DNA of 64,000 nucleotides from Sulfobacillus thermosulfidooxidans (GTDB lineage Bacteria > Bacillota > Sulfobacillia > Sulfobacillales > Sulfobacillaceae). Shown here piece by piece: positions 1 to 64,000 of this stretch (position 1 is its first letter; each line of letters begins with the position of its first letter). The notes beneath the pieces were generated by a model. That model made no database searches and was not told the origin of the DNA. It saw nothing but the letters and a program-made list of their open reading frames with translations. Where the stretch lies: positions 2,542,001-2,606,000 of the forward strand of contig NZ_LGRO01000001.1 of NCBI RefSeq assembly GCF_001280565.1, written 5' to 3'. The position numbers and the translations under genes were made by a program.

Positions 1-2
1 TC

Positions 3-182
3 CTAAAAACTAGCAGGAAGGTGGTCTACCGCCTTCACTCGGCCAAGACAATGTGGCATATTTTGAGGACGGATCACCGCCAACATGCCGTTTGGGACAG
101 TCCCCGTGCGCAACACGCTGGGACACCGAAACTGGCGTCGTTGTTCACCCTAAAATTTCAGCTAGTTCACGACGCCCAATAA
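3..182 (+). CDS. Putative 3' end of a gene cut by the window edge
   Basis: An uninterrupted frame enters from the left edge and ends at TAA (180-182), giving about 59 residues. The composition is rich in His, Arg and Trp (for example MWHILRTDHRQHAVWD), as seen in some transposase or DNA-binding C-termini, but I do not recognise the family. Another frame is also open after an early TAG at 11-13, so coding is not certain. The codons look plausible and the frame stops just before a short tandem repeat. The upstream part would decide. Confidence 0.35.
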   Translation, partial: LKTSRKVVYRLHSAKTMWHILRTDHRQHAVWDSPRAQHAGTPKLASLFTLKFQLVHDAQ

Positions 183-208
183 TCATCAATTGTTAATCAT
201 CAATTGTA
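181..208. repeat. Tandem 14-bp direct repeat
   Basis: The unit AATCATCAATTGT plus one base occurs twice back to back (181-194 and 195-208), directly after the stop codon of the incomplete upstream frame. Each unit contains the palindrome CAATTG. It could be a regulatory or recombination scar; no function can be assigned. Confidence 0.7.
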
Positions 209-310
209 ATCTGCGAACAGTATAGCTTAATGGCGATGACCGACACGGCGTCTAGGGCCGATATTCCCGATGTGAATTCTTGGCTTGGGGCGTGAGTGTC
301 TCTCCGTGAT

Positions 311-775
311 TTAATAGTCAAAACTCAAAAGCACCATCAGAACGAAGATGGCGAAAAACCCCAACAGTTCTATGCCTGCATACTTTTTCACTCGGTTGGT
401 GATCGCTCGGAACTCAGGAGTGCCGAACCCATGTGCGAGTCCCTTTTTGATATTGCGGCCAATCATGAAAATACCCCACCAATATACGAGGAGCGATACA
501 ACAAACGCAATGAGATACGTGTTGCCGTATGTGTGTCCGATATTGCTCCATGCATGAAGCGGAAAACCAAGGATAATGCCGAAGATGATCGCCAGTGTGC
601 TCACAGGAGTCATATACCGTTCAGCCAATTTGGCGTAGATCGCCATAAATGGATTGGCGTGCGTTGCATCAATCTTGCTTGTTGCTGGAATCACTACGAA
701 GGTAGAAAATATGCTCCCGCCAAACCAGAGTACGCCGAACAACACGTGCAACCCTTGCAAAATCATCGTCCCCAT
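311..775 (-). CDS. Four-helix integral membrane protein (CopD/DUF2269-like)
   Basis: This is a 154-residue hydrophobic protein with about four membrane helices. It starts MGTMILQGLHVLFGVLWFGG, and the early helix with a conserved His and a WFGG turn resembles the CopD/DUF2269 class of small membrane proteins. A second His-containing stretch (FPLHAW) lies near the middle, so heme or metal binding is possible but unproven. The start at 775 is chosen because GGGAGA lies seven bases upstream; an upstream TTG at 796 would overlap that site. The gene stands alone. Substrate is unknown. Confidence 0.65.
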   Translation of the reverse strand: MGTMILQGLHVLFGVLWFGGSIFSTFVVIPATSKIDATHANPFMAIYAKLAERYMTPVSTLAIIFGIILGFPLHAWSNIGHTYGNTYLIAFVVSLLVYWWGIFMIGRNIKKGLAHGFGTPEFRAITNRVKKYAGIELLGFFAIFVLMVLLSFDY

Positions 776-796
776 AGAGTTTTCTCCCATATTCAA

Positions 797-1151
797 AAAT
801 GATTAGGATGAATAAGCGGTATCCCACACAAAATGGTGGTACTGGCGTTGAGTGGGCTATGACATCGACCACGGAATACGGACGGTACGCCGCAAAGCAA
901 CATTATTTGTCCAACCGACTTAGGGTGACTCTGTCCCAATGGCAAGCGAAGAGGGTTTCTGGGATACGATAAAAATCCACGATATCACTCAACTTTTGCA
1001 CGGCAGAGGTGTACAAAAACGTTGTCAGGGAGCCGATTCTTGGGGTTTACGTGACTGCTTGAAAACAAAACATGCTTCATTTCTGGTAGGCTGTAGGTGT
1101 AAAACAAAATTTTTATAAAGGTAGATATTTTATATATCTATCACAAAATCA
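797..1151. other. Intergenic stretch without a convincing gene
   Basis: I see no supported gene in these 355 bases. A 58-codon frame begins at an ATG near 940 on the plus strand but lacks a ribosome site and resembles no family. The segment from about 1090 to 1150 is very A/T-rich. Confidence 0.5.
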
Positions 1152-1382
1152 TCAAGATTCAAGAGTTTTCAATGCAATCTTTTTGCGCTGTGGGTTGTTG
1201 AACACAATGGCCAGCGCGGTTTGGCGCCAAATATCTGTGGTTGGCAAAGGATGAACGTCTAAAAAGGCGATCCATTTAATGATGATGCCTCCCAGTCTCG
1301 CGCATACGTCGCGAAGCGCACTTGGTGCTCGAGTGGGTGCTGCAGGGGTTCTGGTAGAATCGGGAACCGTCTCTAGGCGCAA
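1152..1382 (-). CDS. Short hypothetical frame, possibly a gene remnant
   Basis: This is a 76-codon frame starting with TTG and lacking a clear ribosome site. The product has a hydrophobic middle (LGGIIIKWIAFLDVHPLPTTDIW) and a basic C-terminus. It lies directly downstream of another short minus-strand frame (1386-1562) in an otherwise gene-poor region. The pair may be pieces of one decayed gene, perhaps a transposase, because an LGG turn followed by a Trp-containing segment is seen in some. I could not confirm a family. Confidence 0.25.
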   Translation of the reverse strand: MRLETVPDSTRTPAAPTRAPSALRDVCARLGGIIIKWIAFLDVHPLPTTDIWRQTALAIVFNNPQRKKIALKTLES

Positions 1383-1385
1383 CTG

Positions 1386-1562
1386 TCAAGCGCTACGGAC
1401 TACATTGCGGAGCGGTTCGGGATGATTTTGCCGGATGCGTCCAAGCACCATATTCAGCATCACCAGCAGTGTCGACGTATCCCGTGTATGGGCGATGGCT
1501 ATTAAAATCCCAACTAATTCTGTACAACGATGGCTATGCTGCGAAATCTCTATAAAAGGCAT
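1386..1562 (-). CDS. Short hypothetical frame of 58 residues
   Basis: An ATG at 1562 opens a 58-codon frame. The middle of the product is predicted helical (LLVMLNMVLGRIRQNHPEPL). It ends three bases before the start of the next minus-strand frame. No strong Shine-Dalgarno sequence precedes it. It may be a small gene or part of a decayed gene together with 1152-1382; I do not recognise it. Confidence 0.25.
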   Translation of the reverse strand: MPFIEISQHSHRCTELVGILIAIAHTRDTSTLLVMLNMVLGRIRQNHPEPLRNVVRSA

Positions 1563-2103
1563 TTAAGGCCATGCAAAAACTAAGATCAACTACAAATATA
1601 ACTACCCAAACATTTTCGTCTGGGAAATCATTCTGGGCGCTCGGCATTAAAACCGGTTTGTGATGAAATATGACTATGGCTGTTAGGGTTACCAAAAGAG
1701 GCATCTGCAGGTTAATTCAATTCGACAAGTTAATCTGGTTCAATGAAGTGGCGGGTTCATTCTCTTTAATCTGACATAGTGGTGTTGACTCTCATTAAAC
1801 CGATCACGCCGGTTTATTTGTAGCGATGATTTCGCTTAAATTCATAATTTTGGGGATTTGATGGATATTGAGATGAGTGAATGGTGTTGCCAATGTAGTA
1901 AATGAAAGAACTTTCGATTGAGATAACAACTGTGAGATATTCGAATATAGCCAATGCATAACTCATGAGAAGATTATGTTAAAGACAGAGCAAAGTAAAA
2001 GGTAAAAATAAAGGAAAGCGATAGGAAAAAAATGCGCTGTATCAAAAAACGTCAAGACTAAGCGAATAGACCCCAGTGAGAATATTAGGAGGAAAAATTT
2101 ATC
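1563..2103. other. Long non-coding upstream region of the glycerol operon
   Basis: These 541 A/T-rich bases precede glpK and contain no convincing reading frame on either strand. The end holds the glpK ribosome site AGGAGGAAAA (from about 2089). The operon promoter must lie here, but I cannot point to a consensus -35/-10 pair with confidence. Confidence 0.5.
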
Positions 2104-3612
2104 ATGGGTTATCAGTATGTTTTGGCGCTGGATCAAGGGACCACAAGTAGCCGTGCCATTTTATTTAATCAAGCAGGTCAAGTTGTTGCAGCCGGTCAGA
2201 AAGAATTACGCCAAATTTATCCGCAACCGGGGTGGGTGGAGCATGATCCCGATGATATTTGGCAGTCACAATGGCAAGCCATCCAAGAATGCCTCAACAC
2301 GTCGCAAGTACCAATTTCTCAGATTCGTGCTATCGGAATTACTAATCAACGCGAAACAACGGTTGTATGGAATAAAAATACGGGTCGACCCATCTATAAC
2401 GCCATTGTCTGGCAGTGCCGGCGAACGGCTAGATATTGTGATCAATTGCGTGAACAAAATCTCAGTGACACATTTCGGAGAAAAACCGGTCTGGTTATCG
2501 ATGCCTATTTTTCGGGGACGAAAGTTGCCTGGATTTTAGATCATGTTCCGGGTGCAAGGGATTTGGCGGCACAAGGAGACCTGGTTTTTGGCACCGTTGA
2601 CAGCTGGTTAATATTCAAATTAACCGATGGCGCGGTGCATGTGACCGACTATTCCAATGCTTCCAGGACCTTGCTATATAACATTCATGACTTGTCATGG
2701 GATGAGGATTTGCTAAACATTTTGAACATTCCGCTCTCAATGTGTCCTAGGGTTGTCGATTCTTCGGGGATTTGTGCCTATACCAGCACGCATTGGTTCG
2801 GACAAGACATTCCGATTGCCGGTATTGCTGGAGATCAACAAGCGGCGTTATTCGGCCAAAACTGTTTTAGCCCCGGTTCGGTCAAAAATACTTACGGGAC
2901 CGGATCATTTCTCTTGATGAATACCGGCACCCAACCCGTTGTATCTGATCATGGGTTATTGACAACGATTGCTTGGGGGATTTCTGGACAAATCACTTAT
3001 GCCCTCGAAGGCTCCATCTTTATCACTGGCGCTGTCGTGCAGTGGCTGCGGGATGAATTACAATTAATTCATACCGCTAAGGAAACTGAAGCTCTGGCGT
3101 TGTCGGTGAATAGCACCAATGGCGTGTATGTGGTGCCAGCCTTTGTGGGGTTAGGCGCACCGTACTGGGATAGTTATGCGAGGGGGACTATTGTGGGCTT
3201 AACCCGGGGGAGTAATCGTGCTCATCTTGTTCGAGCCGCCTTAGAATCTATTGCTTATCAGACCCGGGATGTTTTAGATGTGATGCAACAAGACAGTAAC
3301 CACTCGATTTCGGCATTGCGAGTCGACGGGGGTGCTATTGCCAATCAATTTTTGGCGCAGTTCCAAGCAGATATCTTGGGACTTCTTGTACAACGTCCCC
3401 AAGTCACAGAAACGACGGCCATGGGCGCCGCTTTTCTTGCGGGATTGGCGACAGGTGTCTGGCCGGGTTTTGAGCCTCTAACAGCTGCATGGCATCTTGA
3501 TGCGGAATTTTCTCCGGCAATGGATGAATCCACCCGAGAGAGACTCTATCAGGGATGGCAAAGGGCAGTTAGCCGTGCGCAAAACTGGGTCGATGGAAAT
3601 GATGGCGAATAG
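2104..3612 (+). CDS. glpK: Glycerol kinase
   Basis: Glycerol kinase phosphorylates glycerol to sn-glycerol 3-phosphate with ATP in the cytoplasm. The 502-residue length is typical. The FGGY-kinase fold is evident: N-terminal [13 protein letters not shown] phosphate loop, GITNQRET, the substrate segment [21 protein letters not shown], and the C-terminal [20 protein letters not shown] signature. His230, in STHWFGQ just before [10 protein letters not shown], aligns with the histidine that HPr phosphorylates in Gram-positive glycerol kinases, so PTS activation is plausible and fits the PTS-type dhaKLM genes downstream. The ribosome site AGGAGG is well placed before ATG. The gap to dhaK is 11 bases, so the genes are probably one operon. 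No glycerol facilitator or GlpD is in the window. Confidence 0.97.
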
Positions 3613-3623
3613 GAGGGCAAACA

Positions 3624-4637
3624 ATGAAAAAACTCCTGGATCAGGTCGAAACCATGGTGGAGGATGCGTTGGATGGATTCGTGTGGGCTTTTCCTCAGTA
3701 TCTTAGACGTCTTCCCGGCAGCTATGTTCTTGCCCGAGTAGAACCCAAAGGGACTGGCAAAGTCGGTATTGTGTCCGGAGGCGGTTCCGGTCATGAGCCT
3801 GCTCACGGTGGGTACGTTGGCTATGGAATGCTCGATGCGGCTGTGGCAGGCGAAGTTTTTACCTCGCCAACACCGGATCAAATTCTTGAAGGGATTCGGG
3901 CCGCTAATCACGGTGCAGGGGTTCTCTTAGTTATCAAAAATTACACGGGCGATGTGATGAATTTTGAGATTGCTCAAGATTTGGCTAGAGAAGAAGGAAT
4001 ACCAACCGAGGCGGTGGTGGTGAATGATGATGTGGCAGTCGACGATTCCTTATATACCACCGGACGACGAGGCATTGCTGGGACCATTTTTGTTCACAAA
4101 ATTGCGGGAGCCCTGGCGGAAGCGGGGGCTTCTTTAGAATCCGTCCGGGACGGGGCAAAAGAGGTGATCCACCACGTGCGGTCGATGGGCTTTGCCCTCA
4201 CCCCTTGCACCGTTCCCGCGGCGGGACAACCGAGTTTTACATTAGCGGATACTGAGATGGAAATGGGAATTGGTATTCACGGAGAACCTGGCACACACCG
4301 ACAACAGGTGCGGCCAGCCCGGGAATTAGCCCATGAAATTCTTCGTCAAATCGCTGCAGATCTTTCGTTAAAACCCGGGGAGGATGTGGCCTGTATCATT
4401 AACGGTATGGGTGCGACGCCACTTTTGGAGTTAGCGGTTTTCGCCAAAGATGTGGCCGAGTGGTTTCATCAAGCAGAGCTTCACCCCAAATTTGTGATGA
4501 TGGGAGAATTTATGACTTCACTCGATATGGCGGGGGCCTCTATCAGCGTGCTGCGTTTAAGTGAGGATATGAGACAGGGCTTGTGGGCAGCTTGTGATAC
4601 GCCTGCCTGGCGCCAGGGGGTCAAATATGACCAGTGA
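3624..4637 (+). CDS. dhaK: Dihydroxyacetone kinase, DhaK (substrate-binding) subunit
   Basis: DhaK binds dihydroxyacetone covalently and receives phosphate from DhaL. The 337 residues match the family. Visible signatures are VSGGGSGHEPAHGGYVG (about residues 50-66), the KNYTGDVMNFE block (105-115), and GIGIHGEPG, where His219 is the residue that forms the hemiaminal with the substrate. AGGAGG lies just before ATG. The 3' end overlaps dhaL by 11 bases, which suggests translational coupling. The gene makes a four-gene operon with glpK, dhaL and dhaM. Confidence 0.97.
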   Translation: MKKLLDQVETMVEDALDGFVWAFPQYLRRLPGSYVLARVEPKGTGKVGIVSGGGSGHEPAHGGYVGYGMLDAAVAGEVFTSPTPDQILEGIRAANHGAGVLLVIKNYTGDVMNFEIAQDLAREEGIPTEAVVVNDDVAVDDSLYTTGRRGIAGTIFVHKIAGALAEAGASLESVRDGAKEVIHHVRSMGFALTPCTVPAAGQPSFTLADTEMEMGIGIHGEPGTHRQQVRPARELAHEILRQIAADLSLKPGEDVACIINGMGATPLLELAVFAKDVAEWFHQAELHPKFVMMGEFMTSLDMAGASISVLRLSEDMRQGLWAACDTPAWRQGVKYDQ

Positions 4638-5250
4638 CCAATTTCGGCAATTATGGATCTGTTTTGCTGAGCAAGTGAGGGCTTATACCGACACATTAAA
4701 TGATTTGGACCGGGCCATTGGCGATGGGGATCACGGGACTAATCTCGCCCGCGGCTTGAACAAAGTTCGCGCTGTGTGGCCTAATGGGGATCTTTCTCTC
4801 CCTGACTTACAAGAGATGAGCAAACAAGTGGGAATGACATTACTCAGCACCGTCGGCGGTGCTTCGGGGGCTTTGTGGGGATCGGGCTTGTTAAAGGCCG
4901 CCCAAGCATTGCCGCAAGAGGATGTTGCCGGGGATGATACGGTGATTTTATGGATTGAAACTCTTGTGAACAACATCGAGATGCGGGGAAAATCCCAGGT
5001 GGGTGACAAGACGATGGTGGACGTGATGCGCCCTGCTATCAATTGGCTTATGGAAACTCCAGGATGCTTTCGTGAACGATTAGAAGCTTTGCCTGCTTTA
5101 ACAACACAGTGGATGGAAAGCACGAAAGATTTGCAAGCCAAACGGGGACGTGCGGCATATTTGGGCGCACGCAGCATTGGACACATTGACCCGGGTTCCT
5201 TTTCCGCAGCATTATGGTGGCAATGTTTAAGCAAGGTGGTGGCTTGCTAG
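4627..5250 (+). CDS. dhaL: Dihydroxyacetone kinase, DhaL (ADP-binding) subunit
   Basis: DhaL carries a tightly bound ADP that is re-phosphorylated by DhaM and passes phosphate to DhaK-bound dihydroxyacetone. The 207-residue product has AIGDGDHGTNLARG (Mg-ADP aspartates), STVGGASGALWGSG, VGDKTMVDVM and the C-terminal RGRAAYLGARSIGHIDPG, all typical of DhaL. I chose ATG 4627, with GCCAGGGGG upstream. An earlier in-frame ATG at 4594 lies inside dhaK and would add residues foreign to the family. The stop is two bases before dhaM. Confidence 0.96.
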   Translation: MTSDQFRQLWICFAEQVRAYTDTLNDLDRAIGDGDHGTNLARGLNKVRAVWPNGDLSLPDLQEMSKQVGMTLLSTVGGASGALWGSGLLKAAQALPQEDVAGDDTVILWIETLVNNIEMRGKSQVGDKTMVDVMRPAINWLMETPGCFRERLEALPALTTQWMESTKDLQAKRGRAAYLGARSIGHIDPGSFSAALWWQCLSKVVAC

Positions 5251-5252
5251 AA

Positions 5253-5639
5253 ATGACCGGAATATTGCTCGTTTCCCATTCTAAACAATTAGCTGAGGGC
5301 TTAGCGCAATTGCTTCACGGCGTGGCGGGTGAGGAATTGCTCATCGAAACCGTGGGTGGAATTCAGAACTTAGGAGTTGATGCCACCATGGTTCTAGAGG
5401 GAATCGACGATTTGACAGATTGGGGATGTACAACCATCCTGATTTTTGGCGATCTGGGCAGTGCCTTTTTGGCGGCGGAAACCGCTCGGGATTTAATGCA
5501 AGGCACTCAGGACATCCGGGTAGTGGATGCTCCGTTTGTGGAAGGATCCTTGGCCGCATGTATGGTATTGACTATGGGTTCGACTGCCGAGGAAGCCATT
5601 AAGGCAGCAGAAGAGGCATATCAGATTCGTAAGCGTTAG
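5253..5639 (+). CDS. dhaM: PTS-dependent dihydroxyacetone phosphotransfer protein DhaM (EIIA domain only)
   Basis: DhaM relays phosphate from the PTS (HPr) to ADP on DhaL. The 128-residue product begins MTGILLVSHSKQLAEG, with the phospho-acceptor His at position 9, as in EIIA-mannose folds. GDLGSAFLAAETA and VEGSLAACMVL complete the fold. It has only the EIIA-like domain, without the HPr and EI-like domains of the E. coli protein, so enzyme I and HPr must be encoded elsewhere. ATG 5253 is preferred over in-frame starts from 5214 that lie inside dhaL. It is the last gene before a strong terminator. Confidence 0.95.
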   Translation: MTGILLVSHSKQLAEGLAQLLHGVAGEELLIETVGGIQNLGVDATMVLEGIDDLTDWGCTTILIFGDLGSAFLAAETARDLMQGTQDIRVVDAPFVEGSLAACMVLTMGSTAEEAIKAAEEAYQIRKR

Positions 5640-5649
5640 GTGATAAGGC

Positions 5650-5683
5650 AAAAATCAGGTCCGGTTATAGGGACCTGATTTTT
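5650..5683 (+). terminator. Rho-independent terminator of the glpK-dhaKLM operon
   Basis: A perfect 13-bp stem (AAAAATCAGGTCC / GGACCTGATTTTT, 5650-5662 with 5671-5683) closes an 8-base loop and ends in a T run. It starts 10 bases after the dhaM stop. The A-rich and T-rich ends would also let it act on the minus strand for the converging lipoprotein gene at 5717. Confidence 0.92.
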
Positions 5684-5716
5684 GTTGCCAAAAAGCTCGT
5701 ATCACCGCTTGTCCCA

Positions 5717-6295
5717 TCATTGGTTGGTTATTGTAATGGTGCCGCGCATATAACCCGGTGTGACCATAGCTCCTCCCATGCCCATGGGCGACGTGGCACA
5801 AGGCGCCATACATTGCCATAAGTAAGAACCGGCTTGGTGGAACGGAATTTCGGCGGTGACTGTGACAGTTTTCCCGGGCGGGGCAACAGGGATGGGTAAA
5901 TTAATGCCCAGGGCAGGAATGGTGAACGTATGAGAGATCTCGTTATTGGCAATCTGAGAGACGGTTTTGCCGTCAACCTTCTCAGTTCCGCCGATTGTCC
6001 CTCTGACCTGATCGTTTTGAGTCATCATTAGAGGTGACGCCCCGCTATCATGGGAGATAATGGTCAGTTTGACCACGGAGTTTTGGGGTGCTGACCAAAA
6101 AGCGGGCTGATATTGTGGCCATCCCGGCCGGTGAATTTCTTTGCCGGTTCGAATCACCATCGTTCGCGCGATTACCGTGTGACTCGGTGAGGGGCTCGCG
6201 GGGCTCGGCCCTGACATCATGGAGCATGCGGCGATGAACGGCAGAGACACGGTCACCGCGGAAAAAGACACCAACGAACGAATCAATATGGTCAT
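5717..6295 (-). CDS. Exported cupredoxin lipoprotein resembling the CuA domain of oxidase subunit II
   Basis: This 192-residue protein has a signal peptide ending in a lipobox (LPFIAAC, Cys24) and a Ser/Pro-rich linker, so it should be anchored outside the membrane. The rest resembles the soluble CuA domain of cytochrome oxidase subunit II: ISHTFTIPALGIN (His122) matches the VIHSFWIPAFGI block, and a C-terminal C-x3-C block follows (Cys162, Cys166), with Met173. The CuA histidine between the second Cys and Met is replaced by Pro170, so the binuclear site may be incomplete. The ribosome site TAGGAGG precedes ATG 6295. Role is probably electron transfer or copper handling; this is inference. 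Confidence 0.75.
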   Translation of the reverse strand: MTILIRSLVSFSAVTVSLPFIAACSMMSGPSPASPSPSHTVIARTMVIRTGKEIHRPGWPQYQPAFWSAPQNSVVKLTIISHDSGASPLMMTQNDQVRGTIGGTEKVDGKTVSQIANNEISHTFTIPALGINLPIPVAPPGKTVTVTAEIPFHQAGSYLWQCMAPCATSPMGMGGAMVTPGYMRGTITITNQ

Positions 6296-6609
6296 GATTA
6301 TCCTCCTAATCCTCTTAGCCTGCAGCGCTACATAAGCCTTATGCGTTTTTGGATCCGATGCTCATTGCTGGATAGTGTAGCCAATTTCCCGCAGATTTCA
6401 TACGGCTCACCGGACAGTACTTGTTAGGGGCGATGAGCCATTTGGTTATAGCGCTTGAGAAGGAGTTCCCAAGACTAGAAAAGATTGATCCATGGCCTTT
6501 TTGCAATACAAATTTCTTGGCGCCCATGAATGGTATCATTCTCACTGGTTGATCTTTTATTTCAAATGGGATAGGGTAAAGGGTGGCGTGGACAAGGAAG
6601 GTGATATTC
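6296..6609. other. Divergent intergenic region
   Basis: This 314-base region separates the CuA-like lipoprotein (leftward) from the small membrane protein pair (rightward). It must carry both promoters. I found no reading frame or convincing consensus promoter. Confidence 0.45.
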
Positions 6610-6909
6610 ATGCATTTTGTCATCTGGGCGTACGTCACCTATCTCCTCACATTCATTTTAGGAGTGGTGTTCTTTATACGCTTTGATTTAAAGAAGAAGA
6701 AACTGCCACCCAGCTTTTTGGCAGTACATTTTTTTCTCACCGTGATGACGTTTATCTTTTTTAGTTCAGCGATGGCCCCTTATCTCAAAGAACAATATGG
6801 GCATCCTACAGTTAGCACGGGAGTACACAGCTCAAACTGGTTGAATCTGGAACGGCATGATCATATGTTGCACCAAAAATCCGTTATCCCGCCAAGTAAG
6901 GGGGCATGA
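6610..6909 (+). CDS. Small two-helix membrane protein, first of a tandem paralogous pair
   Basis: This 99-residue protein has two predicted membrane helices (residues about 2-20 and 32-52) separated by a basic loop (DLKKKKLPPS), then a polar His-rich tail. ATG 6610 follows AGGAAGGTGAT; a GTG at 6583 upstream overlaps no ribosome site. The core is recognisably similar to the next gene: a TYLL/TYLI helix, a basic-Pro turn, a His, then a TFIFF/TLVFF helix. Its stop overlaps the next start (ATGA), so the two are translationally coupled. Family unknown; it may act with the adjacent divergent CuA-like lipoprotein. Confidence 0.6.
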   Translation: MHFVIWAYVTYLLTFILGVVFFIRFDLKKKKLPPSFLAVHFFLTVMTFIFFSSAMAPYLKEQYGHPTVSTGVHSSNWLNLERHDHMLHQKSVIPPSKGA

Positions 6910-7085
6910 CGATGACCTTATTAGAATGGACTTATTTGATTTTTTTGCTAACCGTCCTAGGAGGAGCCGTCTTATTTTTCGTCTATTTGCTTCCTAAACG
7001 CAATTTCCCATTGGCATGGGTCATTACGCATTTAGGTTTAGCCGCGATCACGCTTGTCTTCTTCACCGTGGCCATTTTTCATTAG
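6906..7085 (+). CDS. Small two-helix membrane protein, second of the pair (59 residues)
   Basis: This gene overlaps the previous one by four bases (ATGA). The product has two helices (about residues 5-29 and 37-58) joined by a PKRNFP turn. It looks like a shorter paralogue of the upstream protein without its polar tail. A second in-frame ATG at 6912 is an alternative start. Function is unknown; the pair could form a heteromeric membrane unit. Confidence 0.6.
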   Translation: MTMTLLEWTYLIFLLTVLGGAVLFFVYLLPKRNFPLAWVITHLGLAAITLVFFTVAIFH

Positions 7086-7134
7086 ACTCCCCCTTTTTTG
7101 TGATTCGAAAAATCCTTGTGGTGTTTGAGAAGAT

Positions 7135-7165
7135 GGGCCGGTTATGACGCAACCGACCCTTTTTT
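7135..7165 (+). terminator. Rho-independent terminator after the small membrane protein pair
   Basis: GGGCCGGTT (7135-7143) pairs with AACCGACCC (7151-7159), with one mismatch, and is followed by six T. It separates the mini membrane genes from the permease gene that starts 55 bases later. Confidence 0.8.
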
Positions 7166-7220
7166 ATGACCTGAAATCGAGATTTCAAGGCAAGTCAAAA
7201 AGACATCTGAGGTGAACATC

Positions 7221-8810
7221 GTGGACCGATCTTCGTTAAAGCATGAGTTACGTTTGATTGATTTGGTCATGGCATCTTTAGGCGGCATTATTGGTTCGGG
7301 GTGGTTATTTGGGGCATTATATGCCGCCAATGTGGCAGGCCCCTCTTCGATTCTCTCATGGGTTATGGGTGGAATTGCCGTCATTTTCATTGGATTAATT
7401 TTTGCTGAATTAACAGGAATGCTTCCCGAGTCGGGTGGTGTCGCCCGTTATCCCCATTATTCCCACGGACATTTAACGAGTTTTATCATGGGATGGGCGA
7501 TTTGGATTGGCTATGCGGCCAGTCCGGCGATTCAAGCCGAAGCCATGGTGCAATATAGCGCTCATTACATTCCCGGCTTATTTAATGCAACGACGAATAC
7601 CATCGAGCCGCCCGGTCTTTTATTGGCAGCTGTTTTAATGTTCTTATTTTTCTTGATTAATTATTTTGGAGTGCGGTCATTTGCCCGGGTTAATACCCCA
7701 TTAACGTTAATCAAGTTTATTATGCCGACACTGACTATCATCGTATTTTTAGCCACGGGGCTTCATTGGCATAATATGCATGTGCAACATTTTGCCCCCT
7801 ATGGCAGTGCCGGTGTTCTCCAAGCGATTGCCACCTCGGGTATTATTTTTTCATATTTAGGATTTCGCCAAGCGGTAGATTTGGCAGGCGAGGCAAAAAA
7901 TCCCCATCGCGATGTGCCCCGGGCGATTATGTTGTCGATTGGGATTGGCATTATTTTGTATTCACTATTGCAAGTGGTTTTTATTGCGGCGGTACCCACT
8001 GCACAGCTTCGGCAAGGATGGGATCATCTTGCTATGGCAGCACCTTTTGCCCAATTGGCGGTGGGACTGAACTTGGGCTGGGTAGCCGCATTGCTCTATG
8101 CTGATGCGATCATATCGCCGACAGGAACGGGTAATGTCTATTTAGCCTCTACCACCCGGGTTCTTTATGCGATGGCGGAAAATGGCTATTTGCCAAAAGT
8201 GTTGGCTAAGGTCGACCCGAAAACCGGTATCCCCGTGGCCTCATTAGTTTTGGCGTTTCTGTTAGGGTTATTGTTTTTGGCCCCGTTTCCGGCATGGAAT
8301 CAACTGGTCAGTGTGATTTCCTCGGCCACGGTTCTCACCTATATTATGGGACCCATTTCAGCCGCCGTGTTTCGTAGGACAGCGCCTAATGCCCCCCGCT
8401 TTTATAGAGTGCCGGGGCTATCTATTGTTGGTCCTGTGGCTTTTGTGATGGGATCTTGGATCATCTACTGGACTGGATGGAATGTCGATTGGAAACTGCT
8501 ATTAGCGATGTTAGTGGGGGTGCTCCTTTATGCACTGTTTTCCTGGCTCTTGCCGGAACAAATTGAGCGGCCCTCTTGGCGTTCGGTGAAAGCAGGAATC
8601 TGGCTGGTTGTGTATTTGATGGCGATGTTAGCCATGTCCTATGGCGGGTCCGGCCGCTTTGGTTCCCCCTACAACCATCACAAAGGATTGATTCACTTTC
8701 CTTATGATTTGATTGTGAGCGCGCTTATGTCCCTGGCTTTTTATTATTGGGGCGTAGCCAGTGGCTACCCGACGCCCCAGTTGACAGAGGCTTTAGGACA
8801 TCCTGAATAA
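7221..8810 (+). CDS. APC-superfamily amino acid permease
   Basis: This 529-residue protein has about 12-14 membrane helices. The first helix carries LVMASLGGIIGSGWLFG, the APC substrate-binding GSG region, and FSYLGFRQAVDLAGEAKNP is a typical amino acid transporter segment. It should import or exchange amino acids across the cytoplasmic membrane; substrate is not predictable. GTG 7221 is chosen because TGAGGTGA lies about five bases upstream; a GTG at 7212 sits inside that site. A clear paralogue is encoded on the other strand at 29306-30967. A universal stress protein gene follows. Confidence 0.88.
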   Translation: MDRSSLKHELRLIDLVMASLGGIIGSGWLFGALYAANVAGPSSILSWVMGGIAVIFIGLIFAELTGMLPESGGVARYPHYSHGHLTSFIMGWAIWIGYAASPAIQAEAMVQYSAHYIPGLFNATTNTIEPPGLLLAAVLMFLFFLINYFGVRSFARVNTPLTLIKFIMPTLTIIVFLATGLHWHNMHVQHFAPYGSAGVLQAIATSGIIFSYLGFRQAVDLAGEAKNPHRDVPRAIMLSIGIGIILYSLLQVVFIAAVPTAQLRQGWDHLAMAAPFAQLAVGLNLGWVAALLYADAIISPTGTGNVYLASTTRVLYAMAENGYLPKVLAKVDPKTGIPVASLVLAFLLGLLFLAPFPAWNQLVSVISSATVLTYIMGPISAAVFRRTAPNAPRFYRVPGLSIVGPVAFVMGSWIIYWTGWNVDWKLLLAMLVGVLLYALFSWLLPEQIERPSWRSVKAGIWLVVYLMAMLAMSYGGSGRFGSPYNHHKGLIHFPYDLIVSALMSLAFYYWGVASGYPTPQLTEALGHPE

Positions 8811-8842
8811 GCAAAGACACATGAACCTTCCCTCTACTTAAC

Positions 8843-8874
8843 CTTCCTGGGATCTTGTCCTACGTTCCAGGAAG
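8843..8874. other. Hairpin between permease and stress protein genes
   Basis: CTTCCTGG (8843-8850) pairs perfectly with CCAGGAAG (8867-8874) around a 16-base loop. No T run follows, so it may be a weak terminator or an mRNA end-stabilising element. Confidence 0.4.
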
Positions 8875-8925
8875 AGGAATATGCGCCTCTTTGGTTCAAG
8901 AATGATTCGAAATGCCATATCGTGC

Positions 8926-8953
8926 TTGCTGAGCTTGTGCTATCTGTCATAAT
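8926..8953 (+). promoter_or_regulatory. Possible sigma-A promoter of the universal stress gene
   Basis: TTGCTG (8926-8931), a 16-base spacer and CATAAT (8948-8953) lie about 40 bases upstream of the start. The match is reasonable but not strong. Confidence 0.4.
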
Positions 8954-8993
8954 GATGAGTAAATAGTGGAGAGAGAAAGGGGTCAATTGTTTG

Positions 8994-9473
8994 ATGTTTA
9001 CCAAGGTGGCTGTTGCCGTCGATGGATCGGAAGCAAGTTATCATGCGCTCAGTAAAGCACTGGAAATGACGGGAGAAGAAGGACAACTTCTTCTTATTGA
9101 TGTGAAAGATATTACCGCATTTATTCAACCGATGTCGTTAGGTACAACGTATGGAACGCCAATCGCGACAGAAAATTTGCAAGCATTACTCGATGAATGG
9201 GATAAAAATGCTGAGGCCGTCCACCAAAAGGCCCAAAAAATGGTCGAAACGACCAAGATTCAGGCTGAATGGCGTATTGTTACCGTGGAGGAAGGGGAAG
9301 GCACGGCCGCGCAGGCCTTTTTCGATACCGCAAGCAAATGGGGTGCCGATGTGATTGTGGTGGGGAGACATCAAGGCTCCCGTTTCATTGAAGGGATGTT
9401 TGGCAGTTTTCCTCGTTGGTTGGTTACTCATTCCACTCTTCCGGTGTTAATCGTGCCGCCTGCTGGGAAATAA
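8994..9473 (+). CDS. Universal stress protein (UspA family)
   Basis: This 159-residue cytoplasmic protein has the UspA fold: VAVAVDGSEASYHAL at the N-terminus with the nucleotide-binding Asp, and near the C-terminus VVGRHQGS...GMFGSFPRWLVTHSTLPVLIVPP. The phosphate loop is close to the G-x2-G-x9-G-S/T pattern, with a shifted spacing (GRHQG then GS), so ATP binding is plausible but not assured. AGAAAGGGG precedes the start; TTG 8991 is a possible start one codon earlier. The gene has its own probable promoter and terminator. Confidence 0.9.
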   Translation: MFTKVAVAVDGSEASYHALSKALEMTGEEGQLLLIDVKDITAFIQPMSLGTTYGTPIATENLQALLDEWDKNAEAVHQKAQKMVETTKIQAEWRIVTVEEGEGTAAQAFFDTASKWGADVIVVGRHQGSRFIEGMFGSFPRWLVTHSTLPVLIVPPAGK

Positions 9474-9496
9474 CAAGGGGATTTTAGGTGAGGATA

Positions 9497-9525
9497 GAAC
9501 AAGGTCTTTGGCCTTGTTCTTTTTT
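9497..9525 (+). terminator. Rho-independent terminator of the universal stress gene
   Basis: GAACAAGG (9497-9504) pairs with CCTTGTTC (9512-9519) and is followed by TTTTTT. It begins 24 bases after the stop codon. Confidence 0.9.
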
Positions 9526-9668
9526 GGTTGGCATCAAAGAGAAGAAATCCAGAGCGTTGCTTCAAAGCCTTACCCACAAGACGGTGATGGGCGAATTCGA
9601 CAGCCGCCACTAGCTTAAAAAAAAGAGCCGATATCGCATAGTTGTCCAAAAAAATTTCCAAAACTTAC

Positions 9669-9697
9669 TTGACATCAAGACCAAACGATTTTAATAT
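9669..9697 (+). promoter_or_regulatory. Consensus sigma-A promoter of the first hsp20 gene
   Basis: TTGACA (9669-9674), exactly 17 bases, then TAATAT (9692-9697). The following leader AAAGTCAACGAAAGACAAAG is identical to the one in front of the second hsp20 gene, as are most positions around the -35 box. The spacer sequences differ, so the conserved boxes and leader are under selection or recently duplicated. No CIRCE element is visible. Confidence 0.85.
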
Positions 9698-9740
9698 AAA
9701 GTCAACGAAAGACAAAGTCATTAAGGAGAGGTGAGGTAAG

Positions 9741-10127
9741 ATGACGATGTGGGATGAACTCTTCCGGCCATTAGAACAAATAGATTTTGTACCGGCCACC
9801 AATATTGTGAAGAAAGATGATGAGTTTGCGGTGGTCTTGGCGGTGCCTGGCTATACAGAAGAACAATTAAGTTTAAGCATTGATGAGAATGTCTTAGAGA
9901 TTCGCGCACAAGGCACGGCACCATCTGAAAATGAAGTATATTTGCGCCGGGAAATTCGCCAGCTTCCTTTCCGGTACCGGGTGGAATTACCGGAACGGGC
10001 GCAAGTGGACAACATCAGTGCGGAACTGAAAGCGGGATTATTAACCGTGCGTATTCCCTTGCAGCCGAAGAAAATTATTCCGGTGAAAATTCTGGGGAGT
10101 GACACCGCGAAGAGTATTGAAGCATAA
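9741..10127 (+). CDS. Small heat shock protein, Hsp20 family (copy 1)
   Basis: This 128-residue alpha-crystallin-domain chaperone binds unfolding proteins in the cytoplasm without ATP. A short N-terminal arm (MTMWDELFRPLEQIDFVPAT) precedes the domain from about residue 20 (NIVKKDDEFAVVLAVPGY) to ELKAGLLTVRIPLQ, the family A-x-x-x-G-L-L signature. The C-terminal tail holds an IPVKIL segment, close to the I-x-I anchor. The ribosome site AAGGAGAGGTGAGG precedes ATG. It is about 90 percent identical by eye to the copy at 11544, including leader and promoter. Confidence 0.95.
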   Translation: MTMWDELFRPLEQIDFVPATNIVKKDDEFAVVLAVPGYTEEQLSLSIDENVLEIRAQGTAPSENEVYLRREIRQLPFRYRVELPERAQVDNISAELKAGLLTVRIPLQPKKIIPVKILGSDTAKSIEA

Positions 10128-10172
10128 GGACTTTTAAGGACGAGTTTTAGCCTCTCATAAGCATATTAAGAT

Positions 10173-10210
10173 AAGTCCCATGCCTGAAGATTTCGGTGTG
10201 GGACTTTTTT
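10173..10210 (+). terminator. Rho-independent terminator of hsp20 copy 1
   Basis: AAGTCCCA (10173-10180) pairs with TGGGACTT (10199-10206), followed by four more T. Confidence 0.85.
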
Positions 10211-10306
10211 GTACCTATGACCAGTTTTCATCCCCAAGTCACAGCAGGGAAAGCGGAGTGGGTTGTCGAATGAAACAGCAAGGGACAATAACGTAGAGGA
10301 GAGAAA

Positions 10307-11221
10307 ATGATGCGGGAAATCTATCCGGTGGCGCCCTATCCGTATACATTCGGACGTTATCACGAACCCATTGCCCGGGTAAAACTCAACGAAATGGTTG
10401 TATTGTACACGGAAGATTGCTTCGAAGGCCGGGTCCAGTCTGAAGACGATTTACCGAGTGTGGTGGCAGGGAAATATCTGAATCCTCAAACGGGCCCCAT
10501 TTACATTGAGGGTGCTGAACCAGGCGATCAGCTGGTGGTACATATTCATGACATCACCTTAACACGGGACTGGGCGGTGAGTGCTCAAATTCCGTTTTTT
10601 GGTGGACTCACGGCCACCACGTTGACTGCCACTTTGCAAGAGCCATTACCAGAAAAGGTTTGGATTTACCGCAAACAGGCCGATGGACGCTTTGCCTATT
10701 CCGATCGGTTTTCCATTGCTCCGGCGCCTTTCATGGGAACCATTGGCACCGCTCCCGATTTAGAAGCCTTATCGGCCTTAACCCCATTTATGCATGGGGG
10801 CAACATGGATGTGCCCGATGTTAAGGCGGGCAATACGGTCTATTTGCCGGTGAACGTTCCGGGAGCCTATTTTTCGACCGGCGATTGCCACGTGGCCCAA
10901 GGGGAAGGCGAAGCATGTGGGGTGGCGTTAGAAATTTCCGGAAAAATTACCCTGTCCTTTGACCTGATTAAAAACCGGCCCATTAATTGGCCGCGTATCG
11001 AGTCGCCAAAAGAAATCATGACTGTGGGGAGTGCGAGACCTATGGAAGATGCGGCGCGCATTGCCTATAGTGAACTGGTTAAGTGGCTCATCCAGGATTT
11101 TGGCTTTGATAAATGGGATGCCTATCAACTGGTAAGCCAAGCCGGCAAATTATATGTGGGCAATATGGTCGATACCTATTACAGTCTCGTGGCCAAACTT
11201 TCTAAAGAATTTTTGGCTTGA
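10307..11221 (+). CDS. Acetamidase/formamidase family amidohydrolase
   Basis: This 304-residue protein belongs to the FmdA/AmdA family, which hydrolyses short amides to the acid and ammonia. Supporting segments are TEDCFEGRV (residues about 33-43), NPQTGPIYIEGAEPGDQLVVHI (61-82), APFMGTIGTAP, GGNMDVPDV and YFSTGDCHVAQGEGEACGVALE, the metal-site His/Glu block of the family. GAGAGGAGAG precedes paired ATG codons (10307 and 10310). It lies alone between two hsp20 copies, each of which has its own terminator or promoter, so it is probably transcribed independently. Its role may be nitrogen supply; substrate is not predictable. Confidence 0.9.
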   Translation: MMREIYPVAPYPYTFGRYHEPIARVKLNEMVVLYTEDCFEGRVQSEDDLPSVVAGKYLNPQTGPIYIEGAEPGDQLVVHIHDITLTRDWAVSAQIPFFGGLTATTLTATLQEPLPEKVWIYRKQADGRFAYSDRFSIAPAPFMGTIGTAPDLEALSALTPFMHGGNMDVPDVKAGNTVYLPVNVPGAYFSTGDCHVAQGEGEACGVALEISGKITLSFDLIKNRPINWPRIESPKEIMTVGSARPMEDAARIAYSELVKWLIQDFGFDKWDAYQLVSQAGKLYVGNMVDTYYSLVAKLSKEFLA

Positions 11222-11471
11222 ACCTCAACCATAATGAATTCGGGGAAAGAGAGTCGGTATGGGGTCGCAACACCATAGCGGCCCTCTTGCTTTTCTTTTT
11301 ATCCTCTAAACACTCAAAAGGCTTCGGGCAATGCTAGGATGTTAGCAGCTAAAGGCCCGTTTTAACGCTAAGCTAACAGAAACTAAAGGAGACGAAATGG
11401 CCGTAAGCATTGGGGATGCTTATTAAGACCGCAAGCTCAAACTTGTTTGAAAAAATTTTTTCCAAGATTAC

Positions 11472-11500
11472 TTGACAGAGGTAAATCGTGGATCTAATAT
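11472..11500 (+). promoter_or_regulatory. Consensus sigma-A promoter of the second hsp20 gene
   Basis: TTGACA (11472-11477), 17 bases, then TAATAT (11495-11500), followed by the same AAAGTCAACGAAAGACAAAG leader as copy 1. The promoter-leader cassette is thus shared by the two genes. Confidence 0.85.
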
Positions 11501-11543
11501 AAAGTCAACGAAAGACAAAGTCATAAAGGTGAGGTGAGGTACG

Positions 11544-11930
11544 ATGACGATGTGGGATGAACTCTTCCGGCCATTGGAACAAATTGATTTTGTTCCGGCA
11601 ACAAACATTGTGAAAAAGGACGACGAATTTGCTGTGGTCTTGGCGGTGCCAGGATACAGTGAAGAGCAATTGAGCTTGAGCATTGACGATAACGTTTTGG
11701 AGATTCGTGCTCAAGGCGGTGCGACGACTGATAACGAAGTGTACCTGCGCAGAGAAATTCGGCAATTACCTTTCCGGTACCGGGTGGAGTTGCCTGAAAG
11801 AGCTCAAGTTGATCACATTAGTGCGGAATTAAAGGCGGGATTGTTAACCGTCCGGATTCCGTTGCAAGGCAAAAAAGTAATTCCGGTCAAGATACACAGC
11901 GTCGACACAGCCAAGAGTTTGGAAGCCTAA
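11544..11930 (+). CDS. Small heat shock protein, Hsp20 family (copy 2)
   Basis: This 128-residue Hsp20 has the same length and order of elements as the gene at 9741: an N-terminal WDELFRPLEQIDFVPAT arm, the alpha-crystallin domain, the AGLLTVRIPLQ signature and a VIPVKI tail. Most differences are conservative (TEEQ to SEEQ, DENV to DDNV, PKKIIPVK to GKKVIPVK) or silent. The two copies may form mixed oligomers. Promoter, leader and ribosome site are also duplicated; an unrelated amidase gene sits between the copies. Confidence 0.95.
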   Translation: MTMWDELFRPLEQIDFVPATNIVKKDDEFAVVLAVPGYSEEQLSLSIDDNVLEIRAQGGATTDNEVYLRREIRQLPFRYRVELPERAQVDHISAELKAGLLTVRIPLQGKKVIPVKIHSVDTAKSLEA

Positions 11931-11940
11931 GACCGCAATT

Positions 11941-11971
11941 AACCCCTGCCGAGATGTAGCAGGGGTTTTTC
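11941..11971 (+). terminator. Rho-independent terminator of hsp20 copy 2
   Basis: AACCCCTGC (11941-11949) pairs perfectly with GCAGGGGTT (11959-11967), followed by further T residues. Confidence 0.92.
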
Positions 11972-12017
11972 TTTCATCATTTGTGATATTTTAAAATGTC
12001 AAAGAGGGAGAATTTTC

Positions 12018-12626
12018 ATGGGACTTAGCGCTTTAGGACCGTTAACATTAGAAGGCCAGGTGGTACGTCTTGAGCCTCTAAACATGACACATTTTTCAGG
12101 TCTTTTACAGGCGGCGCAAGATTCTCGTATTTGGCCTTGGCTTTCGATGGATTTGTCTGACAGCAAAACTTTGGAAAAATTTATCCGGCTAGCTATGGAA
12201 CAGGAAAGGCGAAACTGGTCTTACACTTTTGCCGTCATCATGAAGGATTCAGGCCGTATTGTGGGCAGTACACGGTATTTGGATATTAGCCGTCATGACC
12301 GTACTTTGGAAATAGGCTGGACGTGGTATCACCCTTCGGTATGGGGAAGTAAGGTCAATCCTGAGTGCAAATACTTGTTGTTGCGACATGCGTTTGTAGA
12401 ATGGGGAGCTATTCGAGTGGTTCTCAAAACCGATCACTTGAATCAGCATTCTCAGCGCGCCATCGAGAAATTAGGGGCGGTGTTTGAAGGACGATTGCGC
12501 AACCACCGCATCCGCCCCGACGGAAGCATTCGGGATACTCTGCTCTATAGCATTATCGATACCGAATGGCCTGCGGTCCGCGAAACGCTTCTTAGCCGTC
12601 TTGATGTGTCTGGGACAACGGTGTGA
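12018..12626 (+). CDS. GNAT-family N-acetyltransferase (RimJ/RimL-like)
   Basis: This 202-residue protein transfers acetyl from acetyl-CoA to an amino group of a protein or small molecule. The order is typical of RimJ/RimL-type GNATs: LEGQVVRLEPL at the start, FAVIMKDSGRIVGSTRYLDI (strand and acceptor region), LEIGWTWYHPSVWGSKVNPECKYLLLRHAF in the CoA-binding region, and LNQHSQRAIEKLGAVFEGRLRNH near the end. GAGGGAGAA precedes ATG. The 3' end overlaps the converging MFS gene by 35 bases. Substrate is unknown. Confidence 0.9.
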   Translation: MGLSALGPLTLEGQVVRLEPLNMTHFSGLLQAAQDSRIWPWLSMDLSDSKTLEKFIRLAMEQERRNWSYTFAVIMKDSGRIVGSTRYLDISRHDRTLEIGWTWYHPSVWGSKVNPECKYLLLRHAFVEWGAIRVVLKTDHLNQHSQRAIEKLGAVFEGRLRNHRIRPDGSIRDTLLYSIIDTEWPAVRETLLSRLDVSGTTV

Positions 12627-13980
12627 AAAAAGAACCCGCCACGGCAAGCACGCTCAACAGTGATAGGATGACAAAAAGTGTTTTGCTTGTGCTCAGTGTG
12701 CCTAACATGACAGAAAGGGTGGCTGCTGAGACAATCGCTCCCAGATAGCGTAATAACATATAGGTGCCTGCTATGGTGCCTGTATGGGCAGCGGGTACCG
12801 ATTCAATCACGGCTTTTTGCAAGACCACATTATTTATGGCATAGCCAAATCCTAACAAAATCACGCCGCTAAGGAGCATGAAGATGGAGATCTGATCAAG
12901 ATCGACCAAGAAAAAACTGCCTAATAGGGCAATACTTGTGCCCCATAATAAAGGGAGACGGCGGTGTGAACCTTGAGCAAAACGTCCACCCCATATGGAT
13001 CCCACAGCCATGGCGGCCGACATGGCGAATAGGGCAAGCGCCGTATCCACTACACTCCAGTGCCGATAATCTTGTAAAAAGGTCGGAATGCCAAACAATC
13101 CGGCGTAAAAAACAACATTAAGGGTTACTGTCAACGCGCTATATAAGCTAAAAGACTGACTCCGAAACAGCTTGACGGGAATCACTGGATGCATGCTATG
13201 GTTCTCCACGATAATGAAGAGGATTGTGAAAAAGATAGCGGCCAGCAAATAGAGCCAGTCTGTTGAGTTTTTTATGCTGTTTGACCAGATGAGCCAAAGC
13301 ACCATAGTCACAACAAATAACAGGGTCCCGGCTGCATCAAAATGCGTTAAAGCATGTAATGAGCCGCGGGACGTGGGCTTGACATAACGTAGTCCCATCC
13401 ATAACAGTGCTGCGGTGAGGATGACTAAAGGAGCATTGAGCCAAAAAATGGCTCGCCAGTCAAAGGTTTTAACCAGAAATCCCCCAACCGTGGGGCCGAT
13501 AGCAGCGGATATACCGATACTCATGCCGATCCATCCAAGAAACTGGCCTTGTTTTTCGCTTTGATAGAGGCGCACAAGACCAATGGCATTAGGATACAAG
13601 ATGGACGTGGACACGGCTTGAATTACGCGCCATAAAACGAGTATGCCATAAAAGGGGGCGAAAGGCGCGCCCAAAGCCGTGATCAATAGTAAGCCAAGAC
13701 CGAGATAAACCAGACGTTTATATCCTAAAATGTCACCGAGATCCCCTGCGATCGGTTGAGTAATGGCGCTTCCTAAGTAAAATCCGGAAATAATCCAAAC
13801 GATGGCATGGGGTGTCAAATGAAATTGCCGTAAAATGTCGGGGATAGCAATCGAAATGGTTGAAGAATTGACGGCATTCAATGAAACACCCAGCAAGATG
13901 GCCAAAGTAAACGGCAAAGTATTGATTGAGTGCGAATTGGACGGGTTCGCGTGTTGATGTGATACAAAACGGTGTGCCAT
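12592..13980 (-). CDS. Major facilitator superfamily drug exporter (DHA2/EmrB-type)
   Basis: This is a 462-residue protein with about 14 membrane helices. NSSTISIAIPDILRQFH in helix 1, WIISGFYLGSAITQPIAGDLGDILGYKR (the DHA2 motif A region) and a G/P-rich helix 5 point to a proton-coupled multidrug exporter. Start 13980 (MAHRFVSHQH) is chosen because GGGAAAGGG lies upstream; the frame remains open to 14109 but the added residues look untranslated. It converges on the acetyltransferase gene with a 35-base overlap. Substrate unknown. Confidence 0.85.
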   Translation of the reverse strand: MAHRFVSHQHANPSNSHSINTLPFTLAILLGVSLNAVNSSTISIAIPDILRQFHLTPHAIVWIISGFYLGSAITQPIAGDLGDILGYKRLVYLGLGLLLITALGAPFAPFYGILVLWRVIQAVSTSILYPNAIGLVRLYQSEKQGQFLGWIGMSIGISAAIGPTVGGFLVKTFDWRAIFWLNAPLVILTAALLWMGLRYVKPTSRGSLHALTHFDAAGTLLFVVTMVLWLIWSNSIKNSTDWLYLLAAIFFTILFIIVENHSMHPVIPVKLFRSQSFSLYSALTVTLNVVFYAGLFGIPTFLQDYRHWSVVDTALALFAMSAAMAVGSIWGGRFAQGSHRRLPLLWGTSIALLGSFFLVDLDQISIFMLLSGVILLGFGYAINNVVLQKAVIESVPAAHTGTIAGTYMLLRYLGAIVSAATLSVMLGTLSTSKTLFVILSLLSVLAVAGSFFTPLSQTHQDG

Positions 13981-14266
13981 GACAAACCCTTTCCCGATGA
14001 GGATGTAGGCACGGTTCACGGTTCGTGCCTTGTTCACTATACAACCGGTCATGAATTCTAGGGCAGATGAATTTCCCATGCCATGACATAGGACTTGCCT
14101 ATGGGTCATAACAGGCTAAGGACATAGTCCAGGACGACGTCAAGACTGATTCTCATTTGCTTTAAGGCGAATAATGCATTGGCTCTCCGTATAATGGCGC
14201 TGGAAGAGAAAAAAACAGTGCATCCAAATTCCCGTGACAACGACAATGGAGAGGAGGGGGTAGCTG

Positions 14267-14989
14267 GTGCAACAGTTGAAGACAACGGGGCACTCAGAAA
14301 AAGTGCGCCATACGCCGCAAGCACGTTCTATCCGAGAAGTAGTCTTTGGAGTAAATGATGGCCTGGTGTCTATAACGGGACTTGTCGTCGGGGTCAGCGC
14401 ATCCCATATGGGGTCCCATCAAATTCTCGTGGCGGCTATCGCGGCGGTGGTGGCGGCATCGGTGGCGATGGGCTTAGGCCAATATTTATCCACGGTGGCC
14501 CAAAACGAGTATTTTTTGGCTGAACGTTCTCGGGAAATGAGGGAGGTCCATGAGATTCCCCAAGAAGAAGTGGCTGAAGTTGAAAGTATTTACCGGGCAC
14601 AAGGATTTTCTCATGATCAAGTAGAAATGTTGACACGGCACATTACCGCAGACAAAGACCGCTGGGTGGACTTCATGATGAAAGAAGAACTAGGAATTGT
14701 CCTGGACAGCATGGATAATCCTTGGACCTCCGCCTTAGTTATGACCTTAGCGGTCATTGCGGGTTCTTTACCGCCAGTGCTCCCGTTTGTCATCGATACC
14801 AATACCACCACGGCATTGACATGGGCTATCGTTTTGGCCTCCGTGGCAGCGTTTTCCTTAGGTGTCCTCAAATCCATTGTTGGAAAGACGTCATGGATTA
14901 AAGGAGGCCTGCAGTTTTTCTTTGTCACTGCCGTAGCTATTGTTATCGGAATAGGTGCCGGACACGGACTGGGAGCACTTTTAACATGA
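14267..14989 (+). CDS. VIT1/CCC1-family iron or manganese transporter
   Basis: This 240-residue membrane protein has the family pattern: RSIREVVFGVNDGLVSITGLVVGVSA in the first helix, MGLGQYLSTVAQNEYF in helix 2, then a charged helical metal-binding segment rich in Glu (REMREVHEIPQEEVAEVE and MMKEELGI), and three C-terminal helices. These proteins export Fe2+ or Mn2+ from the cytoplasm, which suits a metal-rich acidic habitat. The GTG start follows GGAGAGGAGGGGG. Its stop overlaps the next gene by four bases (ATGA). Confidence 0.92.
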   Translation: MQQLKTTGHSEKVRHTPQARSIREVVFGVNDGLVSITGLVVGVSASHMGSHQILVAAIAAVVAASVAMGLGQYLSTVAQNEYFLAERSREMREVHEIPQEEVAEVESIYRAQGFSHDQVEMLTRHITADKDRWVDFMMKEELGIVLDSMDNPWTSALVMTLAVIAGSLPPVLPFVIDTNTTTALTWAIVLASVAAFSLGVLKSIVGKTSWIKGGLQFFFVTAVAIVIGIGAGHGLGALLT

Positions 14990-15180
14990 GGATTTATGAC
15001 CCGTATTTGCAAGGCCTTGCCGATCTCTTAGAGGAAGAAGAAGCCTCTGGCGCCGAATGGTTTTGGCCGGAATGGCGCTCCCTTTTTCAGGTGCTTGCCA
15101 TAAGGCACATATCTCAAGCTCAAGAACTTGATGCCATCAAATTGTGGATTCTGCGCGATCCACAATTTTTAGGGAAATAA
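14986..15180 (+). CDS. Small acidic hypothetical protein coupled to the metal transporter
   Basis: This 64-residue protein (MRIYDPYLQGLADLLEEEEASG...) overlaps the transporter stop by ATGA, so translation is probably coupled. It has an acidic cluster (EEEE) and several Trp, and no membrane helix. It could be a cytoplasmic partner or regulator of the transporter; this is only a neighbourhood inference. No family recognised. Confidence 0.5.
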   Translation: MRIYDPYLQGLADLLEEEEASGAEWFWPEWRSLFQVLAIRHISQAQELDAIKLWILRDPQFLGK

Positions 15181-15241
15181 CATCCGTTGCATGACATCTT
15201 GTCGTATTCCTAAGTAAGAAAATACCGAAGGAGTGCGCGAG

Positions 15242-16330
15242 ATGAGCATGAGTCCATTTTACCGGCGTCACTGGCGACATGCCGCTATTTTGGGATTGAT
15301 TGTGTTAACCGGCTTTGGGTTATTTTTGCCCGAATGGCGCAAAGCAGCGGGCAATGACTTTGCGCTGGTACAAACGGTTCACGAATGGGGAGGACTGTTT
15401 TATGGGTTGGCGGTATTAGGTTTCGGCGGAGCCTTTTATCCATGGCCTACGAAATCCCCAGGCAAATCCCCTGGTTTTACCAAATGGGCCTATTTCTTTA
15501 TTGTTATGCTATTTGTCAGCGGAGTTGGCTTGCTCGTCGGACCGTCTTTTACACGGTCGATTGCCACGGTGACCCATGCCATTTTTGCCTTCATATTTAT
15601 TGGATGGGTGACTTGGCATTTGGTGGCCCATATTCCCATCCGAATAGGCAAGAAAAAACCGTTTACGTTGTCATTGGCCAGACGGCATTTCTTAGGATGG
15701 GCCATTGGTACGGCTGCTACGCTACCCGTATTGTGGTCTTTACCATCACTGGCAAAAGTGGTCAGCGGGCGTACCATTCAGCAAGGCGAAGTGCAAGGGG
15801 CGTTGCCCGGCTTTGTGCCTTATACGGTGACGAATGGCTATCCTGCAATTGATCCCGCCACCTATCGTTTGGAAGTGAATGTGACGGGAAACCCTATACG
15901 ACTCAGTTACGAACAGTTTAAGGCCCTGCCCATGATTGAGCGCAAAATCAACTTTCAATGCGTGACAGGATGGGCCGTTGATGGAGTGAGTTTTTTAGGG
16001 GTCGACTTGGAAAAGTTTTTATTAAGTAAGGGATGGGATCCCCAGCAAAAACCCTGGGTACTCTTTTATTCCGCCGATGGGGTTTATACCGAGTCCCTAA
16101 GTGCTGAGCAAATCCACCAATACCAACCTCTAATAGCCTGGCAGATCGATCATCGCCCCTTGCCGCAGTCCCAAGGGTTTCCGCTCCGGCTTTTGGTTCC
16201 GGGAATGTATGGATATAAATCCATAAAATGGCTGTATAAGATAGATTTTGCGGACCAAGACGTATTAGGATATTGGGAGCAGCGTGGATATCCCGAAAAT
16301 GCGTATCTGGGATCGTATAATGGGCTGTAA
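15242..16330 (+). CDS. Membrane cytochrome b domain fused to a sulfite-oxidase-family molybdopterin domain
   Basis: This 362-residue protein has four N-terminal membrane helices with histidines spaced as in cytochrome b561-like domains (His47, His112, His126, His130). A fifth helix is preceded by LARRHFLGWAIG, a Tat-like motif with RR at 147-148. After it comes a sulfite-oxidase-family molybdopterin domain: NFQCVTGWAVDGVSFLGVDL (Cys240, Mo ligand), WVLFYSADGVYTESLS and PGMYGYKSIKWLYKI. The likely layout is an external Mo centre exchanging electrons through the heme domain with the quinone pool; oxidation of sulfur compounds is possible but substrate is unknown. ATG 15242 is preferred, because GAAGGAG ends nine bases upstream and a GTG at 15233 would overlap it. 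Confidence 0.85.
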   Translation: MSMSPFYRRHWRHAAILGLIVLTGFGLFLPEWRKAAGNDFALVQTVHEWGGLFYGLAVLGFGGAFYPWPTKSPGKSPGFTKWAYFFIVMLFVSGVGLLVGPSFTRSIATVTHAIFAFIFIGWVTWHLVAHIPIRIGKKKPFTLSLARRHFLGWAIGTAATLPVLWSLPSLAKVVSGRTIQQGEVQGALPGFVPYTVTNGYPAIDPATYRLEVNVTGNPIRLSYEQFKALPMIERKINFQCVTGWAVDGVSFLGVDLEKFLLSKGWDPQQKPWVLFYSADGVYTESLSAEQIHQYQPLIAWQIDHRPLPQSQGFPLRLLVPGMYGYKSIKWLYKIDFADQDVLGYWEQRGYPENAYLGSYNGL

Positions 16331-16375
16331 TAGCCCTAGTGAGATCCCGAGCAAAAATGACGAAGGAGAATATTC

Positions 16376-17236
16376 GTGCCGAAACGACAATTGCCTTTTA
16401 TGCAGGTGGACGTGTTTACGAGTCGTGCTTTAGGGGGAAATCCTCTAGCGGTATTTTATGATGTTCCCGGTTCCCTGGACGTTCACACGATGCAAGGCAT
16501 TGCCCGAGAAATGAATTTATCGGAAATTGTGTTTGTAACCACCAAACCAGACCACGAAGGTCATTACCGAATCCGGATTTTTACGCCCTATGAAGAACTG
16601 CCCTTTGCGGGTCATCCGACATTAGGCACATATTTTGTGTTAAAAGCCAAAGGACTCTTAAATGGCCAAGGAATTCAAACCACTCACGCAGGAGATACAT
16701 CGTGTTTTCAAGATGATCAACAGTGGGTGTGGATGATTCCGCCCAAGGGTCATGTCCGCAGTTTGCTTGTGAATGCGACCCGGTTGGCGGCGGCTTTAGG
16801 GGTTAATGATTTGTTTTTGAATGACATGATGCCCCCGGCAGCCTGCGGGACCGGATTAGATCAATTGATTGTTTTTGTGAACAATCCTCATATCTTGCCA
16901 GAACTTGATGCGCAATTCCCACGCATAAAAGCTCTTCAAAAAGATTTAGATGTTCAAGGTCTGTACATTCTGGCTATGGTGGGCGCAGGACATTACCGGG
17001 CTAGGTATTTTAGCCAGGAAGGTGAAGATCCCGCGACGGGATCGGCAGCAGCAGGTCTCGGAACATATTTACTGCAGAGTGCGGGAGAAACCGCTATTCG
17101 CCGCTATATTGTGGAACAAGGGCAAGATATGGGGCGTCCTTCGGAAATTCATATTCGTCTTAACGCTCTGTCCTTAGGTTCCCTGGAAGTGGGAGGGCGC
17201 GTTTCCCCGGTGATTGAAGGTCAATTCTTTATTTAA
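16376..17236 (+). CDS. PhzF-family isomerase-like protein
   Basis: This 286-residue cytoplasmic protein has PhzF-fold signatures: MQVDVFTSRALGGNPLAVF at the start, MNLSEIVFV with the catalytic Glu, FAGHPTLGTYF with a conserved His, and DPATGSAAAGLGTYL. PhzF proteins isomerise small molecules with a Glu general acid-base; most homologues outside phenazine clusters have unknown substrates, and no phenazine genes are nearby. GTG start after GAAGGAG. The stop codon shares the bases TTAA with the converging penicillin-binding protein gene. Confidence 0.9.
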   Translation: MPKRQLPFMQVDVFTSRALGGNPLAVFYDVPGSLDVHTMQGIAREMNLSEIVFVTTKPDHEGHYRIRIFTPYEELPFAGHPTLGTYFVLKAKGLLNGQGIQTTHAGDTSCFQDDQQWVWMIPPKGHVRSLLVNATRLAAALGVNDLFLNDMMPPAACGTGLDQLIVFVNNPHILPELDAQFPRIKALQKDLDVQGLYILAMVGAGHYRARYFSQEGEDPATGSAAAGLGTYLLQSAGETAIRRYIVEQGQDMGRPSEIHIRLNALSLGSLEVGGRVSPVIEGQFFI

Positions 17237-19335
17237 GGTGTTAAGGATTTCAAAATTTGCTTAAGCAATTGTTCACTTTGCGAAGAGGCCCCTTGGTGTT
17301 GGGAATTCTTCTTCCGGGATTTGGCATTGGCCCCGCTAGAAGAATCCCCGGAACAGCCGGGACTGATTTGGGTCGGTGTATGTCCTTTGATGAACACTTC
17401 GCGGTAGGATGTACAACAGCCGTTGGCCAACAAGCCTGTTCTGAGACATACCGATTTCCAGACGATGCCTGGCGGTTGTTTAAATGTTAACTTGGGTTGG
17501 TTGGATAGGGCCATGCGCATAAAATGCGCCCAAATGGGACCAGCGCCCAAATCACCGGTAAGACCTAAAGGGGAATCATTGTCATTGCCCACCCAGACGG
17601 CGCAAGCGAGCTGGGGTGTATAACCGACCAACCAGGCATCACGTTGTTGTGAGGAGGTCCCGGTTTTTGCTGCGGCGGGCCGGTTAATAATTGAGTGGAG
17701 ATCATGCGCGGTGCCTTTGGGATTTAATAACGGGGCTGTGAACAAATTCGTGACAACATAAGCCACCTGGGGACTTAAGACCCGGGTCAAATGCGGGTGA
17801 TCCTGAAAGACAACCTGCCCATTTTGATTTACAACTTTGAGGATACCAAAAGGCCTGACACGGCTACCGCCATTAGCTAAGGTGCTGACCCCTCGCGCCA
17901 TTTCATAAGGCGTGACAGAAGACGATCCAAGCGCTGTGGTTAGATTGTCTGCCAAAGGGCTCTCAATGCCCATTTCATGGGCCATATGAATCATGGCTTC
18001 TGGACCTACGGTGTTCATCCATTTAACAGCAACAATATTGTCGGAATAGGCAATGGCCCGGCGTATGGTTAAGGGGCCGTTATACACATGCCCAAAGTTG
18101 TGGGGGACATACCATTTGCCGTGGCCAGCCGGGAAACGCACGGGGGCGGAATCTTTGACTGAGGATGTGGGATATCCGTCGTTAATGACCGTGGTATATA
18201 AAAAATATTTCATGGTGGATCCCGGTTGGCGAGCGGCTTTCGTCGCCCGGTCGAGCGAGGTTTTAGCAAAATCATCCCCGCCGACTAACGCTTCGACATA
18301 GCCGTTTTGGGGATTCATGGCGACAAGTCCGACTTCTGGTTCTGGCACGCCGTTCACATCCGTGGTACTTGGCATATACCAGGCTACGGCATTTTGCGCG
18401 GCTTGTTGCATGTGCCAATTCATGGTGGTGGTTACTCGGTAACCGCCGTCGTAGAGGTGGCGTCCAATTTTGGGGGAAAGGCTCATCAATTCGTCGGCAA
18501 TAAATTTGGTAAAGTAAGGCGCCCGGTCGCCAATCGGTGTTGAACGGCACAAGTTTAACGGGGCTTGTTCGGCTAAAGCGGCCTGCTCAAGCGTAATGTA
18601 GTGGAGTTTAGCCATTTGTTTCAGCACGAGATTACGCCGAGCCAGCGCGGCGTCAGGATGAATATAGGGATCATAATAGGTAGGGGCATTGACCAAACCG
18701 GCCAGCAAAGCGGATTCTGGCAATGTCAGTGATTTTACGGAATGACCAAAATAAGTCTCAGATGCTGCTTCGACTCCGTAAGCTCCTTCACCGAAATAGA
18801 CGTCATTAAGATACATAGTGAGAATTTGGCGCTTATCAAACATTGTTGATAGCTTGAGTGTGATCAATAATTCCTTGAATTTTCTCGAGAAGGTGCGTTG
18901 GTTACTTAAATATAAATTTTTGGCCAGTTGTTGCGTAATCGTACTTCCGCCTTGAAGAATTTGACCATTGGTAATATCGACGATGGCTGCTCGAACAATG
19001 CCAACGGGATCGATTGCGGGTTCAATCCAGTACGTGTCGTCTTCAATGGCCACGAGAGCATTTTGCATAGTTGGAGGAATGCTTTGATAGGGCACCGGCA
19101 TACGGTTTTCTTGGCCGTAGAGCACCGATACGAGTTGCCCATGCTGGTCATAAATCATCGTATCGGCAGGCAGTTCAGGGACGGGCAAGGCCAACCAGGC
19201 CACCGGCAACACCAGAACTGTGGCGCCAATGACGAGGGCTGGGAGACTCACAAGGGCCGCGATATTGATGATTTTCTGTTGGATTCGTTTCACTATTGAA
19301 GGACGGTGTCTTTGCCGATTCCGCCTGCTTTCCAT
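17233..19335 (-). CDS. Class A penicillin-binding protein (glycosyltransferase/transpeptidase)
   Basis: This 700-residue protein polymerises and cross-links peptidoglycan outside the membrane. One N-terminal helix follows a basic stretch (MESRRNRQRHRPS). The GT51 domain shows GGSTITQQLAKNLYLS, RKFKELLITLKL and YLNDVYFGEGAYGVEAAS; its first motif reads EDDTYWIEPAID, lacking the usual H-x-G. The transpeptidase domain has STMK (active Ser), SDN and KTGTS. The tail is Ser/Lys-rich. Start 19335 is the third of three consecutive ATG codons and the best spaced from CAGGAGG; the frame is open to 19473. Resembles the PBP1A group. Confidence 0.93.
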   Translation of the reverse strand: MESRRNRQRHRPSIVKRIQQKIINIAALVSLPALVIGATVLVLPVAWLALPVPELPADTMIYDQHGQLVSVLYGQENRMPVPYQSIPPTMQNALVAIEDDTYWIEPAIDPVGIVRAAIVDITNGQILQGGSTITQQLAKNLYLSNQRTFSRKFKELLITLKLSTMFDKRQILTMYLNDVYFGEGAYGVEAASETYFGHSVKSLTLPESALLAGLVNAPTYYDPYIHPDAALARRNLVLKQMAKLHYITLEQAALAEQAPLNLCRSTPIGDRAPYFTKFIADELMSLSPKIGRHLYDGGYRVTTTMNWHMQQAAQNAVAWYMPSTTDVNGVPEPEVGLVAMNPQNGYVEALVGGDDFAKTSLDRATKAARQPGSTMKYFLYTTVINDGYPTSSVKDSAPVRFPAGHGKWYVPHNFGHVYNGPLTIRRAIAYSDNIVAVKWMNTVGPEAMIHMAHEMGIESPLADNLTTALGSSSVTPYEMARGVSTLANGGSRVRPFGILKVVNQNGQVVFQDHPHLTRVLSPQVAYVVTNLFTAPLLNPKGTAHDLHSIINRPAAAKTGTSSQQRDAWLVGYTPQLACAVWVGNDNDSPLGLTGDLGAGPIWAHFMRMALSNQPKLTFKQPPGIVWKSVCLRTGLLANGCCTSYREVFIKGHTPTQISPGCSGDSSSGANAKSRKKNSQHQGASSQSEQLLKQILKSLTP

Positions 19336-19623
19336 CATCATCCTCCTGACAGCTTCTTTTGACCGAAGAGCCCAATATCCCTGGTTAGTATTGCTGGACG
19401 CAGAAAAAACATTTGATCCATTAAATGGAGGGAAGAGTATAGTGGCATAGCGTAAACACGCATAAATGTGCATGAAAAGATGCTAAACGGCCACAATGTG
19501 ATTGTCAGCACCATTCCAACGAGAATTTACGGTTTATTTGCCCAATGCGGTCAGAAACATTGTATTCTTGACGGCGTTTGTTATAATTTGCAAGGAAATT
19601 TGTCCGCATAAGGAGGCACACTG

Positions 19624-20085
19624 GTGCTAGACACGCCGAAGAAATTTACGTTAATTGCAGGGTCGGCTGAAGGACCCAGTCGCTTAAACGCGTTTGACAA
19701 TGCATTGTTAGCTGCAGGTATTGGGAATGTCAACTTGATCCGTGTCAGTTCGATTCTTCCCCCCAATGCTATTGAAGTGCCCCACTTGGAGATTATTCCG
19801 GGGCAATTAATGCCGACAGCTTACGGCACCATTACATCGGAGATTGCTGGCGAGACAATTTCGGCAGCGGTTGCGGTGGGAATTGGCGAACAGGATGAAT
19901 ATGGCGTTATCATGGAATTTTCTGGGCGTTGTGGGCAGCAAGAAGCCGAAGAGACCGTCACGGAAATGGTGCGTGCAGCGTTTCGGCAACGGCAAAGAGA
20001 ACTCAAACGCGTCATAGTGCGAGCAAAAGAACACCAGGTGCAATCAATTGGTTGTGCATTTGCCGCCGTCGCATTGTGGTACTAA
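19624..20085 (+). CDS. pdaD: Pyruvoyl-dependent arginine decarboxylase
   Basis: PdaD converts arginine to agmatine with a pyruvoyl group formed by self-cleavage. The 153-residue length suits the family. IRVSSILPPNA holds the Ser-Ser cleavage site, after which the second Ser becomes pyruvoyl; EFSGRCGQQEAEETVTEMV is a typical C-terminal block. The GTG start follows AAGGAGGCACACTG. The gene leads a polyamine cluster: agmatine is the substrate of SpeB two genes later, whose putrescine feeds SpeE. Confidence 0.93.
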   Translation: MLDTPKKFTLIAGSAEGPSRLNAFDNALLAAGIGNVNLIRVSSILPPNAIEVPHLEIIPGQLMPTAYGTITSEIAGETISAAVAVGIGEQDEYGVIMEFSGRCGQQEAEETVTEMVRAAFRQRQRELKRVIVRAKEHQVQSIGCAFAAVALWY

Positions 20086-20154
20086 GGGGAACGGAACAAT
20101 TTTGGTGAGACCACCAGTCCGTGACTGGCGTTGGGAAAGGCAGGACGATGAGTG

Positions 20155-20967
20155 ATGAATACGTGGTTTACTGAGCTTCAAACCCGTAATGTGAGCCTAG
20201 GGCTCCGCATTGAGGATGTGTTATGGCATGAAAAGACCCCGTACCAGGAATTAGCGGTGTTGCAAACCGAGGCATATGGCCGCATGCTGGTCTTAGATGG
20301 GGCCATTCAAACCACCATTGTCGACGAGTTTGTCTATCATGAAATGATTACCCATGTTCCCCTTCTTCTTCATCCCAATCCCAAGAAAGTGGCGGTGGTA
20401 GGGGGCGGGGATGGCGGTGCCATCCGAGAAATTTTGAAACATCCGAGTGTTGAAGAGGCGCATCTCATTGAAATCGATGAAAAAGTCGTCGAAGCCAGCA
20501 AACGGTTTTTACCCGAAATTTCTGAGGCGCTGGACGATGAGCGGGCCCACGTACATTTCACTGATGGCATTGCCTGGATGAAACAAGCTCGGGATTATGA
20601 TGTGATTATGGTGGATTCAACCGATCCGGTGGGACCCGCTGAGGGGCTATTTGTTCCTGAATTCTATCAAAGTATCTATGACGCATTGGGTCCTGATGGG
20701 ATTATGGTCGCTCAATCGGAATCGCCCTTCTTAGAGCCTGATATAATTCAACGGGTCATGGCCGGGGTTTCTAAAGCATTTCCTGTGGCTCGTCTTTATT
20801 TGGCCAGTATTCCCACGTATCCCTCAGGCCTATGGAGCTTTACGTTGGGTTCCAAAAAACCCTTACAAGCGCCCAGACAGGCGTCGTTTAAGACCCGTTA
20901 TTGGACCCCTGAAATTCAAACCAGTTGTTTTCAGTTGCCCCGTTTTGTGGAGGACCTCATCCGGTGA
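20155..20967 (+). CDS. speE: Spermidine synthase (polyamine aminopropyltransferase)
   Basis: SpeE transfers aminopropyl from decarboxylated S-adenosylmethionine to putrescine. The 270-residue product has YQELAVLQTEAYGRMLVLDGAIQT, DEFVYHEMITHVPL, VVGGGDGGAIREILKH (nucleotide binding), IEIDEKVVEASKRFLPE and MVDSTDPVGPAEGLF with catalytic Asp. A GTG at 20152 is an alternative start one codon earlier. The 3' end overlaps speB by four bases (GTGA). No SAM decarboxylase gene is present in the window. Confidence 0.96.
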   Translation: MNTWFTELQTRNVSLGLRIEDVLWHEKTPYQELAVLQTEAYGRMLVLDGAIQTTIVDEFVYHEMITHVPLLLHPNPKKVAVVGGGDGGAIREILKHPSVEEAHLIEIDEKVVEASKRFLPEISEALDDERAHVHFTDGIAWMKQARDYDVIMVDSTDPVGPAEGLFVPEFYQSIYDALGPDGIMVAQSESPFLEPDIIQRVMAGVSKAFPVARLYLASIPTYPSGLWSFTLGSKKPLQAPRQASFKTRYWTPEIQTSCFQLPRFVEDLIR

Positions 20968-21821
20968 CGACGTTATTTAGCAAAACCGACACATTTCTTG
21001 GTATGTATAGTCAATGGGATGAGGCTGATTGGATTTATTTTGGGATCCCCATGGACTTTACCGTTTCCTTTCAGCCGGGATCTCGCTTTGGCCCCTCCCG
21101 GGTTCGGGAAGCATCTTATGCCATTGAGACATACTCTTTAGCCCAAGATCGGGATTTGGAAGCAATCAAGGTCCATGATGCGGGAGAAGTGGAACTGCCT
21201 TTTGGGAATGTGACAGAAAGCCTGGAACGGATCCACCAAGCGGCGTGGTCGGTGATTTCCGCAGACAAAAGGTTTTTTGCTTTGGGAGGGGAGCATTTAG
21301 TCAGTCTTCCCCTGGTTCAGGCTTTAGTCAAGCGCTATCCGGATTTGGTGATTGTGCATTTTGACGCCCATGCGGATCTTCGCCAGGACTATATGGGAGA
21401 AACATTGTCCCATGCTACGGTAATGCGGCGCATCTGTGAGTGGATCAAACCAGGAAATCTATACCAATTCGGCATCCGCTCGGGGACTCGCGATGAAGTG
21501 CAATTTGCCCGGGAATTTGGACATTTGTATCCGCATGAAGTGTTAGATCCCCTAAAGCATGTCCTGCCTGAGTTGCAGGGTCGCCCTGTCTATGTCACTA
21601 TAGACATTGACGTGATTGATCCCGCATTTATGCCCGGAACGGGCACGCCAGAACCCGGCGGGATTTCCTCGCGCGAGGCACTTGAAGCGGTTCGATTGCT
21701 CAAAGGCCTTCATGTTGTGAGCATGGACTTAGTGGAAACGATGCCCGCTTATGATTTGTCCCAGCGTTCGGCTGTGTTAGCCGCCAAATTAGTCCGGGAA
21801 GCATTATTGGCAATAGGCTGA
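20964..21821 (+). CDS. speB: Agmatinase (ureohydrolase family)
   Basis: SpeB hydrolyses agmatine to putrescine and urea with a binuclear Mn centre. The 285-residue product shows LGGEHLVSLPLV, VIVHFDAHADLRQDY and VTIDIDVIDPAFMPGTGTPEPGG, containing the metal-binding His and Asp residues of ureohydrolases. GTG 20964 overlaps the speE stop and follows GTGGAGG. The stop is 16 bases before argS. Order pdaD-speE-speB gives a full arginine-agmatine-putrescine-spermidine route apart from the SAM decarboxylase. Confidence 0.95.
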   Translation: MTTLFSKTDTFLGMYSQWDEADWIYFGIPMDFTVSFQPGSRFGPSRVREASYAIETYSLAQDRDLEAIKVHDAGEVELPFGNVTESLERIHQAAWSVISADKRFFALGGEHLVSLPLVQALVKRYPDLVIVHFDAHADLRQDYMGETLSHATVMRRICEWIKPGNLYQFGIRSGTRDEVQFAREFGHLYPHEVLDPLKHVLPELQGRPVYVTIDIDVIDPAFMPGTGTPEPGGISSREALEAVRLLKGLHVVSMDLVETMPAYDLSQRSAVLAAKLVREALLAIG

Positions 21822-21837
21822 CAGGGGGGAAGGACTC

Positions 21838-23505
21838 GTGACATCCCGTTTGGATAACGCGCGCGAGCAGATTGCTCGGGCGATTACGGCGTGGCTCCAA
21901 CAACAAGGGCTAGAAGCTCTGAAAAACCGAGTAGAAGTGGATGTGCCGACTGAGGAAGGGCATGGCGACTTAACATCAAACATCTGTTTAAGGATTGCCA
22001 AAGAGGCCAAAAAAGCCCCGCGTCTTTTGGCACAAGACATGGCAGCAAAGCTGGCGTCTGATCTGCGAGATCTGGTGACTGAAGTGGAGGCTGCAGGGCC
22101 CGGTTTCTTAAACTTTACCCTGTCTACCGAGTGGTTAGCGCAAGTGGTCAATGATATTCGCGTGCAAGGGTCCGATTATGGACACAGCGACTGGGGGCAG
22201 GGTCAGCGGGTCCTCATTGAATTTGTCTCAGCGAATCCCACTGGGCCCTTGGTGATTGTCAGCGGGCGGGCAGCAGCTGTTGGCGATAGCTTGGCCCGGA
22301 TCTTGAATGCCAATGGGTTTCGTGCCGACCGCGAATTTTATGTGAACAATGCGGGCAATCAAATTTTGAAACTGGGACAGGCCATTTACTTGCGCATTAA
22401 ACAGCTTTACGGTGAAGTTATCCCATCATGGCCGGAGGGCGTCTATCCAGGAGAGTACGTCATTGAGGTGGCGCAGAAATTTCTTGACGCTCACCCCGGT
22501 TTTAGTGTACCCGAACCCAGTGAATCGGTGTATGAGGAGCTTGGTCAATTTGGCGCCAATTATTTGCGGCAAATCCAAGAAAATATCTTGAGGAACTTTG
22601 GCGTAGAATTTGAACACTGGACTTATGAAAAGGATCTGCGTGATCAAAAAGCCCCCGAAGCTATTGTCACCCGGCTTGAGTCGTTAGGCTTTGTTAAAGA
22701 AGAAGACGGGGCTAAATGGTTTGTTTCTACGCAGTTTGGTGACGACAAAGATCGGGTCTTAGTAAAGTCCGATGGCAGTTATACGTATTTTGTTCCCGAT
22801 GCCGCGTACCATGCGCAAAAATTTGAACGGGGCTATGACTGGGTTATTGATTTGTTAGGTCCTGACCACCATGGGTATATTGGCCGAATGCGGGCTTTGG
22901 TTCAGGCGTTGGGATTCCCTCAAGACCATCTCGAAATCATGATTATCCAGCTGGTCCGCCTGGTTCGCGACAATCAAGTGGTGCGCATGTCCAAACGGGG
23001 TGGTCAATTTGTGACCTTGGAAGATCTCATTGAAGAAGTGGGAGTGGACCCCGCGCGATATTTCTTTTTAGAGCGCGCCCCGAATACGCCGATGGACTTT
23101 GATTTAGGTCTGGCGGAATTGAAGAGCAATGAAAATCCGGTCTATTATATTCAATATGCTGCAGCCCGGATTCATAGTGTGCTTCGCCAGTGGCGGCAAA
23201 GCCATCAAGAACCATTTACCTGGAATCCTGGTTTGTTATCAGCTCCTTTAGAGCGTCGTCTCTTATTTGTATTGGCACGGTTTCCAGATATTCTTAAACG
23301 GGCGGCGATCGATCGAGCACCGCAGTACCTGCCGAAATATTTGACGGAATTAGCGGCAGCCTTTCATTCTTTCTACCGTCAACACCGCATCTTGGAAGAG
23401 GATCCTGCACTCAGTATGGCCCGGATTGCCCTAAGCGAAGCAACATTGATTGTGATCTCTTCAGGACTCGGGTATTTAGGGATTTCGGTTCCCGAAAGCA
23501 TGTAA
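21838..23505 (+). CDS. argS: Arginyl-tRNA synthetase with an altered HIGH motif
   Basis: This enzyme charges tRNA-Arg. The 555-residue product has the N-terminal ArgRS domain, the class I core (EFVSANPTGPL, then EFYVNNAGNQILKLGQA), DLLGPDHHGYIGRM, MSKRGGQFVTLEDLI in the KMSKS position, and a C-terminal anticodon-binding domain ending with the usual terminal Met. The HIGH motif, normally PLH-V/I-G-H-G-R, reads PLVIVSGRAAA (residues 137-147), so both histidines are absent. GTG start after AGGGGGGAAGGA. It sits directly behind speB in what is probably one transcript, linking arginine use with charging. Confidence 0.95.
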   Translation: MTSRLDNAREQIARAITAWLQQQGLEALKNRVEVDVPTEEGHGDLTSNICLRIAKEAKKAPRLLAQDMAAKLASDLRDLVTEVEAAGPGFLNFTLSTEWLAQVVNDIRVQGSDYGHSDWGQGQRVLIEFVSANPTGPLVIVSGRAAAVGDSLARILNANGFRADREFYVNNAGNQILKLGQAIYLRIKQLYGEVIPSWPEGVYPGEYVIEVAQKFLDAHPGFSVPEPSESVYEELGQFGANYLRQIQENILRNFGVEFEHWTYEKDLRDQKAPEAIVTRLESLGFVKEEDGAKWFVSTQFGDDKDRVLVKSDGSYTYFVPDAAYHAQKFERGYDWVIDLLGPDHHGYIGRMRALVQALGFPQDHLEIMIIQLVRLVRDNQVVRMSKRGGQFVTLEDLIEEVGVDPARYFFLERAPNTPMDFDLGLAELKSNENPVYYIQYAAARIHSVLRQWRQSHQEPFTWNPGLLSAPLERRLLFVLARFPDILKRAAIDRAPQYLPKYLTELAAAFHSFYRQHRILEEDPALSMARIALSEATLIVISSGLGYLGISVPESM

Positions 23506-23524
23506 GACCACTGACGGATATAGC

Positions 23525-23560
23525 ATGCCTGGCACTATGATATGGTGCCAGGCATCTTCA
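23525..23560 (+). terminator. Terminator-like hairpin after argS
   Basis: ATGCCTGGCAC (23525-23535) pairs perfectly with GTGCCAGGCAT (23545-23555) around 9 bases. The following CTTCAAGTTTT is only moderately T-rich. Confidence 0.75.
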
Positions 23561-23672
23561 AGTTTTCGTGGCCATGAAGCACAGGTCCTTCGGCTAAGCA
23601 AGTACTAGGACTGAAGAAAACAAGCCACGGCGGGATCGAAAACTGGGCATGGCTTGTTGTGAGGCATTTTTT

Positions 23673-24794
23673 TTATTTGTGGAAGCTGTGGTGATGCCAC
23701 ATTCCACGCATCGGCAGACCGGAGTGAGTGACCATCTGATCAATCCGGGTGCTAAGGTGCGCCTCGATTTTGTTGGCTTGGGTCTGAGATATTCTGCCCT
23801 TGGATACCGCCAGATTAATCCGGGCTTTGGCATCGGTGAGCAGGGTATTTTCTAAAGCTGTTGCCGACGAGCCATGATTTGCGGCAATGGTGGCGAGACT
23901 CTCCCCGGCTTTGAGGTCGGCTCTTACAGTGCTTGGCGAGAGGTTCAGATCTTTGGCCACGGTGGGGAGGACAGGGCCCATCAAGCCGAAATGGCGAGGT
24001 TTATGGTTCCATGCTCCCGGCATCGGCAGGCCGGAGTGAGTGACCATGTGTTCAATCCGGGTGCTAAGATGCGCCTCGATTTTGTTGGCTTGGGTCTGAG
24101 ATATTCTGCCCTTGGATACCGCCAGATTAATCCGGGCTTTGGCATCGGTGAGCAGGGTATTTTCTAGAGCAGCTGCCGACGAGCCATGATCCTGAGCAAT
24201 GGTGGCAAGACTTTGCCCGGCTTTGAGGTCGGCTCTTACAGTGCTTGGCGAAAGGTTCAGATCTTTGGCCACGGTGGGGAGGACAGGGCCCATCAAGCCG
24301 AAATGGCGAGGTTTATGGTTCCATGCTCCCGGCATCGGCAGGCCGGAGTGAGTGACCATGTGATCAATCCGGGTGCTAAGATGCGCCTCGATTTTGTTGG
24401 CTTGGGTTTGAGATATTCTGCCCTTGGATACCGCCAGATTAATCCGGGCTTTGGCATCGGTGAGCAGGATATTTTCTAGAGCAGCTGCCGACGAGCCATG
24501 ATTGTCGGCAATGGTGGCAAGACTTTCCCCGGCTTTGAGGTCGGTTTTGAGCGTGTGCGGTGAGATGTTGAGCGCCTTGGCTGCGTCAAGCATCATGAAG
24601 CGGCCAGCAAAAGCGTCTTTCCTGCGATGCCAAAAATGCCCCTGACTATTTGACGCGGGAGCCTTAGCATTAGCCGACAGCTCAATGTTTTGAAGCGTTG
24701 AGCCATTAGGCGTTCCTCCATGAAGAACACCCGCGGCGGAAGCGCCTCCCGCGACTAAAAGGCCAGCGGCTAGAATTGTGATGGATTTCATCAT
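23673..24794 (-). CDS. Secreted protein with three near-identical 104-residue repeats
   Basis: This 373-residue protein has a signal peptide (MMKSITILAAGLLVAGGASA). After a linker, about residues 70-373 consist of three repeats of 104 residues. Each repeat holds a short helix-turn segment (LNLSPSTVRADLKAGQSLA), TIAxxHGSSAxALEN, a helical KARINLAVSKGRISQTQANK segment and a basic linker (PGAWNHKPRHFGLMGP). The repeated TLKTDLKAGESLATIA part recalls LysM-like or helix-turn-helix-like small domains, but I cannot assign a family. The DNA repeats are almost identical, so copy number could vary. GAGGAG lies upstream. Surface or cell-wall binding is a guess. Confidence 0.8.
   Translation of the reverse strand: MMKSITILAAGLLVAGGASAAGVLHGGTPNGSTLQNIELSANAKAPASNSQGHFWHRRKDAFAGRFMMLDAAKALNISPHTLKTDLKAGESLATIADNHGSSAAALENILLTDAKARINLAVSKGRISQTQANKIEAHLSTRIDHMVTHSGLPMPGAWNHKPRHFGLMGPVLPTVAKDLNLSPSTVRADLKAGQSLATIAQDHGSSAAALENTLLTDAKARINLAVSKGRISQTQANKIEAHLSTRIEHMVTHSGLPMPGAWNHKPRHFGLMGPVLPTVAKDLNLSPSTVRADLKAGESLATIAANHGSSATALENTLLTDAKARINLAVSKGRISQTQANKIEAHLSTRIDQMVTHSGLPMRGMWHHHSFHK
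23685..24595. repeat. Three tandem 312-bp coding repeats
   Basis: The string GGAGTGAGTGACCAT starts at 23721, 24033 and 24345, exactly 312 bases apart, and the sequence between is nearly identical across copies. The unit length is a multiple of three, so gain or loss of a unit keeps the reading frame. The high DNA identity, not only protein identity, implies recent duplication or gene conversion. Confidence 0.93.
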
Positions 24795-25240
24795 ACAGTG
24801 TCACACTCCTCAGCAACTTGTGGGGTTCGGTTCTTCGCCCCTATATAGTAAACCCAAGAAGTGTTTCTAAGATGTTGCTTGTCTCTGAAGAATTGCTGAA
24901 AAAGTTCATAGAGTGAACTATTTTCTAAGAGAATGGCGTGAATCTGATGCAGTACCGGGGTTAACCATTACCCAGGTCAATAAGGACTACAAGACCGAAG
25001 ATTTTTCCCTCAAGATCTTTCGCTTTCCGACAAAAAATGATACGGTAGATAGCTACGACGTATTTCGGCTGAGTCTGTCACGATGATATTTTCTAAGAAA
25101 TATGGGTGTTTCCCAGTTTGTCATTTCTTTACCTGCATCGTTCTGAGAGATAATCATGAGCGGAAATCAGGAATATGGCATAATACGAAGAGAAGAATAC
25201 AAGAACATGTCAAACGCGACGACAAACAAGGAGGCAGCTA
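24795..25240. other. Divergent intergenic region between the repeat protein and the MarR gene
   Basis: No gene is visible in these 446 bases. It contains an inverted repeat (24903-24919) and three copies of TTTCTAAGA at 24864, 24922 and 25090, the last inside an imperfect palindrome (ATATTTTCTAAGAAATAT, 25086-25103). Confidence 0.55.
24903..24919. promoter_or_regulatory. Inverted repeat, operator candidate
   Basis: AGTTCA and TGAACT flank five bases, giving a 17-base dyad of the size bound by MarR-type dimers. The GTTCA half-site recurs in the inverted repeat before the malate synthase gene. Confidence 0.4.
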
Positions 25241-25678
25241 TTGGCCGAACCAGACATTTTAGATGAGCTTGTCATTGAAGTCGAACGGTTTATCCGCACA
25301 GGCTGGCGATGGCGTGCTCAGGCATCTTTTTCCTCGCTCAATGGAGCTGAGGTGCGCGTGCTCATGATTGTATCCCGGCATGGTCAGATGAGTGCTTCCG
25401 ATTTGGCTGATAAGATGGGAGTGGGCCGGCCCGCGACCTCGTCCGTCATTCGGCGGCTACGCCATCAAGGATATCTTCAACAAGAACAAGATACCGATGA
25501 TCACCGTCGCCATTTACTATCTTTAACCCCGAAAGGCGAACAGATGGTGGAAGAATTGCGGGGTATTCGCCGCAAGATCTGGCACGATCATCTTCAAGCG
25601 CTGTCTGTGGATGAACAGCGCATCTTACTGAAATTGATAAAAAAGATTTCCGAATCGGCTCTGGCATCTAAAGCATAG
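25241..25678 (+). CDS. MarR-family transcriptional regulator
   Basis: This 145-residue winged-helix repressor has the MarR pattern: a dimerising N-terminal helix, LNGAEVRVLMIVSRHGQMSASDLADKMGVGRPATSSVIRRL as helix-turn-helix, DTDDHRRHLLSLTPKGEQMVEEL as the wing, and a C-terminal helix. TTG start directly after AAGGAGGCAGCTA. Dyads upstream and downstream share GTTCA half-sites and could be its operators; this is inference. Likely targets are its neighbours, the divergent repeat protein gene or malate synthase. Confidence 0.92.
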   Translation: MAEPDILDELVIEVERFIRTGWRWRAQASFSSLNGAEVRVLMIVSRHGQMSASDLADKMGVGRPATSSVIRRLRHQGYLQQEQDTDDHRRHLLSLTPKGEQMVEELRGIRRKIWHDHLQALSVDEQRILLKLIKKISESALASKA

Positions 25679-25848
25679 CGCCTTACCTATCACCGTTTGT
25701 TGCAAAAAAGGTCTTCATACAGATTTAATCAGCGCGGGGCGATTGGTACTGGTGACCCGCGTTATTATTTTCCCCAAGTAACTTGGGAATTGATTGCCGT
25801 TCTCCTTCCTCTGACCTCAACCTCTTGGCATTTCGCCCAAAATAACTA

Positions 25849-25890
25849 GATGAACCTCTTTTGGTGTTATTAATATACGAATGGTTCATC
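25849..25890. promoter_or_regulatory. Widely spaced inverted repeat before malate synthase
   Basis: GATGAACC (25849-25856) and GGTTCATC (25883-25890) are exact inverted 8-mers 26 bases apart. The space between is A/T-rich (ATTAATATACG) and could hold a -10 region, so binding here would interfere with transcription of the gene starting at 25932. Confidence 0.45.
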
Positions 25891-25931
25891 ATTATAGCAT
25901 TGTGCCAAGGCCTTTGATGGAGGGAAATTCC

Positions 25932-27506
25932 ATGGCAGTGATCATTAACGGTCCGGATGTACCGGGAAGGGACCAACTTCTGACAGACGACACATTAATC
26001 TTCTTAAGTGAACTGCATGCCCAATTTGAAGAGCGCCGCCGCAAGCTGCTCGAGCGACGCCAATCCATTCAAGAAAACCTTCTTAGGGGCGAAAGGCCGG
26101 ATTTTCGCAAGGACACCGAAGACATTCGTCAAGGGAATTGGGAAGTCGGAAATATTCCTCATGATCTTTTAGATCGGCGCGTGGAAATCACGGGCCCAAC
26201 AGACGCCAAAATGATTATCAATGCCCTAAATTCTGGGGCTAAAGTGTATATGGCCGATTTTGAGGACGCTAATAGTCCATGGTGGCAGAACATGATTCAA
26301 GGCCAAATCAACTTGACCCGGGCGATATCACGCACCCTGACTTATACTTCGCCCAAAGGCGACCACTATCAATTAAAAGACAATCTGGCAACTTTGATTG
26401 TCAGACCCCGGGGTTGGCATCTAGACGAAGCTCATGTGCTTGTGGATGGTCAAAGGATATCCGCATCGCTTTTTGATTTTGGAGTCTATGTCTTTCACAA
26501 TGGACACCGTCTGGTTGCCCAGGGAAGCGGCCCTTATTTTTACCTGCCGAAGTTAGAAAATATGGAAGAAGCACAATTATGGAATGATGTTTTTGATTGG
26601 ACCGAGAAGCGTTTAGGCTTGGCGCCGGGAACGATCAAGGCGACAGTCCTGATTGAAACCATCTTAGCGGCTTTTGAGATGGAGGAAATTTTGTGGGCGC
26701 TAAAAGATCATGTCGTGGGCCTCAATGCGGGACGGTGGGATTATCTTTTTAGCATCATAAAAAAATTTCGCCATCTAAGCAATGTCTTGGCTGCCGATCG
26801 CCAATCGATCACCATGACAGTTCCCTTTATGCGGGCCTATACGGAACTTTTGGTCAAGACTTGCCATCGTCATGGGGCTTATGCCATTGGGGGAATGGCC
26901 GCTTTTATTCCCAGCCGGCGTCATCCCGAAATTAACCAAGTCGCCTTAGCCAAGGTGCGCGAAGACAAGGAGCGTGAAGCTCATGATGGCTATGACGGCA
27001 CCTGGGTGGCGCATCCCGATTTAGTGCCAGTGGCGATGGAGGTCTTCAACCAAGCACTTGGCGAGGAGAGAAACCAAAGGCACCGGTTACGGGATGATGT
27101 GCAGGTGAATGCCCAGGACTTGTTAGACTTTAGCGTACCAGAAGGACAGCGAACCGAAGAAGGGCTGGTTAATAACGTGGCTGTCGGTATTCAGTACCTC
27201 GCCTCGTGGTTCGCTGGTAATGGGGCCGTAGGACTTTATAACCTCATGGAGGATGCGGCCACAGCGGAAATTTCCAGGGCGCAGGTGTGGCACTGGATTC
27301 AACACGGGGTCTCTTTAGATCATCATAGTCCTCTGACCCATGAGACGGTCGATAGAATCATTCAACAGGGGATGCAGGAATGGGGAGAGCAGTGGGAGTA
27401 CCTACCTCAAGCGGTGGAGCTCTTTCGTGAAGTCGCCTTGTCCCCCCAGTGGATAGACTTTTTGACACAACCCGCCTATGAAAAGCTATTGAAGGCAGGA
27501 CGCTGA
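25932..27506 (+). CDS. aceB: Malate synthase A
   Basis: Malate synthase joins glyoxylate and acetyl-CoA to malate. The 524-residue length and segments NSGAKVYMADFEDANSPWW, LIVRPRGWHLDE, GPYFYLPKLENMEEAQLWNDVF, TVLIETILAAFEMEEILW, GLNAGRWDYLFSIIKKF and GGMAAFIPSRR mark isoform A. Start 25932 follows GATGGAGGGAAA; the frame opens earlier at 25881 without a ribosome site. Isocitrate lyase is not in the window. A lactate permease follows, so the pair may serve growth on two- and three-carbon acids. Confidence 0.96.
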   Translation: MAVIINGPDVPGRDQLLTDDTLIFLSELHAQFEERRRKLLERRQSIQENLLRGERPDFRKDTEDIRQGNWEVGNIPHDLLDRRVEITGPTDAKMIINALNSGAKVYMADFEDANSPWWQNMIQGQINLTRAISRTLTYTSPKGDHYQLKDNLATLIVRPRGWHLDEAHVLVDGQRISASLFDFGVYVFHNGHRLVAQGSGPYFYLPKLENMEEAQLWNDVFDWTEKRLGLAPGTIKATVLIETILAAFEMEEILWALKDHVVGLNAGRWDYLFSIIKKFRHLSNVLAADRQSITMTVPFMRAYTELLVKTCHRHGAYAIGGMAAFIPSRRHPEINQVALAKVREDKEREAHDGYDGTWVAHPDLVPVAMEVFNQALGEERNQRHRLRDDVQVNAQDLLDFSVPEGQRTEEGLVNNVAVGIQYLASWFAGNGAVGLYNLMEDAATAEISRAQVWHWIQHGVSLDHHSPLTHETVDRIIQQGMQEWGEQWEYLPQAVELFREVALSPQWIDFLTQPAYEKLLKAGR

Positions 27507-27526
27507 AAGAGGGGAGACCCTCTTTC
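27505..27526 (+). terminator. Hairpin at the malate synthase stop codon
   Basis: GAAAGAGGG (27505-27513) pairs perfectly with CCCTCTTTC (27518-27526). It begins inside the TGA stop and has no T run, so it may attenuate rather than fully terminate. Confidence 0.55.
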
Positions 27527-27629
27527 ATCAGCTACACAAAATTGAGAACAATCGGTATCGTCTAAATTCTCTCTTTACGGCTTTATTCCTAGCGCATGAA
27601 TCACTTGGATCATGATACGAGGAGGCACA

Positions 27630-29243
27630 ATGGTGTTTCATCAAATCTTAAATCCCGCGCATCATGTCGCTTTGACCGCGATATTTGCGTTAATTCCTTT
27701 TGCCGTGCTTCTCAGCTTATTGGCCGGTTTTCGCATTACAGCCTGGTTGTCTGTCATCATTGGATCCGTTGTAACCCTCGCCATGGCAGTTGGGGTATGG
27801 AAAATGCCGTTCGTCACAGGACTTCATGCCTATTTTTTGGGGAGTCTCACCGGATTTTGGGATATTGATTGGATTACCTTGTGGGGTGTGGTGATTTTCA
27901 ATACGCTCACCTTAACGGGCATATTTGATACCTTCAAAACATGGCTCATTAGTCAAGCTACAGCCGATATCCGGGTTCAAACCATTTTGTTAGCGTGGTC
28001 CTTGGGAGCGCTGCTTGAGGGATTGGTCGGATTTGGTTATCCCTGGGCAGTCATGGCGCCGATTCTGATCGGATTTGGCATTGTCGAATTAGATGCTATC
28101 CGAGTAGCCGCCATTGCCAACAATGCGCCGGTGTCTTACGGCGCATTAGGAGTACCGATCATCGCGCTAGCCGCAGTCACTGGCCTGCCCTTGTTAAGCT
28201 TGTCAGCTTCTGTTGGTAAAATCGTGGCCGTATTAGCTCTTCTGCCCCCATGGCTCTTGATTTATTTAGTCACCGGCAAAAAAGGTTTGCGCGACGGATG
28301 GCCTCTTGCAGTTGTGGGATCCTTATCCTATATTTTGGGACAATTTCCTGTATCGCAGTGGGTCGGCCCTTATCTTCCCGACATTACCGGATCGCTCGTT
28401 TCCTTCGGGGCCTTGCTGCTTTTCTTGCGGGTGTGGCGTCCGCGTCATATTTTGGGCTATGGCGGTGTCGAACTCGATGAAGTGGCCGCAGCAGGTCCCG
28501 ATTTACCCAAGCTCAGTGCCAACGAGGTGTGGCGTGCGTGGATGCCGTTTATTGTCTTAATTGTCGTGGTGGTTTTATGGACGGGTCCCTGGTCGCCTTT
28601 ACCGAAAATTAGCTGGCTGCTGTTAAAAGTGACCGGAATTTCTTCGATTTCTCACAAGGTGACAGATGTCGAATTTAGCTTTACCCCGTTTGTTGGGGGC
28701 ACTTCGATTTTGGCTTCGTGGCTCGTCATCTTGCTCTTTGTGCGGCCTAAAGCCTCCATGTTGAAACAAATCTTTCAAAAAACGCTATATCAGATGTGGG
28801 GAGCTATTGTCGTCGGAATCTTTATCTTCGGCTTAGCGGATGTTTTTAACTTTTCGGGAATGGCGGCTTCTCTAGCTTATGCCTTTAGTCGAATCGGTCC
28901 AGCCTTTATCTTGTTAGCGCCCATTTTGGGATGGATTGGAGTGGCGCTGTCAGGGAGCAACACCTCAACGAATGCGATGTTTGGCGTGATGCAAACCTTA
29001 GTCGGCAAACTGCTTGGATTTCCCATTTTGCTGCTTCCTTCGTTGAATTCTGTGGGAGCTGAAGTTGGCAAGCCGATAGCGCCACAAACAGCCAGTGTCG
29101 GCGTGTCGACCAGTCAGTATGTCAGAAGCGAAGGCGCTGTGATTCGCCATAATTTGGGCTGGACGTTAGTGGTGTTAGCGTGGCTAATTGTGGTTGGACT
29201 CTTGTATTACTTTTTGGCTCCGGGATTGATGCGGCTGTCCTAA
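27630..29243 (+). CDS. lctP: L-lactate permease (LctP family)
   Basis: This 537-residue protein has about 13-14 membrane helices. LLEGLVGFGYPWAVMAPILIGFG, IANNAPVSYGALGVPI, and SGSNTSTNAMFGVMQTLVG with VGKPIAPQTASVGVS are strong LctP signatures. It should take up lactate or glycolate with protons. ATG 27630 follows CGAGGAGGCA. Glycolate import would connect to malate synthase through glyoxylate, but this is only a neighbourhood inference. Confidence 0.94.
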   Translation: MVFHQILNPAHHVALTAIFALIPFAVLLSLLAGFRITAWLSVIIGSVVTLAMAVGVWKMPFVTGLHAYFLGSLTGFWDIDWITLWGVVIFNTLTLTGIFDTFKTWLISQATADIRVQTILLAWSLGALLEGLVGFGYPWAVMAPILIGFGIVELDAIRVAAIANNAPVSYGALGVPIIALAAVTGLPLLSLSASVGKIVAVLALLPPWLLIYLVTGKKGLRDGWPLAVVGSLSYILGQFPVSQWVGPYLPDITGSLVSFGALLLFLRVWRPRHILGYGGVELDEVAAAGPDLPKLSANEVWRAWMPFIVLIVVVVLWTGPWSPLPKISWLLLKVTGISSISHKVTDVEFSFTPFVGGTSILASWLVILLFVRPKASMLKQIFQKTLYQMWGAIVVGIFIFGLADVFNFSGMAASLAYAFSRIGPAFILLAPILGWIGVALSGSNTSTNAMFGVMQTLVGKLLGFPILLLPSLNSVGAEVGKPIAPQTASVGVSTSQYVRSEGAVIRHNLGWTLVVLAWLIVVGLLYYFLAPGLMRLS

Positions 29244-29265
29244 ACAGATCAATGGCACAAAAATC

Positions 29266-29299
29266 AAACGGGCCTTAAGCTTTTTCTTAAGGCCCGTTT
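29266..29299. terminator. Bidirectional terminator between converging transporter genes
   Basis: AAACGGGCCTTAAG (29266-29279) pairs perfectly with CTTAAGGCCCGTTT (29286-29299), a 14-bp stem with a 6-base loop. The plus strand continues GTCTTCTT. It lies between lactate permease and the converging permease at 29306. Confidence 0.88.
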
Positions 29300-29305
29300 G
29301 TCTTC

Positions 29306-30967
29306 TTATTGGCGATGAGGACGAGCATGGGGCACAGGTGATGAGTGATTTTCTTGTTCTCTTCTGGAAGAGGAAGACTCCTGTAGCCGGTCGGCAAGGT
29401 CCTTTGTGTGATAGCCGCTTTTTACTCCCCAGTAATAAAAGGCGAGAGAAAAAACGGCGACGACGACGAGATCCCATGGATAGGGAATGATGCCTTTTCC
29501 GTGATTCGCCGGTGAACCGAAAATACCGGATCCGATATAAGACATGATGAGCATAAACAATAAGAAGACAATGAGCCAAGTAGCCGATTTAACCGATTGT
29601 TTATCCGGCCGGGCAATTTCTTGGGGAGCGGTGAATCCAGCTAACAGGTAAAGAATCAGGCCGGCCAAAATGATCCCTAATAAGGGGGCATTGGTGTTCC
29701 AACCCGTCCAATAAATAATTAATGATCCTCCGATAAAGGCTAAAGGAGCAATGAGACCTAAGGAGCCAAGGCGTACCGGACGGTTCTCGTGGAGGGCTGT
29801 GCGCCGAAATACCGCGGCTGATACCGGGCCGGTAATATAGGTTAAGACGGCGGCCGATGATGCGACCGCAACCAATGCCTGCCAGGCGGGGAAGGGCGCG
29901 AGAAAAATAATGCCGACAATGAGTCCCGCCGTTAATGCCGAGACGGGTACGCCGGTTAATGGATCCACTTTCCGAAAAATTTTGGGAACATGACGATTTT
30001 GAGCCAAGGCATAGAGTACTCTAGGAGTCGTGGCCATATAAACATTGCCTGTGCCTAAGGGAGAGATGATGGCGTCAGCAAAAATTAACACGCCAAACCA
30101 AGCCAAATTTAAGGTGAGAGCCAATTGGGCAAAAGGAGCGCTGTAGGACAGGCTTTGCCAACCGTGTGCGAGTAGTGATGAGGGCACTGCACCGATAAAT
30201 ACCACCTGCAACAGGGTATATAAAGCAATACCAATAATGAGCGACAAGACCACGGCCAAAGGCACGTCCCGTCCTGGATTTTTGGCTTCTCCGCTTAAAT
30301 CGACGGCCTGGCGAAATCCAAGATATGAAAAGACGACACCTGCAGTCGACACGACTTTCATCATGCCGGCACTTCCGCCGGGCATAAATCCATCAACATG
30401 GAAGTTGCGGGCGTGAAAGCCAAAAATAAAGAAGAGCACAATTGTTAACGATGGCATGAAAAATTTCAGTAAAGTTAAGGGTGTGTTAACCCGGGCAAAG
30501 GTCCGGACGCCAAAATAGTTAATCGTGTAAAACACGATCATCAGACCTGCCGCCGTCATGAGCCCCAGTAAAGAAATTGTCCCGTGAGCACCTTTAAATG
30601 CGGGAATATAACTTTGAGCATAGGTCACAACCGCTTCGGATTCCACGGCAGGTAATGCCGAGTAGGCCACGAACGCGGCCCAGCCGATAATGAAACTGGC
30701 TAAGGGACCATGGGAATATTGGGGATAGCGGGCTATCGCTCCCGCTTCGGGCAAAAAGCTACCTAATTCCGCATAGACCAAACCTAATAGCATGACGACA
30801 AGACCCGCAATAAGCCAACTTAACACGGCAGAAGGTCCCGCCCCTTGGGCCGCACTCTGCGACGCCAAAAGCCATCCTGAGCCGATAATCGCACCTAAGG
30901 AAGCCATAGTTAAATCAAGCAATGATAATTCCTTTTTTAAATGCGTTTGCAGTGTCATCACTCCCAT
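29306..30967 (-). CDS. APC-superfamily amino acid permease, paralogue of the gene at 7221
   Basis: This 553-residue permease shares order and many segments with the one at 7221-8810: LTMASLGAIIGSGWLL in helix 1, ARYPQYSHGPLASFI, FSYLGFRQAVDLSGEAKNPGRDVP, SPLGTGNVYMATTPRVLYA and a C-terminal PYPWDLVVVAVFSLAFYYWGV. It differs in a longer Ser/Arg/His-rich cytoplasmic tail. The start is ATG 30967 or 30958; GGGAG is very close to the second. Substrates cannot be predicted; two paralogues suggest divided specificities or conditions. Confidence 0.88.
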   Translation of the reverse strand: MGVMTLQTHLKKELSLLDLTMASLGAIIGSGWLLASQSAAQGAGPSAVLSWLIAGLVVMLLGLVYAELGSFLPEAGAIARYPQYSHGPLASFIIGWAAFVAYSALPAVESEAVVTYAQSYIPAFKGAHGTISLLGLMTAAGLMIVFYTINYFGVRTFARVNTPLTLLKFFMPSLTIVLFFIFGFHARNFHVDGFMPGGSAGMMKVVSTAGVVFSYLGFRQAVDLSGEAKNPGRDVPLAVVLSLIIGIALYTLLQVVFIGAVPSSLLAHGWQSLSYSAPFAQLALTLNLAWFGVLIFADAIISPLGTGNVYMATTPRVLYALAQNRHVPKIFRKVDPLTGVPVSALTAGLIVGIIFLAPFPAWQALVAVASSAAVLTYITGPVSAAVFRRTALHENRPVRLGSLGLIAPLAFIGGSLIIYWTGWNTNAPLLGIILAGLILYLLAGFTAPQEIARPDKQSVKSATWLIVFLLFMLIMSYIGSGIFGSPANHGKGIIPYPWDLVVVAVFSLAFYYWGVKSGYHTKDLADRLQESSSSRREQENHSSPVPHARPHRQ

Positions 30968-31391
30968 ATCTTATTGTCACAATCATTTGGACATGATCAG
31001 CGGACACGAAATCTTAAGGATAACGTGTCCAATTTTTTATCTTAGTACGCAGTGATATCTTGTGCCTATCCGCGAATCCGACTAATTTTTACTGTTTTTT
31101 TAATCGCTATTTTCATGCATGTGGAACTTGGCTCATACTTCCCATTCATCCGTTTTTTGGTGGGGAGATGTCTTGGACTATTCGCTCCATCCGTAGGGTC
31201 GTGGTATCTCTTGCCGGTTTTTGGGTTTTCGTCCGTTTTGGGAACGTGCTATCATGACCATGGTAACGATTTAAGAGATCCTCTTGAGGAGAGGAAACAT
31301 GAAGGCGGTGTGAGGGACCGGCAAAAATGAGAGGAGGATGCGGTGTTTGTCCCCGTTTTGTGTGATGAGGATGTTCCACCGTGACTGACTG
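30968..31391. other. Intergenic region without a supported gene
   Basis: These 424 bases lie between the permease start and an exported protein gene. Several frames are open but have no ribosome sites or family features. A small GATCCTC/GAGGA dyad lies near 31280. Confidence 0.45.
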
Positions 31392-31811
31392 ATGAAAAAG
31401 ATGACGATAATCAGCGCCAGTGCTGCAGTGTTCGGGATTGTTGTCATTGGAGCGATCTGGATTGGCACACAAAGTGGCAGTTGGCAAGTAGTGCATGATC
31501 AGGGACAAAGTTTAACCATTCCGGCAACGTGGCATCAAACGGATCATGGACAAGCCTACCTAGAACAAGGGCATCCGCAAGATGGCTTGTGGTTTTTGAA
31601 GGCATTTCCGTCACAAGACCTGCCGCCTGCCGCCAAAAAATTGCCCAAGGTCGGCCCGCATATTCATGAATGGCAAATCAATGAGGCGAATCATTTTACC
31701 TATTATGCTGTCTGGACAGGGCATAACCAAACCCAAGCCATTAAAATCCACGTGCCAAAATCCCAACAAAATCTCGCCCAAGCGGTTCTAGGAAGTTGGC
31801 AACCAGGATAG
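31392..31811 (+). CDS. Membrane-anchored or secreted hypothetical protein
   Basis: This 139-residue protein has one N-terminal hydrophobic helix (IISASAAVFGIVVIGAIWIG) and an extracytoplasmic domain rich in His, Gln and Trp. The segment SWQVVHDQGQSLTIPATWHQT recalls beta-rich PsbP/DUF-type folds, but no family can be named. ATG 31392 or 31401 may start; no strong ribosome site is visible. It converges on the HNH gene 20 bases away, with a small GACCTTTAAGGTC dyad between them. Confidence 0.55.
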   Translation: MKKMTIISASAAVFGIVVIGAIWIGTQSGSWQVVHDQGQSLTIPATWHQTDHGQAYLEQGHPQDGLWFLKAFPSQDLPPAAKKLPKVGPHIHEWQINEANHFTYYAVWTGHNQTQAIKIHVPKSQQNLAQAVLGSWQPG

Positions 31812-31831
31812 ACGATAGACCTTTAAGGTCC

Positions 31832-32425
31832 TTAGGGCACGAAGAATTGTAAAAAGGGCCGGGGATCAGGATGAAACCGGCTCAAGGGTTCTTGAGGGGG
31901 CTTGGGTCTTGCGGTGTCAAAGACACCTTGCCGAAACGATACCCAGATCTGCGCTTCCTCTTTACTCGCACAAGATTGGATAGGGCGGGAACTTAAAGAC
32001 ACTTTGGCTTTTAACAGGGCCTCAGATTCATTGCGCAAAATTTTCAATATCACTGGATGAGTAGGTTTAAAACCTGTCCAGGCAATGAATTGTGAAGGTA
32101 GAGCATTGTTACGGGAATGATTGCAAGACCGGCATGCAATCACACAATTATCCAAGGTGGTTCGACCACCCCAGGAAATAGGGAGAACATGTTCCAAAGT
32201 GGATCCGGGACCGTGACACCATGCACACGTAAATCCATCACGTTGGCGAACTAACCGGTAAATTTTCCGGTAAGCGAGAGGACGGTAATTAAGATGGAGA
32301 ACACCGTCGATGAAGCGCGCTAAACCATCACGAAGATTTTGCTCCGCTTTTGCCCAACTGCACGGTGATAACATCTGTCCCCGCAAATCGACGACCGGAA
32401 CTTTATCTAGGACCGGCTCCTCCAT
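31832..32425 (-). CDS. HNH endonuclease domain protein
   Basis: This 197-residue protein has an HNH nuclease domain at about residues 58-115: RDGFTCAWCHGPGSTLEHVLPISWGG...NCVIACRSCN, with two CxxC zinc ligands and the LEHV His of the beta-beta-alpha-metal motif. Similar single-domain HNH proteins are common in Firmicutes chromosomes; roles include restriction, repair or mobile elements. The C-terminal part is Pro-rich with no recognised domain. AAGGAGGATTCC precedes the ATG. No methylase or phage genes are adjacent. Confidence 0.85.
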   Translation of the reverse strand: MEEPVLDKVPVVDLRGQMLSPCSWAKAEQNLRDGLARFIDGVLHLNYRPLAYRKIYRLVRQRDGFTCAWCHGPGSTLEHVLPISWGGRTTLDNCVIACRSCNHSRNNALPSQFIAWTGFKPTHPVILKILRNESEALLKAKVSLSSRPIQSCASKEEAQIWVSFRQGVFDTARPKPPQEPLSRFHPDPRPFLQFFVP

Positions 32426-32663
32426 TTGGAATCCTCCTTACAGGAGTATTATACCGCAACTTTTTGACGGTTAAAAATAGAGGAGCCTTCGGACAGTAAA
32501 GAATGATTCGTTGAGTCTAGCTATTTAGAACTAGAGAATGTCGTGTGTTGATAAGGTGATCATACCGCGGCCATGACTAAGAATCCGCAAGAATATCCAC
32601 ACCACTGTGGACAAATGTTGATAAGTCTGTGGAAAAATATGTTCGTGGCCGCGAGAGAGGATA

Positions 32664-34157
32664 TTATCCTTGCCGTCTGATCACGGTTAATTTGTTTTGA
32701 CTCACGGCATTGGCGGCATCGAAAAACAATTTTTTAGCGCGCTGACCCGAGAGCTCTGCCCATTCTATCGCCGAGACTAAAGGTTTGAGCGACTCAAGTT
32801 TTTGCCATTCTTCCAAAAAATGACTTTCCGCTCCGCCGCTGCCAAAAATGAGACGACTGGGACCTAAAAGGCTAATAGTGCGTTGTAACAACTCTACAGA
32901 AAGCAAAGAAGTTTCTAAATATAATTGGGGATAGCGGCTGGCTAACATAACGACTTCGTCCCAAAAGGGTGACATTGTTCCTGCGTGTACCATGATGACG
33001 GGGACATCGGGAATTTTTTGTAGGAACTCATCCCAAAAAATGGGCGATTCCCATCTAAGCGGCATGGGACCAGGTCCGGTATGGATAACAACAGGCCGTT
33101 TAAATCGGGAAATCACGGGGGTAAGAGCCAATACTTCCGGATCATAGGGGAGATGATGATGAAGTGCTGGATAAAGGTAGGTTCCGGCAGCTCCCTGTTC
33201 GAGAAGAGACTCTAGTTCCCCACTCTGACCCGGGATGCCCGGAGCTAAAGCCAGCCAACGGGGATTGTCTTGGGCCACATGCAATAATTGCTGGCCAATA
33301 TGCGAAGGTTCATGGGTCATTAGAGCGCCCCAGTCCAGCAAAAGTTTTTTCTCGGCCTCCGGCTCAATGGCGCGTTTGGGGTGGCAGGCAAGGCCCGGGG
33401 GGGCGGAAGTGAGGGGAATATAATACGAAACATCGGTTACGCCTAGCTGGATTAAGGGAGCTTGGGGGTCCTCGGTTAATAATAAGGTGGGTTCTTCGCC
33501 CGCCATGCTGAGAAGGCGCCCTTTATGCGAAATCACCGCGCCACCAATATAATTTTGCCCCGCAAAACGCCCGAGTAATGGGGATACCATGACCGTGCCT
33601 TGAATATCCAAACTATGACGGATGGCTAATTCTTGTAGCTGGTTGCGCTCTGCAACATTGCGGGGACTTGTCGCCATCACCACCATATCGGGTTGATAAC
33701 TGCGAGCGTTATCCCATAAGTCGCCGTCTAAGGCGTCTAAACCGAGTAAAATCACGAGACGCCCAAAACGGGTATGAATGACGGAAATACCCGATCCTGG
33801 CTCAAACCAAGGCCGTTCTGTGGGGTGAAAGATTATTTTGGCTTGCGTGCCCACAATCGTTCCATCTTGTTCGATAACGAGCCCTTTTTGTTGTTTTTTC
33901 ACGGATTCGTTATCTAGAACCCTCAAACTGCCAGTGATGATCATGAGCCCAAGTTCACGAGCCATAAGACTTAAATTATTGGTAAATCGATTAGGAATGA
34001 CTTCTACAGGATTTAATCCAAGAAACCATTCTGGAAACACAACAATCTCTGCTCCCCGGCTCGCCGCCTGGCGAATGCATTCCACAGCCCGTGTCAGAGC
34101 CTTGTCCAACTCCCGCATATAAGCGATTTGGCAGATGGCGATGCGTGGAATAGACAT
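32664..34157 (-). CDS. Degenerate carbon-nitrogen hydrolase fused to a degenerate amidohydrolase-2 domain
   Basis: Residues 1-250 of this 497-residue protein have the nitrilase-superfamily fold: IAICQ start, Glu43 in VVFPEW and Lys107 in TQAKIIFHP. The nucleophile Cys is missing: VILLGLDAL has Gly139 where ICYD is expected. Residues about 255-490 resemble the TIM-barrel amidohydrolase-2 family (VVIHTGPG, VPVIMVHAGTM, RLIFGSGG). That half lacks the N-terminal HxH, and the usual FGSD aspartate is Gly. Both active sites thus look damaged, yet the frame is intact. Start 34157 follows AAGGGGGAA. An intact nitrilase gene lies just upstream on the same strand (55-base gap), probably in one operon. 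Confidence 0.75.
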   Translation of the reverse strand: MSIPRIAICQIAYMRELDKALTRAVECIRQAASRGAEIVVFPEWFLGLNPVEVIPNRFTNNLSLMARELGLMIITGSLRVLDNESVKKQQKGLVIEQDGTIVGTQAKIIFHPTERPWFEPGSGISVIHTRFGRLVILLGLDALDGDLWDNARSYQPDMVVMATSPRNVAERNQLQELAIRHSLDIQGTVMVSPLLGRFAGQNYIGGAVISHKGRLLSMAGEEPTLLLTEDPQAPLIQLGVTDVSYYIPLTSAPPGLACHPKRAIEPEAEKKLLLDWGALMTHEPSHIGQQLLHVAQDNPRWLALAPGIPGQSGELESLLEQGAAGTYLYPALHHHLPYDPEVLALTPVISRFKRPVVIHTGPGPMPLRWESPIFWDEFLQKIPDVPVIMVHAGTMSPFWDEVVMLASRYPQLYLETSLLSVELLQRTISLLGPSRLIFGSGGAESHFLEEWQKLESLKPLVSAIEWAELSGQRAKKLFFDAANAVSQNKLTVIRRQG

Positions 34158-34212
34158 GGATATTCCCCCTTGTACTAGGAATATCATACCTTAAAAGACA
34201 AATTTTGGCAAT

Positions 34213-35232
34213 TCAATCCTGCCAGCGAAAATGCACAATATCTTCGGAAGAGGGTTCGGGAGCCACGAAAGAACTTTGTGCCAGGATTTGGGCCCGCCCG
34301 TCCACCCGGCCATAGATGGCAGAGGGACCATCGAAATGGATGTCTAAAGCGCGAAAGAGCATTTGAGGATTGATAATCACAGAAATATTCTCGAAGGTTT
34401 CCAGCAGGCTAAAAGCCCCTTCCTTTGTCCATTGCTGTTGGCGAGTCATCTGGGGATTAAACGGCCAGGGTTCTGTCCACCACCAGGGGTTCGCCGAGGG
34501 TTGGGCAATAATGCGTACACCTTCTTGATCCATTAAGGGTAGGAGCGAGGTAAACTGGGGCTCTGAATTCGTATGGGGAATGCGGAAGCCGTCGTAACAA
34601 ATGGCTGTTGCACAGGGAATTCCTTCGATCAAAACCGGTTCAAGAGCTTCGGTTAAAGGTCCCGGGGAGAGATCTAATACATCTTCTTGAGTGGGAACTA
34701 AATTCACTTTGCGGGTGATATGAATCACCTCGCCTAAAGGATTGAGTGTCATGCTCAGATTAAATATGTTTTTGCTTGCCGGATGAAATCTTGCCGATTG
34801 CTCACCATAGGCATTCATGGGCAATAAGGCGCTGCCCGCGACAATATAGGTGTGGTACTGGCGGGCCAGCTCACGCATGGTCGTATGCCAAATCCGCCAA
34901 ACTTTGGGGGCATTCAAAAGAAAAAATGCCTGGCGTAATGACAGGGTTTGGTACCTGAACATGGTGCCCAATAAAGACGGCCACAGTTTTTGGCCTATGC
35001 GAGAAAAGGCTTGGGACATGGTCTTTGTTCCTTCGATGAGATGCAAGCTGTCTGCAAGCACTAAGAAAGTGGCTAAGTCTTCCGGAAAGACTACCAGTGC
35101 AGGAACATCATCCTGTCTAAATACAGAGACCTTCTGTAATAAAAGATCCATTTTGTGGTAAAATGTGCTTACATTGGCATAATCGCTGAGATCCATGTAA
35201 GGTTGCACGGCAAACATATCCAAAACAGGCAT
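34213..35232 (-). CDS. Carbon-nitrogen hydrolase (nitrilase superfamily), intact triad
   Basis: This 339-residue protein has all three catalytic residues of the nitrilase superfamily: Glu51 in VVFPEDLA, Lys175 in TRKVNLVPTQED and Cys212 in TAICYDGF. It should hydrolyse a nitrile or amide, or transfer acyl groups; substrate unknown. Insertions around residues 60-120 are longer than usual. Start 35232 follows AAGGAGAG; the longer frame to 35286 runs into the divergent kinase region. It is cotranscribed with the degenerate fusion gene and may act with it. Confidence 0.85.
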   Translation of the reverse strand: MPVLDMFAVQPYMDLSDYANVSTFYHKMDLLLQKVSVFRQDDVPALVVFPEDLATFLVLADSLHLIEGTKTMSQAFSRIGQKLWPSLLGTMFRYQTLSLRQAFFLLNAPKVWRIWHTTMRELARQYHTYIVAGSALLPMNAYGEQSARFHPASKNIFNLSMTLNPLGEVIHITRKVNLVPTQEDVLDLSPGPLTEALEPVLIEGIPCATAICYDGFRIPHTNSEPQFTSLLPLMDQEGVRIIAQPSANPWWWTEPWPFNPQMTRQQQWTKEGAFSLLETFENISVIINPQMLFRALDIHFDGPSAIYGRVDGRAQILAQSSFVAPEPSSEDIVHFRWQD

Positions 35233-35411
35233 AAAGCTCTCCTTAACGTTTACGGTTCTCAAAAGATAAAAGTGTGAGGAGTTCAAAGAACCCCGAATCG
35301 CAAACTGACGATGGATTTACTGTCATTATCATCAAAGGATGTGATACGTCAAGAGACTCATCTCGTGTCATCTCATCACCTCGTCACGGGTTCGCAATTA
35401 CACAAAGGAAG

Positions 35412-36290
35412 ATGGGATTAATCGTGAGTTCACAACAGCAGGTGGTCGAATCATTTTGGGGACTTTGTCGGCAGTTCTGTATTCCAATTAATTTTGTTAG
35501 ATGGGGAGAATGGACGCACGGTGAACATCAAGGACCAGGGTATGTCTACCGCGAAGAGACCAATGTAGGCCCTATCAGTTTTGGTTTTAGTGAACCAGTA
35601 AAAATCTCGTGGGTCCATTTGATGGCGGCGTTTTTGGCGCACATGGTGCATGACCACCAAGATGACCTGATTGTCGCAGCTGCCGTTCATGAAATTCGTA
35701 ATCCGCTTACGGTTTTGTCCGGATATCAAGAGCTGTTATCTCAAAAATATGCCGATCCGATGTGGGAAAAAATGGACGAACTGATGATGCGTATCGCCGA
35801 GCGTTTAGATGATATGTTAAGCGGCTATTCCCGAACCCCGCGCCTAGAAACATTTGATTTAACAGCATTGTGTCATGATGTAGGGGAAGAGTACAAAGTC
35901 TTTCTTAGCCGGCGAGAAATTTCTCTTACGATTCATGGGGAACCTTGTGAAATTCATGGTGATCAAAAACAAATTCGCCAGGTCATCCGTAACCTGCTTC
36001 ATAATGCTGCCGATGCCATTCTCTGTGGAGGAGACATTGCTATCAGGGTGGATAGCAGGGACGATCACGCAATTTTACGTGTCAGTGATAATGGCGCCGG
36101 AATTCATGAGACAATTCGTCCTTTTTTATTTCGACCGTATTATACATCAAAAATCGACGGTCATGGACTCGGATTAGTCATTTGCCAGCGGATTGTTGAG
36201 CAACATCATGGTACTATTAATATTGTCGATCTATCGCCGGGGACGGCGTTTGTGGTGTCATTACCCAAAACTCAGAAGAATAACAGGTAA
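35412..36290 (+). CDS. Histidine kinase without a recognisable sensor domain
   Basis: This is an about 292-residue soluble kinase. Its N-terminal 85 residues match no named sensor domain. HisKA follows with VHEIRNPLTVLSGYQELL (phospho-acceptor His), then the HATPase domain with NLLHNAADAI (N box), VSDNGAGIHE (G1), the F box and GHGLGLVICQRIVEQHHG (G2). The arrangement resembles B. subtilis KinB/KinC-type or ResE-type output halves. The start is uncertain: ATG 35412 next to AAAGGAAG, or GTG 35424. It is followed by a second kinase and a lone receiver. Confidence 0.88.
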   Translation: MGLIVSSQQQVVESFWGLCRQFCIPINFVRWGEWTHGEHQGPGYVYREETNVGPISFGFSEPVKISWVHLMAAFLAHMVHDHQDDLIVAAAVHEIRNPLTVLSGYQELLSQKYADPMWEKMDELMMRIAERLDDMLSGYSRTPRLETFDLTALCHDVGEEYKVFLSRREISLTIHGEPCEIHGDQKQIRQVIRNLLHNAADAILCGGDIAIRVDSRDDHAILRVSDNGAGIHETIRPFLFRPYYTSKIDGHGLGLVICQRIVEQHHGTINIVDLSPGTAFVVSLPKTQKNNR

Positions 36291-36367
36291 CAATCTGTGG
36301 CTTCATCATCGTCGGAATATTTACGATGAGAAGATCTGCTGGGTGTCGAGATTTGAAGGAGGATGTT

Positions 36368-37981
36368 ATGAAATGCTCCCCTTCGAAGGCATCGTTGGGC
36401 GACGACGCCTTCGATTTTATTGCCCGTCTGCAACAGTTTCTCGTAACACAGGTTGATCATGTGCATCTTAAAGATCAAACCGCCCAGTGGATATTAAACG
36501 AAGTGTTTCATATCTATCCCGTTGCCGGGTTATCGTTATGGCTCAACAATGATGAGACCAAGTCGTGGACTTTGGCTGCCTCCGTAGGCTTAGATGCTGC
36601 CGTCCATAAACAACTGTTTCAAGCTCCGGAGGCTTATGAGCATTTAAATCAAGTCCGGACGACAGGGAACCCCGTCATCTTAGATCATTTAGCCGAGCAT
36701 TCCTATGCGCCATTTCGTCAGTGGTGTAAAGAAACGGGAATTGAGAGGACGGCCAGTTTTCCCTTATTTGGCGTTCCCACCTGTTTATTGGGCGTATTGA
36801 CTGTCATGTGGATTGATCCGCCGCCCATGGATCAAGTGATTCTCGAACGGTGGGAAAATGTGGCTCGGACCTTGGCTTTGGCCTGGCAGTGGACGGAATT
36901 ATGGCAAAGCAATTCGCTGCGGCAAGTGGTGGCGCGAACGGTCACGTCGATGACCCAGTCTGCGTATGCGTATGTTTATGAAGACCGTCTTGAATTTTGT
37001 AACCAGCAATTTTTAGAACTCTTTCACCTCGATCCACCTCTTAGGGACCGCTCGGTTAAACAATTAGTTCAGTACATGCAGAAAATCTTTCTCGATGAAG
37101 ACAAAGTTGAGCAAGTTATGCAGCAGCTTCACGATTCCCCACAAGATAATTTCGAGGCGATCCTTGAATTAAAAGGGGTACCGACACGGTATTTGCGGTG
37201 GATGTCACGATCGGTTCATTTAAGGGGGGTGTATCAAGGCCGCATTTGCGTTTTTAATGACGTGACCTCGCAGATTTTGTCCGAGCAATATCACGAATCT
37301 TTTTTATCGCTTGTGGCCCATGAATTTCGCACTCCCGTGACGATTATTCAGGGATTGGCGGAATTAATGGAGTCGACGCCCCTGCCCGAAAATTTGGAGT
37401 CATGGAACAAACATATCCATTTGATTTGGCGTGAGGCGCTGCGCTTATCCCGTCTCATTCGGGAAATCTGGGGAGCGAGTGAAGCCAGGAAAAGAGGCTG
37501 GGACCATTTTTCGGAATCGCTTGATTTTGTCAAAGTGGTGGAATCGGAAATGGCAACGGCCAAAAAATTATGGCCCGACTGTCACTGGGACTATGTTGGT
37601 CCGGTGAGTGTACCGGTGCGGATGAACTATGAAATCCTCATGACCATTTTACAAGCCCTTATCGGCAATGCAGGAAGGTTTTCGCCGCCATTTTCTCAGG
37701 TCACAGTGGAAGTCGAGAACAATGATCAGTCAGTGACATTACGGGTTATGGATAGGGGGCCAGGGGTTGATGAGGCCATCGCCGAAGAATTATTTATCCG
37801 GGTGCCTGATCCCGCCCACCGTTCAGGTTCTGGAGGCATGGGATTAGGACTTTATGTGAGTGCGACGTTTGTGAAAATGATGGGAGGGGACATTCACTAT
37901 CAGCCCCGGTGTGGGGGTGGTTCGATTTTTACGGTGAGACTCCCCCGGGAAGCCCCCGCGATAAGGCGTCTAGCACCGTAA
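36368..37981 (+). CDS. GAF/PAS-containing histidine kinase
   Basis: This 537-residue cytoplasmic kinase has a GAF-like domain at about residues 30-180 (AGLSLWLNNDETKSWTLAAS...LFGVPTCLLGVLTVMW) and a PAS-like domain at about 190-305 (AYAYVYEDRLEFCNQQFLELF). HisKA follows (LVAHEFRTPVTIIQGLAELM) and then HATPase (IGNAGRFSPP, VMDRGPGVDEA, GGMGLGLYVSATFVKMMGG). AAGGAGG lies before ATG 36368. Its last 53 bases overlap the converging receiver gene, the obvious partner candidate. Signal unknown. Confidence 0.9.
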   Translation: MKCSPSKASLGDDAFDFIARLQQFLVTQVDHVHLKDQTAQWILNEVFHIYPVAGLSLWLNNDETKSWTLAASVGLDAAVHKQLFQAPEAYEHLNQVRTTGNPVILDHLAEHSYAPFRQWCKETGIERTASFPLFGVPTCLLGVLTVMWIDPPPMDQVILERWENVARTLALAWQWTELWQSNSLRQVVARTVTSMTQSAYAYVYEDRLEFCNQQFLELFHLDPPLRDRSVKQLVQYMQKIFLDEDKVEQVMQQLHDSPQDNFEAILELKGVPTRYLRWMSRSVHLRGVYQGRICVFNDVTSQILSEQYHESFLSLVAHEFRTPVTIIQGLAELMESTPLPENLESWNKHIHLIWREALRLSRLIREIWGASEARKRGWDHFSESLDFVKVVESEMATAKKLWPDCHWDYVGPVSVPVRMNYEILMTILQALIGNAGRFSPPFSQVTVEVENNDQSVTLRVMDRGPGVDEAIAEELFIRVPDPAHRSGSGGMGLGLYVSATFVKMMGGDIHYQPRCGGGSIFTVRLPREAPAIRRLAP

Positions 37982-38318
37982 TCCGTAATTTATCTAATTT
38001 AAACGGTTTGGCCAAAGTCCCCACCACTAACGAATGCTTATGCGCGATATGTTCAAGTTCGGAGGAGGCCGAGACTAAAATGACAGCAGTAGGTCTCAGC
38101 TCTTGAGCTTGGTGCAACCATTCGCTCCCGTCCATGTCGGGCAACCGGTAGTCTAATAAGACGAGTTCGGGGTGATATTGCGTCAAAAGTTCTAAACCTT
38201 GTGATCCACTGGATGCTTCGAGGATGGTTAAAGGATCCGCACCAGGATTTTGACTGAGGATAGTTTTGGCAATGTAGCGTATCCCTGATTCATCATCGAT
38301 AATAAGAATAGTCGCCAT
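37929..38318 (-). CDS. Stand-alone response regulator receiver domain
   Basis: This 129-residue protein has a complete receiver domain: Asp8/Asp9 acid pocket, Asp56 phosphorylation site (LLDYRLPDMDG), Ser83 region (LVSAS) and Lys104 (AKPF). No output domain, so it may act by protein contact or as a phosphate relay, as Spo0F and CheY do. It is transcribed toward the kinase gene at 36368 and overlaps its 3' end by 53 bases, so antisense interference is possible. Confidence 0.9.
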   Translation of the reverse strand: MATILIIDDESGIRYIAKTILSQNPGADPLTILEASSGSQGLELLTQYHPELVLLDYRLPDMDGSEWLHQAQELRPTAVILVSASSELEHIAHKHSLVVGTLAKPFKLDKLRITVLDALSRGLPGGVSP

Positions 38319-38620
38319 GCGGTAGACCTTTCTTCAGAAATTTGTGCCCATTCATTATCGCCAGACTCACCAGGGATTGCAAGACTTCCCGGATGCGATT
38401 TCTTCAAGTGTTATATAATGCCTGTAGAAATAACGGATGGCATTGAACTTTTTACGAAAATGGTCTGAAATGAAAATGCATTGAGGCGGATATCGTCGGT
38501 AGAATCCTGATCGTAGGTAGCAGAAGGGAAATGCTTTCGGTAGGGATATTCAATATCGGCAGTGTGTGGGAAGTTCACGAATTAAAAATACATGACTAAC
38601 TTCGGAGAAGAGGGGAAATT
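38319..38620. other. Intergenic region before the membrane protein at 38621
   Basis: About 300 bases without a supported gene; it carries the receiver gene promoter (leftward) and that of the membrane protein (rightward). AGAAGAGGGGAA near 38605 is the ribosome site of the latter. Confidence 0.45.
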
Positions 38621-39460
38621 TTGTCAGCCACGAATATTCTGCGCCATGCTTGGCGACACCTCTTACGCAAACCGGGCAATTTGGTGTTGTCTTTTTGGTA
38701 CCTGTTTATTTTGTTCTTTTTTCAGTTATTTGCTATGCGTGGACTGGGCAGTGGCTTTCAGAACTGGCTGAAAGCCCTTAACCCGAGCAAAATGACCATG
38801 ACGAATTTGCCCCCGTTACCTCATGGGGTGGCGTTAAAACTGGCACTCACCTATCTGACGATGATCTTAATTGTTTTCCCGTTTGTGATTGGTGCCCTCT
38901 ATGGAGGAGTCGCGGATAGTCTTAAGACTGCAAATAACCAGGTGGGCCTGTTTGCCTTTTTCCGTTATGGATCCCGGCTGTTCTGGGAAAGTATGGGTCT
39001 TTTTGTGGGGATTGTTGTAGGGACGACCATTATGCTGGGCGTGGGTATTGCCATTAATCTTTTGTTTACGCTCTTAGGTGGCCATTCCCAAGTCCTCGGC
39101 GTGATAACGAGCGTGGTGGCCGCTATCATTACCTTGACAATCATGTTCTTATGGTTTGCGGTGGTGCTATTTTGGCTCGGCGCTGTCTATTTCGGGGGAG
39201 AGCGGATTTGGCCGGCTTTTACCGAGGCCTTACAGTGGGTATGGCACCATAAAGCCGAAAGCTTGCGCCTTTTGTTGTTAACCGCCGTCATTGTTTTGGT
39301 GGCGACCATATTTTTCTCGTTGTTTAGTTTAGTCCCGATTATCGGTCAATTTTTTGCGATTATGCTCTATGCAGGGGTTCTCACTCTTATCGCGATTGAA
39401 GCGAACGTTTTTTACCGGGAAGCAACTCGGCACGACATGCCGCCCATTTATCGAATCTAA
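38621..39460 (+). CDS. Six-helix integral membrane protein
   Basis: This 279-residue protein has about six membrane helices in a pattern like membrane-spanning glycerophosphoryl or DUF975-type proteins: an N-terminal amphipathic segment (ATNILRHAWRHLLRKPGN), then helices separated by short loops and a conserved-looking TEALQWVWHHKAESLRLLLL before the fifth. TTG start after AAGAGGGGAA. The function is unknown. A terminator-like hairpin follows. Confidence 0.65.
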   Translation: MSATNILRHAWRHLLRKPGNLVLSFWYLFILFFFQLFAMRGLGSGFQNWLKALNPSKMTMTNLPPLPHGVALKLALTYLTMILIVFPFVIGALYGGVADSLKTANNQVGLFAFFRYGSRLFWESMGLFVGIVVGTTIMLGVGIAINLLFTLLGGHSQVLGVITSVVAAIITLTIMFLWFAVVLFWLGAVYFGGERIWPAFTEALQWVWHHKAESLRLLLLTAVIVLVATIFFSLFSLVPIIGQFFAIMLYAGVLTLIAIEANVFYREATRHDMPPIYRI

Positions 39461-39505
39461 AACGCTTGTCTGATCACCGGTGATAGCCGTATCACAAGAT
39501 AAAAG

Positions 39506-39550
39506 GCGCGCCAGAGCATAGGATTTCCTATGCCAAGGGCGTCTTTTTTG
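39506..39550 (+). terminator. Terminator-like hairpin after the six-helix membrane gene
   Basis: GCATAGGA and TCCTATGC form a tight stem near 39515-39532, inside weaker GGCG/CGTC flanks, and the T run TTTTTT follows at about 39543. The stem is interrupted but the order suits a terminator. Confidence 0.6.
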
Positions 39551-39676
39551 ATGGGCCTACCGATATGGATGGAACGATCGGCACCGAATGCAAGTTTTCA
39601 TGAATATATCATAAAAACGTGTTATGTTAATGGCAGGGAAAATTCATGGCACAAAAATGGTTAGGAGATAGGGACA

Positions 39677-41365
39677 ATGCCTTATTCACTATTAAATTAC
39701 ATTAATCCCGTGACGATTCACACATTCTATGTAAGTTTATTTCAAGCTACGGGCGTTATTTTGTTGCTGGTACTTTTGGGCGTAGGCATAAGGCATATGG
39801 TGCGTAAAAACCCTAACAACCTGGGATCAGAGACAGAGAATGCAGCGGTGAAAGACTCTCCACAATATCCGAGGGGTTACAATATTTTATGGTGGGGATT
39901 AGGGATTTTATGGTTGATTGATGGACTGTTACAAGCCCAGCCGCCGATGGCAACCAGTATGTTTGTGGATATGGACGTAGCCACAAATGTTACGGGACAA
40001 CCTCATTGGCTGTTAGTTCTCTTAGGGGCAGGAATTCAGGCATGGACAGACCATCAAATTGCCTCAGCAGTCTTTGCCGTGTTAATCCAGATGTTCATTG
40101 GAGTGGGCATTTTATTGGGATATCGCCGCCCACTTGGACGGATTGCGCTCTATGTCTCCCTGTTATGGAGTATTCCTGTATGGATTTATGGGGAAGGACT
40201 GGGCAACTTATTTGCCTCAGGCGCCTCGTGGTTAACGGGAACGCCTGGTGCCGTCATCTTTTATATTACCGGTGCGATTTGGTTATTGCTGCCTCCTAAA
40301 TATTGGACATCAGGAAAAATAGCGGAGTGGACCCGCTATCTGATGGCAGGCATCTGGCTGTTATTAGCGTTCTTTCAGGCGCTTCCTGGTTCAGGATATT
40401 GGTCTTCGCAAGGACTTTATAACGTATTCCGTTATAATACGCTGATGCCTCAGCCCGCAATATTGCTCGATCCCATTACCTGGGCGATGCACCAGTCTTC
40501 TCTTCACCCGGTCTTGTTTAATAGCATAATTGTTGCCGTTATGGCCTATTTAGGCGTGATGATGCTGATTAAACGCACTGGCAAACTATTTTGGACCGTA
40601 ACGGTTTTATGGATCTTTGCGAGCTGGTGGTTAGGCCAAGATTTTGGTATTGTTGGCGGCGTCGGAACCGATCCTCAAGCGGCTCCTTTAGCTCTGCTGA
40701 TGATGGTGGGCGGTTGGTGGTATGCCAGAAAGGTCGAGAGCAACCGGCCCCAAACCGTTAAACCGTTAGTAGCGCGTTCTATGGTCAAGAAATTGGGTTG
40801 GGTATCCACCAGCGTTATCACGGCCGTGTTTCTCCTCTTTGGTTTTGCTATTCCGCAAGTGGTAGTGGCGCAAGGAGACAAACCGGCTCCAACCCCTCAT
40901 TATCGCCAAGCTGCCAGTCCAACAACTTTTAACCCGCATCAGTGGATGCAATTTAATACCCAGGCCAAAACTGTCCATTTATTATTAGAAGCCTCCGTTA
41001 ACCGTTTCGGATCTTTGGCATTTGATGGTTATGCTAATGGTTTTATGACGATTACCATCCCCAAAGGATGGACGGTTGATGCCACCTTTATTAATGAACA
41101 AGTTCTCTTAAAGAACAGTGCGATGATTGTTCCCTTTGCCCAGCTCCAACAAGGAGGACCATTTACCCCGGCATTCCAAGGAGCAACAAGCCCCAATCCG
41201 ATCACAGGGGCCAATCATGGGGTGGTTCAACATTTTCATTTTGTGGCCAGTCAAGACGGCAAATATGCCGTTGTCAGCGCTGTTCCTGACGGTCAATCAG
41301 ATTCTGGCATGTGGGCATATTTCCTGGTAGAAAATGTGTCAAAACCGAAAATTACTGTGAAGTAG
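39677..41365 (+). CDS. Polytopic membrane protein with a C-terminal sulfocyanin-like domain
   Basis: This 562-residue protein has about ten membrane helices in two repeated halves (WLIDGLLQAQPPMATSMF...VWIYGEGLGNLFASGASWLTG; LLLAFFQALPGSGYWSS...WWLGQDFG). This part resembles an uncharacterised actinobacterial membrane family. Residues about 420-562 form an external domain like sulfocyanin: QWMQFNTQAKTVHLLLEA, FDGYANGFMTITIPKGWTVDATFIN and SAVPDGQSDSGMW. Sulfocyanins have a copper His after FIN-N and a C-x-VPGH block; here these positions lack His and Cys, so copper binding is doubtful. The gene ends in a strong terminator. Role may be in the outer electron-transfer chain or copper handling. 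Confidence 0.75.
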   Translation: MPYSLLNYINPVTIHTFYVSLFQATGVILLLVLLGVGIRHMVRKNPNNLGSETENAAVKDSPQYPRGYNILWWGLGILWLIDGLLQAQPPMATSMFVDMDVATNVTGQPHWLLVLLGAGIQAWTDHQIASAVFAVLIQMFIGVGILLGYRRPLGRIALYVSLLWSIPVWIYGEGLGNLFASGASWLTGTPGAVIFYITGAIWLLLPPKYWTSGKIAEWTRYLMAGIWLLLAFFQALPGSGYWSSQGLYNVFRYNTLMPQPAILLDPITWAMHQSSLHPVLFNSIIVAVMAYLGVMMLIKRTGKLFWTVTVLWIFASWWLGQDFGIVGGVGTDPQAAPLALLMMVGGWWYARKVESNRPQTVKPLVARSMVKKLGWVSTSVITAVFLLFGFAIPQVVVAQGDKPAPTPHYRQAASPTTFNPHQWMQFNTQAKTVHLLLEASVNRFGSLAFDGYANGFMTITIPKGWTVDATFINEQVLLKNSAMIVPFAQLQQGGPFTPAFQGATSPNPITGANHGVVQHFHFVASQDGKYAVVSAVPDGQSDSGMWAYFLVENVSKPKITVK

Positions 41366-41403
41366 CGATCGGCCCCCTTCACTTCATTCCCCTTGATTGT
41401 TAT

Positions 41404-41438
41404 AAAAGCGCCCGAGGCACGGTATAGGGCGCTTTTTT
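41404..41438 (+). terminator. Rho-independent terminator
   Basis: AAAAGCGCCC (41404-41413) pairs with GGGCGCTTTT (41427-41436), followed by two more T. It lies 38 bases after the sulfocyanin-like membrane gene. Confidence 0.92.
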
Positions 41439-41470
41439 GTGGGGAACAGTGAATCCGGGAGGGAATGACA

Positions 41471-42445
41471 ATGGCCAATCCAGAACAGCCATCGTGGGCT
41501 TCACAAATTTCTCCAGATAAGCATCTCCAAGATTCGTTGACCTCACGCCGGCAGTTCCTGCGCCAGTTTGTTGGGGCGTCTTTTTGGGTTGCGGGAGGCA
41601 TGTGGATGCGTGACAAAGTGTTTGCGACTTCGACAGGTCCTTCAAAACCTCTTCGATTTGTGCAGTTATCCGATACCCATATTGGCTATCAAGGAGATGC
41701 TAACCGCGATATCTTGGGATCTTTGGCGATTGCCTTAGGTGCCATTGCCCTGTTGGATCCGAAGCCAGATTTTATTGTGGTGACAGGGGATCTCACGCAG
41801 GGCACAAGTCAAGAAAGCGAACGGTTGAAAAGATTTCAGACATTCCGCAGGCATCTGTTATCGTTACATATCCCAATCTATACGGTAGCGGGTGAACATG
41901 ATGCCTTAATGGATCAGGGGAAAACTTATGAAAAAGTGATGGGGCCGTTGTATTATGATTTTCGCCTAAACGGTGTGCAATTTTTTGCCTTAGACAATGT
42001 TTCCCGGGGATTCTTCGTGGGAGAAAAGCAGCGCCGTTGGCTTAAACAGCGTCTGGAACAGGCCAATCCCCTGGCACCGACGGTGATTTTTTGTCATGCA
42101 CCCCTGTATGATGTGTTTAGTCCCTGGAACTGGTACACCTATGATGCCCGGGAAGTCCTGCATTTGTTTGCTCATTTTCACGACTTATCGGTTTTCTTTG
42201 GTCATGTTCATCAACTGCTTAGGCATCAAGCGCCCTCCATCACCCAATATGGGGCCATGCCCACATCCTGGCCCTTGCCGGAACCAGGATTTTTGACGAC
42301 TTTGGAGCGCTGGCCCCAAAGTACCTCAGATCCCTATATGGGACTCGGGTTTCGGATTGTCGACATGAAAAACTCAGGCATGGTGGAAATCCAAAATGTC
42401 TGGCTGCAAGATGCTGTCAATTTGAGGAGGCGTTCGTCACCGTGA
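41471..42445 (+). CDS. Tat-exported metallophosphoesterase
   Basis: This 324-residue calcineurin-like phosphoesterase has an N-terminal twin-arginine signal (TSRRQFLRQFVGASFWVAGG). The metal motifs follow: QLSDTHIGY, VVTGDLTQ, GEHDA, FCHAPLYD and FFGHVHQ. The third motif has Glu where GNHD has Asn, a variation also seen in other exported members. It probably folds with its metals inside the cell and acts outside. ATG 41471 is better spaced from GGGAGGG than 41465. The stop overlaps the cytochrome c start (GTGA). Confidence 0.9.
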   Translation: MANPEQPSWASQISPDKHLQDSLTSRRQFLRQFVGASFWVAGGMWMRDKVFATSTGPSKPLRFVQLSDTHIGYQGDANRDILGSLAIALGAIALLDPKPDFIVVTGDLTQGTSQESERLKRFQTFRRHLLSLHIPIYTVAGEHDALMDQGKTYEKVMGPLYYDFRLNGVQFFALDNVSRGFFVGEKQRRWLKQRLEQANPLAPTVIFCHAPLYDVFSPWNWYTYDAREVLHLFAHFHDLSVFFGHVHQLLRHQAPSITQYGAMPTSWPLPEPGFLTTLERWPQSTSDPYMGLGFRIVDMKNSGMVEIQNVWLQDAVNLRRRSSP

Positions 42446-42864
42446 GAAAGCTGTTGTTTTCGGTCGTGGTCCTAGCCGGAACATGGGCATTTATGGGCCC
42501 CGTTGCGGGGGCTTCCGTGCTGAATCCGTTTCGGCATTTTTTTGAGCATCATGAACCGGTGAAACCTCAAGTCCCCAAAGCGATTAAGCCGTCGTGGGCA
42601 TTAGGCCAAAAACTCTATGTCAGAGCCTGTGAATCATGTCATGGTCCTAAAGGAAATGGGGAAGGATTTTGGGGACTGCCCACCGGGGATAAAGCGCCGG
42701 CGCTCGATCACCTCAGCCCCAGCGAAAACACACCAGAATTTTTAACCCGAATGATTGCCCAAGGAAAAGGCATGATGCCTGAGTGGTCTTTGGTGCTCAA
42801 CCGGGTGCAGATCGAAAGCCTGGTCCAATATCTCCGGTCCCTCAACACCCAGGACATCCATTAG
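42442..42864 (+). CDS. Small exported cytochrome c
   Basis: This 140-residue protein has a signal peptide (MRKLLFSVVVLAGTWAFMGPVAGA) and one class I heme site: CESCH (Cys63, Cys66, His67) with Met111 or Met112 in GKGMMPEW as the axial ligand. GTG 42442 overlaps the phosphoesterase stop by four bases, so the two are coupled. It could carry electrons between exported reductants and the terminal oxidase. The stop shares bases with the converging gene at 42861. Confidence 0.93.
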   Translation: MRKLLFSVVVLAGTWAFMGPVAGASVLNPFRHFFEHHEPVKPQVPKAIKPSWALGQKLYVRACESCHGPKGNGEGFWGLPTGDKAPALDHLSPSENTPEFLTRMIAQGKGMMPEWSLVLNRVQIESLVQYLRSLNTQDIH

Positions 42865-42873
42865 TCCTGGGTG
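42846..42873. terminator. Perfect hairpin spanning two converging stop codons
   Basis: CACCCAGGA (42846-42854) pairs with TCCTGGGTG (42865-42873). The loop contains both stop codons. There is no T run, but the symmetric dyad may stop transcription or protect both mRNAs. Confidence 0.6.
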
Positions 42874-43091
42874 GAAGAGGACGAAGCCGGAGGAGAAGCA
42901 TTCACCGTCAGGGCTAAGGAACCGTCATGCAAATCATGGACAATACAATTGGTTATACGGGATAGCCACATGGCAATACGGTCACGTTCTGCTACATCAT
43001 CAGCAAAGAAAATAGGCGCCATTCCTCCGCCAATAGCTTTACGGTTGACGGTGACGACGGCAAACATCACAGGTTGTGGGGCATCAGCCAA
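42861..43091 (-). CDS. Small conserved-looking hypothetical protein
   Basis: This 76-residue protein begins MADAPQPVMFAVVTVNRKAIG from a TTG placed eight bases after AGGAGG; the GTG at 43100 would lie in that site. The middle holds GGMAPIFFADDVAERDRIAMWLS, then LHDGSLALTV and a Ser-rich tail. The strong ribosome site argues for a real gene. I do not recognise the family. It converges on the cytochrome c gene. Confidence 0.6.
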   Translation of the reverse strand: MADAPQPVMFAVVTVNRKAIGGGMAPIFFADDVAERDRIAMWLSRITNCIVHDLHDGSLALTVNASPPASSSSTQD

Positions 43092-43378
43092 TGGGTTCAC
43101 CTCCTATGCATCTGAATTTTTTGTGTGAAGAGTCGTGTTCTCAACTATTCTTGTTCAATCTCGCCATCTCGTTGAAGAGTTTGCCGAATTCCTTGGTCAT
43201 TGGTAGGAATCCAGAAAAATCCTCGCGCGAAGATTTTGCGAAAAAATACTTTTGCTGGCATTTAGACATAGTTCTCTCCCATTTGTGAAGAAATATGCTA
43301 ACATGCCAAAGAAGAAGTTTAATGGATAGCAATGACAAAGTGGGTAGAGTCCTACCTAACCAAGTCTAGGAGAGAGCC

Positions 43379-43966
43379 ATGGGCTATTCGGATGACGTCG
43401 ATCATTGCTCCGATGAAGAACTGATACTGCGCATTCAACGGCAGGACGATAAGGCATTTGAGCAACTTTATAACCGGTATGCCTCACGCGTTCTGGGATT
43501 GATTCGGCGCGTAATTTTTGATGCTAATGAATCCGAAGATGTGTTACAGATCGTATTTTTAAGTATATGGCAGAAGTGTCATCAATACGAGCGAGAGCGG
43601 GGAAGTGTTCAAGCTTTTATCTTCCAAATTGCTAAAACGCGAATGATTGATTATCTGCGTAGCCACCGACATCATGATGACGTGTTAGTGGATATGGAAG
43701 AAGAGGATCGCCAGCCCGATCCCATCGAACTGGATCAAGTGAGTCATGTCGTGGTGGATGATTTGTTAAAGGCTTTAAGCGCGGATGAAAGACGGGCTTT
43801 AGAACTGACAGTTTATGGGGGATTTACTCAGCAGGAAATCGCCAAGTTATTGCATAAGCCAGCAGGCACGGTAAAAAGCTGGATTCGACGAGGACTCATC
43901 AAACTCAAGCGAATCGTTACCGAGACCGCTAATGAAGGAGGGGAGGGAGAAAAATGGCACATTTAA
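43379..43966 (+). CDS. ECF-type RNA polymerase sigma factor
   Basis: This 195-residue sigma-70 family protein has region 2 (QDDKAFEQLYNRYASRVLGLIRR, DVLQIVFLSIWQK, IFQIAKTRMIDYLRSHR) and region 4 (LSADERRALELTVYGGFTQQEIAKLLHKPAGTVKSWIRRGLIKLK). It lacks regions 1 and 3, as ECF factors do. It overlaps the anti-sigma gene by 13 bases, the standard pairing; the SigK/RskA-like type is suggested by the partner. Confidence 0.94.
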   Translation: MGYSDDVDHCSDEELILRIQRQDDKAFEQLYNRYASRVLGLIRRVIFDANESEDVLQIVFLSIWQKCHQYERERGSVQAFIFQIAKTRMIDYLRSHRHHDDVLVDMEEEDRQPDPIELDQVSHVVVDDLLKALSADERRALELTVYGGFTQQEIAKLLHKPAGTVKSWIRRGLIKLKRIVTETANEGGEGEKWHI

Positions 43967-44580
43967 ATGACGAAGAATTGCTAGCATCCTGGCGCCGGTA
44001 TGGAGATGGATTAGATCATATCAACTCCTGTCCTGTTTGTCAGGCGCGGCGCCGTGCCCTTTTGACCGTTGTGACATCGGTGTTGCCAGAACCCACCCAA
44101 GAACCCTCCCTCACCGCCACTCAAATTTTATCGCGCCTGGCGTCACGCGAACAAACCCTCAAGGTGATTTCGCGCCGGCGAATTGCTGGAGTGGCCGTAG
44201 CCTTGATGTTGTCATCGTTGGCCTTACTCTCCCCTTCTTTACAACATCCCGTTTTGCCCGCTCCGGTGCAGATGGCATCCACCTCTCTTCCATTTGCCTC
44301 GAGCCGGATTATGGTGCAGTGGAGTCCTGGGCATAAAATGGGTAAGATTTTTGCATCCCAACTCAAAGTGATTCCCAATTCGGTATTAGAAGTCTGGTTA
44401 ATCAAAAACCGCAAGCACATACCAGTAGCCATTATTCCGTTATCGAGCCATGAGGAAACGGTGATGTTTGCTGTACCCGAAAAAGCCCGAAATGCCGGGG
44501 CCATTGGCATCACCTTAGAACATTCGCCCAATATGCCCAAACCCACAGGGCCCAGGGTTTTCTATCATAAGTTTCATTAA
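43954..44580 (+). CDS. Membrane anti-sigma factor with zinc-binding N-terminus and RskA-like C-terminus
   Basis: This 208-residue protein has an N-terminal HINSCPVC site (His22, Cys26, Cys29), a ZAS-like zinc motif that holds the sigma factor, one helix at about residues 78-95, and an external domain. The latter resembles RskA: LEVWLIKNRKHIPVAIIPL and GAIGITLEHSPNMPKPTGPRVF. Release probably occurs by proteolysis or zinc oxidation. The overlapping sigma gene confirms the pairing. AGGAGGGGAGGG precedes ATG. Confidence 0.9.
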   Translation: MAHLNDEELLASWRRYGDGLDHINSCPVCQARRRALLTVVTSVLPEPTQEPSLTATQILSRLASREQTLKVISRRRIAGVAVALMLSSLALLSPSLQHPVLPAPVQMASTSLPFASSRIMVQWSPGHKMGKIFASQLKVIPNSVLEVWLIKNRKHIPVAIIPLSSHEETVMFAVPEKARNAGAIGITLEHSPNMPKPTGPRVFYHKFH

Positions 44581-44789
44581 TGACCATGCCTCAGATGGGA
44601 TATTTTTACAGAAAGATCTTTCAAATAGTTTAAGGCGTTTTTGCCTGAACTATAATTCTTAGCCGCTACTGATAAGGCCAGACAAATATTTCCCTAGATT
44701 TTTAGGTGGGATTAGCCGTAACCTAATGATGAATCTTGGCGTTATGCCAGGGATAAGAGATTTTGAGTGAATCTAGGGGAGTATAAGCG

Positions 44790-46097
44790 ATGAAAGTCCA
44801 AATAGCGCTGGTTTCGCTGGCTGCGGTGGTGACGACCGGAGCCTTGGTGACATTGGTTGGTCGTCCATATTTCGGATCGGCTTTAGCTAAAAGTTCGCCG
44901 GCCGCATCCACAACCGTTCTATCCAAAACTCATGGGGTGCCCAAACGGCCGGTGCATTCTAAAGCCGCATCAAACCCGACGATGAGTCTTTCGACGACGA
45001 CCATTACCACAACCACCACGCCCGTATTTGCTGGCACCCAGGTTCAGATCCTGGCGGGAAACCAAGCACCTAGCATATTGCCGCTTGACTATCCTCTAAG
45101 CTTAAATCCCATCGCATTTTACCAACCCAGAGTCTATACGCTAGCATTTCAGCTGCAAGCCCTCCTGCAAGGACATCATGTTATCCTCCAGCTTTTTCAA
45201 GGTCCTGGAAATGTGATCATTGCAGCATCGTGGGATCATCACATTACGGGAACTTATGTGGCTAACGGGACAGTGCAACTGACGAATTTGAGCGGAAATA
45301 ATGTCTATTTTTCTATCTTGGGCAGTCAACATACGACATGGCTCACCGCGAACTTGATGACGGGTCAAATGACGACATCGCAAGTTATGCCCTTAGCCGC
45401 GGAACTCTCCCCGTATATTGGAGGCATTCCGACCTTATATGCGGTTCCAGAAATTAATCCGGGCCCGCCTTCTTCACCAGCTGGGAATTTTGCTCCGTTA
45501 CCGGCGTCCGCGCCCTTAATCGAGCAATGCCTCAGGGAAGCCAATACGCTTTTTAATACCCAGGTTCCATTAAATGCCGTCATCCTTAATCAACGAGGCA
45601 ACCATTTACATTTGGTTCATGTGACAGGCGGAAGGTGGCGCGTCGTCCGGTTTCGGGTAAATGCCGAAGGGATTCCTATCCCCGAAGAGGTCATCACGTC
45701 GTGGCAAGGACAAATCTTGACCTATCATATTGGGATCAATGCTCAAGGCCAGGCCGTGAATGTGGCGTTATCCGAAACCCAAATTCAGCATTTGACCCAA
45801 TTTGCCAAGAGCCTTACTTATACCGCTATGGATAGCCAAACAGGGGCTTTAGTCTCTTTACCGATTAATTTAAGTGGGTATGAGACGCTTTATCCCGGAG
45901 CACCCAAAATCATTGTGGAACAAGGGCAACAAACGTTGTTAGCTTTGACCTATCAAGCCCCGGATCAGCAACACACCGTATATTTACCCATTGGCTGGTA
46001 TTGGTGGAAAAACGGGCCGCAGGTCGTGAATTTGCCGACTTCACCTAGCTCTTCCTCGTCTTCGCCAACCTCATCGCCGTCCTCGAGCCCGTCATAA
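44790..46097 (+). CDS. Exported Thr/Ser-rich hypothetical protein
   Basis: This 435-residue protein has an N-terminal signal (MKVQIALVSLAAVVTTGALVTLVG), a Ser/Thr-rich linker with TTTITTTTT, a beta-rich body, and a Ser/Pro tail (SSSSSSPTSSPSSSPS). No lipobox or sortase motif is visible, so release or loose wall attachment is likely. It follows the sigma/anti-sigma pair on the same strand after a 209-base gap and might be a target. The family is not recognised. Confidence 0.7.
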   Translation: MKVQIALVSLAAVVTTGALVTLVGRPYFGSALAKSSPAASTTVLSKTHGVPKRPVHSKAASNPTMSLSTTTITTTTTPVFAGTQVQILAGNQAPSILPLDYPLSLNPIAFYQPRVYTLAFQLQALLQGHHVILQLFQGPGNVIIAASWDHHITGTYVANGTVQLTNLSGNNVYFSILGSQHTTWLTANLMTGQMTTSQVMPLAAELSPYIGGIPTLYAVPEINPGPPSSPAGNFAPLPASAPLIEQCLREANTLFNTQVPLNAVILNQRGNHLHLVHVTGGRWRVVRFRVNAEGIPIPEEVITSWQGQILTYHIGINAQGQAVNVALSETQIQHLTQFAKSLTYTAMDSQTGALVSLPINLSGYETLYPGAPKIIVEQGQQTLLALTYQAPDQQHTVYLPIGWYWWKNGPQVVNLPTSPSSSSSSPTSSPSSSPS

Positions 46098-46108
46098 GGG
46101 AAAAGACC

Positions 46109-47152
46109 TTAAGCAGGCGGTGACGCCATAATATCTTGGGCCCAGACGGTTTGATCTTTGCCTTGGGATTTGGCCTGATATAACGCCTGATCGGCCCGGG
46201 CAATAATGTCCGCAAGAGGTTCGTGATCTTCGCGAGAGAGGGCAATGCCGCCACTTACGGTAATGGGCGTGGGATACCGTAGAGATAAATCTTTGAGTCG
46301 TTCATTGAGGCGCAAGAGTCGTTCGGAAATCACGCTGCGATCTAATTCTGCTGGCAGCAAAATCAGAAATTCCTCACCCCCATAGCGTGCCGTTATTTCC
46401 CCGGCTCGAAATAACTGCCGGATTAGACGCCCTAAATCCCGCAAAACCATATCCCCCATCAAATGCCCAAAGCGGTCATTAATTTGCTTAAAATTGTCTA
46501 GGTCGAGCAGAACCACCCACCACCGGGAGTTTGTGTGCTGGCGGTAGGTTTGCAGGAGCTGGCGGCGGTTAAACAGCCCGGTGAGATAATCAGTGCCGGC
46601 TAGACTTTCATATAGTCCCATTTGACGGCGCAAGAAATATGACAAAATGGTCACTAATGGATAAAACGGGGCGATAAAGAGACTTGAGGGAATTTCCTCG
46701 GGAATAACCGGTGTCACGAACGTTGTGATGATATAACCCAAACCTAACGCTCCGCTAACGATCAAGGCTTGAATAAAAGGCAGAGACCACACAGCTTCCC
46801 AGGTGATGATAACCGATAATAAGGGCACTGATACGGGAAGCCATTTCCACCAGTACATATTGATAATCATGATCAGGGCATCGACATATACCAGCCATTT
46901 GGGGGTTCGGCATGTTGAGCGAATGACGGTCCGAATCGGCAGATACAATAGCCAGACGCCTAAAGACCACAGGGCATCCAGACGAAAAGGCATAAACACC
47001 GGGCGATTCCAATAGATGATTGTGATGATGAACGTGAGGGCCAAATACAACCACCGTGCATCATCTGCGAAAATGCGTGGATCATGTTCATAACGTCTTA
47101 AGAGACGAATCGGGGGTGTCTGATCATTCATTTGTGATAACTTCGCGGTCAT
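46109..47152 (-). CDS. Membrane diguanylate cyclase
   Basis: This 347-residue protein has about six membrane helices and a GGDEF domain: TDYLTGLFNRRQLL, LLDLDNFKQINDRFGHLMGD, and RYGGEEFLILLP (active GGEEF), then GGIALSREDHEPLADIIARADQALYQAKSQGK. It should make cyclic di-GMP. The inhibitory RxxD site five residues before the motif reads RAGE, so product inhibition may be weakened. Start 47152 follows AAAGGATC. It runs 91 bases downstream of the glycosyltransferase gene on the same strand. Confidence 0.93.
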   Translation of the reverse strand: MTAKLSQMNDQTPPIRLLRRYEHDPRIFADDARWLYLALTFIITIIYWNRPVFMPFRLDALWSLGVWLLYLPIRTVIRSTCRTPKWLVYVDALIMIINMYWWKWLPVSVPLLSVIITWEAVWSLPFIQALIVSGALGLGYIITTFVTPVIPEEIPSSLFIAPFYPLVTILSYFLRRQMGLYESLAGTDYLTGLFNRRQLLQTYRQHTNSRWWVVLLDLDNFKQINDRFGHLMGDMVLRDLGRLIRQLFRAGEITARYGGEEFLILLPAELDRSVISERLLRLNERLKDLSLRYPTPITVSGGIALSREDHEPLADIIARADQALYQAKSQGKDQTVWAQDIMASPPA

Positions 47153-47243
47153 TTTGCGGGATCCTTTTTTGCGCCGGTAGAATTTTTCCACGCAGACTTC
47201 ATATTCTGACACACAGGTCAATGTCTTTGTGAGCTTGTCCGGT

Positions 47244-47996
47244 TTAGGGACCGGGGATGCGCCATTTCGCAAACCAGGGATCGGTCATCATTTTGGCAAA
47301 GTTGGCGACAGGTACCGGACCTAAATGATGCTTGCTGCGCAATTTTCGCAATTCGGGAGCCATTTTGCATGGACGCGAGGATGTCGAGTCCGTGGAGAAA
47401 TAGTAGTTCGCGGTGATTTCTGGTAACCGAGTAATCGGCACGCCGCGTCGGCTGGCCCGCAAAATCCAGTCCCAATCACTGTAGGCTGGAATTTGCGTAT
47501 CAAAATATCCGACATCTTCAAATATAGTCCGGGTCGTGACGAGCGTAGAGGGAATCACCGGGCTAGTCTTGGTTAACATGGAGGGTTGATATTGAAACCG
47601 AAACGGCTCATGCCAGCCTTCTTGAACATGGTATAATTCCGCGTCGGTAAAGACAATGCCTTGAGTGGATTCTACTAAAGGAATCGTCAGGGCGAGATGA
47701 TTGGGTAGCCACTCATCATCGTCGTCCAAAAAGGCGATATATTGCCCAGAGGCAAAATGTAGGCCGACATTACGCGCCCCGGCCGCGCCTTGTCCCGGTA
47801 AAAGACCCAGCAAGTGCAGTTTAAAGGGATACGCGCCGAGTTCTTGGCGGGAAAAAGGAGCTTGTCCATCGCGAATCACAAAAACTTCGACGGCGGACAG
47901 GTACGAAGGATTCTGGGTAGCAATCGAGGTTAGAGCTCGTTTAATGGTGTGAGTGTGCACGGTCGGAATAATAACGGATATCTTCGAGTACGGCAT
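47244..47996 (-). CDS. Family 2 glycosyltransferase
   Basis: This 250-residue GT-A enzyme has SKISVIIPTVHTHTIKRALTSI, GAAGARNVGLHFASGQYIAFLDDDDEWLPNHL with the DDD metal site, and SDWDWILRASRRG as the acceptor ED-like region. It transfers a sugar to an unknown acceptor. Start 47996 follows GGAGATGG. A broken GT4-type fragment lies just upstream, which suggests a shrinking surface-sugar locus. Confidence 0.9.
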   Translation of the reverse strand: MPYSKISVIIPTVHTHTIKRALTSIATQNPSYLSAVEVFVIRDGQAPFSRQELGAYPFKLHLLGLLPGQGAAGARNVGLHFASGQYIAFLDDDDEWLPNHLALTIPLVESTQGIVFTDAELYHVQEGWHEPFRFQYQPSMLTKTSPVIPSTLVTTRTIFEDVGYFDTQIPAYSDWDWILRASRRGVPITRLPEITANYYFSTDSTSSRPCKMAPELRKLRSKHHLGPVPVANFAKMMTDPWFAKWRIPGP

Positions 47997-48068
47997 AGCC
48001 ATCTCCTTTTCTGATCCCGGTGTCTGACCAGCGCCATGTTCCTGAATATATTGTACTGTTTTCCTGGA

Positions 48069-48178
48069 TTATCCCGTCATCTCTTTTAGCATAACATTAC
48101 CATACTCTTTGGCTAAAACCTGCGGCAAGGTGGCGCCATGAAAATTCGTGGAATAGACCAACTAGGGCACGCTCGAAC
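48069..48178 (-). pseudogene. Frameshifted C-terminal remnant of a GT4-type glycosyltransferase
   Basis: On the minus strand one frame reads ERALVGLFHEFSWRHLAA and a second, shifted frame continues QVLAKEYGNVMLKEMTG followed by TAA (48069-48071). Together they resemble the FSWxxxAxxxLxxxY end of GT4 glycosyltransferases. The fragment lies between a J-domain gene and a GT2 gene. It is short, so coincidence cannot be excluded. Confidence 0.35.
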
Positions 48179-48179
48179 G

Positions 48180-48839
48180 TTAATCGGTAAAATCGCCGAG
48201 CTCTTTATTCCAACGACTAAGACCTTCATAGAGACTATAGAGGCCAGCCAACACCAGGCTATAGGGAATGAAAAGCCAGGCCATGCACCCAAAATAGCGG
48301 AGACGACGGAGTTCAATAATCCCTAATATCGCTAAATACCCTAATAGACTCCAAAGGAGGGTGGGAAAGGACCACGATAATAACTTGCTGATTGCAATCA
48401 ATATAAAGAGGAGGCCCCATTCGCGATATACACGCCGACGGAATTTGGCATTCACCCATTGGCGAAAATGGGTTGAACATAACGACAGGGAAAAACCGAT
48501 ACAAGATGGACATAAAGGCGATTGACATTTTGTGCAATACCTCACAACCGGACGGTGATGCATCCGGCACGACAGGGGTGGTGGTTCCTGATGAGAGGGT
48601 TCACGAGGATCCGGGGCATCTTCTTTGTTAATCTCAACAACAAAGCGATTTTTCATGACTTCGCTATAGGCCCAATTAATCCACTTCATGTGTTCTTCGT
48701 GGTCATGACGGGCGAGGGAATTCTTGGCATATAAATCGGGATGATGTTGTCTGACTTGGGTTAGATAAGCCTGGCGGATTTTTTGTTCATCGGTCGTTGG
48801 CCCAATGCCTAAAATTGTCCACGGATTTTTTTCCGTCAT
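48180..48839 (-). CDS. J-domain protein with B-box-like zinc finger and membrane helices
   Basis: Residues 5-65 of this 219-residue protein form a J-domain (WTILGIGPTTDEQKIRQAYL, HPD at 33-35), which stimulates DnaK. Residues 91-124 match the B-box zinc pattern exactly: Cys91, His94, Cys102, Cys105, Cys110, Cys113, Cys121, His124. The rest has two or three membrane helices and a short tail. It is not a canonical DnaJ, as the G/F and CxxCxGxG zinc parts are missing. It may recruit DnaK to a membrane target. No dnaK is nearby. Confidence 0.85.
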   Translation of the reverse strand: MTEKNPWTILGIGPTTDEQKIRQAYLTQVRQHHPDLYAKNSLARHDHEEHMKWINWAYSEVMKNRFVVEINKEDAPDPREPSHQEPPPLSCRMHHRPVVRYCTKCQSPLCPSCIGFSLSLCSTHFRQWVNAKFRRRVYREWGLLFILIAISKLLSWSFPTLLWSLLGYLAILGIIELRRLRYFGCMAWLFIPYSLVLAGLYSLYEGLSRWNKELGDFTD

Positions 48840-49034
48840 GGTCCCAAGAAACTCCTTTGTGCGGGTGCCTTTTAGGTTTAATCGTTTCTCTTAATGTACC
48901 CGGAATCTGGCTTATCTTTATGCGCCAAAGCCTTGAAATATCTCTGAAAGATAACGAGGGTGCCATGAAGAAAACCTCCGCACTCGGGTGCGAAGGTTAA
49001 CCTTCGGCAAGAGATCTGATATTCTCTAGGGAAT

Positions 49035-49604
49035 TTAAGGTTTCAAAGGGTTTTTGTAGGTCACATGACGGATTCCGACCCCATAGTGGTAAACCATAGT
49101 TCCCCCCAGGGAGCCTGTCCAGGTAATCATAATGACAGCTAACAAAAGAAATAGGGTGGATAAACCATTTGAGCGACCGCGTCCGGTATTCCAAAAAGAC
49201 CATGCTTGATTGCGGCCCATGGTGGGCGCGGGATAGCGTGAGAACAATCTCACCATAATCGCCAACAGAGCGAAAATTCCGGTGAGAACCGCATCACGTT
49301 GATGGGCACTGAGAAGGACCGAGGTGGTCGCATTCCAACGAACAAACTGTTCCGAAATGACCCCCATAGCCGCGGCAATGGCGCCAGCAATAAAGCCCAA
49401 AATGGTTAACCAAAAACTGGCCCGGTCAAAAAAACGGTCGGGAGTTTTGACGAACTTGCCCAAGATGTCAATGGCTAAGGCCAAGTACAATAAGGCGATG
49501 GGAAAATGGACAACCATGGGATGAATGGTATGAGGAAAGAGATGAATACCGATGCGAATCCATGTTCCAAGAAATGCGTTCCATAATCCAGCTATAAAAT
49601 GCAT
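49035..49604 (-). CDS. DUF2231-family membrane protein
   Basis: This 189-residue protein has about four helices and the family signature IHPMVVHFPIALLYLALAIDILG near residue 40, with histidines at the membrane edge. DUF2231 proteins may bind heme or metals and are of unknown function. Start 49604 follows GGAGGGGATC; a longer frame to 49649 has no ribosome site. Stands alone between two converging or diverging units. Confidence 0.8.
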   Translation of the reverse strand: MHFIAGLWNAFLGTWIRIGIHLFPHTIHPMVVHFPIALLYLALAIDILGKFVKTPDRFFDRASFWLTILGFIAGAIAAAMGVISEQFVRWNATTSVLLSAHQRDAVLTGIFALLAIMVRLFSRYPAPTMGRNQAWSFWNTGRGRSNGLSTLFLLLAVIMITWTGSLGGTMVYHYGVGIRHVTYKNPLKP

Positions 49605-49783
49605 GATCCCCTCCACACTGGTGCATTGTCGTTGAACATTAGTAAACACACTTACGATGAAAGGACGATGAGAATGTCGATTTTACGAAGTCATTGTCCA
49701 TAGTAATTTTGCTTAGAGCATTGTACACTACAAGCTAAGTGTAATGGATAACGGGAAGATTCTCAGGGATTTTGAGGTGAAGA

Positions 49784-52123
49784 ATGCGTAAGACTCATCT
49801 AAATGAAAAAGATTTGTCATCGCTCTATCCATTTTCCCTTAAGGGATTTAGGCGGGCTAGCCATTTATTTCGGTGGCTAGGCATGGTCAAGCCTGTTCAG
49901 AAATTACCCCAAGAGATTTTTACCGACCATTTAGAGGGGCCAGTTGAGGTCGTTCGCGATGACGTTGGGGTTCCGCATATCCAAGCAAGCAGTATGAAAG
50001 ATGCGTTGTTTGTGCAAGGATTTATTCACGGCCGTGAGCGAGCATTTCAAATGGATTTGTCCAGGCGCTTGCCTTTAGGGCAATTAGCCGAATTGCTCGG
50101 CCCAAAAGCATTAGAGTATGACCGGTTTATGCGCAAACTGAATGTCAAGCATTGGGCTAAAGAAAGCAGTTCAACGTGGTCGGATAATACCAAAGAATAT
50201 GTGCAAGCTTATGTGGATGGCGTCAATTATGCATTTACCTCACAGCCCTTACCTCCTGAATACCGATTTTTGAAGATGGACTTGAGAAAATGGACCATAG
50301 AGGATACCAATGCCATTATTTATCAATTAGCATGGTCGCTCAACACCATTTGGCATAGCAAGTGGGTCTACGATCAATTGCAAAATGAGCGAGACGCGGA
50401 CGTGCGGGAATGGTTGTTTGGCATGCTCAATATGGTGACTCCCACCATCGTTCCTGATTCTGGAACCTATGATGCCTGGGGGACTATTGGGGTGGGATCC
50501 AATAACTGGGTTGTTGACGGGGCGCACTCAGAAACAGGCAGTCCTTTATTAGCCAATGATCCTCATCTTATGCCCCAATTACCCTCAATTTGGTATGAAA
50601 TGTTTATTGAAGGCGGTGCCTTACATGTCTTTGGAGCCTCGTTGCCGGGAGCTCCGGGCATTATTATTGGACAAAACCAGCATATTGCTTGGGGCATGAC
50701 GAATATTGATCCTGATGTGCAAGATCTGTACCGGATTCATTTGGATCCGGACTACCACCATTATCATGTTGACGAGACCGTACATGAAATTGTCAAACGT
50801 CAAGAAGTCATCCATATCCGGGGACAAATCGACGAGATCGTGGAATGCCTTGATACGATTTGGGGGCCGGTCATTTATTCGGAGTCAAAGACAGAACATA
50901 TCGCCATGGCCTGGACTGGATTTCAACCCTTACCCATGGTGCAGGCAGTCTTGCGCATTAATCGGGCTCATGACTGGGAAACCTTTAACACCGCGTTGGC
51001 GGAGTGGTGGGTTCCTGCTCAAAATTTTGTCTATGCGGACCGGGCAGGACACATTGGCTATATTGCCGCGGGGCGTGTGCCCACACGCGAAAATGCTCCG
51101 TGGCGCGGGGTTGTCGATGGCAACACCTTCAAATACCGCTGGTCGGGCTGGATTGAATGGACCGAAATGCCCCGAATTTTTGATCCTGCTCGCGGATATA
51201 TTGTTAGTGCGAATAATCCCGTTGTCGGTGATAAAGCTCCTGTGAGCTTATTTGGCCGTTATTCTTTGGGAGCCCGGGCCAAACGCATCCAAGAACTCAT
51301 TGAACAAGTCCCCAAACATTCGAAAGAAACCTTCAAAGCCATTCAACTGGACATTTATTCGGAACCTTTGGATCAATTGGCCAAAAAGTTGTTGGATACA
51401 GATAATCTGCCAGAACAATGGCGCCATATTTTAGAAGACTTTGATGGGATGACGAGTGTTGAGAGTCCCGCACCGACCTTGCTTTATATCTTTGCGGTAG
51501 CTTGTGTTCCGCCCGCCATTCGCGAGCGGTTAGATACCGCCTTCTTTCCGGGTAACACGCCGGGTGTTCCGGGGAGTCATCCCTTTCCCGAAACGTTGTG
51601 GAATCTCATGGGCGAGCGGTTGATTCCCGCGGTGTTAAGCCATTGGCAGGATATTGACATCCCTCAGGCTATCAAGGAAACTACCGAGCAATTGCACCGG
51701 CATTTTGGCGCAACACCCCAGCATTGGGCATGGGGACGAGCTCACAAGGCACGTCTTTTCCATCCTTTTGCGGATGTGAAAATTTTGGCTCCCTTATTTG
51801 CCCGCCAGCTACTTCCGATGCCCGGAGATCTTTACAGTCCCTTACAAAGTGCGTTTGCTTTAGATCCGCACTTGCCTTGGCCCAGAACAGTGGCATTTAT
51901 GCCAAGTTACCGGGAGATTCTCGATGTGGCTTCCCCTGTGGAATCTATTGGGATTCATTTAACGGGACAATCAGGCCATCCCTTGTCCTCTCATTATGAT
52001 AATTTGATTGTGCCCTATCTTTTAGGGCAGTATTTTCCGATTGGTCCCGGGATGTTGACTCATTTATGGTTTATGATGGAGCCATATTTGTCACAGGTGA
52101 AAGATAAGGTTCCCACATCTTAA
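49784..52123 (+). CDS. Penicillin acylase family hydrolase (Ntn fold)
   Basis: This 779-residue protein is a penicillin G/cephalosporin acylase family member. It is made as a precursor that cuts itself before Ser239 in GVGSNNWVVDG, the N-terminal nucleophile of the beta chain. Family segments include DDVGVPHIQASSMKDALFVQGFIHGRERAFQMD, LANDPHLMPQLPSIWYEM, GQNQHIAWGMTN and the C-terminal GQSGHPLSSHYDN. It hydrolyses amides or N-acyl compounds such as acyl-homoserine lactones; substrate unknown. It lacks an obvious signal peptide, so it may act in the cytoplasm, unlike many relatives. Confidence 0.93.
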   Translation: MRKTHLNEKDLSSLYPFSLKGFRRASHLFRWLGMVKPVQKLPQEIFTDHLEGPVEVVRDDVGVPHIQASSMKDALFVQGFIHGRERAFQMDLSRRLPLGQLAELLGPKALEYDRFMRKLNVKHWAKESSSTWSDNTKEYVQAYVDGVNYAFTSQPLPPEYRFLKMDLRKWTIEDTNAIIYQLAWSLNTIWHSKWVYDQLQNERDADVREWLFGMLNMVTPTIVPDSGTYDAWGTIGVGSNNWVVDGAHSETGSPLLANDPHLMPQLPSIWYEMFIEGGALHVFGASLPGAPGIIIGQNQHIAWGMTNIDPDVQDLYRIHLDPDYHHYHVDETVHEIVKRQEVIHIRGQIDEIVECLDTIWGPVIYSESKTEHIAMAWTGFQPLPMVQAVLRINRAHDWETFNTALAEWWVPAQNFVYADRAGHIGYIAAGRVPTRENAPWRGVVDGNTFKYRWSGWIEWTEMPRIFDPARGYIVSANNPVVGDKAPVSLFGRYSLGARAKRIQELIEQVPKHSKETFKAIQLDIYSEPLDQLAKKLLDTDNLPEQWRHILEDFDGMTSVESPAPTLLYIFAVACVPPAIRERLDTAFFPGNTPGVPGSHPFPETLWNLMGERLIPAVLSHWQDIDIPQAIKETTEQLHRHFGATPQHWAWGRAHKARLFHPFADVKILAPLFARQLLPMPGDLYSPLQSAFALDPHLPWPRTVAFMPSYREILDVASPVESIGIHLTGQSGHPLSSHYDNLIVPYLLGQYFPIGPGMLTHLWFMMEPYLSQVKDKVPTS

Positions 52124-52136
52124 GAGGGATGTGGCG

Positions 52137-52385
52137 CTATTTTTGGGCTTTGGGGATAATGGACATGCCGAAAACCAGGGAATGAGGCGGAAAAGCGGAT
52201 TGAAGCACCTCTTTGTTGTCTGTGACAATGGCCTCACCTTCTTTTGTCACGAGCTTTAACAGGACCTGCTTGATTTGTTGTTCTTGCGGGGTTAGGGGAA
52301 TCAGGTGAACCTGGGCAGTGGTAGATACCCCGCTTATTGCGGCCATGATGGCCCAAGTCATTAACCACTCATGTCTTATTATCAT
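52137..52385 (-). CDS. Small exported hypothetical protein
   Basis: This 82-residue protein has a weak signal sequence (LMTWAIMAAISGVSTTAQV) and a hydrophilic C-terminus (TPQEQQIKQVLLKLVTKEGEAIVTDN). No strong ribosome site is visible and other Met codons are possible starts. It lies between the acylase and photolyase genes. No family recognised. Confidence 0.4.
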   Translation of the reverse strand: MIIRHEWLMTWAIMAAISGVSTTAQVHLIPLTPQEQQIKQVLLKLVTKEGEAIVTDNKEVLQSAFPPHSLVFGMSIIPKAQK

Positions 52386-52444
52386 AGGGCTAAAATTGCC
52401 TAGAGCTTCCTTGGCTTATGCACACCCCTGGAACCCTTGGTGTC

Positions 52445-53905
52445 TTAGGGAGAAGTCGAAGAGGCATTTTTCAACGCCGTGTACGCTTTAAGGGCGCGAG
52501 CCCGGGCCTGGTCATGACGAACAATTCGGTAGGGATAATTGTCACCTAAGAAAACCCCAAAGGATGCTAACACGTCAGATGGCGCTTGCCAGGGGGCATG
52601 GACCAGGGATAAGGGCAACTTTGATAACACCGGAAGCCATGTCTTAATGTATTGACCATCCGGATCAAATTTATGAGATTGGGTCACGGGATTGAAAATG
52701 CGAACGAAGGGGGCATGATCAAAGCCTGTACCGGCAATCCATTGCCACGATACACTATTATTCGCCAAGTCAGCATCTACTAAATGATTGAGAAACCAAT
52801 GGGCCCCATCAGTCCAGGAAATTAACAGATCTTTAACCAAAAAGCTTGCGACAATCATGCGAATGCGGTTAGGAATCCAGCCCATGGTCTTTAATTGCCG
52901 CATGCCTGCATCGACAATGGGGTACCCCGTTTCCCCTTCTTGCCAGGCTTTTAAAGCCTTGGCCGCATGGCGCCAGGGGAAAAAGGTAAAGGCATTGTCA
53001 GCCGGATGCTCTGTTAAAAAGGGAAAATGATAGAGTAGGTAGGCGGAAAATTCGCGCCAGATTAGTTCGCGAAAAAAATGTTGAACACCTGATGGCACAG
53101 CCTTGTCCCCCTTAAAGAGTGGGTAGCGCTCAAGGAGATCATGAAGCATTTGGCGAATGCTGATTTCGCCGAAATGGAGTGCTGCCGAGAGTTGGGAAGA
53201 ATTCTTGGGTTGGTAAATATCTCGGCTGTCATGATATTGTTCTAAATGCTGCGTCAAAAAATTTTGCCATATTTTTTGTTGGGCGACTTCTCCCGGTTTC
53301 CAATTTGAGGCCAGATGAGGAGATATGGCTTGAATCGTCGCATCGGTCCATGATTTGAGACCTTTGCTTGGGATCACGCCAAATCCTCTCAGCGCGCTGG
53401 GAGCAGGTAGGAGCGGGGGGATGCCTTGTTCCGTTAACAACGACCGAATCTGACTAAAAAATGGAGTGAATAGATGATAGGGGGTCTTTTGTTGTGTCAT
53501 GATTTCCTGAAAAGGAGTTAAATAATTTGCGGCATAAATGCGGTAATGAATACCCCGTTCCATTAACAGATGCTTTAAGGCATCATCCTGCGCTTTTTCT
53601 TCGGGAAAAATTCCTTCATTCCACGCAACATACTCGACCCCGATACTGCTGGCCAAATCGGCAATGGTCTTGGCATAAGGTCCTTGGCGCAAGATTAATG
53701 AGACCCCAAGATCATTCAAGGCTGAAGATAATGCCAAAAGACTTTGTATCTGCCACCATTCACTGGCAGTCCGGGGATTTTCCGGGGTCAAGGACTCATC
53801 AAATACATATAGCGGGATGACTTGACCGTGTCTCGCGTTGTACAAAGCGGGATTATCCGCTAAACGTAAATCCCGCCGAAACAGGACAATAATGGGTTTC
53901 GACGT
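52445..53905 (-). CDS. phr: Deoxyribodipyrimidine photolyase with an apparent ACG start
   Basis: The photolyase repairs UV pyrimidine dimers with light, using FADH2. The 486-residue product has the N-terminal antenna domain starting KPIIVLFRRDLRLADNPALYNA, and the FAD domain with LIWREFSAYLLYHFP, MRQLKTMGWIPNRIRMIVASFLVKDL, WFLNHLVDADLANNSVSWQWIAGTGFD and RIFNP. No ATG, GTG or TTG lies in frame before these conserved residues. AAAGGAG stands eight bases before an ACG (53903-53905) followed by TCGAAACCC. A TTG at 53845 would remove the FRRDLRL motif. The start may be an ACG, a mutated ATG or a sequence error. Confidence 0.9.
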   Translation of the reverse strand, partial: TSKPIIVLFRRDLRLADNPALYNARHGQVIPLYVFDESLTPENPRTASEWWQIQSLLALSSALNDLGVSLILRQGPYAKTIADLASSIGVEYVAWNEGIFPEEKAQDDALKHLLMERGIHYRIYAANYLTPFQEIMTQQKTPYHLFTPFFSQIRSLLTEQGIPPLLPAPSALRGFGVIPSKGLKSWTDATIQAISPHLASNWKPGEVAQQKIWQNFLTQHLEQYHDSRDIYQPKNSSQLSAALHFGEISIRQMLHDLLERYPLFKGDKAVPSGVQHFFRELIWREFSAYLLYHFPFLTEHPADNAFTFFPWRHAAKALKAWQEGETGYPIVDAGMRQLKTMGWIPNRIRMIVASFLVKDLLISWTDGAHWFLNHLVDADLANNSVSWQWIAGTGFDHAPFVRIFNPVTQSHKFDPDGQYIKTWLPVLSKLPLSLVHAPWQAPSDVLASFGVFLGDNYPYRIVRHDQARARALKAYTALKNASSTSP

Positions 53906-54325
53906 AAAGACGACTCCTTTCGCGCTTTACGAGATGACTCGACAGAAAGTGAAGCAATCCCTTTCTCATCTATTTAAGAGTATAGCGAATTTTTGACACT
54001 GATCTGCCGCTTGCCTTGAGTTTGTTGTGAGCATCTAACCAAAAAACATCACACATGACGACTTTTCTTGCGAGCCTCTAGAAGCCCGGGATAGAACGAT
54101 AAAAACAGCCATGGTATTGTCGCTCTTGGCGATTACGTTGTCATGTCCTTGATTTCTTGGAAACCCCCGTGCTTATTAAAAATCTTTTGCATCCAAAGAG
54201 CTGATCGTCAGCGTACACCATAATGAAAAACAATGTAGGACTTGAGCAAGGGAGACAGAGGAATGGGTTTGGTATCATGTGATTTTGGACTTGATAGATC
54301 GAGCAATTAAAGGAGAGAAAAAACG
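53906..54325. other. Divergent intergenic region
   Basis: 420 bases between the photolyase and the beta-propeller gene, containing both upstream regions. I see no supported gene and no consensus promoter. Confidence 0.45.
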
Positions 54326-55465
54326 ATGCACAAAGGGATTTTAGCTTTACTGGCCTCAACGAGTATGTTAATGGCTGCGCCGGTTTTGGCAGCAAGCCCA
54401 GCACATGTCAATCCGACAACAGGAGACATTAATCATCTGCATCACATTCGCGTGGTCGCGAGTACTGTCGCGCCAAATGGTGATCAAAACCCTTATGGGC
54501 TAACGTTGGACACGTTTGCAGGTTCTTCATCACACCCCAATCCCTATTACGGAGATTTTCTGGTTTCGGACTTTTCTAATGCCCAAGGTGTCAATGGTGA
54601 GGGCAGCAGTATTGTGGCGATTAACCCAGCGACGGGTCAAACCTCTCTTTTCTCACACTATGCGCAATATGGACCCGTCGCGCTCGCAGTGAGCCCGAAA
54701 GGGCCGCTATGGATTGCGGATTTCGGAGGATTATATCCCACCCAGCAAAATGATGCGGTTCTGGCTCCTAATGGAGGCATCTTCCCCAATGGCGGGAGCT
54801 TCATTACCAACCAGGTGAATTCTGAAGCTAAACTTGACGGGCCGTGGGGTCAGGTGTTTGTGCCTAATAAAAACGCGCCCGCATTTTTGGTTACCAACGT
54901 CTTAAACGGCACAATTGAAGCGATGTACGGTTTCGAACCGCCCAATTTCAGCACGGATACCCAGTTCCTCACGATTGGCCAGGGACTAGCCCACACCGGG
55001 ACGAATGCCAATAATGCGGTAGGGCCTCAAGGTATGGTTTATGACCCAGCGACGGGTGAAGTGTACGTGACCGACGGAGCGGATAACTCGATTCGGGCTT
55101 TTAAATGGGACGGGCCCACAACACCCGATCAAGGGCAGGGTCAGTTAATTTATCAAGGTGGACCCTTGCGCCAGCCTGCGGGAATCACCATCGACCCCAT
55201 TAATGGCGATTTGCTGGTTGTCAACCAACAAAACAACAATTTGGTGGAAATTCGGTTGCCTAAAACCATAGAAACCAAAAACCACAAGGAAATCACGATA
55301 AAAGCCCACCCGGTTGCGGTGAAACGGCTTGATAAAACTCCAGTCAATCCCCAAACAGGTGCGGGTTCGGCCCTCTTTGGTGTCTATGCGACAAAATCGG
55401 CATCAGGGCATCTGGTGGTATACTTCACGGACGACAACACCAATACGCTTGATATGTTGTATTAA
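54326..55465 (+). CDS. Secreted beta-propeller protein (NHL/SMP-30-like)
   Basis: This 379-residue protein has a signal peptide (MHKGILALLASTSMLMAAPVLA) and a six- or seven-bladed propeller. Repeated phrases are GDFLVSDFSNAQG, GPLWIADFG, PQGMVYDPATGEVYVTDGADNSIRAF, and PAGITIDPINGDLLVVNQQNNNLVEI, as in NHL repeat proteins. Ligand or enzyme activity cannot be stated. AAAGGAGAG lies before the ATG. The stop codon overlaps the converging HPP gene at TTAA. Confidence 0.85.
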   Translation: MHKGILALLASTSMLMAAPVLAASPAHVNPTTGDINHLHHIRVVASTVAPNGDQNPYGLTLDTFAGSSSHPNPYYGDFLVSDFSNAQGVNGEGSSIVAINPATGQTSLFSHYAQYGPVALAVSPKGPLWIADFGGLYPTQQNDAVLAPNGGIFPNGGSFITNQVNSEAKLDGPWGQVFVPNKNAPAFLVTNVLNGTIEAMYGFEPPNFSTDTQFLTIGQGLAHTGTNANNAVGPQGMVYDPATGEVYVTDGADNSIRAFKWDGPTTPDQGQGQLIYQGGPLRQPAGITIDPINGDLLVVNQQNNNLVEIRLPKTIETKNHKEITIKAHPVAVKRLDKTPVNPQTGAGSALFGVYATKSASGHLVVYFTDDNTNTLDMLY

Positions 55466-56040
55466 CGGATAACCTGCTTGCGACCGGAAGGATGTCCTTC
55501 CGGTTTTTTTACGTCCCACCAATATACCGGATAGGGCTTACGGCGAATATAGCGGTTATAAAAGAGAGCAAAGGCGGCGACGGTAACCGCGCCGGCGAAT
55601 ACGGGGGTTAAGAGGAACATCCATGACGCATGATTTACCATGACAATGATGGGGTCAGAACTCGCTGGGGCATGACTAAAACGTAGCACCGTCATCAAGA
55701 AAATTGACGTACCGACGGCTAATCCTAGGGAATAAGGTGCGGTGCCTAAAATGCGCACGGCGAGAAGTCCAACAAATGAGGACAGCACATGTCCACCAAT
55801 GATGTTTTTAGGCTGCGCAATCGGGGAACGCCAATACTCAAAAGAGACCATGGCCGATGCCGCAAAAGGTGGGATAAACCATAGAAAATTGGTCATGTGG
55901 TTGCCATAGCGTAATAACATGACGACAACAAAACCGCCGATAAATCCCGATATGCCTTCGATTAAAGTCGGGGGACTGGGGTGATGATTATGCCCAGGAG
56001 GTTCCCAAAATAATGAATGATCGCCTTTTTCCAATATCAT
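55462..56040 (-). CDS. HPP-family membrane protein
   Basis: This 192-residue protein has about four helices. FIPPFAASAMVSFEYWRSPIAQPKNIIGGHVLSSFVG matches the conserved core of HPP-family proteins, which are implicated in nitrite transport in some organisms. The signature His-Pro-Pro reads HAPASSDP. It starts at ATG 56040 after GGGGGTC, four codons inside the open frame. It converges on the propeller gene and carries that gene's terminator within its 3' end. Confidence 0.85.
   Translation of the reverse strand: MILEKGDHSLFWEPPGHNHHPSPPTLIEGISGFIGGFVVVMLLRYGNHMTNFLWFIPPFAASAMVSFEYWRSPIAQPKNIIGGHVLSSFVGLLAVRILGTAPYSLGLAVGTSIFLMTVLRFSHAPASSDPIIVMVNHASWMFLLTPVFAGAVTVAAFALFYNRYIRRKPYPVYWWDVKKPEGHPSGRKQVIR
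55483..55510 (+). terminator. Rho-independent terminator inside an antisense gene
   Basis: ACCGGAAGG (55483-55491) pairs with CCTTCCGGT (55496-55504), followed by TTTTTT. It lies inside the 3' end of the minus-strand HPP gene, where it encodes part of the HPSGRKQ tail, so the same bases serve both functions. Confidence 0.92.
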
Positions 56041-56134
56041 TGACCCCCACATTGCCCATTATTTTTCCTGATTTTTAGCTTTTCCCTATACTGTCTTAAG
56101 GTTATCATAGAACGAAAAGTCGCATCACAAGGGT

Positions 56135-56815
56135 GTGAAGCCGATACAAGCGGTTTTGTTTGATCTCGATGACACGCTTTATGACCGGATTCCAGCAATT
56201 CGGACTTATGCTACAACCTATTTTTTCAGAGATTTTCATGATCTGTTGAAGCCCTTGCCTAAGCAAGAATTGGCGGATTTAATCGTGGAAGCAGATGGAG
56301 GGCCTATTCGTTCTGGAAAAGAGGCCATGCATGCTTTACAACGTGTGTTGCCGTGGAAAGCGCCGCCCCCGGCATGGCAACAGTTGATGAAGCATTGGTT
56401 CACCTATTTTCCTTTGTGTAGTCACTGGACCCAGGAGATGGAAGACACACTCCGAACCTTAAAACAGCGGGGGTTAAAATTAGCGGTCGTGACCAATGGC
56501 CAGGCTGCTGGCCAAAACCAAAAAATCGATACCTTGGGAATTCGCCCCTATCTCGATGCGATTAGTATTTCAGGGGAGGTCGGTGTCAAGAAACCCGATC
56601 CGGAAATTTTCCATCACGCCTTGAGTCTCTTAGCCGTGGCGCCTCAAGACGCCGTATTTGTCGGCGATAATCCGGTGATGGATATCTATGGGGCTATACG
56701 TACTGGCATGCAAGCAATTTGGCTGCGGCGTTATGATAGACCTTGGTACGGCCCTCTATCGTCTCCCCCTCAAAGCATCTTTGCATTATCCGATGTCCTC
56801 GAGATATTGCCTTGA
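56135..56815 (+). CDS. HAD-superfamily hydrolase
   Basis: This 226-residue phosphatase-like protein has all four HAD motifs: LFDLDDTLYD (nucleophile Asp), LAVVTNG, KKPDPEIFHHAL, and VFVGDNPVMDIYGA. The cap is of the helical C1 type. Substrate is unknown. GTG start; no strong ribosome site. Its stop is seven bases from the converging MntP-like gene. Confidence 0.9.
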   Translation: MKPIQAVLFDLDDTLYDRIPAIRTYATTYFFRDFHDLLKPLPKQELADLIVEADGGPIRSGKEAMHALQRVLPWKAPPPAWQQLMKHWFTYFPLCSHWTQEMEDTLRTLKQRGLKLAVVTNGQAAGQNQKIDTLGIRPYLDAISISGEVGVKKPDPEIFHHALSLLAVAPQDAVFVGDNPVMDIYGAIRTGMQAIWLRRYDRPWYGPLSSPPQSIFALSDVLEILP

Positions 56816-56822
56816 CGAGGTC

Positions 56823-57359
56823 TCAGATTTGCTGAATGAGAAGAAGGCTGCCCACGGCGAAAAGAGAGAGAGGAATCAGCCGATTGATGATGTGAGGCGA
56901 TGACCATTGCTGTGCCAAGGAACCGGTGATAAATCCCAACAGCGCCGAAGAAAGAGACGTAAGGCTGAAAAAAATAAACCATGAGATCAGATGGACCCTG
57001 ACAAAACCAATGGCTAAACCCAATATGGCCTCATCAAGGCTCACAGAAAGTCCCAAAACAATCCAGAGAAAAGAGCCTATGGGACGGTTTGCCCATGATG
57101 CGACGTCTTCGTCGTCATCTTCGAACCACAAATATATGCCGAGTCCCATCAAGCTTATGGGGCTGATGAATGGTGCCCATGGTTGGATGAAAGCTGATAT
57201 CGTGTGGCCGAACCATAATCCCATCCATAACATACTGATTTCAAATACCACCAGCACAGGGATGATGGTCCGGGCCCTTCGTGGCTGAGTCTTGGCTAAC
57301 ATAAGGCTGATGAAAAAGATGTCGAGGGCAAAGGGGATCGTCAACCATTTCATGAGCAT
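56823..57359 (-). CDS. MntP-like membrane protein
   Basis: This 178-residue protein has about six helices with two DxxxxS-type repeats (FALDIFFISLMLA, VSLDEAILGLAIGF), the pattern of MntP manganese exporters, separated by an acidic loop (FEDDDEDVASWANRP). Metal export is a reasonable guess but substrate is unproven. Start 57359 follows AAGGCGG; an upstream frame continues into the 57377 gene. It lies 17 bases downstream of that gene, so the two may be cotranscribed. Confidence 0.7.
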   Translation of the reverse strand: MLMKWLTIPFALDIFFISLMLAKTQPRRARTIIPVLVVFEISMLWMGLWFGHTISAFIQPWAPFISPISLMGLGIYLWFEDDDEDVASWANRPIGSFLWIVLGLSVSLDEAILGLAIGFVRVHLISWFIFFSLTSLSSALLGFITGSLAQQWSSPHIINRLIPLSLFAVGSLLLIQQI

Positions 57360-57376
57360 GGGGCACCGCCTTATTG

Positions 57377-57763
57377 TCAATGTTGACCAGGTGAATTTCG
57401 ACTCCATGGTGGCGTCGAATGGAAAATTTGATCTTGTGTTTTTCCGAGTTGTAGCTGCCTAATGACCCATAAAATACGGTGTTCAAGAAATTCCTTGCGA
57501 TCTTTCACTGTCCAATCGAGCGACATGGGAATTTGTCTAATCCAATCGGCAATCTGTCTGACATCTTCGGGTTGAACCTGGGCAATATCTGGACCATCGC
57601 CTAAAACCAGGCGATTGAGTGCGCCCTCCGCATGCAGATTTTGAAGATCTTGAGCATCAAAATGAAAAGTATTGGCCACTTGCGATCCTAAAACAATTTC
57701 TTCGACTCCGGGCTCATCAAGTAACTGATGTAACTGAAGATATAAGGATAGCGCGTTACTCAT
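57377..57763 (-). CDS. Hypothetical cytoplasmic protein
   Basis: This 128-residue, acidic, mainly helical protein (MSNALSLYLQLHQLLDEPGVEEIVLGSQVANTFHFD) has no membrane helix and no recognised motif. A C-terminal basic helix (DRKEFLEHRILWVIRQLQLGKTQDQ) follows. GGAGGCACACC precedes the ATG. It is probably cotranscribed with the MntP-like gene. Function unknown. Confidence 0.6.
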   Translation of the reverse strand: MSNALSLYLQLHQLLDEPGVEEIVLGSQVANTFHFDAQDLQNLHAEGALNRLVLGDGPDIAQVQPEDVRQIADWIRQIPMSLDWTVKDRKEFLEHRILWVIRQLQLGKTQDQIFHSTPPWSRNSPGQH

Positions 57764-58021
57764 GGTGTGCCTCCATTATTTAAAGCTCCGGACTTGCCCT
57801 GTCAGCAGGACATTGTTCAGTCAAGGGATGTCTGAGAACTTTCCCCTTGCTCATGATGATTAAGGGGATTGGCAAAAAAGTCAACAAGGTATCCCATGAC
57901 TCTTTGCATCCACAATGAAAAGACATGATTAATAAGCGGTCGCTACGGTAATCGTTGCCTGTGACCTATGACCCTTGAATGGCGTTATAGGAATAGAATG
58001 GATAGAAAGGGAATTTCAATT

Positions 58022-58327
58022 ATGCTTGCACAAGGAACCATCACCCCCATGGGGATTTGTCGGCAATGCGCAGTAATAAGACCTGGAGTATTTTATGTGA
58101 TCACAGATCATGAACCAATGATCTTGTGTTATGAACAAGCGGCCGAAGCCTTATTTACGGACGAAATCAGGGATTTAGGGCGTCCATGGCAGGAATGGAT
58201 CATGTATGCGGGACCCGCATTAGACAAGATCTTTGGATTGTGGCCATCTTGGATTGGGACATTGGAAGAGGAAAGGCATATGATCGTAGCAGATTTCACC
58301 AAAAAAATGCGGCGCGGACGGAGTTGA
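58022..58327 (+). CDS. Small hypothetical protein with a CxxC pair, upstream of the HypE-like gene
   Basis: This 101-residue protein has GICRQC near its start and a further Cys in ILCYEQAAEALF, which could bind zinc or iron. The C-terminus is basic (KKMRRGRS). ATG 58022 is preferred after AAAGGGA; starts at 57968 and 57998 are possible. Its stop is one base before the HypE-like ATG, so the genes are one unit. I do not recognise the family. Confidence 0.55.
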   Translation: MLAQGTITPMGICRQCAVIRPGVFYVITDHEPMILCYEQAAEALFTDEIRDLGRPWQEWIMYAGPALDKIFGLWPSWIGTLEEERHMIVADFTKKMRRGRS

Positions 58328-58328
58328 T

Positions 58329-59393
58329 ATGGAGAAGTTTCCCATTGGAAAAATTTCCCCGAGTTTGTTTCGTGACATTATTTATCCGGCTTTAGGAGAA
58401 CGCAATCCTCAAATTATAGTAGGACCTAATACCGGTATGGATATGGCAGTTGTTGCGGTCAGCGCAGAGGACGTGCTGGTTACCAGTACGGATCCCATTG
58501 TGATTCGTCCCCAGTTAGGCTGGCGCGACGCATGCTGGTTTGCCGTTCAGGTGGTTGCGTCAGATGTGGCTGTTTCCGGACTGATGCCTATGATCATGAC
58601 TTTTTCACTGGTTTTGCCGTCATCTTTGGCCGACTCCGATTTGAAAGATTTATGGCGGGCATTGTCCGATGCCTGCCACAAGGACCATATACAGATCGCC
58701 AACGTGCATGTAATGTATTCAGACCAGGCCACATTTCCCGTTGTAGGAGCCGCCACAGCCATCGCTCAGGGGCATCACACCCACTATGTCACGCCGGCTA
58801 ATGCGTCATTAGGGGATGAAGTATTATGTACCAAAGGTGCTGCCATCCAGGGCACAGCGATATTAGCCCGGCTATTTCCCACAGAACTCCGCACATTTTT
58901 AAGCGTAAAGGAAATCGAGGCGGCTCAATCCCTTTTTGTACAGATTGGCGTATTGCAAGATGTCCGTGCCTTGTTACGGCATAATTTGGTGAAAGAAGAG
59001 GGCGTGAGGACGATGCATGATGCCACCGAAGGAGGGATTTTGGGGGCAGTCTATGAAATCGCGGTGGCTTCTGATTTGGGTGTGGAATTCAACGCGGATA
59101 ACGTTTTTGTGTATCCGGTGACCAAAAAAATTTTTGATCATTACCGCATTGATCCATTGAGTGTGATTAGCGAAGGAACATTAATCATGACAGCCCGGCC
59201 GTCTTCTGTCCCCATGATTCAACAAGCTCTCGGTGAGGAAGGCATTTTGTGCCAGTCAATCGGCCATATGACGGATAAAGCCCATGGTTACTGGATTACA
59301 CAAAATCACGAGCGCAGGCCCTTTGATCATCCCGGCTCTGATCCCTATTGGAAACTGATGAACACATTACGTCAAAAATCTGTCTCTTTGTAA
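58329..59393 (+). CDS. AIR-synthase superfamily protein resembling HypE
   Basis: This 354-residue protein has the AIRS ATP-binding fold: NTGMDMAVVAVSAEDVLVTSTDPIVI, WFAVQVVASDVAVSGLMPMIM, and the C-domain TMHDATEGGILGAVYEIA, as in HypE, SelD and ThiL. HypE proteins act in NiFe hydrogenase cyanide ligand synthesis and end in a PRIC cysteine tail; this one ends RQKSVSL without Cys. A HypE role is therefore doubtful, and no hydrogenase genes are in view. It is tightly coupled to the CxxC protein upstream. Confidence 0.8.
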   Translation: MEKFPIGKISPSLFRDIIYPALGERNPQIIVGPNTGMDMAVVAVSAEDVLVTSTDPIVIRPQLGWRDACWFAVQVVASDVAVSGLMPMIMTFSLVLPSSLADSDLKDLWRALSDACHKDHIQIANVHVMYSDQATFPVVGAATAIAQGHHTHYVTPANASLGDEVLCTKGAAIQGTAILARLFPTELRTFLSVKEIEAAQSLFVQIGVLQDVRALLRHNLVKEEGVRTMHDATEGGILGAVYEIAVASDLGVEFNADNVFVYPVTKKIFDHYRIDPLSVISEGTLIMTARPSSVPMIQQALGEEGILCQSIGHMTDKAHGYWITQNHERRPFDHPGSDPYWKLMNTLRQKSVSL

Positions 59394-59495
59394 ACTTTCC
59401 GCGAAACCGGTTATGCGGAATGGCACAATGAGACAGGATTTTCATCATTTTTTAAGAAATCTTCAGTACAACAAAGAAAAGAGGAGGAATGGTCC

Positions 59496-59708
59496 ATGGG
59501 AGGTCCGGATGAGTTCGAAAGATTAATATGGCGTTATCAATTGGCATTAGACCGGTTTAATGAGGCCGATAGTGATCATTTCGATCAGGTTAACCAAGAA
59601 TTGTCCCAAGCTTTAGATGCATTAAATGAGTATATTATTCAAAGTAAACGACAACTCGGCTTTCCGGTTCACTCAACAACCTATCCTCAAGTAGCTCGTG
59701 TATCTTAA
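59496..59708 (+). CDS. Small helical hypothetical protein
   Basis: This 70-residue protein (MGGPDEFERLIWRYQLALDRF...) is predicted to be two amphipathic helices with a hydrophilic tail, much like DUF2508-type or Spo0E-like small proteins, but lacks the Spo0E SQELD motif. A very strong ribosome site (AAGAGGAGGAATGG) supports it. A perfect hairpin follows. Confidence 0.65.
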   Translation: MGGPDEFERLIWRYQLALDRFNEADSDHFDQVNQELSQALDALNEYIIQSKRQLGFPVHSTTYPQVARVS

Positions 59709-59728
59709 ACCCGTCGTGATCTTTGATG

Positions 59729-59757
59729 AATTCCGGTCCGGTCAGCGGACCGGAATT
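59729..59757 (+). terminator. Strong 12-bp hairpin after the small helical gene
   Basis: AATTCCGGTCCG (59729-59740) pairs perfectly with CGGACCGGAATT (59746-59757) around five bases. Few T follow, so it may terminate weakly or stabilise the mRNA end. The gene at 59786 starts 28 bases later. Confidence 0.7.
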
Positions 59758-59785
59758 TCGTAGTGTTCAAATGGGAGGACGATCA

Positions 59786-61003
59786 ATGGGACAACAACTG
59801 ACGCGGCAGGATGAGTCAGCTGTCGATCATGCGTCATCGTCGCATGTAGGATTATCACAAATTGCTTTATTGATGTTTGTTGTTGTCTTGTCTCGAGCAT
59901 TTTTCCAGGAAATTGGCACTTTAGCCTATATTTATTTACCTCACGCATGGGTGGATGCTCCCCAAGGGGAAATTCCACCGCATGGAGGATTATGGTTTCA
60001 GAGTGTTGTGGGATTTTGGGCACATTGGGATGGTTACTGGTATTTATCGATCGCGCAATATGGATATCAAGGACGTCCTACGGCTACGGCGTTTTTTCCT
60101 CTATATCCATGGCTTCTTCATCTTTTTGGGGCCACGGTGTGGGCAGGCATTGCGCTCAGCTTGTTCTTCTTTGCCATTTCCACCCTGGTGCTATTCTTAT
60201 GGGCCCAAAAAGAATGGGATTCCCATGTTGCCTGGATGGCCGTGGTGGTCTATGCTTTTTTCCCCACAGCGTATTATCTGAGTGCTGTGTATACCGAGTC
60301 ACTGTACATGACCTGGGTTTTTCTCACCCTCTATCTCGTCCAAGCCAGGCATTACCGACTGGCTTTTGTCACGACGGTGCTGGCGACATTGACCAGTATT
60401 TACGGGCTGTTATTAGCGGCCTTGCTCTTCGTTCGGATTTGGCAGCGTGAAAAGGATTTTTGGCGCGCTGCCGTGTACAGTTTAGGACCCATACTGGGTC
60501 TTAGTATCTATATGGGTTTTCTCACCTGGCGTTTTCATGATCCATTAATTTTTCAATCGGTGCAATCGAACTGGGGACGGCACTTTGCATGGCCTTGGGT
60601 AACGTTAGATCAAGCGGTGCACGACGCCTGGCTTCATCATCAGGCGTTATGGAATTTCCCGCAATTATTTGCCACAGGACCAGCCCATGGATTTGATATT
60701 AATTTTTACGATGCTGTGTTTATGTTTTTTAGCCTGGTCATTATTGTCATATATGGCCGGTATTTGCCGCTATATTTATGGGCCTATCTTGTTCCCGCGC
60801 TTTGTGTCACCTTGTTTTTTCCTTCCGACAAACAACCTCTCATGTCTTTTCCCCGCTTAATCTTTGAAGATTTTCCCATTCTTTTAGCAACAGCGATCGG
60901 TTTGACGCGACAGCCCTTCTGGAGAAGGGGATACTGGTTGGGATCATTGTATTTGGGAGCCCTCTTAACCGCCTTATTTGCGACAGCACATTGGGTGGCT
61001 TAA
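59786..61003 (+). CDS. Mannosyltransferase-like integral membrane protein (PIG-V type)
   Basis: This 405-residue protein has about ten helices. HWDGYWYLSIAQYGY followed by AFFPLYPWLLHLFG matches the signature of PIG-V-like GT-C mannosyltransferases, which use a lipid-linked sugar. FPTAYYLSAVYTESLYM is another family segment with a catalytic-loop acid. Start 59786 follows GGGAGGACG; the frame opens at 59723 within the hairpin. Acceptor unknown; protein or lipid glycosylation at the membrane is likely. Confidence 0.85.
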   Translation: MGQQLTRQDESAVDHASSSHVGLSQIALLMFVVVLSRAFFQEIGTLAYIYLPHAWVDAPQGEIPPHGGLWFQSVVGFWAHWDGYWYLSIAQYGYQGRPTATAFFPLYPWLLHLFGATVWAGIALSLFFFAISTLVLFLWAQKEWDSHVAWMAVVVYAFFPTAYYLSAVYTESLYMTWVFLTLYLVQARHYRLAFVTTVLATLTSIYGLLLAALLFVRIWQREKDFWRAAVYSLGPILGLSIYMGFLTWRFHDPLIFQSVQSNWGRHFAWPWVTLDQAVHDAWLHHQALWNFPQLFATGPAHGFDINFYDAVFMFFSLVIIVIYGRYLPLYLWAYLVPALCVTLFFPSDKQPLMSFPRLIFEDFPILLATAIGLTRQPFWRRGYWLGSLYLGALLTALFATAHWVA

Positions 61004-61158
61004 CTTAATATCCATAAAGTATAAAATCCACTATACAACTAGTAAAGTTATAACGATCTAATTTAATATTTTTTGTCAAAAGATAAATAGAGTATCATCA
61101 TTCCGTCCTATTTGTGCTAATGTATATTTGTATTTTTTAGCAAAGGAGGAATGAAGGC

Positions 61159-61680
61159 ATGCCAAAAGCCGGTAAATGGGCTGGGGTGACAGCTTTGGGT
61201 GTGTTGGCATTGGCATTAGCAGGTTGCGGCACACAAAGCATCAATGCCTCGCAGTGGATGATTGTCCATCCGGCAACCAAGACGGTCGATTTAAAGATTG
61301 AAAGCACCTACTCAAGTGCCAAACAGGCGAATGTGTTTGATGGGTTTACCCAAGGACAGCTGATTATCACGATCCCCTTAGGTTACCACGTCAATATGGA
61401 CTTTATTAATAATGGCCCGATCCCGGAATCCATTGGGGTTTATCATGATCATCATTTAGCTTTTCCGGGTGCCGGAGAGCCCTATTCTCAAGTAGCCATT
61501 TCGCCATCAGCCGGGTTGTTGCCGGGACAAAGCCAGTCCTATACGTTTACGGCCTCGAAGCTCGGAACGTTTATCTTAGGCGATATGCTCAATGGAGATC
61601 CCGATAATACGCCGACGAGCGATTTGTGGGATATTCTGAAGGTTGTCCCCTCCGGAACCCCTTCCATGTCGACATCTTAA
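61159..61680 (+). CDS. Sulfocyanin-like lipoprotein lacking copper ligands
   Basis: This 173-residue lipoprotein has a lipobox (LALAGC, Cys23). The body follows the sulfocyanin fold and resembles the C-terminal domain of the protein at 39677: QWMIVHPATKTVDLKIES, FDGFTQGQLIITIPLGYHVNMDFIN. In sulfocyanin the first copper His follows FINN, but here NGPIPESI has Glu90. The C-x-VPGHA-x-GMW block reads GDMLNGDPDNTPTSDLW, without Cys, His or Met. Copper binding is thus unlikely as written, although His96, His98 and His99 lie near. AAAGGAGGAATG lies before ATG. It precedes a cytochrome oxidase operon. Confidence 0.78.
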   Translation: MPKAGKWAGVTALGVLALALAGCGTQSINASQWMIVHPATKTVDLKIESTYSSAKQANVFDGFTQGQLIITIPLGYHVNMDFINNGPIPESIGVYHDHHLAFPGAGEPYSQVAISPSAGLLPGQSQSYTFTASKLGTFILGDMLNGDPDNTPTSDLWDILKVVPSGTPSMSTS

Positions 61681-61782
61681 GAATAGCTTTGAAATTGGTA
61701 AGTCTTAAACCCATGATAACAATGGCTGATAGTTCATTATTGTTAGTTAGGACAACTATTAAGAATTATCATCAAATATAAC

Positions 61783-61811
61783 TTGACAGCACTCTTTAAC
61801 TAGATTAATTT
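61783..61811 (+). promoter_or_regulatory. Consensus sigma-A promoter of the cupredoxin/oxidase operon
   Basis: TTGACA (61783-61788), exactly 17 bases, then TAATTT (61806-61811). Transcription would begin near 61818, immediately at the palindrome. Confidence 0.75.
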
Positions 61812-61819
61812 GATGAGTA

Positions 61820-61836
61820 ATCGGGGATTCCCCGAT
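61820..61836. promoter_or_regulatory. Palindrome at the predicted transcription start
   Basis: ATCGGGGATTCCCCGAT is a 17-base perfect dyad centred just downstream of the -10 box. Its position suits repressor binding or a 5'-end hairpin on the transcript. Confidence 0.6.
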
Positions 61837-61854
61837 AGGCAAAAACGTCCACAG

Positions 61855-61879
61855 TTCGTGCAAGTGATTCGTGCAAGTG
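61855..61879. repeat. Tandem direct repeat in the leader
   Basis: TTCGTGCAAGTG occurs twice, 13 bases apart (61855-61866 and 61868-61879). It lies within the transcribed leader. Confidence 0.75.
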
Positions 61880-62122
61880 TTTGGAAAGGGAACAGGTCCT
61901 GGGCTTATGCGAGGTCAATAATCCCTGCCGCCAACCGAGACTAATCTGCCCCGGCACGACGACAGCACAACATCTTAGTGATTGCTATCCCCCGCAAAAC
62001 CCGAGCGCGTTGGTATAACTCCAAGACGCCTCGTCAGCTATATATAGTTAAAATATTCTGACTATGTTCCCGCTTCCTCACCAATGCACATTATGAATAA
62101 CTGATTGGAAGGAGGAACTTGG

Positions 62123-62770
62123 GTGAACAAATTACCAAATGAGCCCCCGGTGGAACCCGAGATTCCCGAAGAACAACAATGGAGTCGCCGTCAGTTCCTC
62201 GTGGGGAGTGCTGCTTTAGGGGTAGCGGGCGCGGTCACGTTGTTTGGCCGCCAAGCGCTGGTGGATGCCGCCCGCGGTCTGTTTGGATCGCCCGTGAGTT
62301 CGGGGACGGTCCATCTTTACGCGTACGACTATTATTACATTCCCAATTACATGACCTGGCGCGTCGGCGACCAGATGGACATTATCTTCCAAAATCAAAG
62401 TCATACCCACTGGCATGAATGGACCATGGGCCGCCATGTGAATGAGGCCTATTTCCAAGCCTTTGGCAATTTGCCGGCGGATGCCTGGGCAGAAGACTTC
62501 TGGGATGGGGTCCCTGTGACCTTAAGTGATCCCTATAACATCGATAACTTCGTGCCCAATAAAGCGATTGTGACCTATGACGGGCCGAAGGCGCTCTTTA
62601 ACATCCAAACTGGTGGCGACTTTAGTCCGACGTTGAAACCCGGCGGCAGCATTCATATTTCCTTTACCGTGCCCAACAAACCGGGCATTTGGGATTATGG
62701 TTGCTTTGTGCAACAGTACATTCACTACCGCACGGGCATGCGCGGGAAAGTCATGATTTTGCCGGCCTGA
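62123..62770 (+). CDS. Tat-exported cupredoxin
   Basis: This 215-residue protein has a twin-arginine signal (WSRRQFLVGSAALGVAGAVTL, RR at 22-23). The mature part has a plausible type 1 copper site: histidines 94, 96 and 98 in NQSHTHWHEW near the N-terminal end, and Cys194, His201 and Met206 in GCFVQQYIHYRTGM. The GTG start at 62123 is set by AAGGAGGAAC; the frame is open from 62105. It is directly upstream of oxidase subunit II, so it may deliver electrons to the oxidase. Confidence 0.85.
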   Translation: MNKLPNEPPVEPEIPEEQQWSRRQFLVGSAALGVAGAVTLFGRQALVDAARGLFGSPVSSGTVHLYAYDYYYIPNYMTWRVGDQMDIIFQNQSHTHWHEWTMGRHVNEAYFQAFGNLPADAWAEDFWDGVPVTLSDPYNIDNFVPNKAIVTYDGPKALFNIQTGGDFSPTLKPGGSIHISFTVPNKPGIWDYGCFVQQYIHYRTGMRGKVMILPA

Positions 62771-62794
62771 GGCTGAGAAAGGAGCACGCCCGTC

Positions 62795-63613
62795 ATGGGA
62801 GAGAATGTTCTCTTTACGATCTTGTGGGTCGTCTTGAGTGTGTTGGCAGAGATTGGGGACCGGGTGCTGATTCACCATGACCCGATGTACTATATTGTCT
62901 CCAACCAAGGGGAATTGGCACTGCAGGCGTTTAATTTCATCATGGTGGTGTTAACCCCGATTTTTGTGTTTGTCGTCTTGTTCCTGCTTTTTACGATGGT
63001 GCGCTTCCACACCAAACGGGGCGAAATGCCACCCGCGAACCGCCGGTTCGCGGTGGACAACAAAGCGTTTGTGGTGGTGTGGGTCGGCGGCAGTATTATT
63101 ATCAACTTGCTCTTTTTCCTCCATCCGACGACCTCCGCCATGGAGCAAATGTTTGCCTTAGATGAACCCGCGGCCAACACCCACGACTTAATTGTGGATG
63201 TCACGGCCCGGCAGTGGGAATGGATCTTCAGTTATCCCCAATATGGGCTAACCCAAACCGTGAATGCCAACGGGCAAGACCTGTTGGAACTGCCGGTGAA
63301 CAAGCCCGTAGAATTTGTGTTGCGGTCCTACGACCCTTATCACACCTACGACCAATATGCCGATGTGATTCACAGTTTTTGGATTCCGGCCTTTGGGATT
63401 AAAGAAGATGTGATTCCCGGGGAAACCCGCTATGAGTACCTGACTCCCACCCAGATTACGTCCTTCCGCGTCAATCCCATGGTGCGGGTGCAATGTGCTG
63501 AAGTGTGTGGACCGGGTCATCCGTGGATGGAAGCCCCCTTGAAAGTGGTGTCGCCAGCGCAATTTGCGCAGTGGATTCGATACGAAAAATCGTTAGCGAA
63601 TGGGGCGGGATAA
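62795..63613 (+). CDS. Cytochrome c oxidase subunit II
   Basis: This 272-residue protein has two membrane helices and a CuA domain. Metal residues are present: VIHSFWIPAFGIKED with the first His, then CAEVCGPGHPWM with Cys234, Glu236, Cys238, His242 and Met245. RQWEWIFSYPQYG holds the aromatic electron-entry patch. Electrons pass to subunit I. GAAAGGAGCACGC precedes ATG. It lies 24 bases after the cupredoxin stop and 54 before subunit I. Confidence 0.96.
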   Translation: MGENVLFTILWVVLSVLAEIGDRVLIHHDPMYYIVSNQGELALQAFNFIMVVLTPIFVFVVLFLLFTMVRFHTKRGEMPPANRRFAVDNKAFVVVWVGGSIIINLLFFLHPTTSAMEQMFALDEPAANTHDLIVDVTARQWEWIFSYPQYGLTQTVNANGQDLLELPVNKPVEFVLRSYDPYHTYDQYADVIHSFWIPAFGIKEDVIPGETRYEYLTPTQITSFRVNPMVRVQCAEVCGPGHPWMEAPLKVVSPAQFAQWIRYEKSLANGAG

Positions 63614-63667
63614 ATCCGTCTGGGACGATTGACTAAGGTTAGGGAGATTTTTGAAGGAGGGATAATC

Positions 63668-64000
63668 GTGGCACATGCTGTAATGACGCCCGAACACCAA
63701 CCGCTTTCGCGCCCGAAGAAGGCCATGATGCCTCCGGTGCTGCGGGGCTTTTTATGGGCCGCTATAGGCTTTCTCTTGGTCAACACCTTTGTGATTGCCG
63801 TGGATCCGTTTCGGGGGCATCCCTTTGTGACCGGGCCCTCGGTGACGCTGGGGTGGTTTGGCGCCGTGATTGGATGGCTCTTAGGCATAGGTGTCTATGA
63901 CGCGGTGTTATTGCCCTTAATGGGATTTGACACCCGCTGGGTGGAACGGGACAAAGGCTGGCGCCGCTACTGGGAAATTGCCAGTGACCACAAAGTCATC
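63668..64000 (+). CDS. Cytochrome c oxidase subunit I, N-terminal part cut by the window edge
   Basis: From GTG 63668 (GAAGGAGGGATAAT upstream) an open frame runs to the window end, 111 codons. It has two membrane helices (GFLWAAIGFLLVNTFVIAV and LGWFGAVIGWLLGIGVYDAVLLPL), then FDTRWVERDKGWRRYWE. The position directly after subunit II, as in ctaC-ctaD operons, supports subunit I. None of the heme or CuB histidines is yet included, so the identification rests partly on context. Confidence 0.75.
   Translation, partial: MAHAVMTPEHQPLSRPKKAMMPPVLRGFLWAAIGFLLVNTFVIAVDPFRGHPFVTGPSVTLGWFGAVIGWLLGIGVYDAVLLPLMGFDTRWVERDKGWRRYWEIASDHKVI

Follow-up and report, generated by a model that had tools for sequence, protein, structure and literature searches.

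The described families closest to the protein reported here are the nitrilase superfamily (PF00795), with its omega-amidase/Nit2 and Nit6803-like branches, and Amidohydrolase_2 (PF04909), exemplified by 3cjp and 3irs. Pseudoenzymes are well known among kinases and proteases, and no paper on a pseudoenzyme in the nitrilase superfamily was found in the open-licence literature searched. NitFhit and glutamine-dependent NAD synthetase likewise combine a nitrilase domain with another domain, but unlike in the Sulfobacillus fusion their nitrilase domain retains the Cys and the other domain is active. Related papers are PMC9913352 and PMC3376133. The fusion of Sulfobacillus thermosulfidooxidans resembles the nitrilase superfamily in its N-terminal half, where the Glu, the Lys and a fourth active-site residue, also a Glu, are conserved, but it has an invariant Gly for the nucleophile Cys, carries an attached barrel and scores far below every NCBIfam cut-off. 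Its C-terminal half matches the TIM barrel of Amidohydrolase_2, but lacks the first, HxH-bearing strand, does not conserve the later His residues and has an invariant Gly for the Asp.

The fusion gene is located in the window, i.e. the whole stretch of 64,000 nucleotides that was analysed, and is preceded on the same strand by the gene of a second nitrilase-superfamily protein, here called the partner, with an intergenic gap of 55 bp (Table 1). Both genes lie where the first-pass annotation had placed them, and the residues it had listed, Glu51, Lys175 and Cys212 in the partner and Glu43, Lys107 and Gly139 in the fusion, were found again.

Table 1. Positions of the two genes and of selected fusion codons in the window.
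Feature	Position	Strand	Length or conservation
Partner, nitrilase-superfamily protein (Glu51, Lys175, Cys212 invariant in 34 relatives)	34213..35232	minus	339 aa
Fusion, Cys-less nitrilase-type N half (about aa 1-245) and truncated, metal-free amidohydrolase_2 barrel (about aa 270-480)	32664..34157	minus	497 aa
Fusion Glu43 codon (general-base position)	34029..34031	minus	invariant in 36
Fusion Lys107 codon (triad lysine)	33837..33839	minus	invariant in 36
Fusion Glu114 codon (fourth active-site Glu)	33816..33818	minus	invariant in 36
Fusion Gly139 codon (nucleophile/Cys position)	33741..33743	minus	invariant in 36
Fusion FGSGG, aa 438-442, at the place of FGSD in amidohydrolase_2 relatives	32832..32846	minus	S440, G441, G442 invariant

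Residues 5-136 of the fusion match the CN_hydrolase Pfam profile with an E value of 1.7e-15 (57.5 bits against a cut-off of 23.2), and the homology of this half to the nitrilase superfamily is borne out by matches to the same profile in 35 of 35 members. In a profile alignment Glu43, Lys107 and Gly139 fall opposite the catalytic Glu, Lys and Cys of the solved nitrilase 1f89, in agreement with the Gly previously read at the Cys position. The fusion motif TERPWF aligns with HERxxW of 3wuy, which holds the fourth active-site Glu of Nit6803-type nitrilases and here corresponds to Glu114, a feature absent from the first-pass annotation. Together with Asp141 these four residues are invariant across 36 full or near-full fusion homologues, down to about 40% identity. 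The Glu-Lys-Cys triad is thus incomplete, with Glu and Lys invariant and Cys replaced by Gly in 36 of 36, and because Gly139 is invariant no relative with a restored Cys is present among these homologues. Nor is there a conserved Cys column anywhere in the fusion in the alignment of the 36, indicating that no shifted thiol can serve. The AlphaFold models of the fusion and the partner are poor (pLDDT 51 and 57, respectively) because only few input sequences were used, and the N-terminal half of the fusion, where the alpha-beta-beta-alpha fold and dimer of the nitrilase superfamily would be sought, is barely covered by fold matches.

The nitrilase half, which comprises 260 positions, holds 37 of the 48 invariant positions of the fusion. 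Gly, Pro, Trp and Phe account for many of the invariant positions, which is in line with residues conserved for folding only, in a structural or moonlighting scaffold without a ligand; this explanation is nevertheless very improbable, as all three charged positions of the active site are invariant though only 37 of the 260 positions are. A Glu-Lys-Glu set kept beside a fixed Gly is what a binding pocket that has no nucleophile should look like, and favours a ligand-binding pseudoenzyme. The suggestion of ligand binding comes from the conserved residues, which could themselves be kept for folding.

The C-terminal half shows homology to amidohydrolase_2 both by profile and by barrel match. The Amidohydro_2 Pfam match covers residues 311-440 (E 8.6e-14) and is found in 31 of 35 fusion members, and this half of the fusion model, of modest confidence, superimposes on 3cjp (Z 14.9, rmsd 3.6, 210 residues) and on 3irs (Z 14.4, rmsd 4.5, 222 residues). 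The site of a metal hydrolase, which takes HxH from strand 1, His from strands 5 and 6 and Asp from strand 8, is not present in the barrel. The first-pass annotation had noted that HxH and the Asp of FGSD are lacking, and both are indeed gone, with the correction that HxH is missing because the first barrel strand is absent altogether and not mutated; in the alignment to free-standing Bacillota relatives the barrel of the fusion starts past it. The metal-Asp position is occupied by Gly441, within FGSGG, in all 35 fusions with residues there. Of the 36 homologues, 29 retain His359 and 19 retain His391, and none has restored metal ligands. Free-standing barrels from other Bacillota retain IDxHxH together with FGSD or FGTD, indicating that the loss of the metal site in the fusion is derived.

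The fusion is specific to the order of Sulfobacillus and is more than one odd gene. It was found in 37 of the 42 genomes of the order, Sulfobacillus thermotolerans included, and its hosts are acid-loving bacteria. Searches of the remaining 112 genomes of the class gave no fusion, and in two samples of the phylum (299 and 398 genomes) full-length matches came from the order only; the other matches span a single domain, a free-standing barrel in most cases and a nitrilase domain in some. Carriage on plasmids was considered and rejected, with one weak barrel match only. A search for the same domain order and gene pair in other genomes had been proposed with the first-pass annotation, and both proved to be conserved through the order.

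Selection on the fusion is strong and purifying, in keeping with the earlier proposal that its intact frame of 497 codons is maintained. In genomes with a partner its dN/dS ranges from 0.025 to 0.17, and it lies below that of the partner in every comparable pair, with 0.051, 0.025 and 0.050 against 0.143, 0.091 and 0.151 in the unsaturated pairs, and 0.166 and 0.124 against 0.180 and 0.140 in family f2; several further genome pairs were set aside because their dS is saturated. Constraint acts on both halves, and no sign of relaxed selection was seen where the gene pair is intact. The highest value, 0.30, belongs to a pair of genus g9 (L080, L081), two genomes without a partner gene; this hints at relaxed selection on the fusion in that genus, and despite it the pseudo-active-site residues are unchanged. 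The catalytic damage is therefore old and selected. Decay of the fusion was rejected as an explanation, since dN/dS is far below 1 and the pseudo-active site is invariant.

Constraint that exceeds the partner's, and the essentially invariant Glu-Lys-Glu set, Asp141, Ser182 and Ser440, might also be expected of an active enzyme with a Cys-free chemistry, either by Glu43, Lys107 and Glu114 (e.g. with an activated water) or at a site in the FGSGG loop of the barrel. Such an enzyme is quite unlikely, as the fusion has neither a conserved Cys nor a metal site and no precedent was found in the open-licence papers searched. Strict conservation across the order despite the lost catalytic parts indicates that the role of the fusion is probably non-enzymatic, for example ligand binding or regulation. 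We give about an even chance to the reading that the fusion is a ligand-binding pseudoenzyme with no strict need of the neighbouring nitrilase, although the two may work together. An ancestral nitrilase-type domain would have lost its nucleophile by a change of Cys to Gly and been joined to an amidohydrolase_2 barrel whose metal site was lost with the HxH strand and by a change of Asp to Gly. The nitrilase pocket appears to have been retained, with Glu43, Lys107, Glu114 and Gly139-x-Asp141 invariant, and would most likely bind a ligand of amide, nitrile or carboxylate type, with no hydrolysis by the Cys mechanism. The fusion would then have a role in regulation or as a scaffold, perhaps for the adjacent nitrilase, a likely but non-obligatory functional companion with which it may be in contact. 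A more specific version, in which metabolite sensing by the Cys-less pocket would govern the adjacent active nitrilase and the dead amidohydrolase barrel would be a docking or second-ligand module, is unlikely. If the fusion is a pseudoenzyme, a fixed change of Cys to Gly with Glu-Lys-Glu kept and a second dead domain, beside an apparently active homologue, would show a non-catalytic use of the nitrilase pocket.

The partner is apparently an intact, active nitrilase-type enzyme, judged by its invariant triad. Alone it scores slightly below the Pfam cut-off for CN_hydrolase (21.2 against 23.2 bits), and 34 of 34 relatives match the profile at E<0.01, the best at 6.6e-13. A true partner is present in 35 genomes of the order, in 33 of them together with the fusion. 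The two genes are on one strand and within 402 bp in 27 genomes, 3.9-7.5 kb apart in four (G004, G016, G019, G021), and on different contigs in G009 and G002, in the latter both at contig ends. The linkage of fusion and partner is thus real and old. It had been proposed that the two proteins form a complex of a catalytic and a scaffold or regulatory subunit. The conserved gene pair and domain order uphold part of this proposal, but an obligate complex, in which the fusion would be a subunit without catalysis that supports or regulates the partner nitrilase, is rather doubtful. The conservation of the pair and of its gene order in three families of the order, the invariant partner triad and the peak of fusion dN/dS in the genome pair without a partner all speak for it. 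It does not fit with the fusion occurring without a partner in four genomes (G008, G010, G015, G023), with the partner occurring alone, with the stand-alone relatives of the partner or with the lack of specific rate coupling. The partner gene of G010 (L076, about 6845-8027) carries stops and gaps and is a pseudogene, while the downstream fusion is intact and has acquired 5 polarised changes, compared with 9 in the sister genome G019. The partner is found without the fusion in two genomes, G036 and G018, of which G018 is only 83% complete, some assemblies being incomplete. In the branch-rate test the covariation of fusion and partner rates (0.37, 0.57 and 0.30) was no stronger than that of fusion and control in three control sets. 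Partner relatives outside the order, with about 28-34% identity, belong to other families of the phylum and have varied neighbours and no fusion. The genomes that have lost the partner or the fusion are natural controls.

Other genes in the window around the pair encode an HNH endonuclease, two histidine kinases, a response regulator and a 279-aa protein. No neighbour follows the pair everywhere, and no pathway is therefore claimed. Scans for promoters and terminators gave counts close to those in shuffled sequence. The HNH endonuclease gene (window positions 31832-32425) is directly downstream of the fusion, and the same gene cluster occurs in 22 loci of the order. A urocanase gene (hutU) is located divergently beside the partner in 13 genomes (L059, L063, L064, L066, L074, L083-L090), and ORFs farther away read, from their sequence only, as an arginase-family enzyme, a spermidine synthase and an arginyl-tRNA synthetase. 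This hutU is of a higher-scoring type than the hutU elsewhere in other genomes, with hutI on another contig. The adjoining urocanase suggested the pair as a replacement for imidazolonepropionase, which was rejected because a true hutI is present elsewhere in most genomes with hutU and the pair persists without hutU. Close to stand-alone partner relatives from other families (L103, L106) are genes whose sequences suggest methylthioadenosine phosphorylase and further enzymes resembling those of methionine salvage, which may hint at the substrate of the partner. Downstream of the fusion in G008 (L062) there are ORFs with repeated peptides of the RGDRP/HARGST type, typical of a translated CRISPR array.
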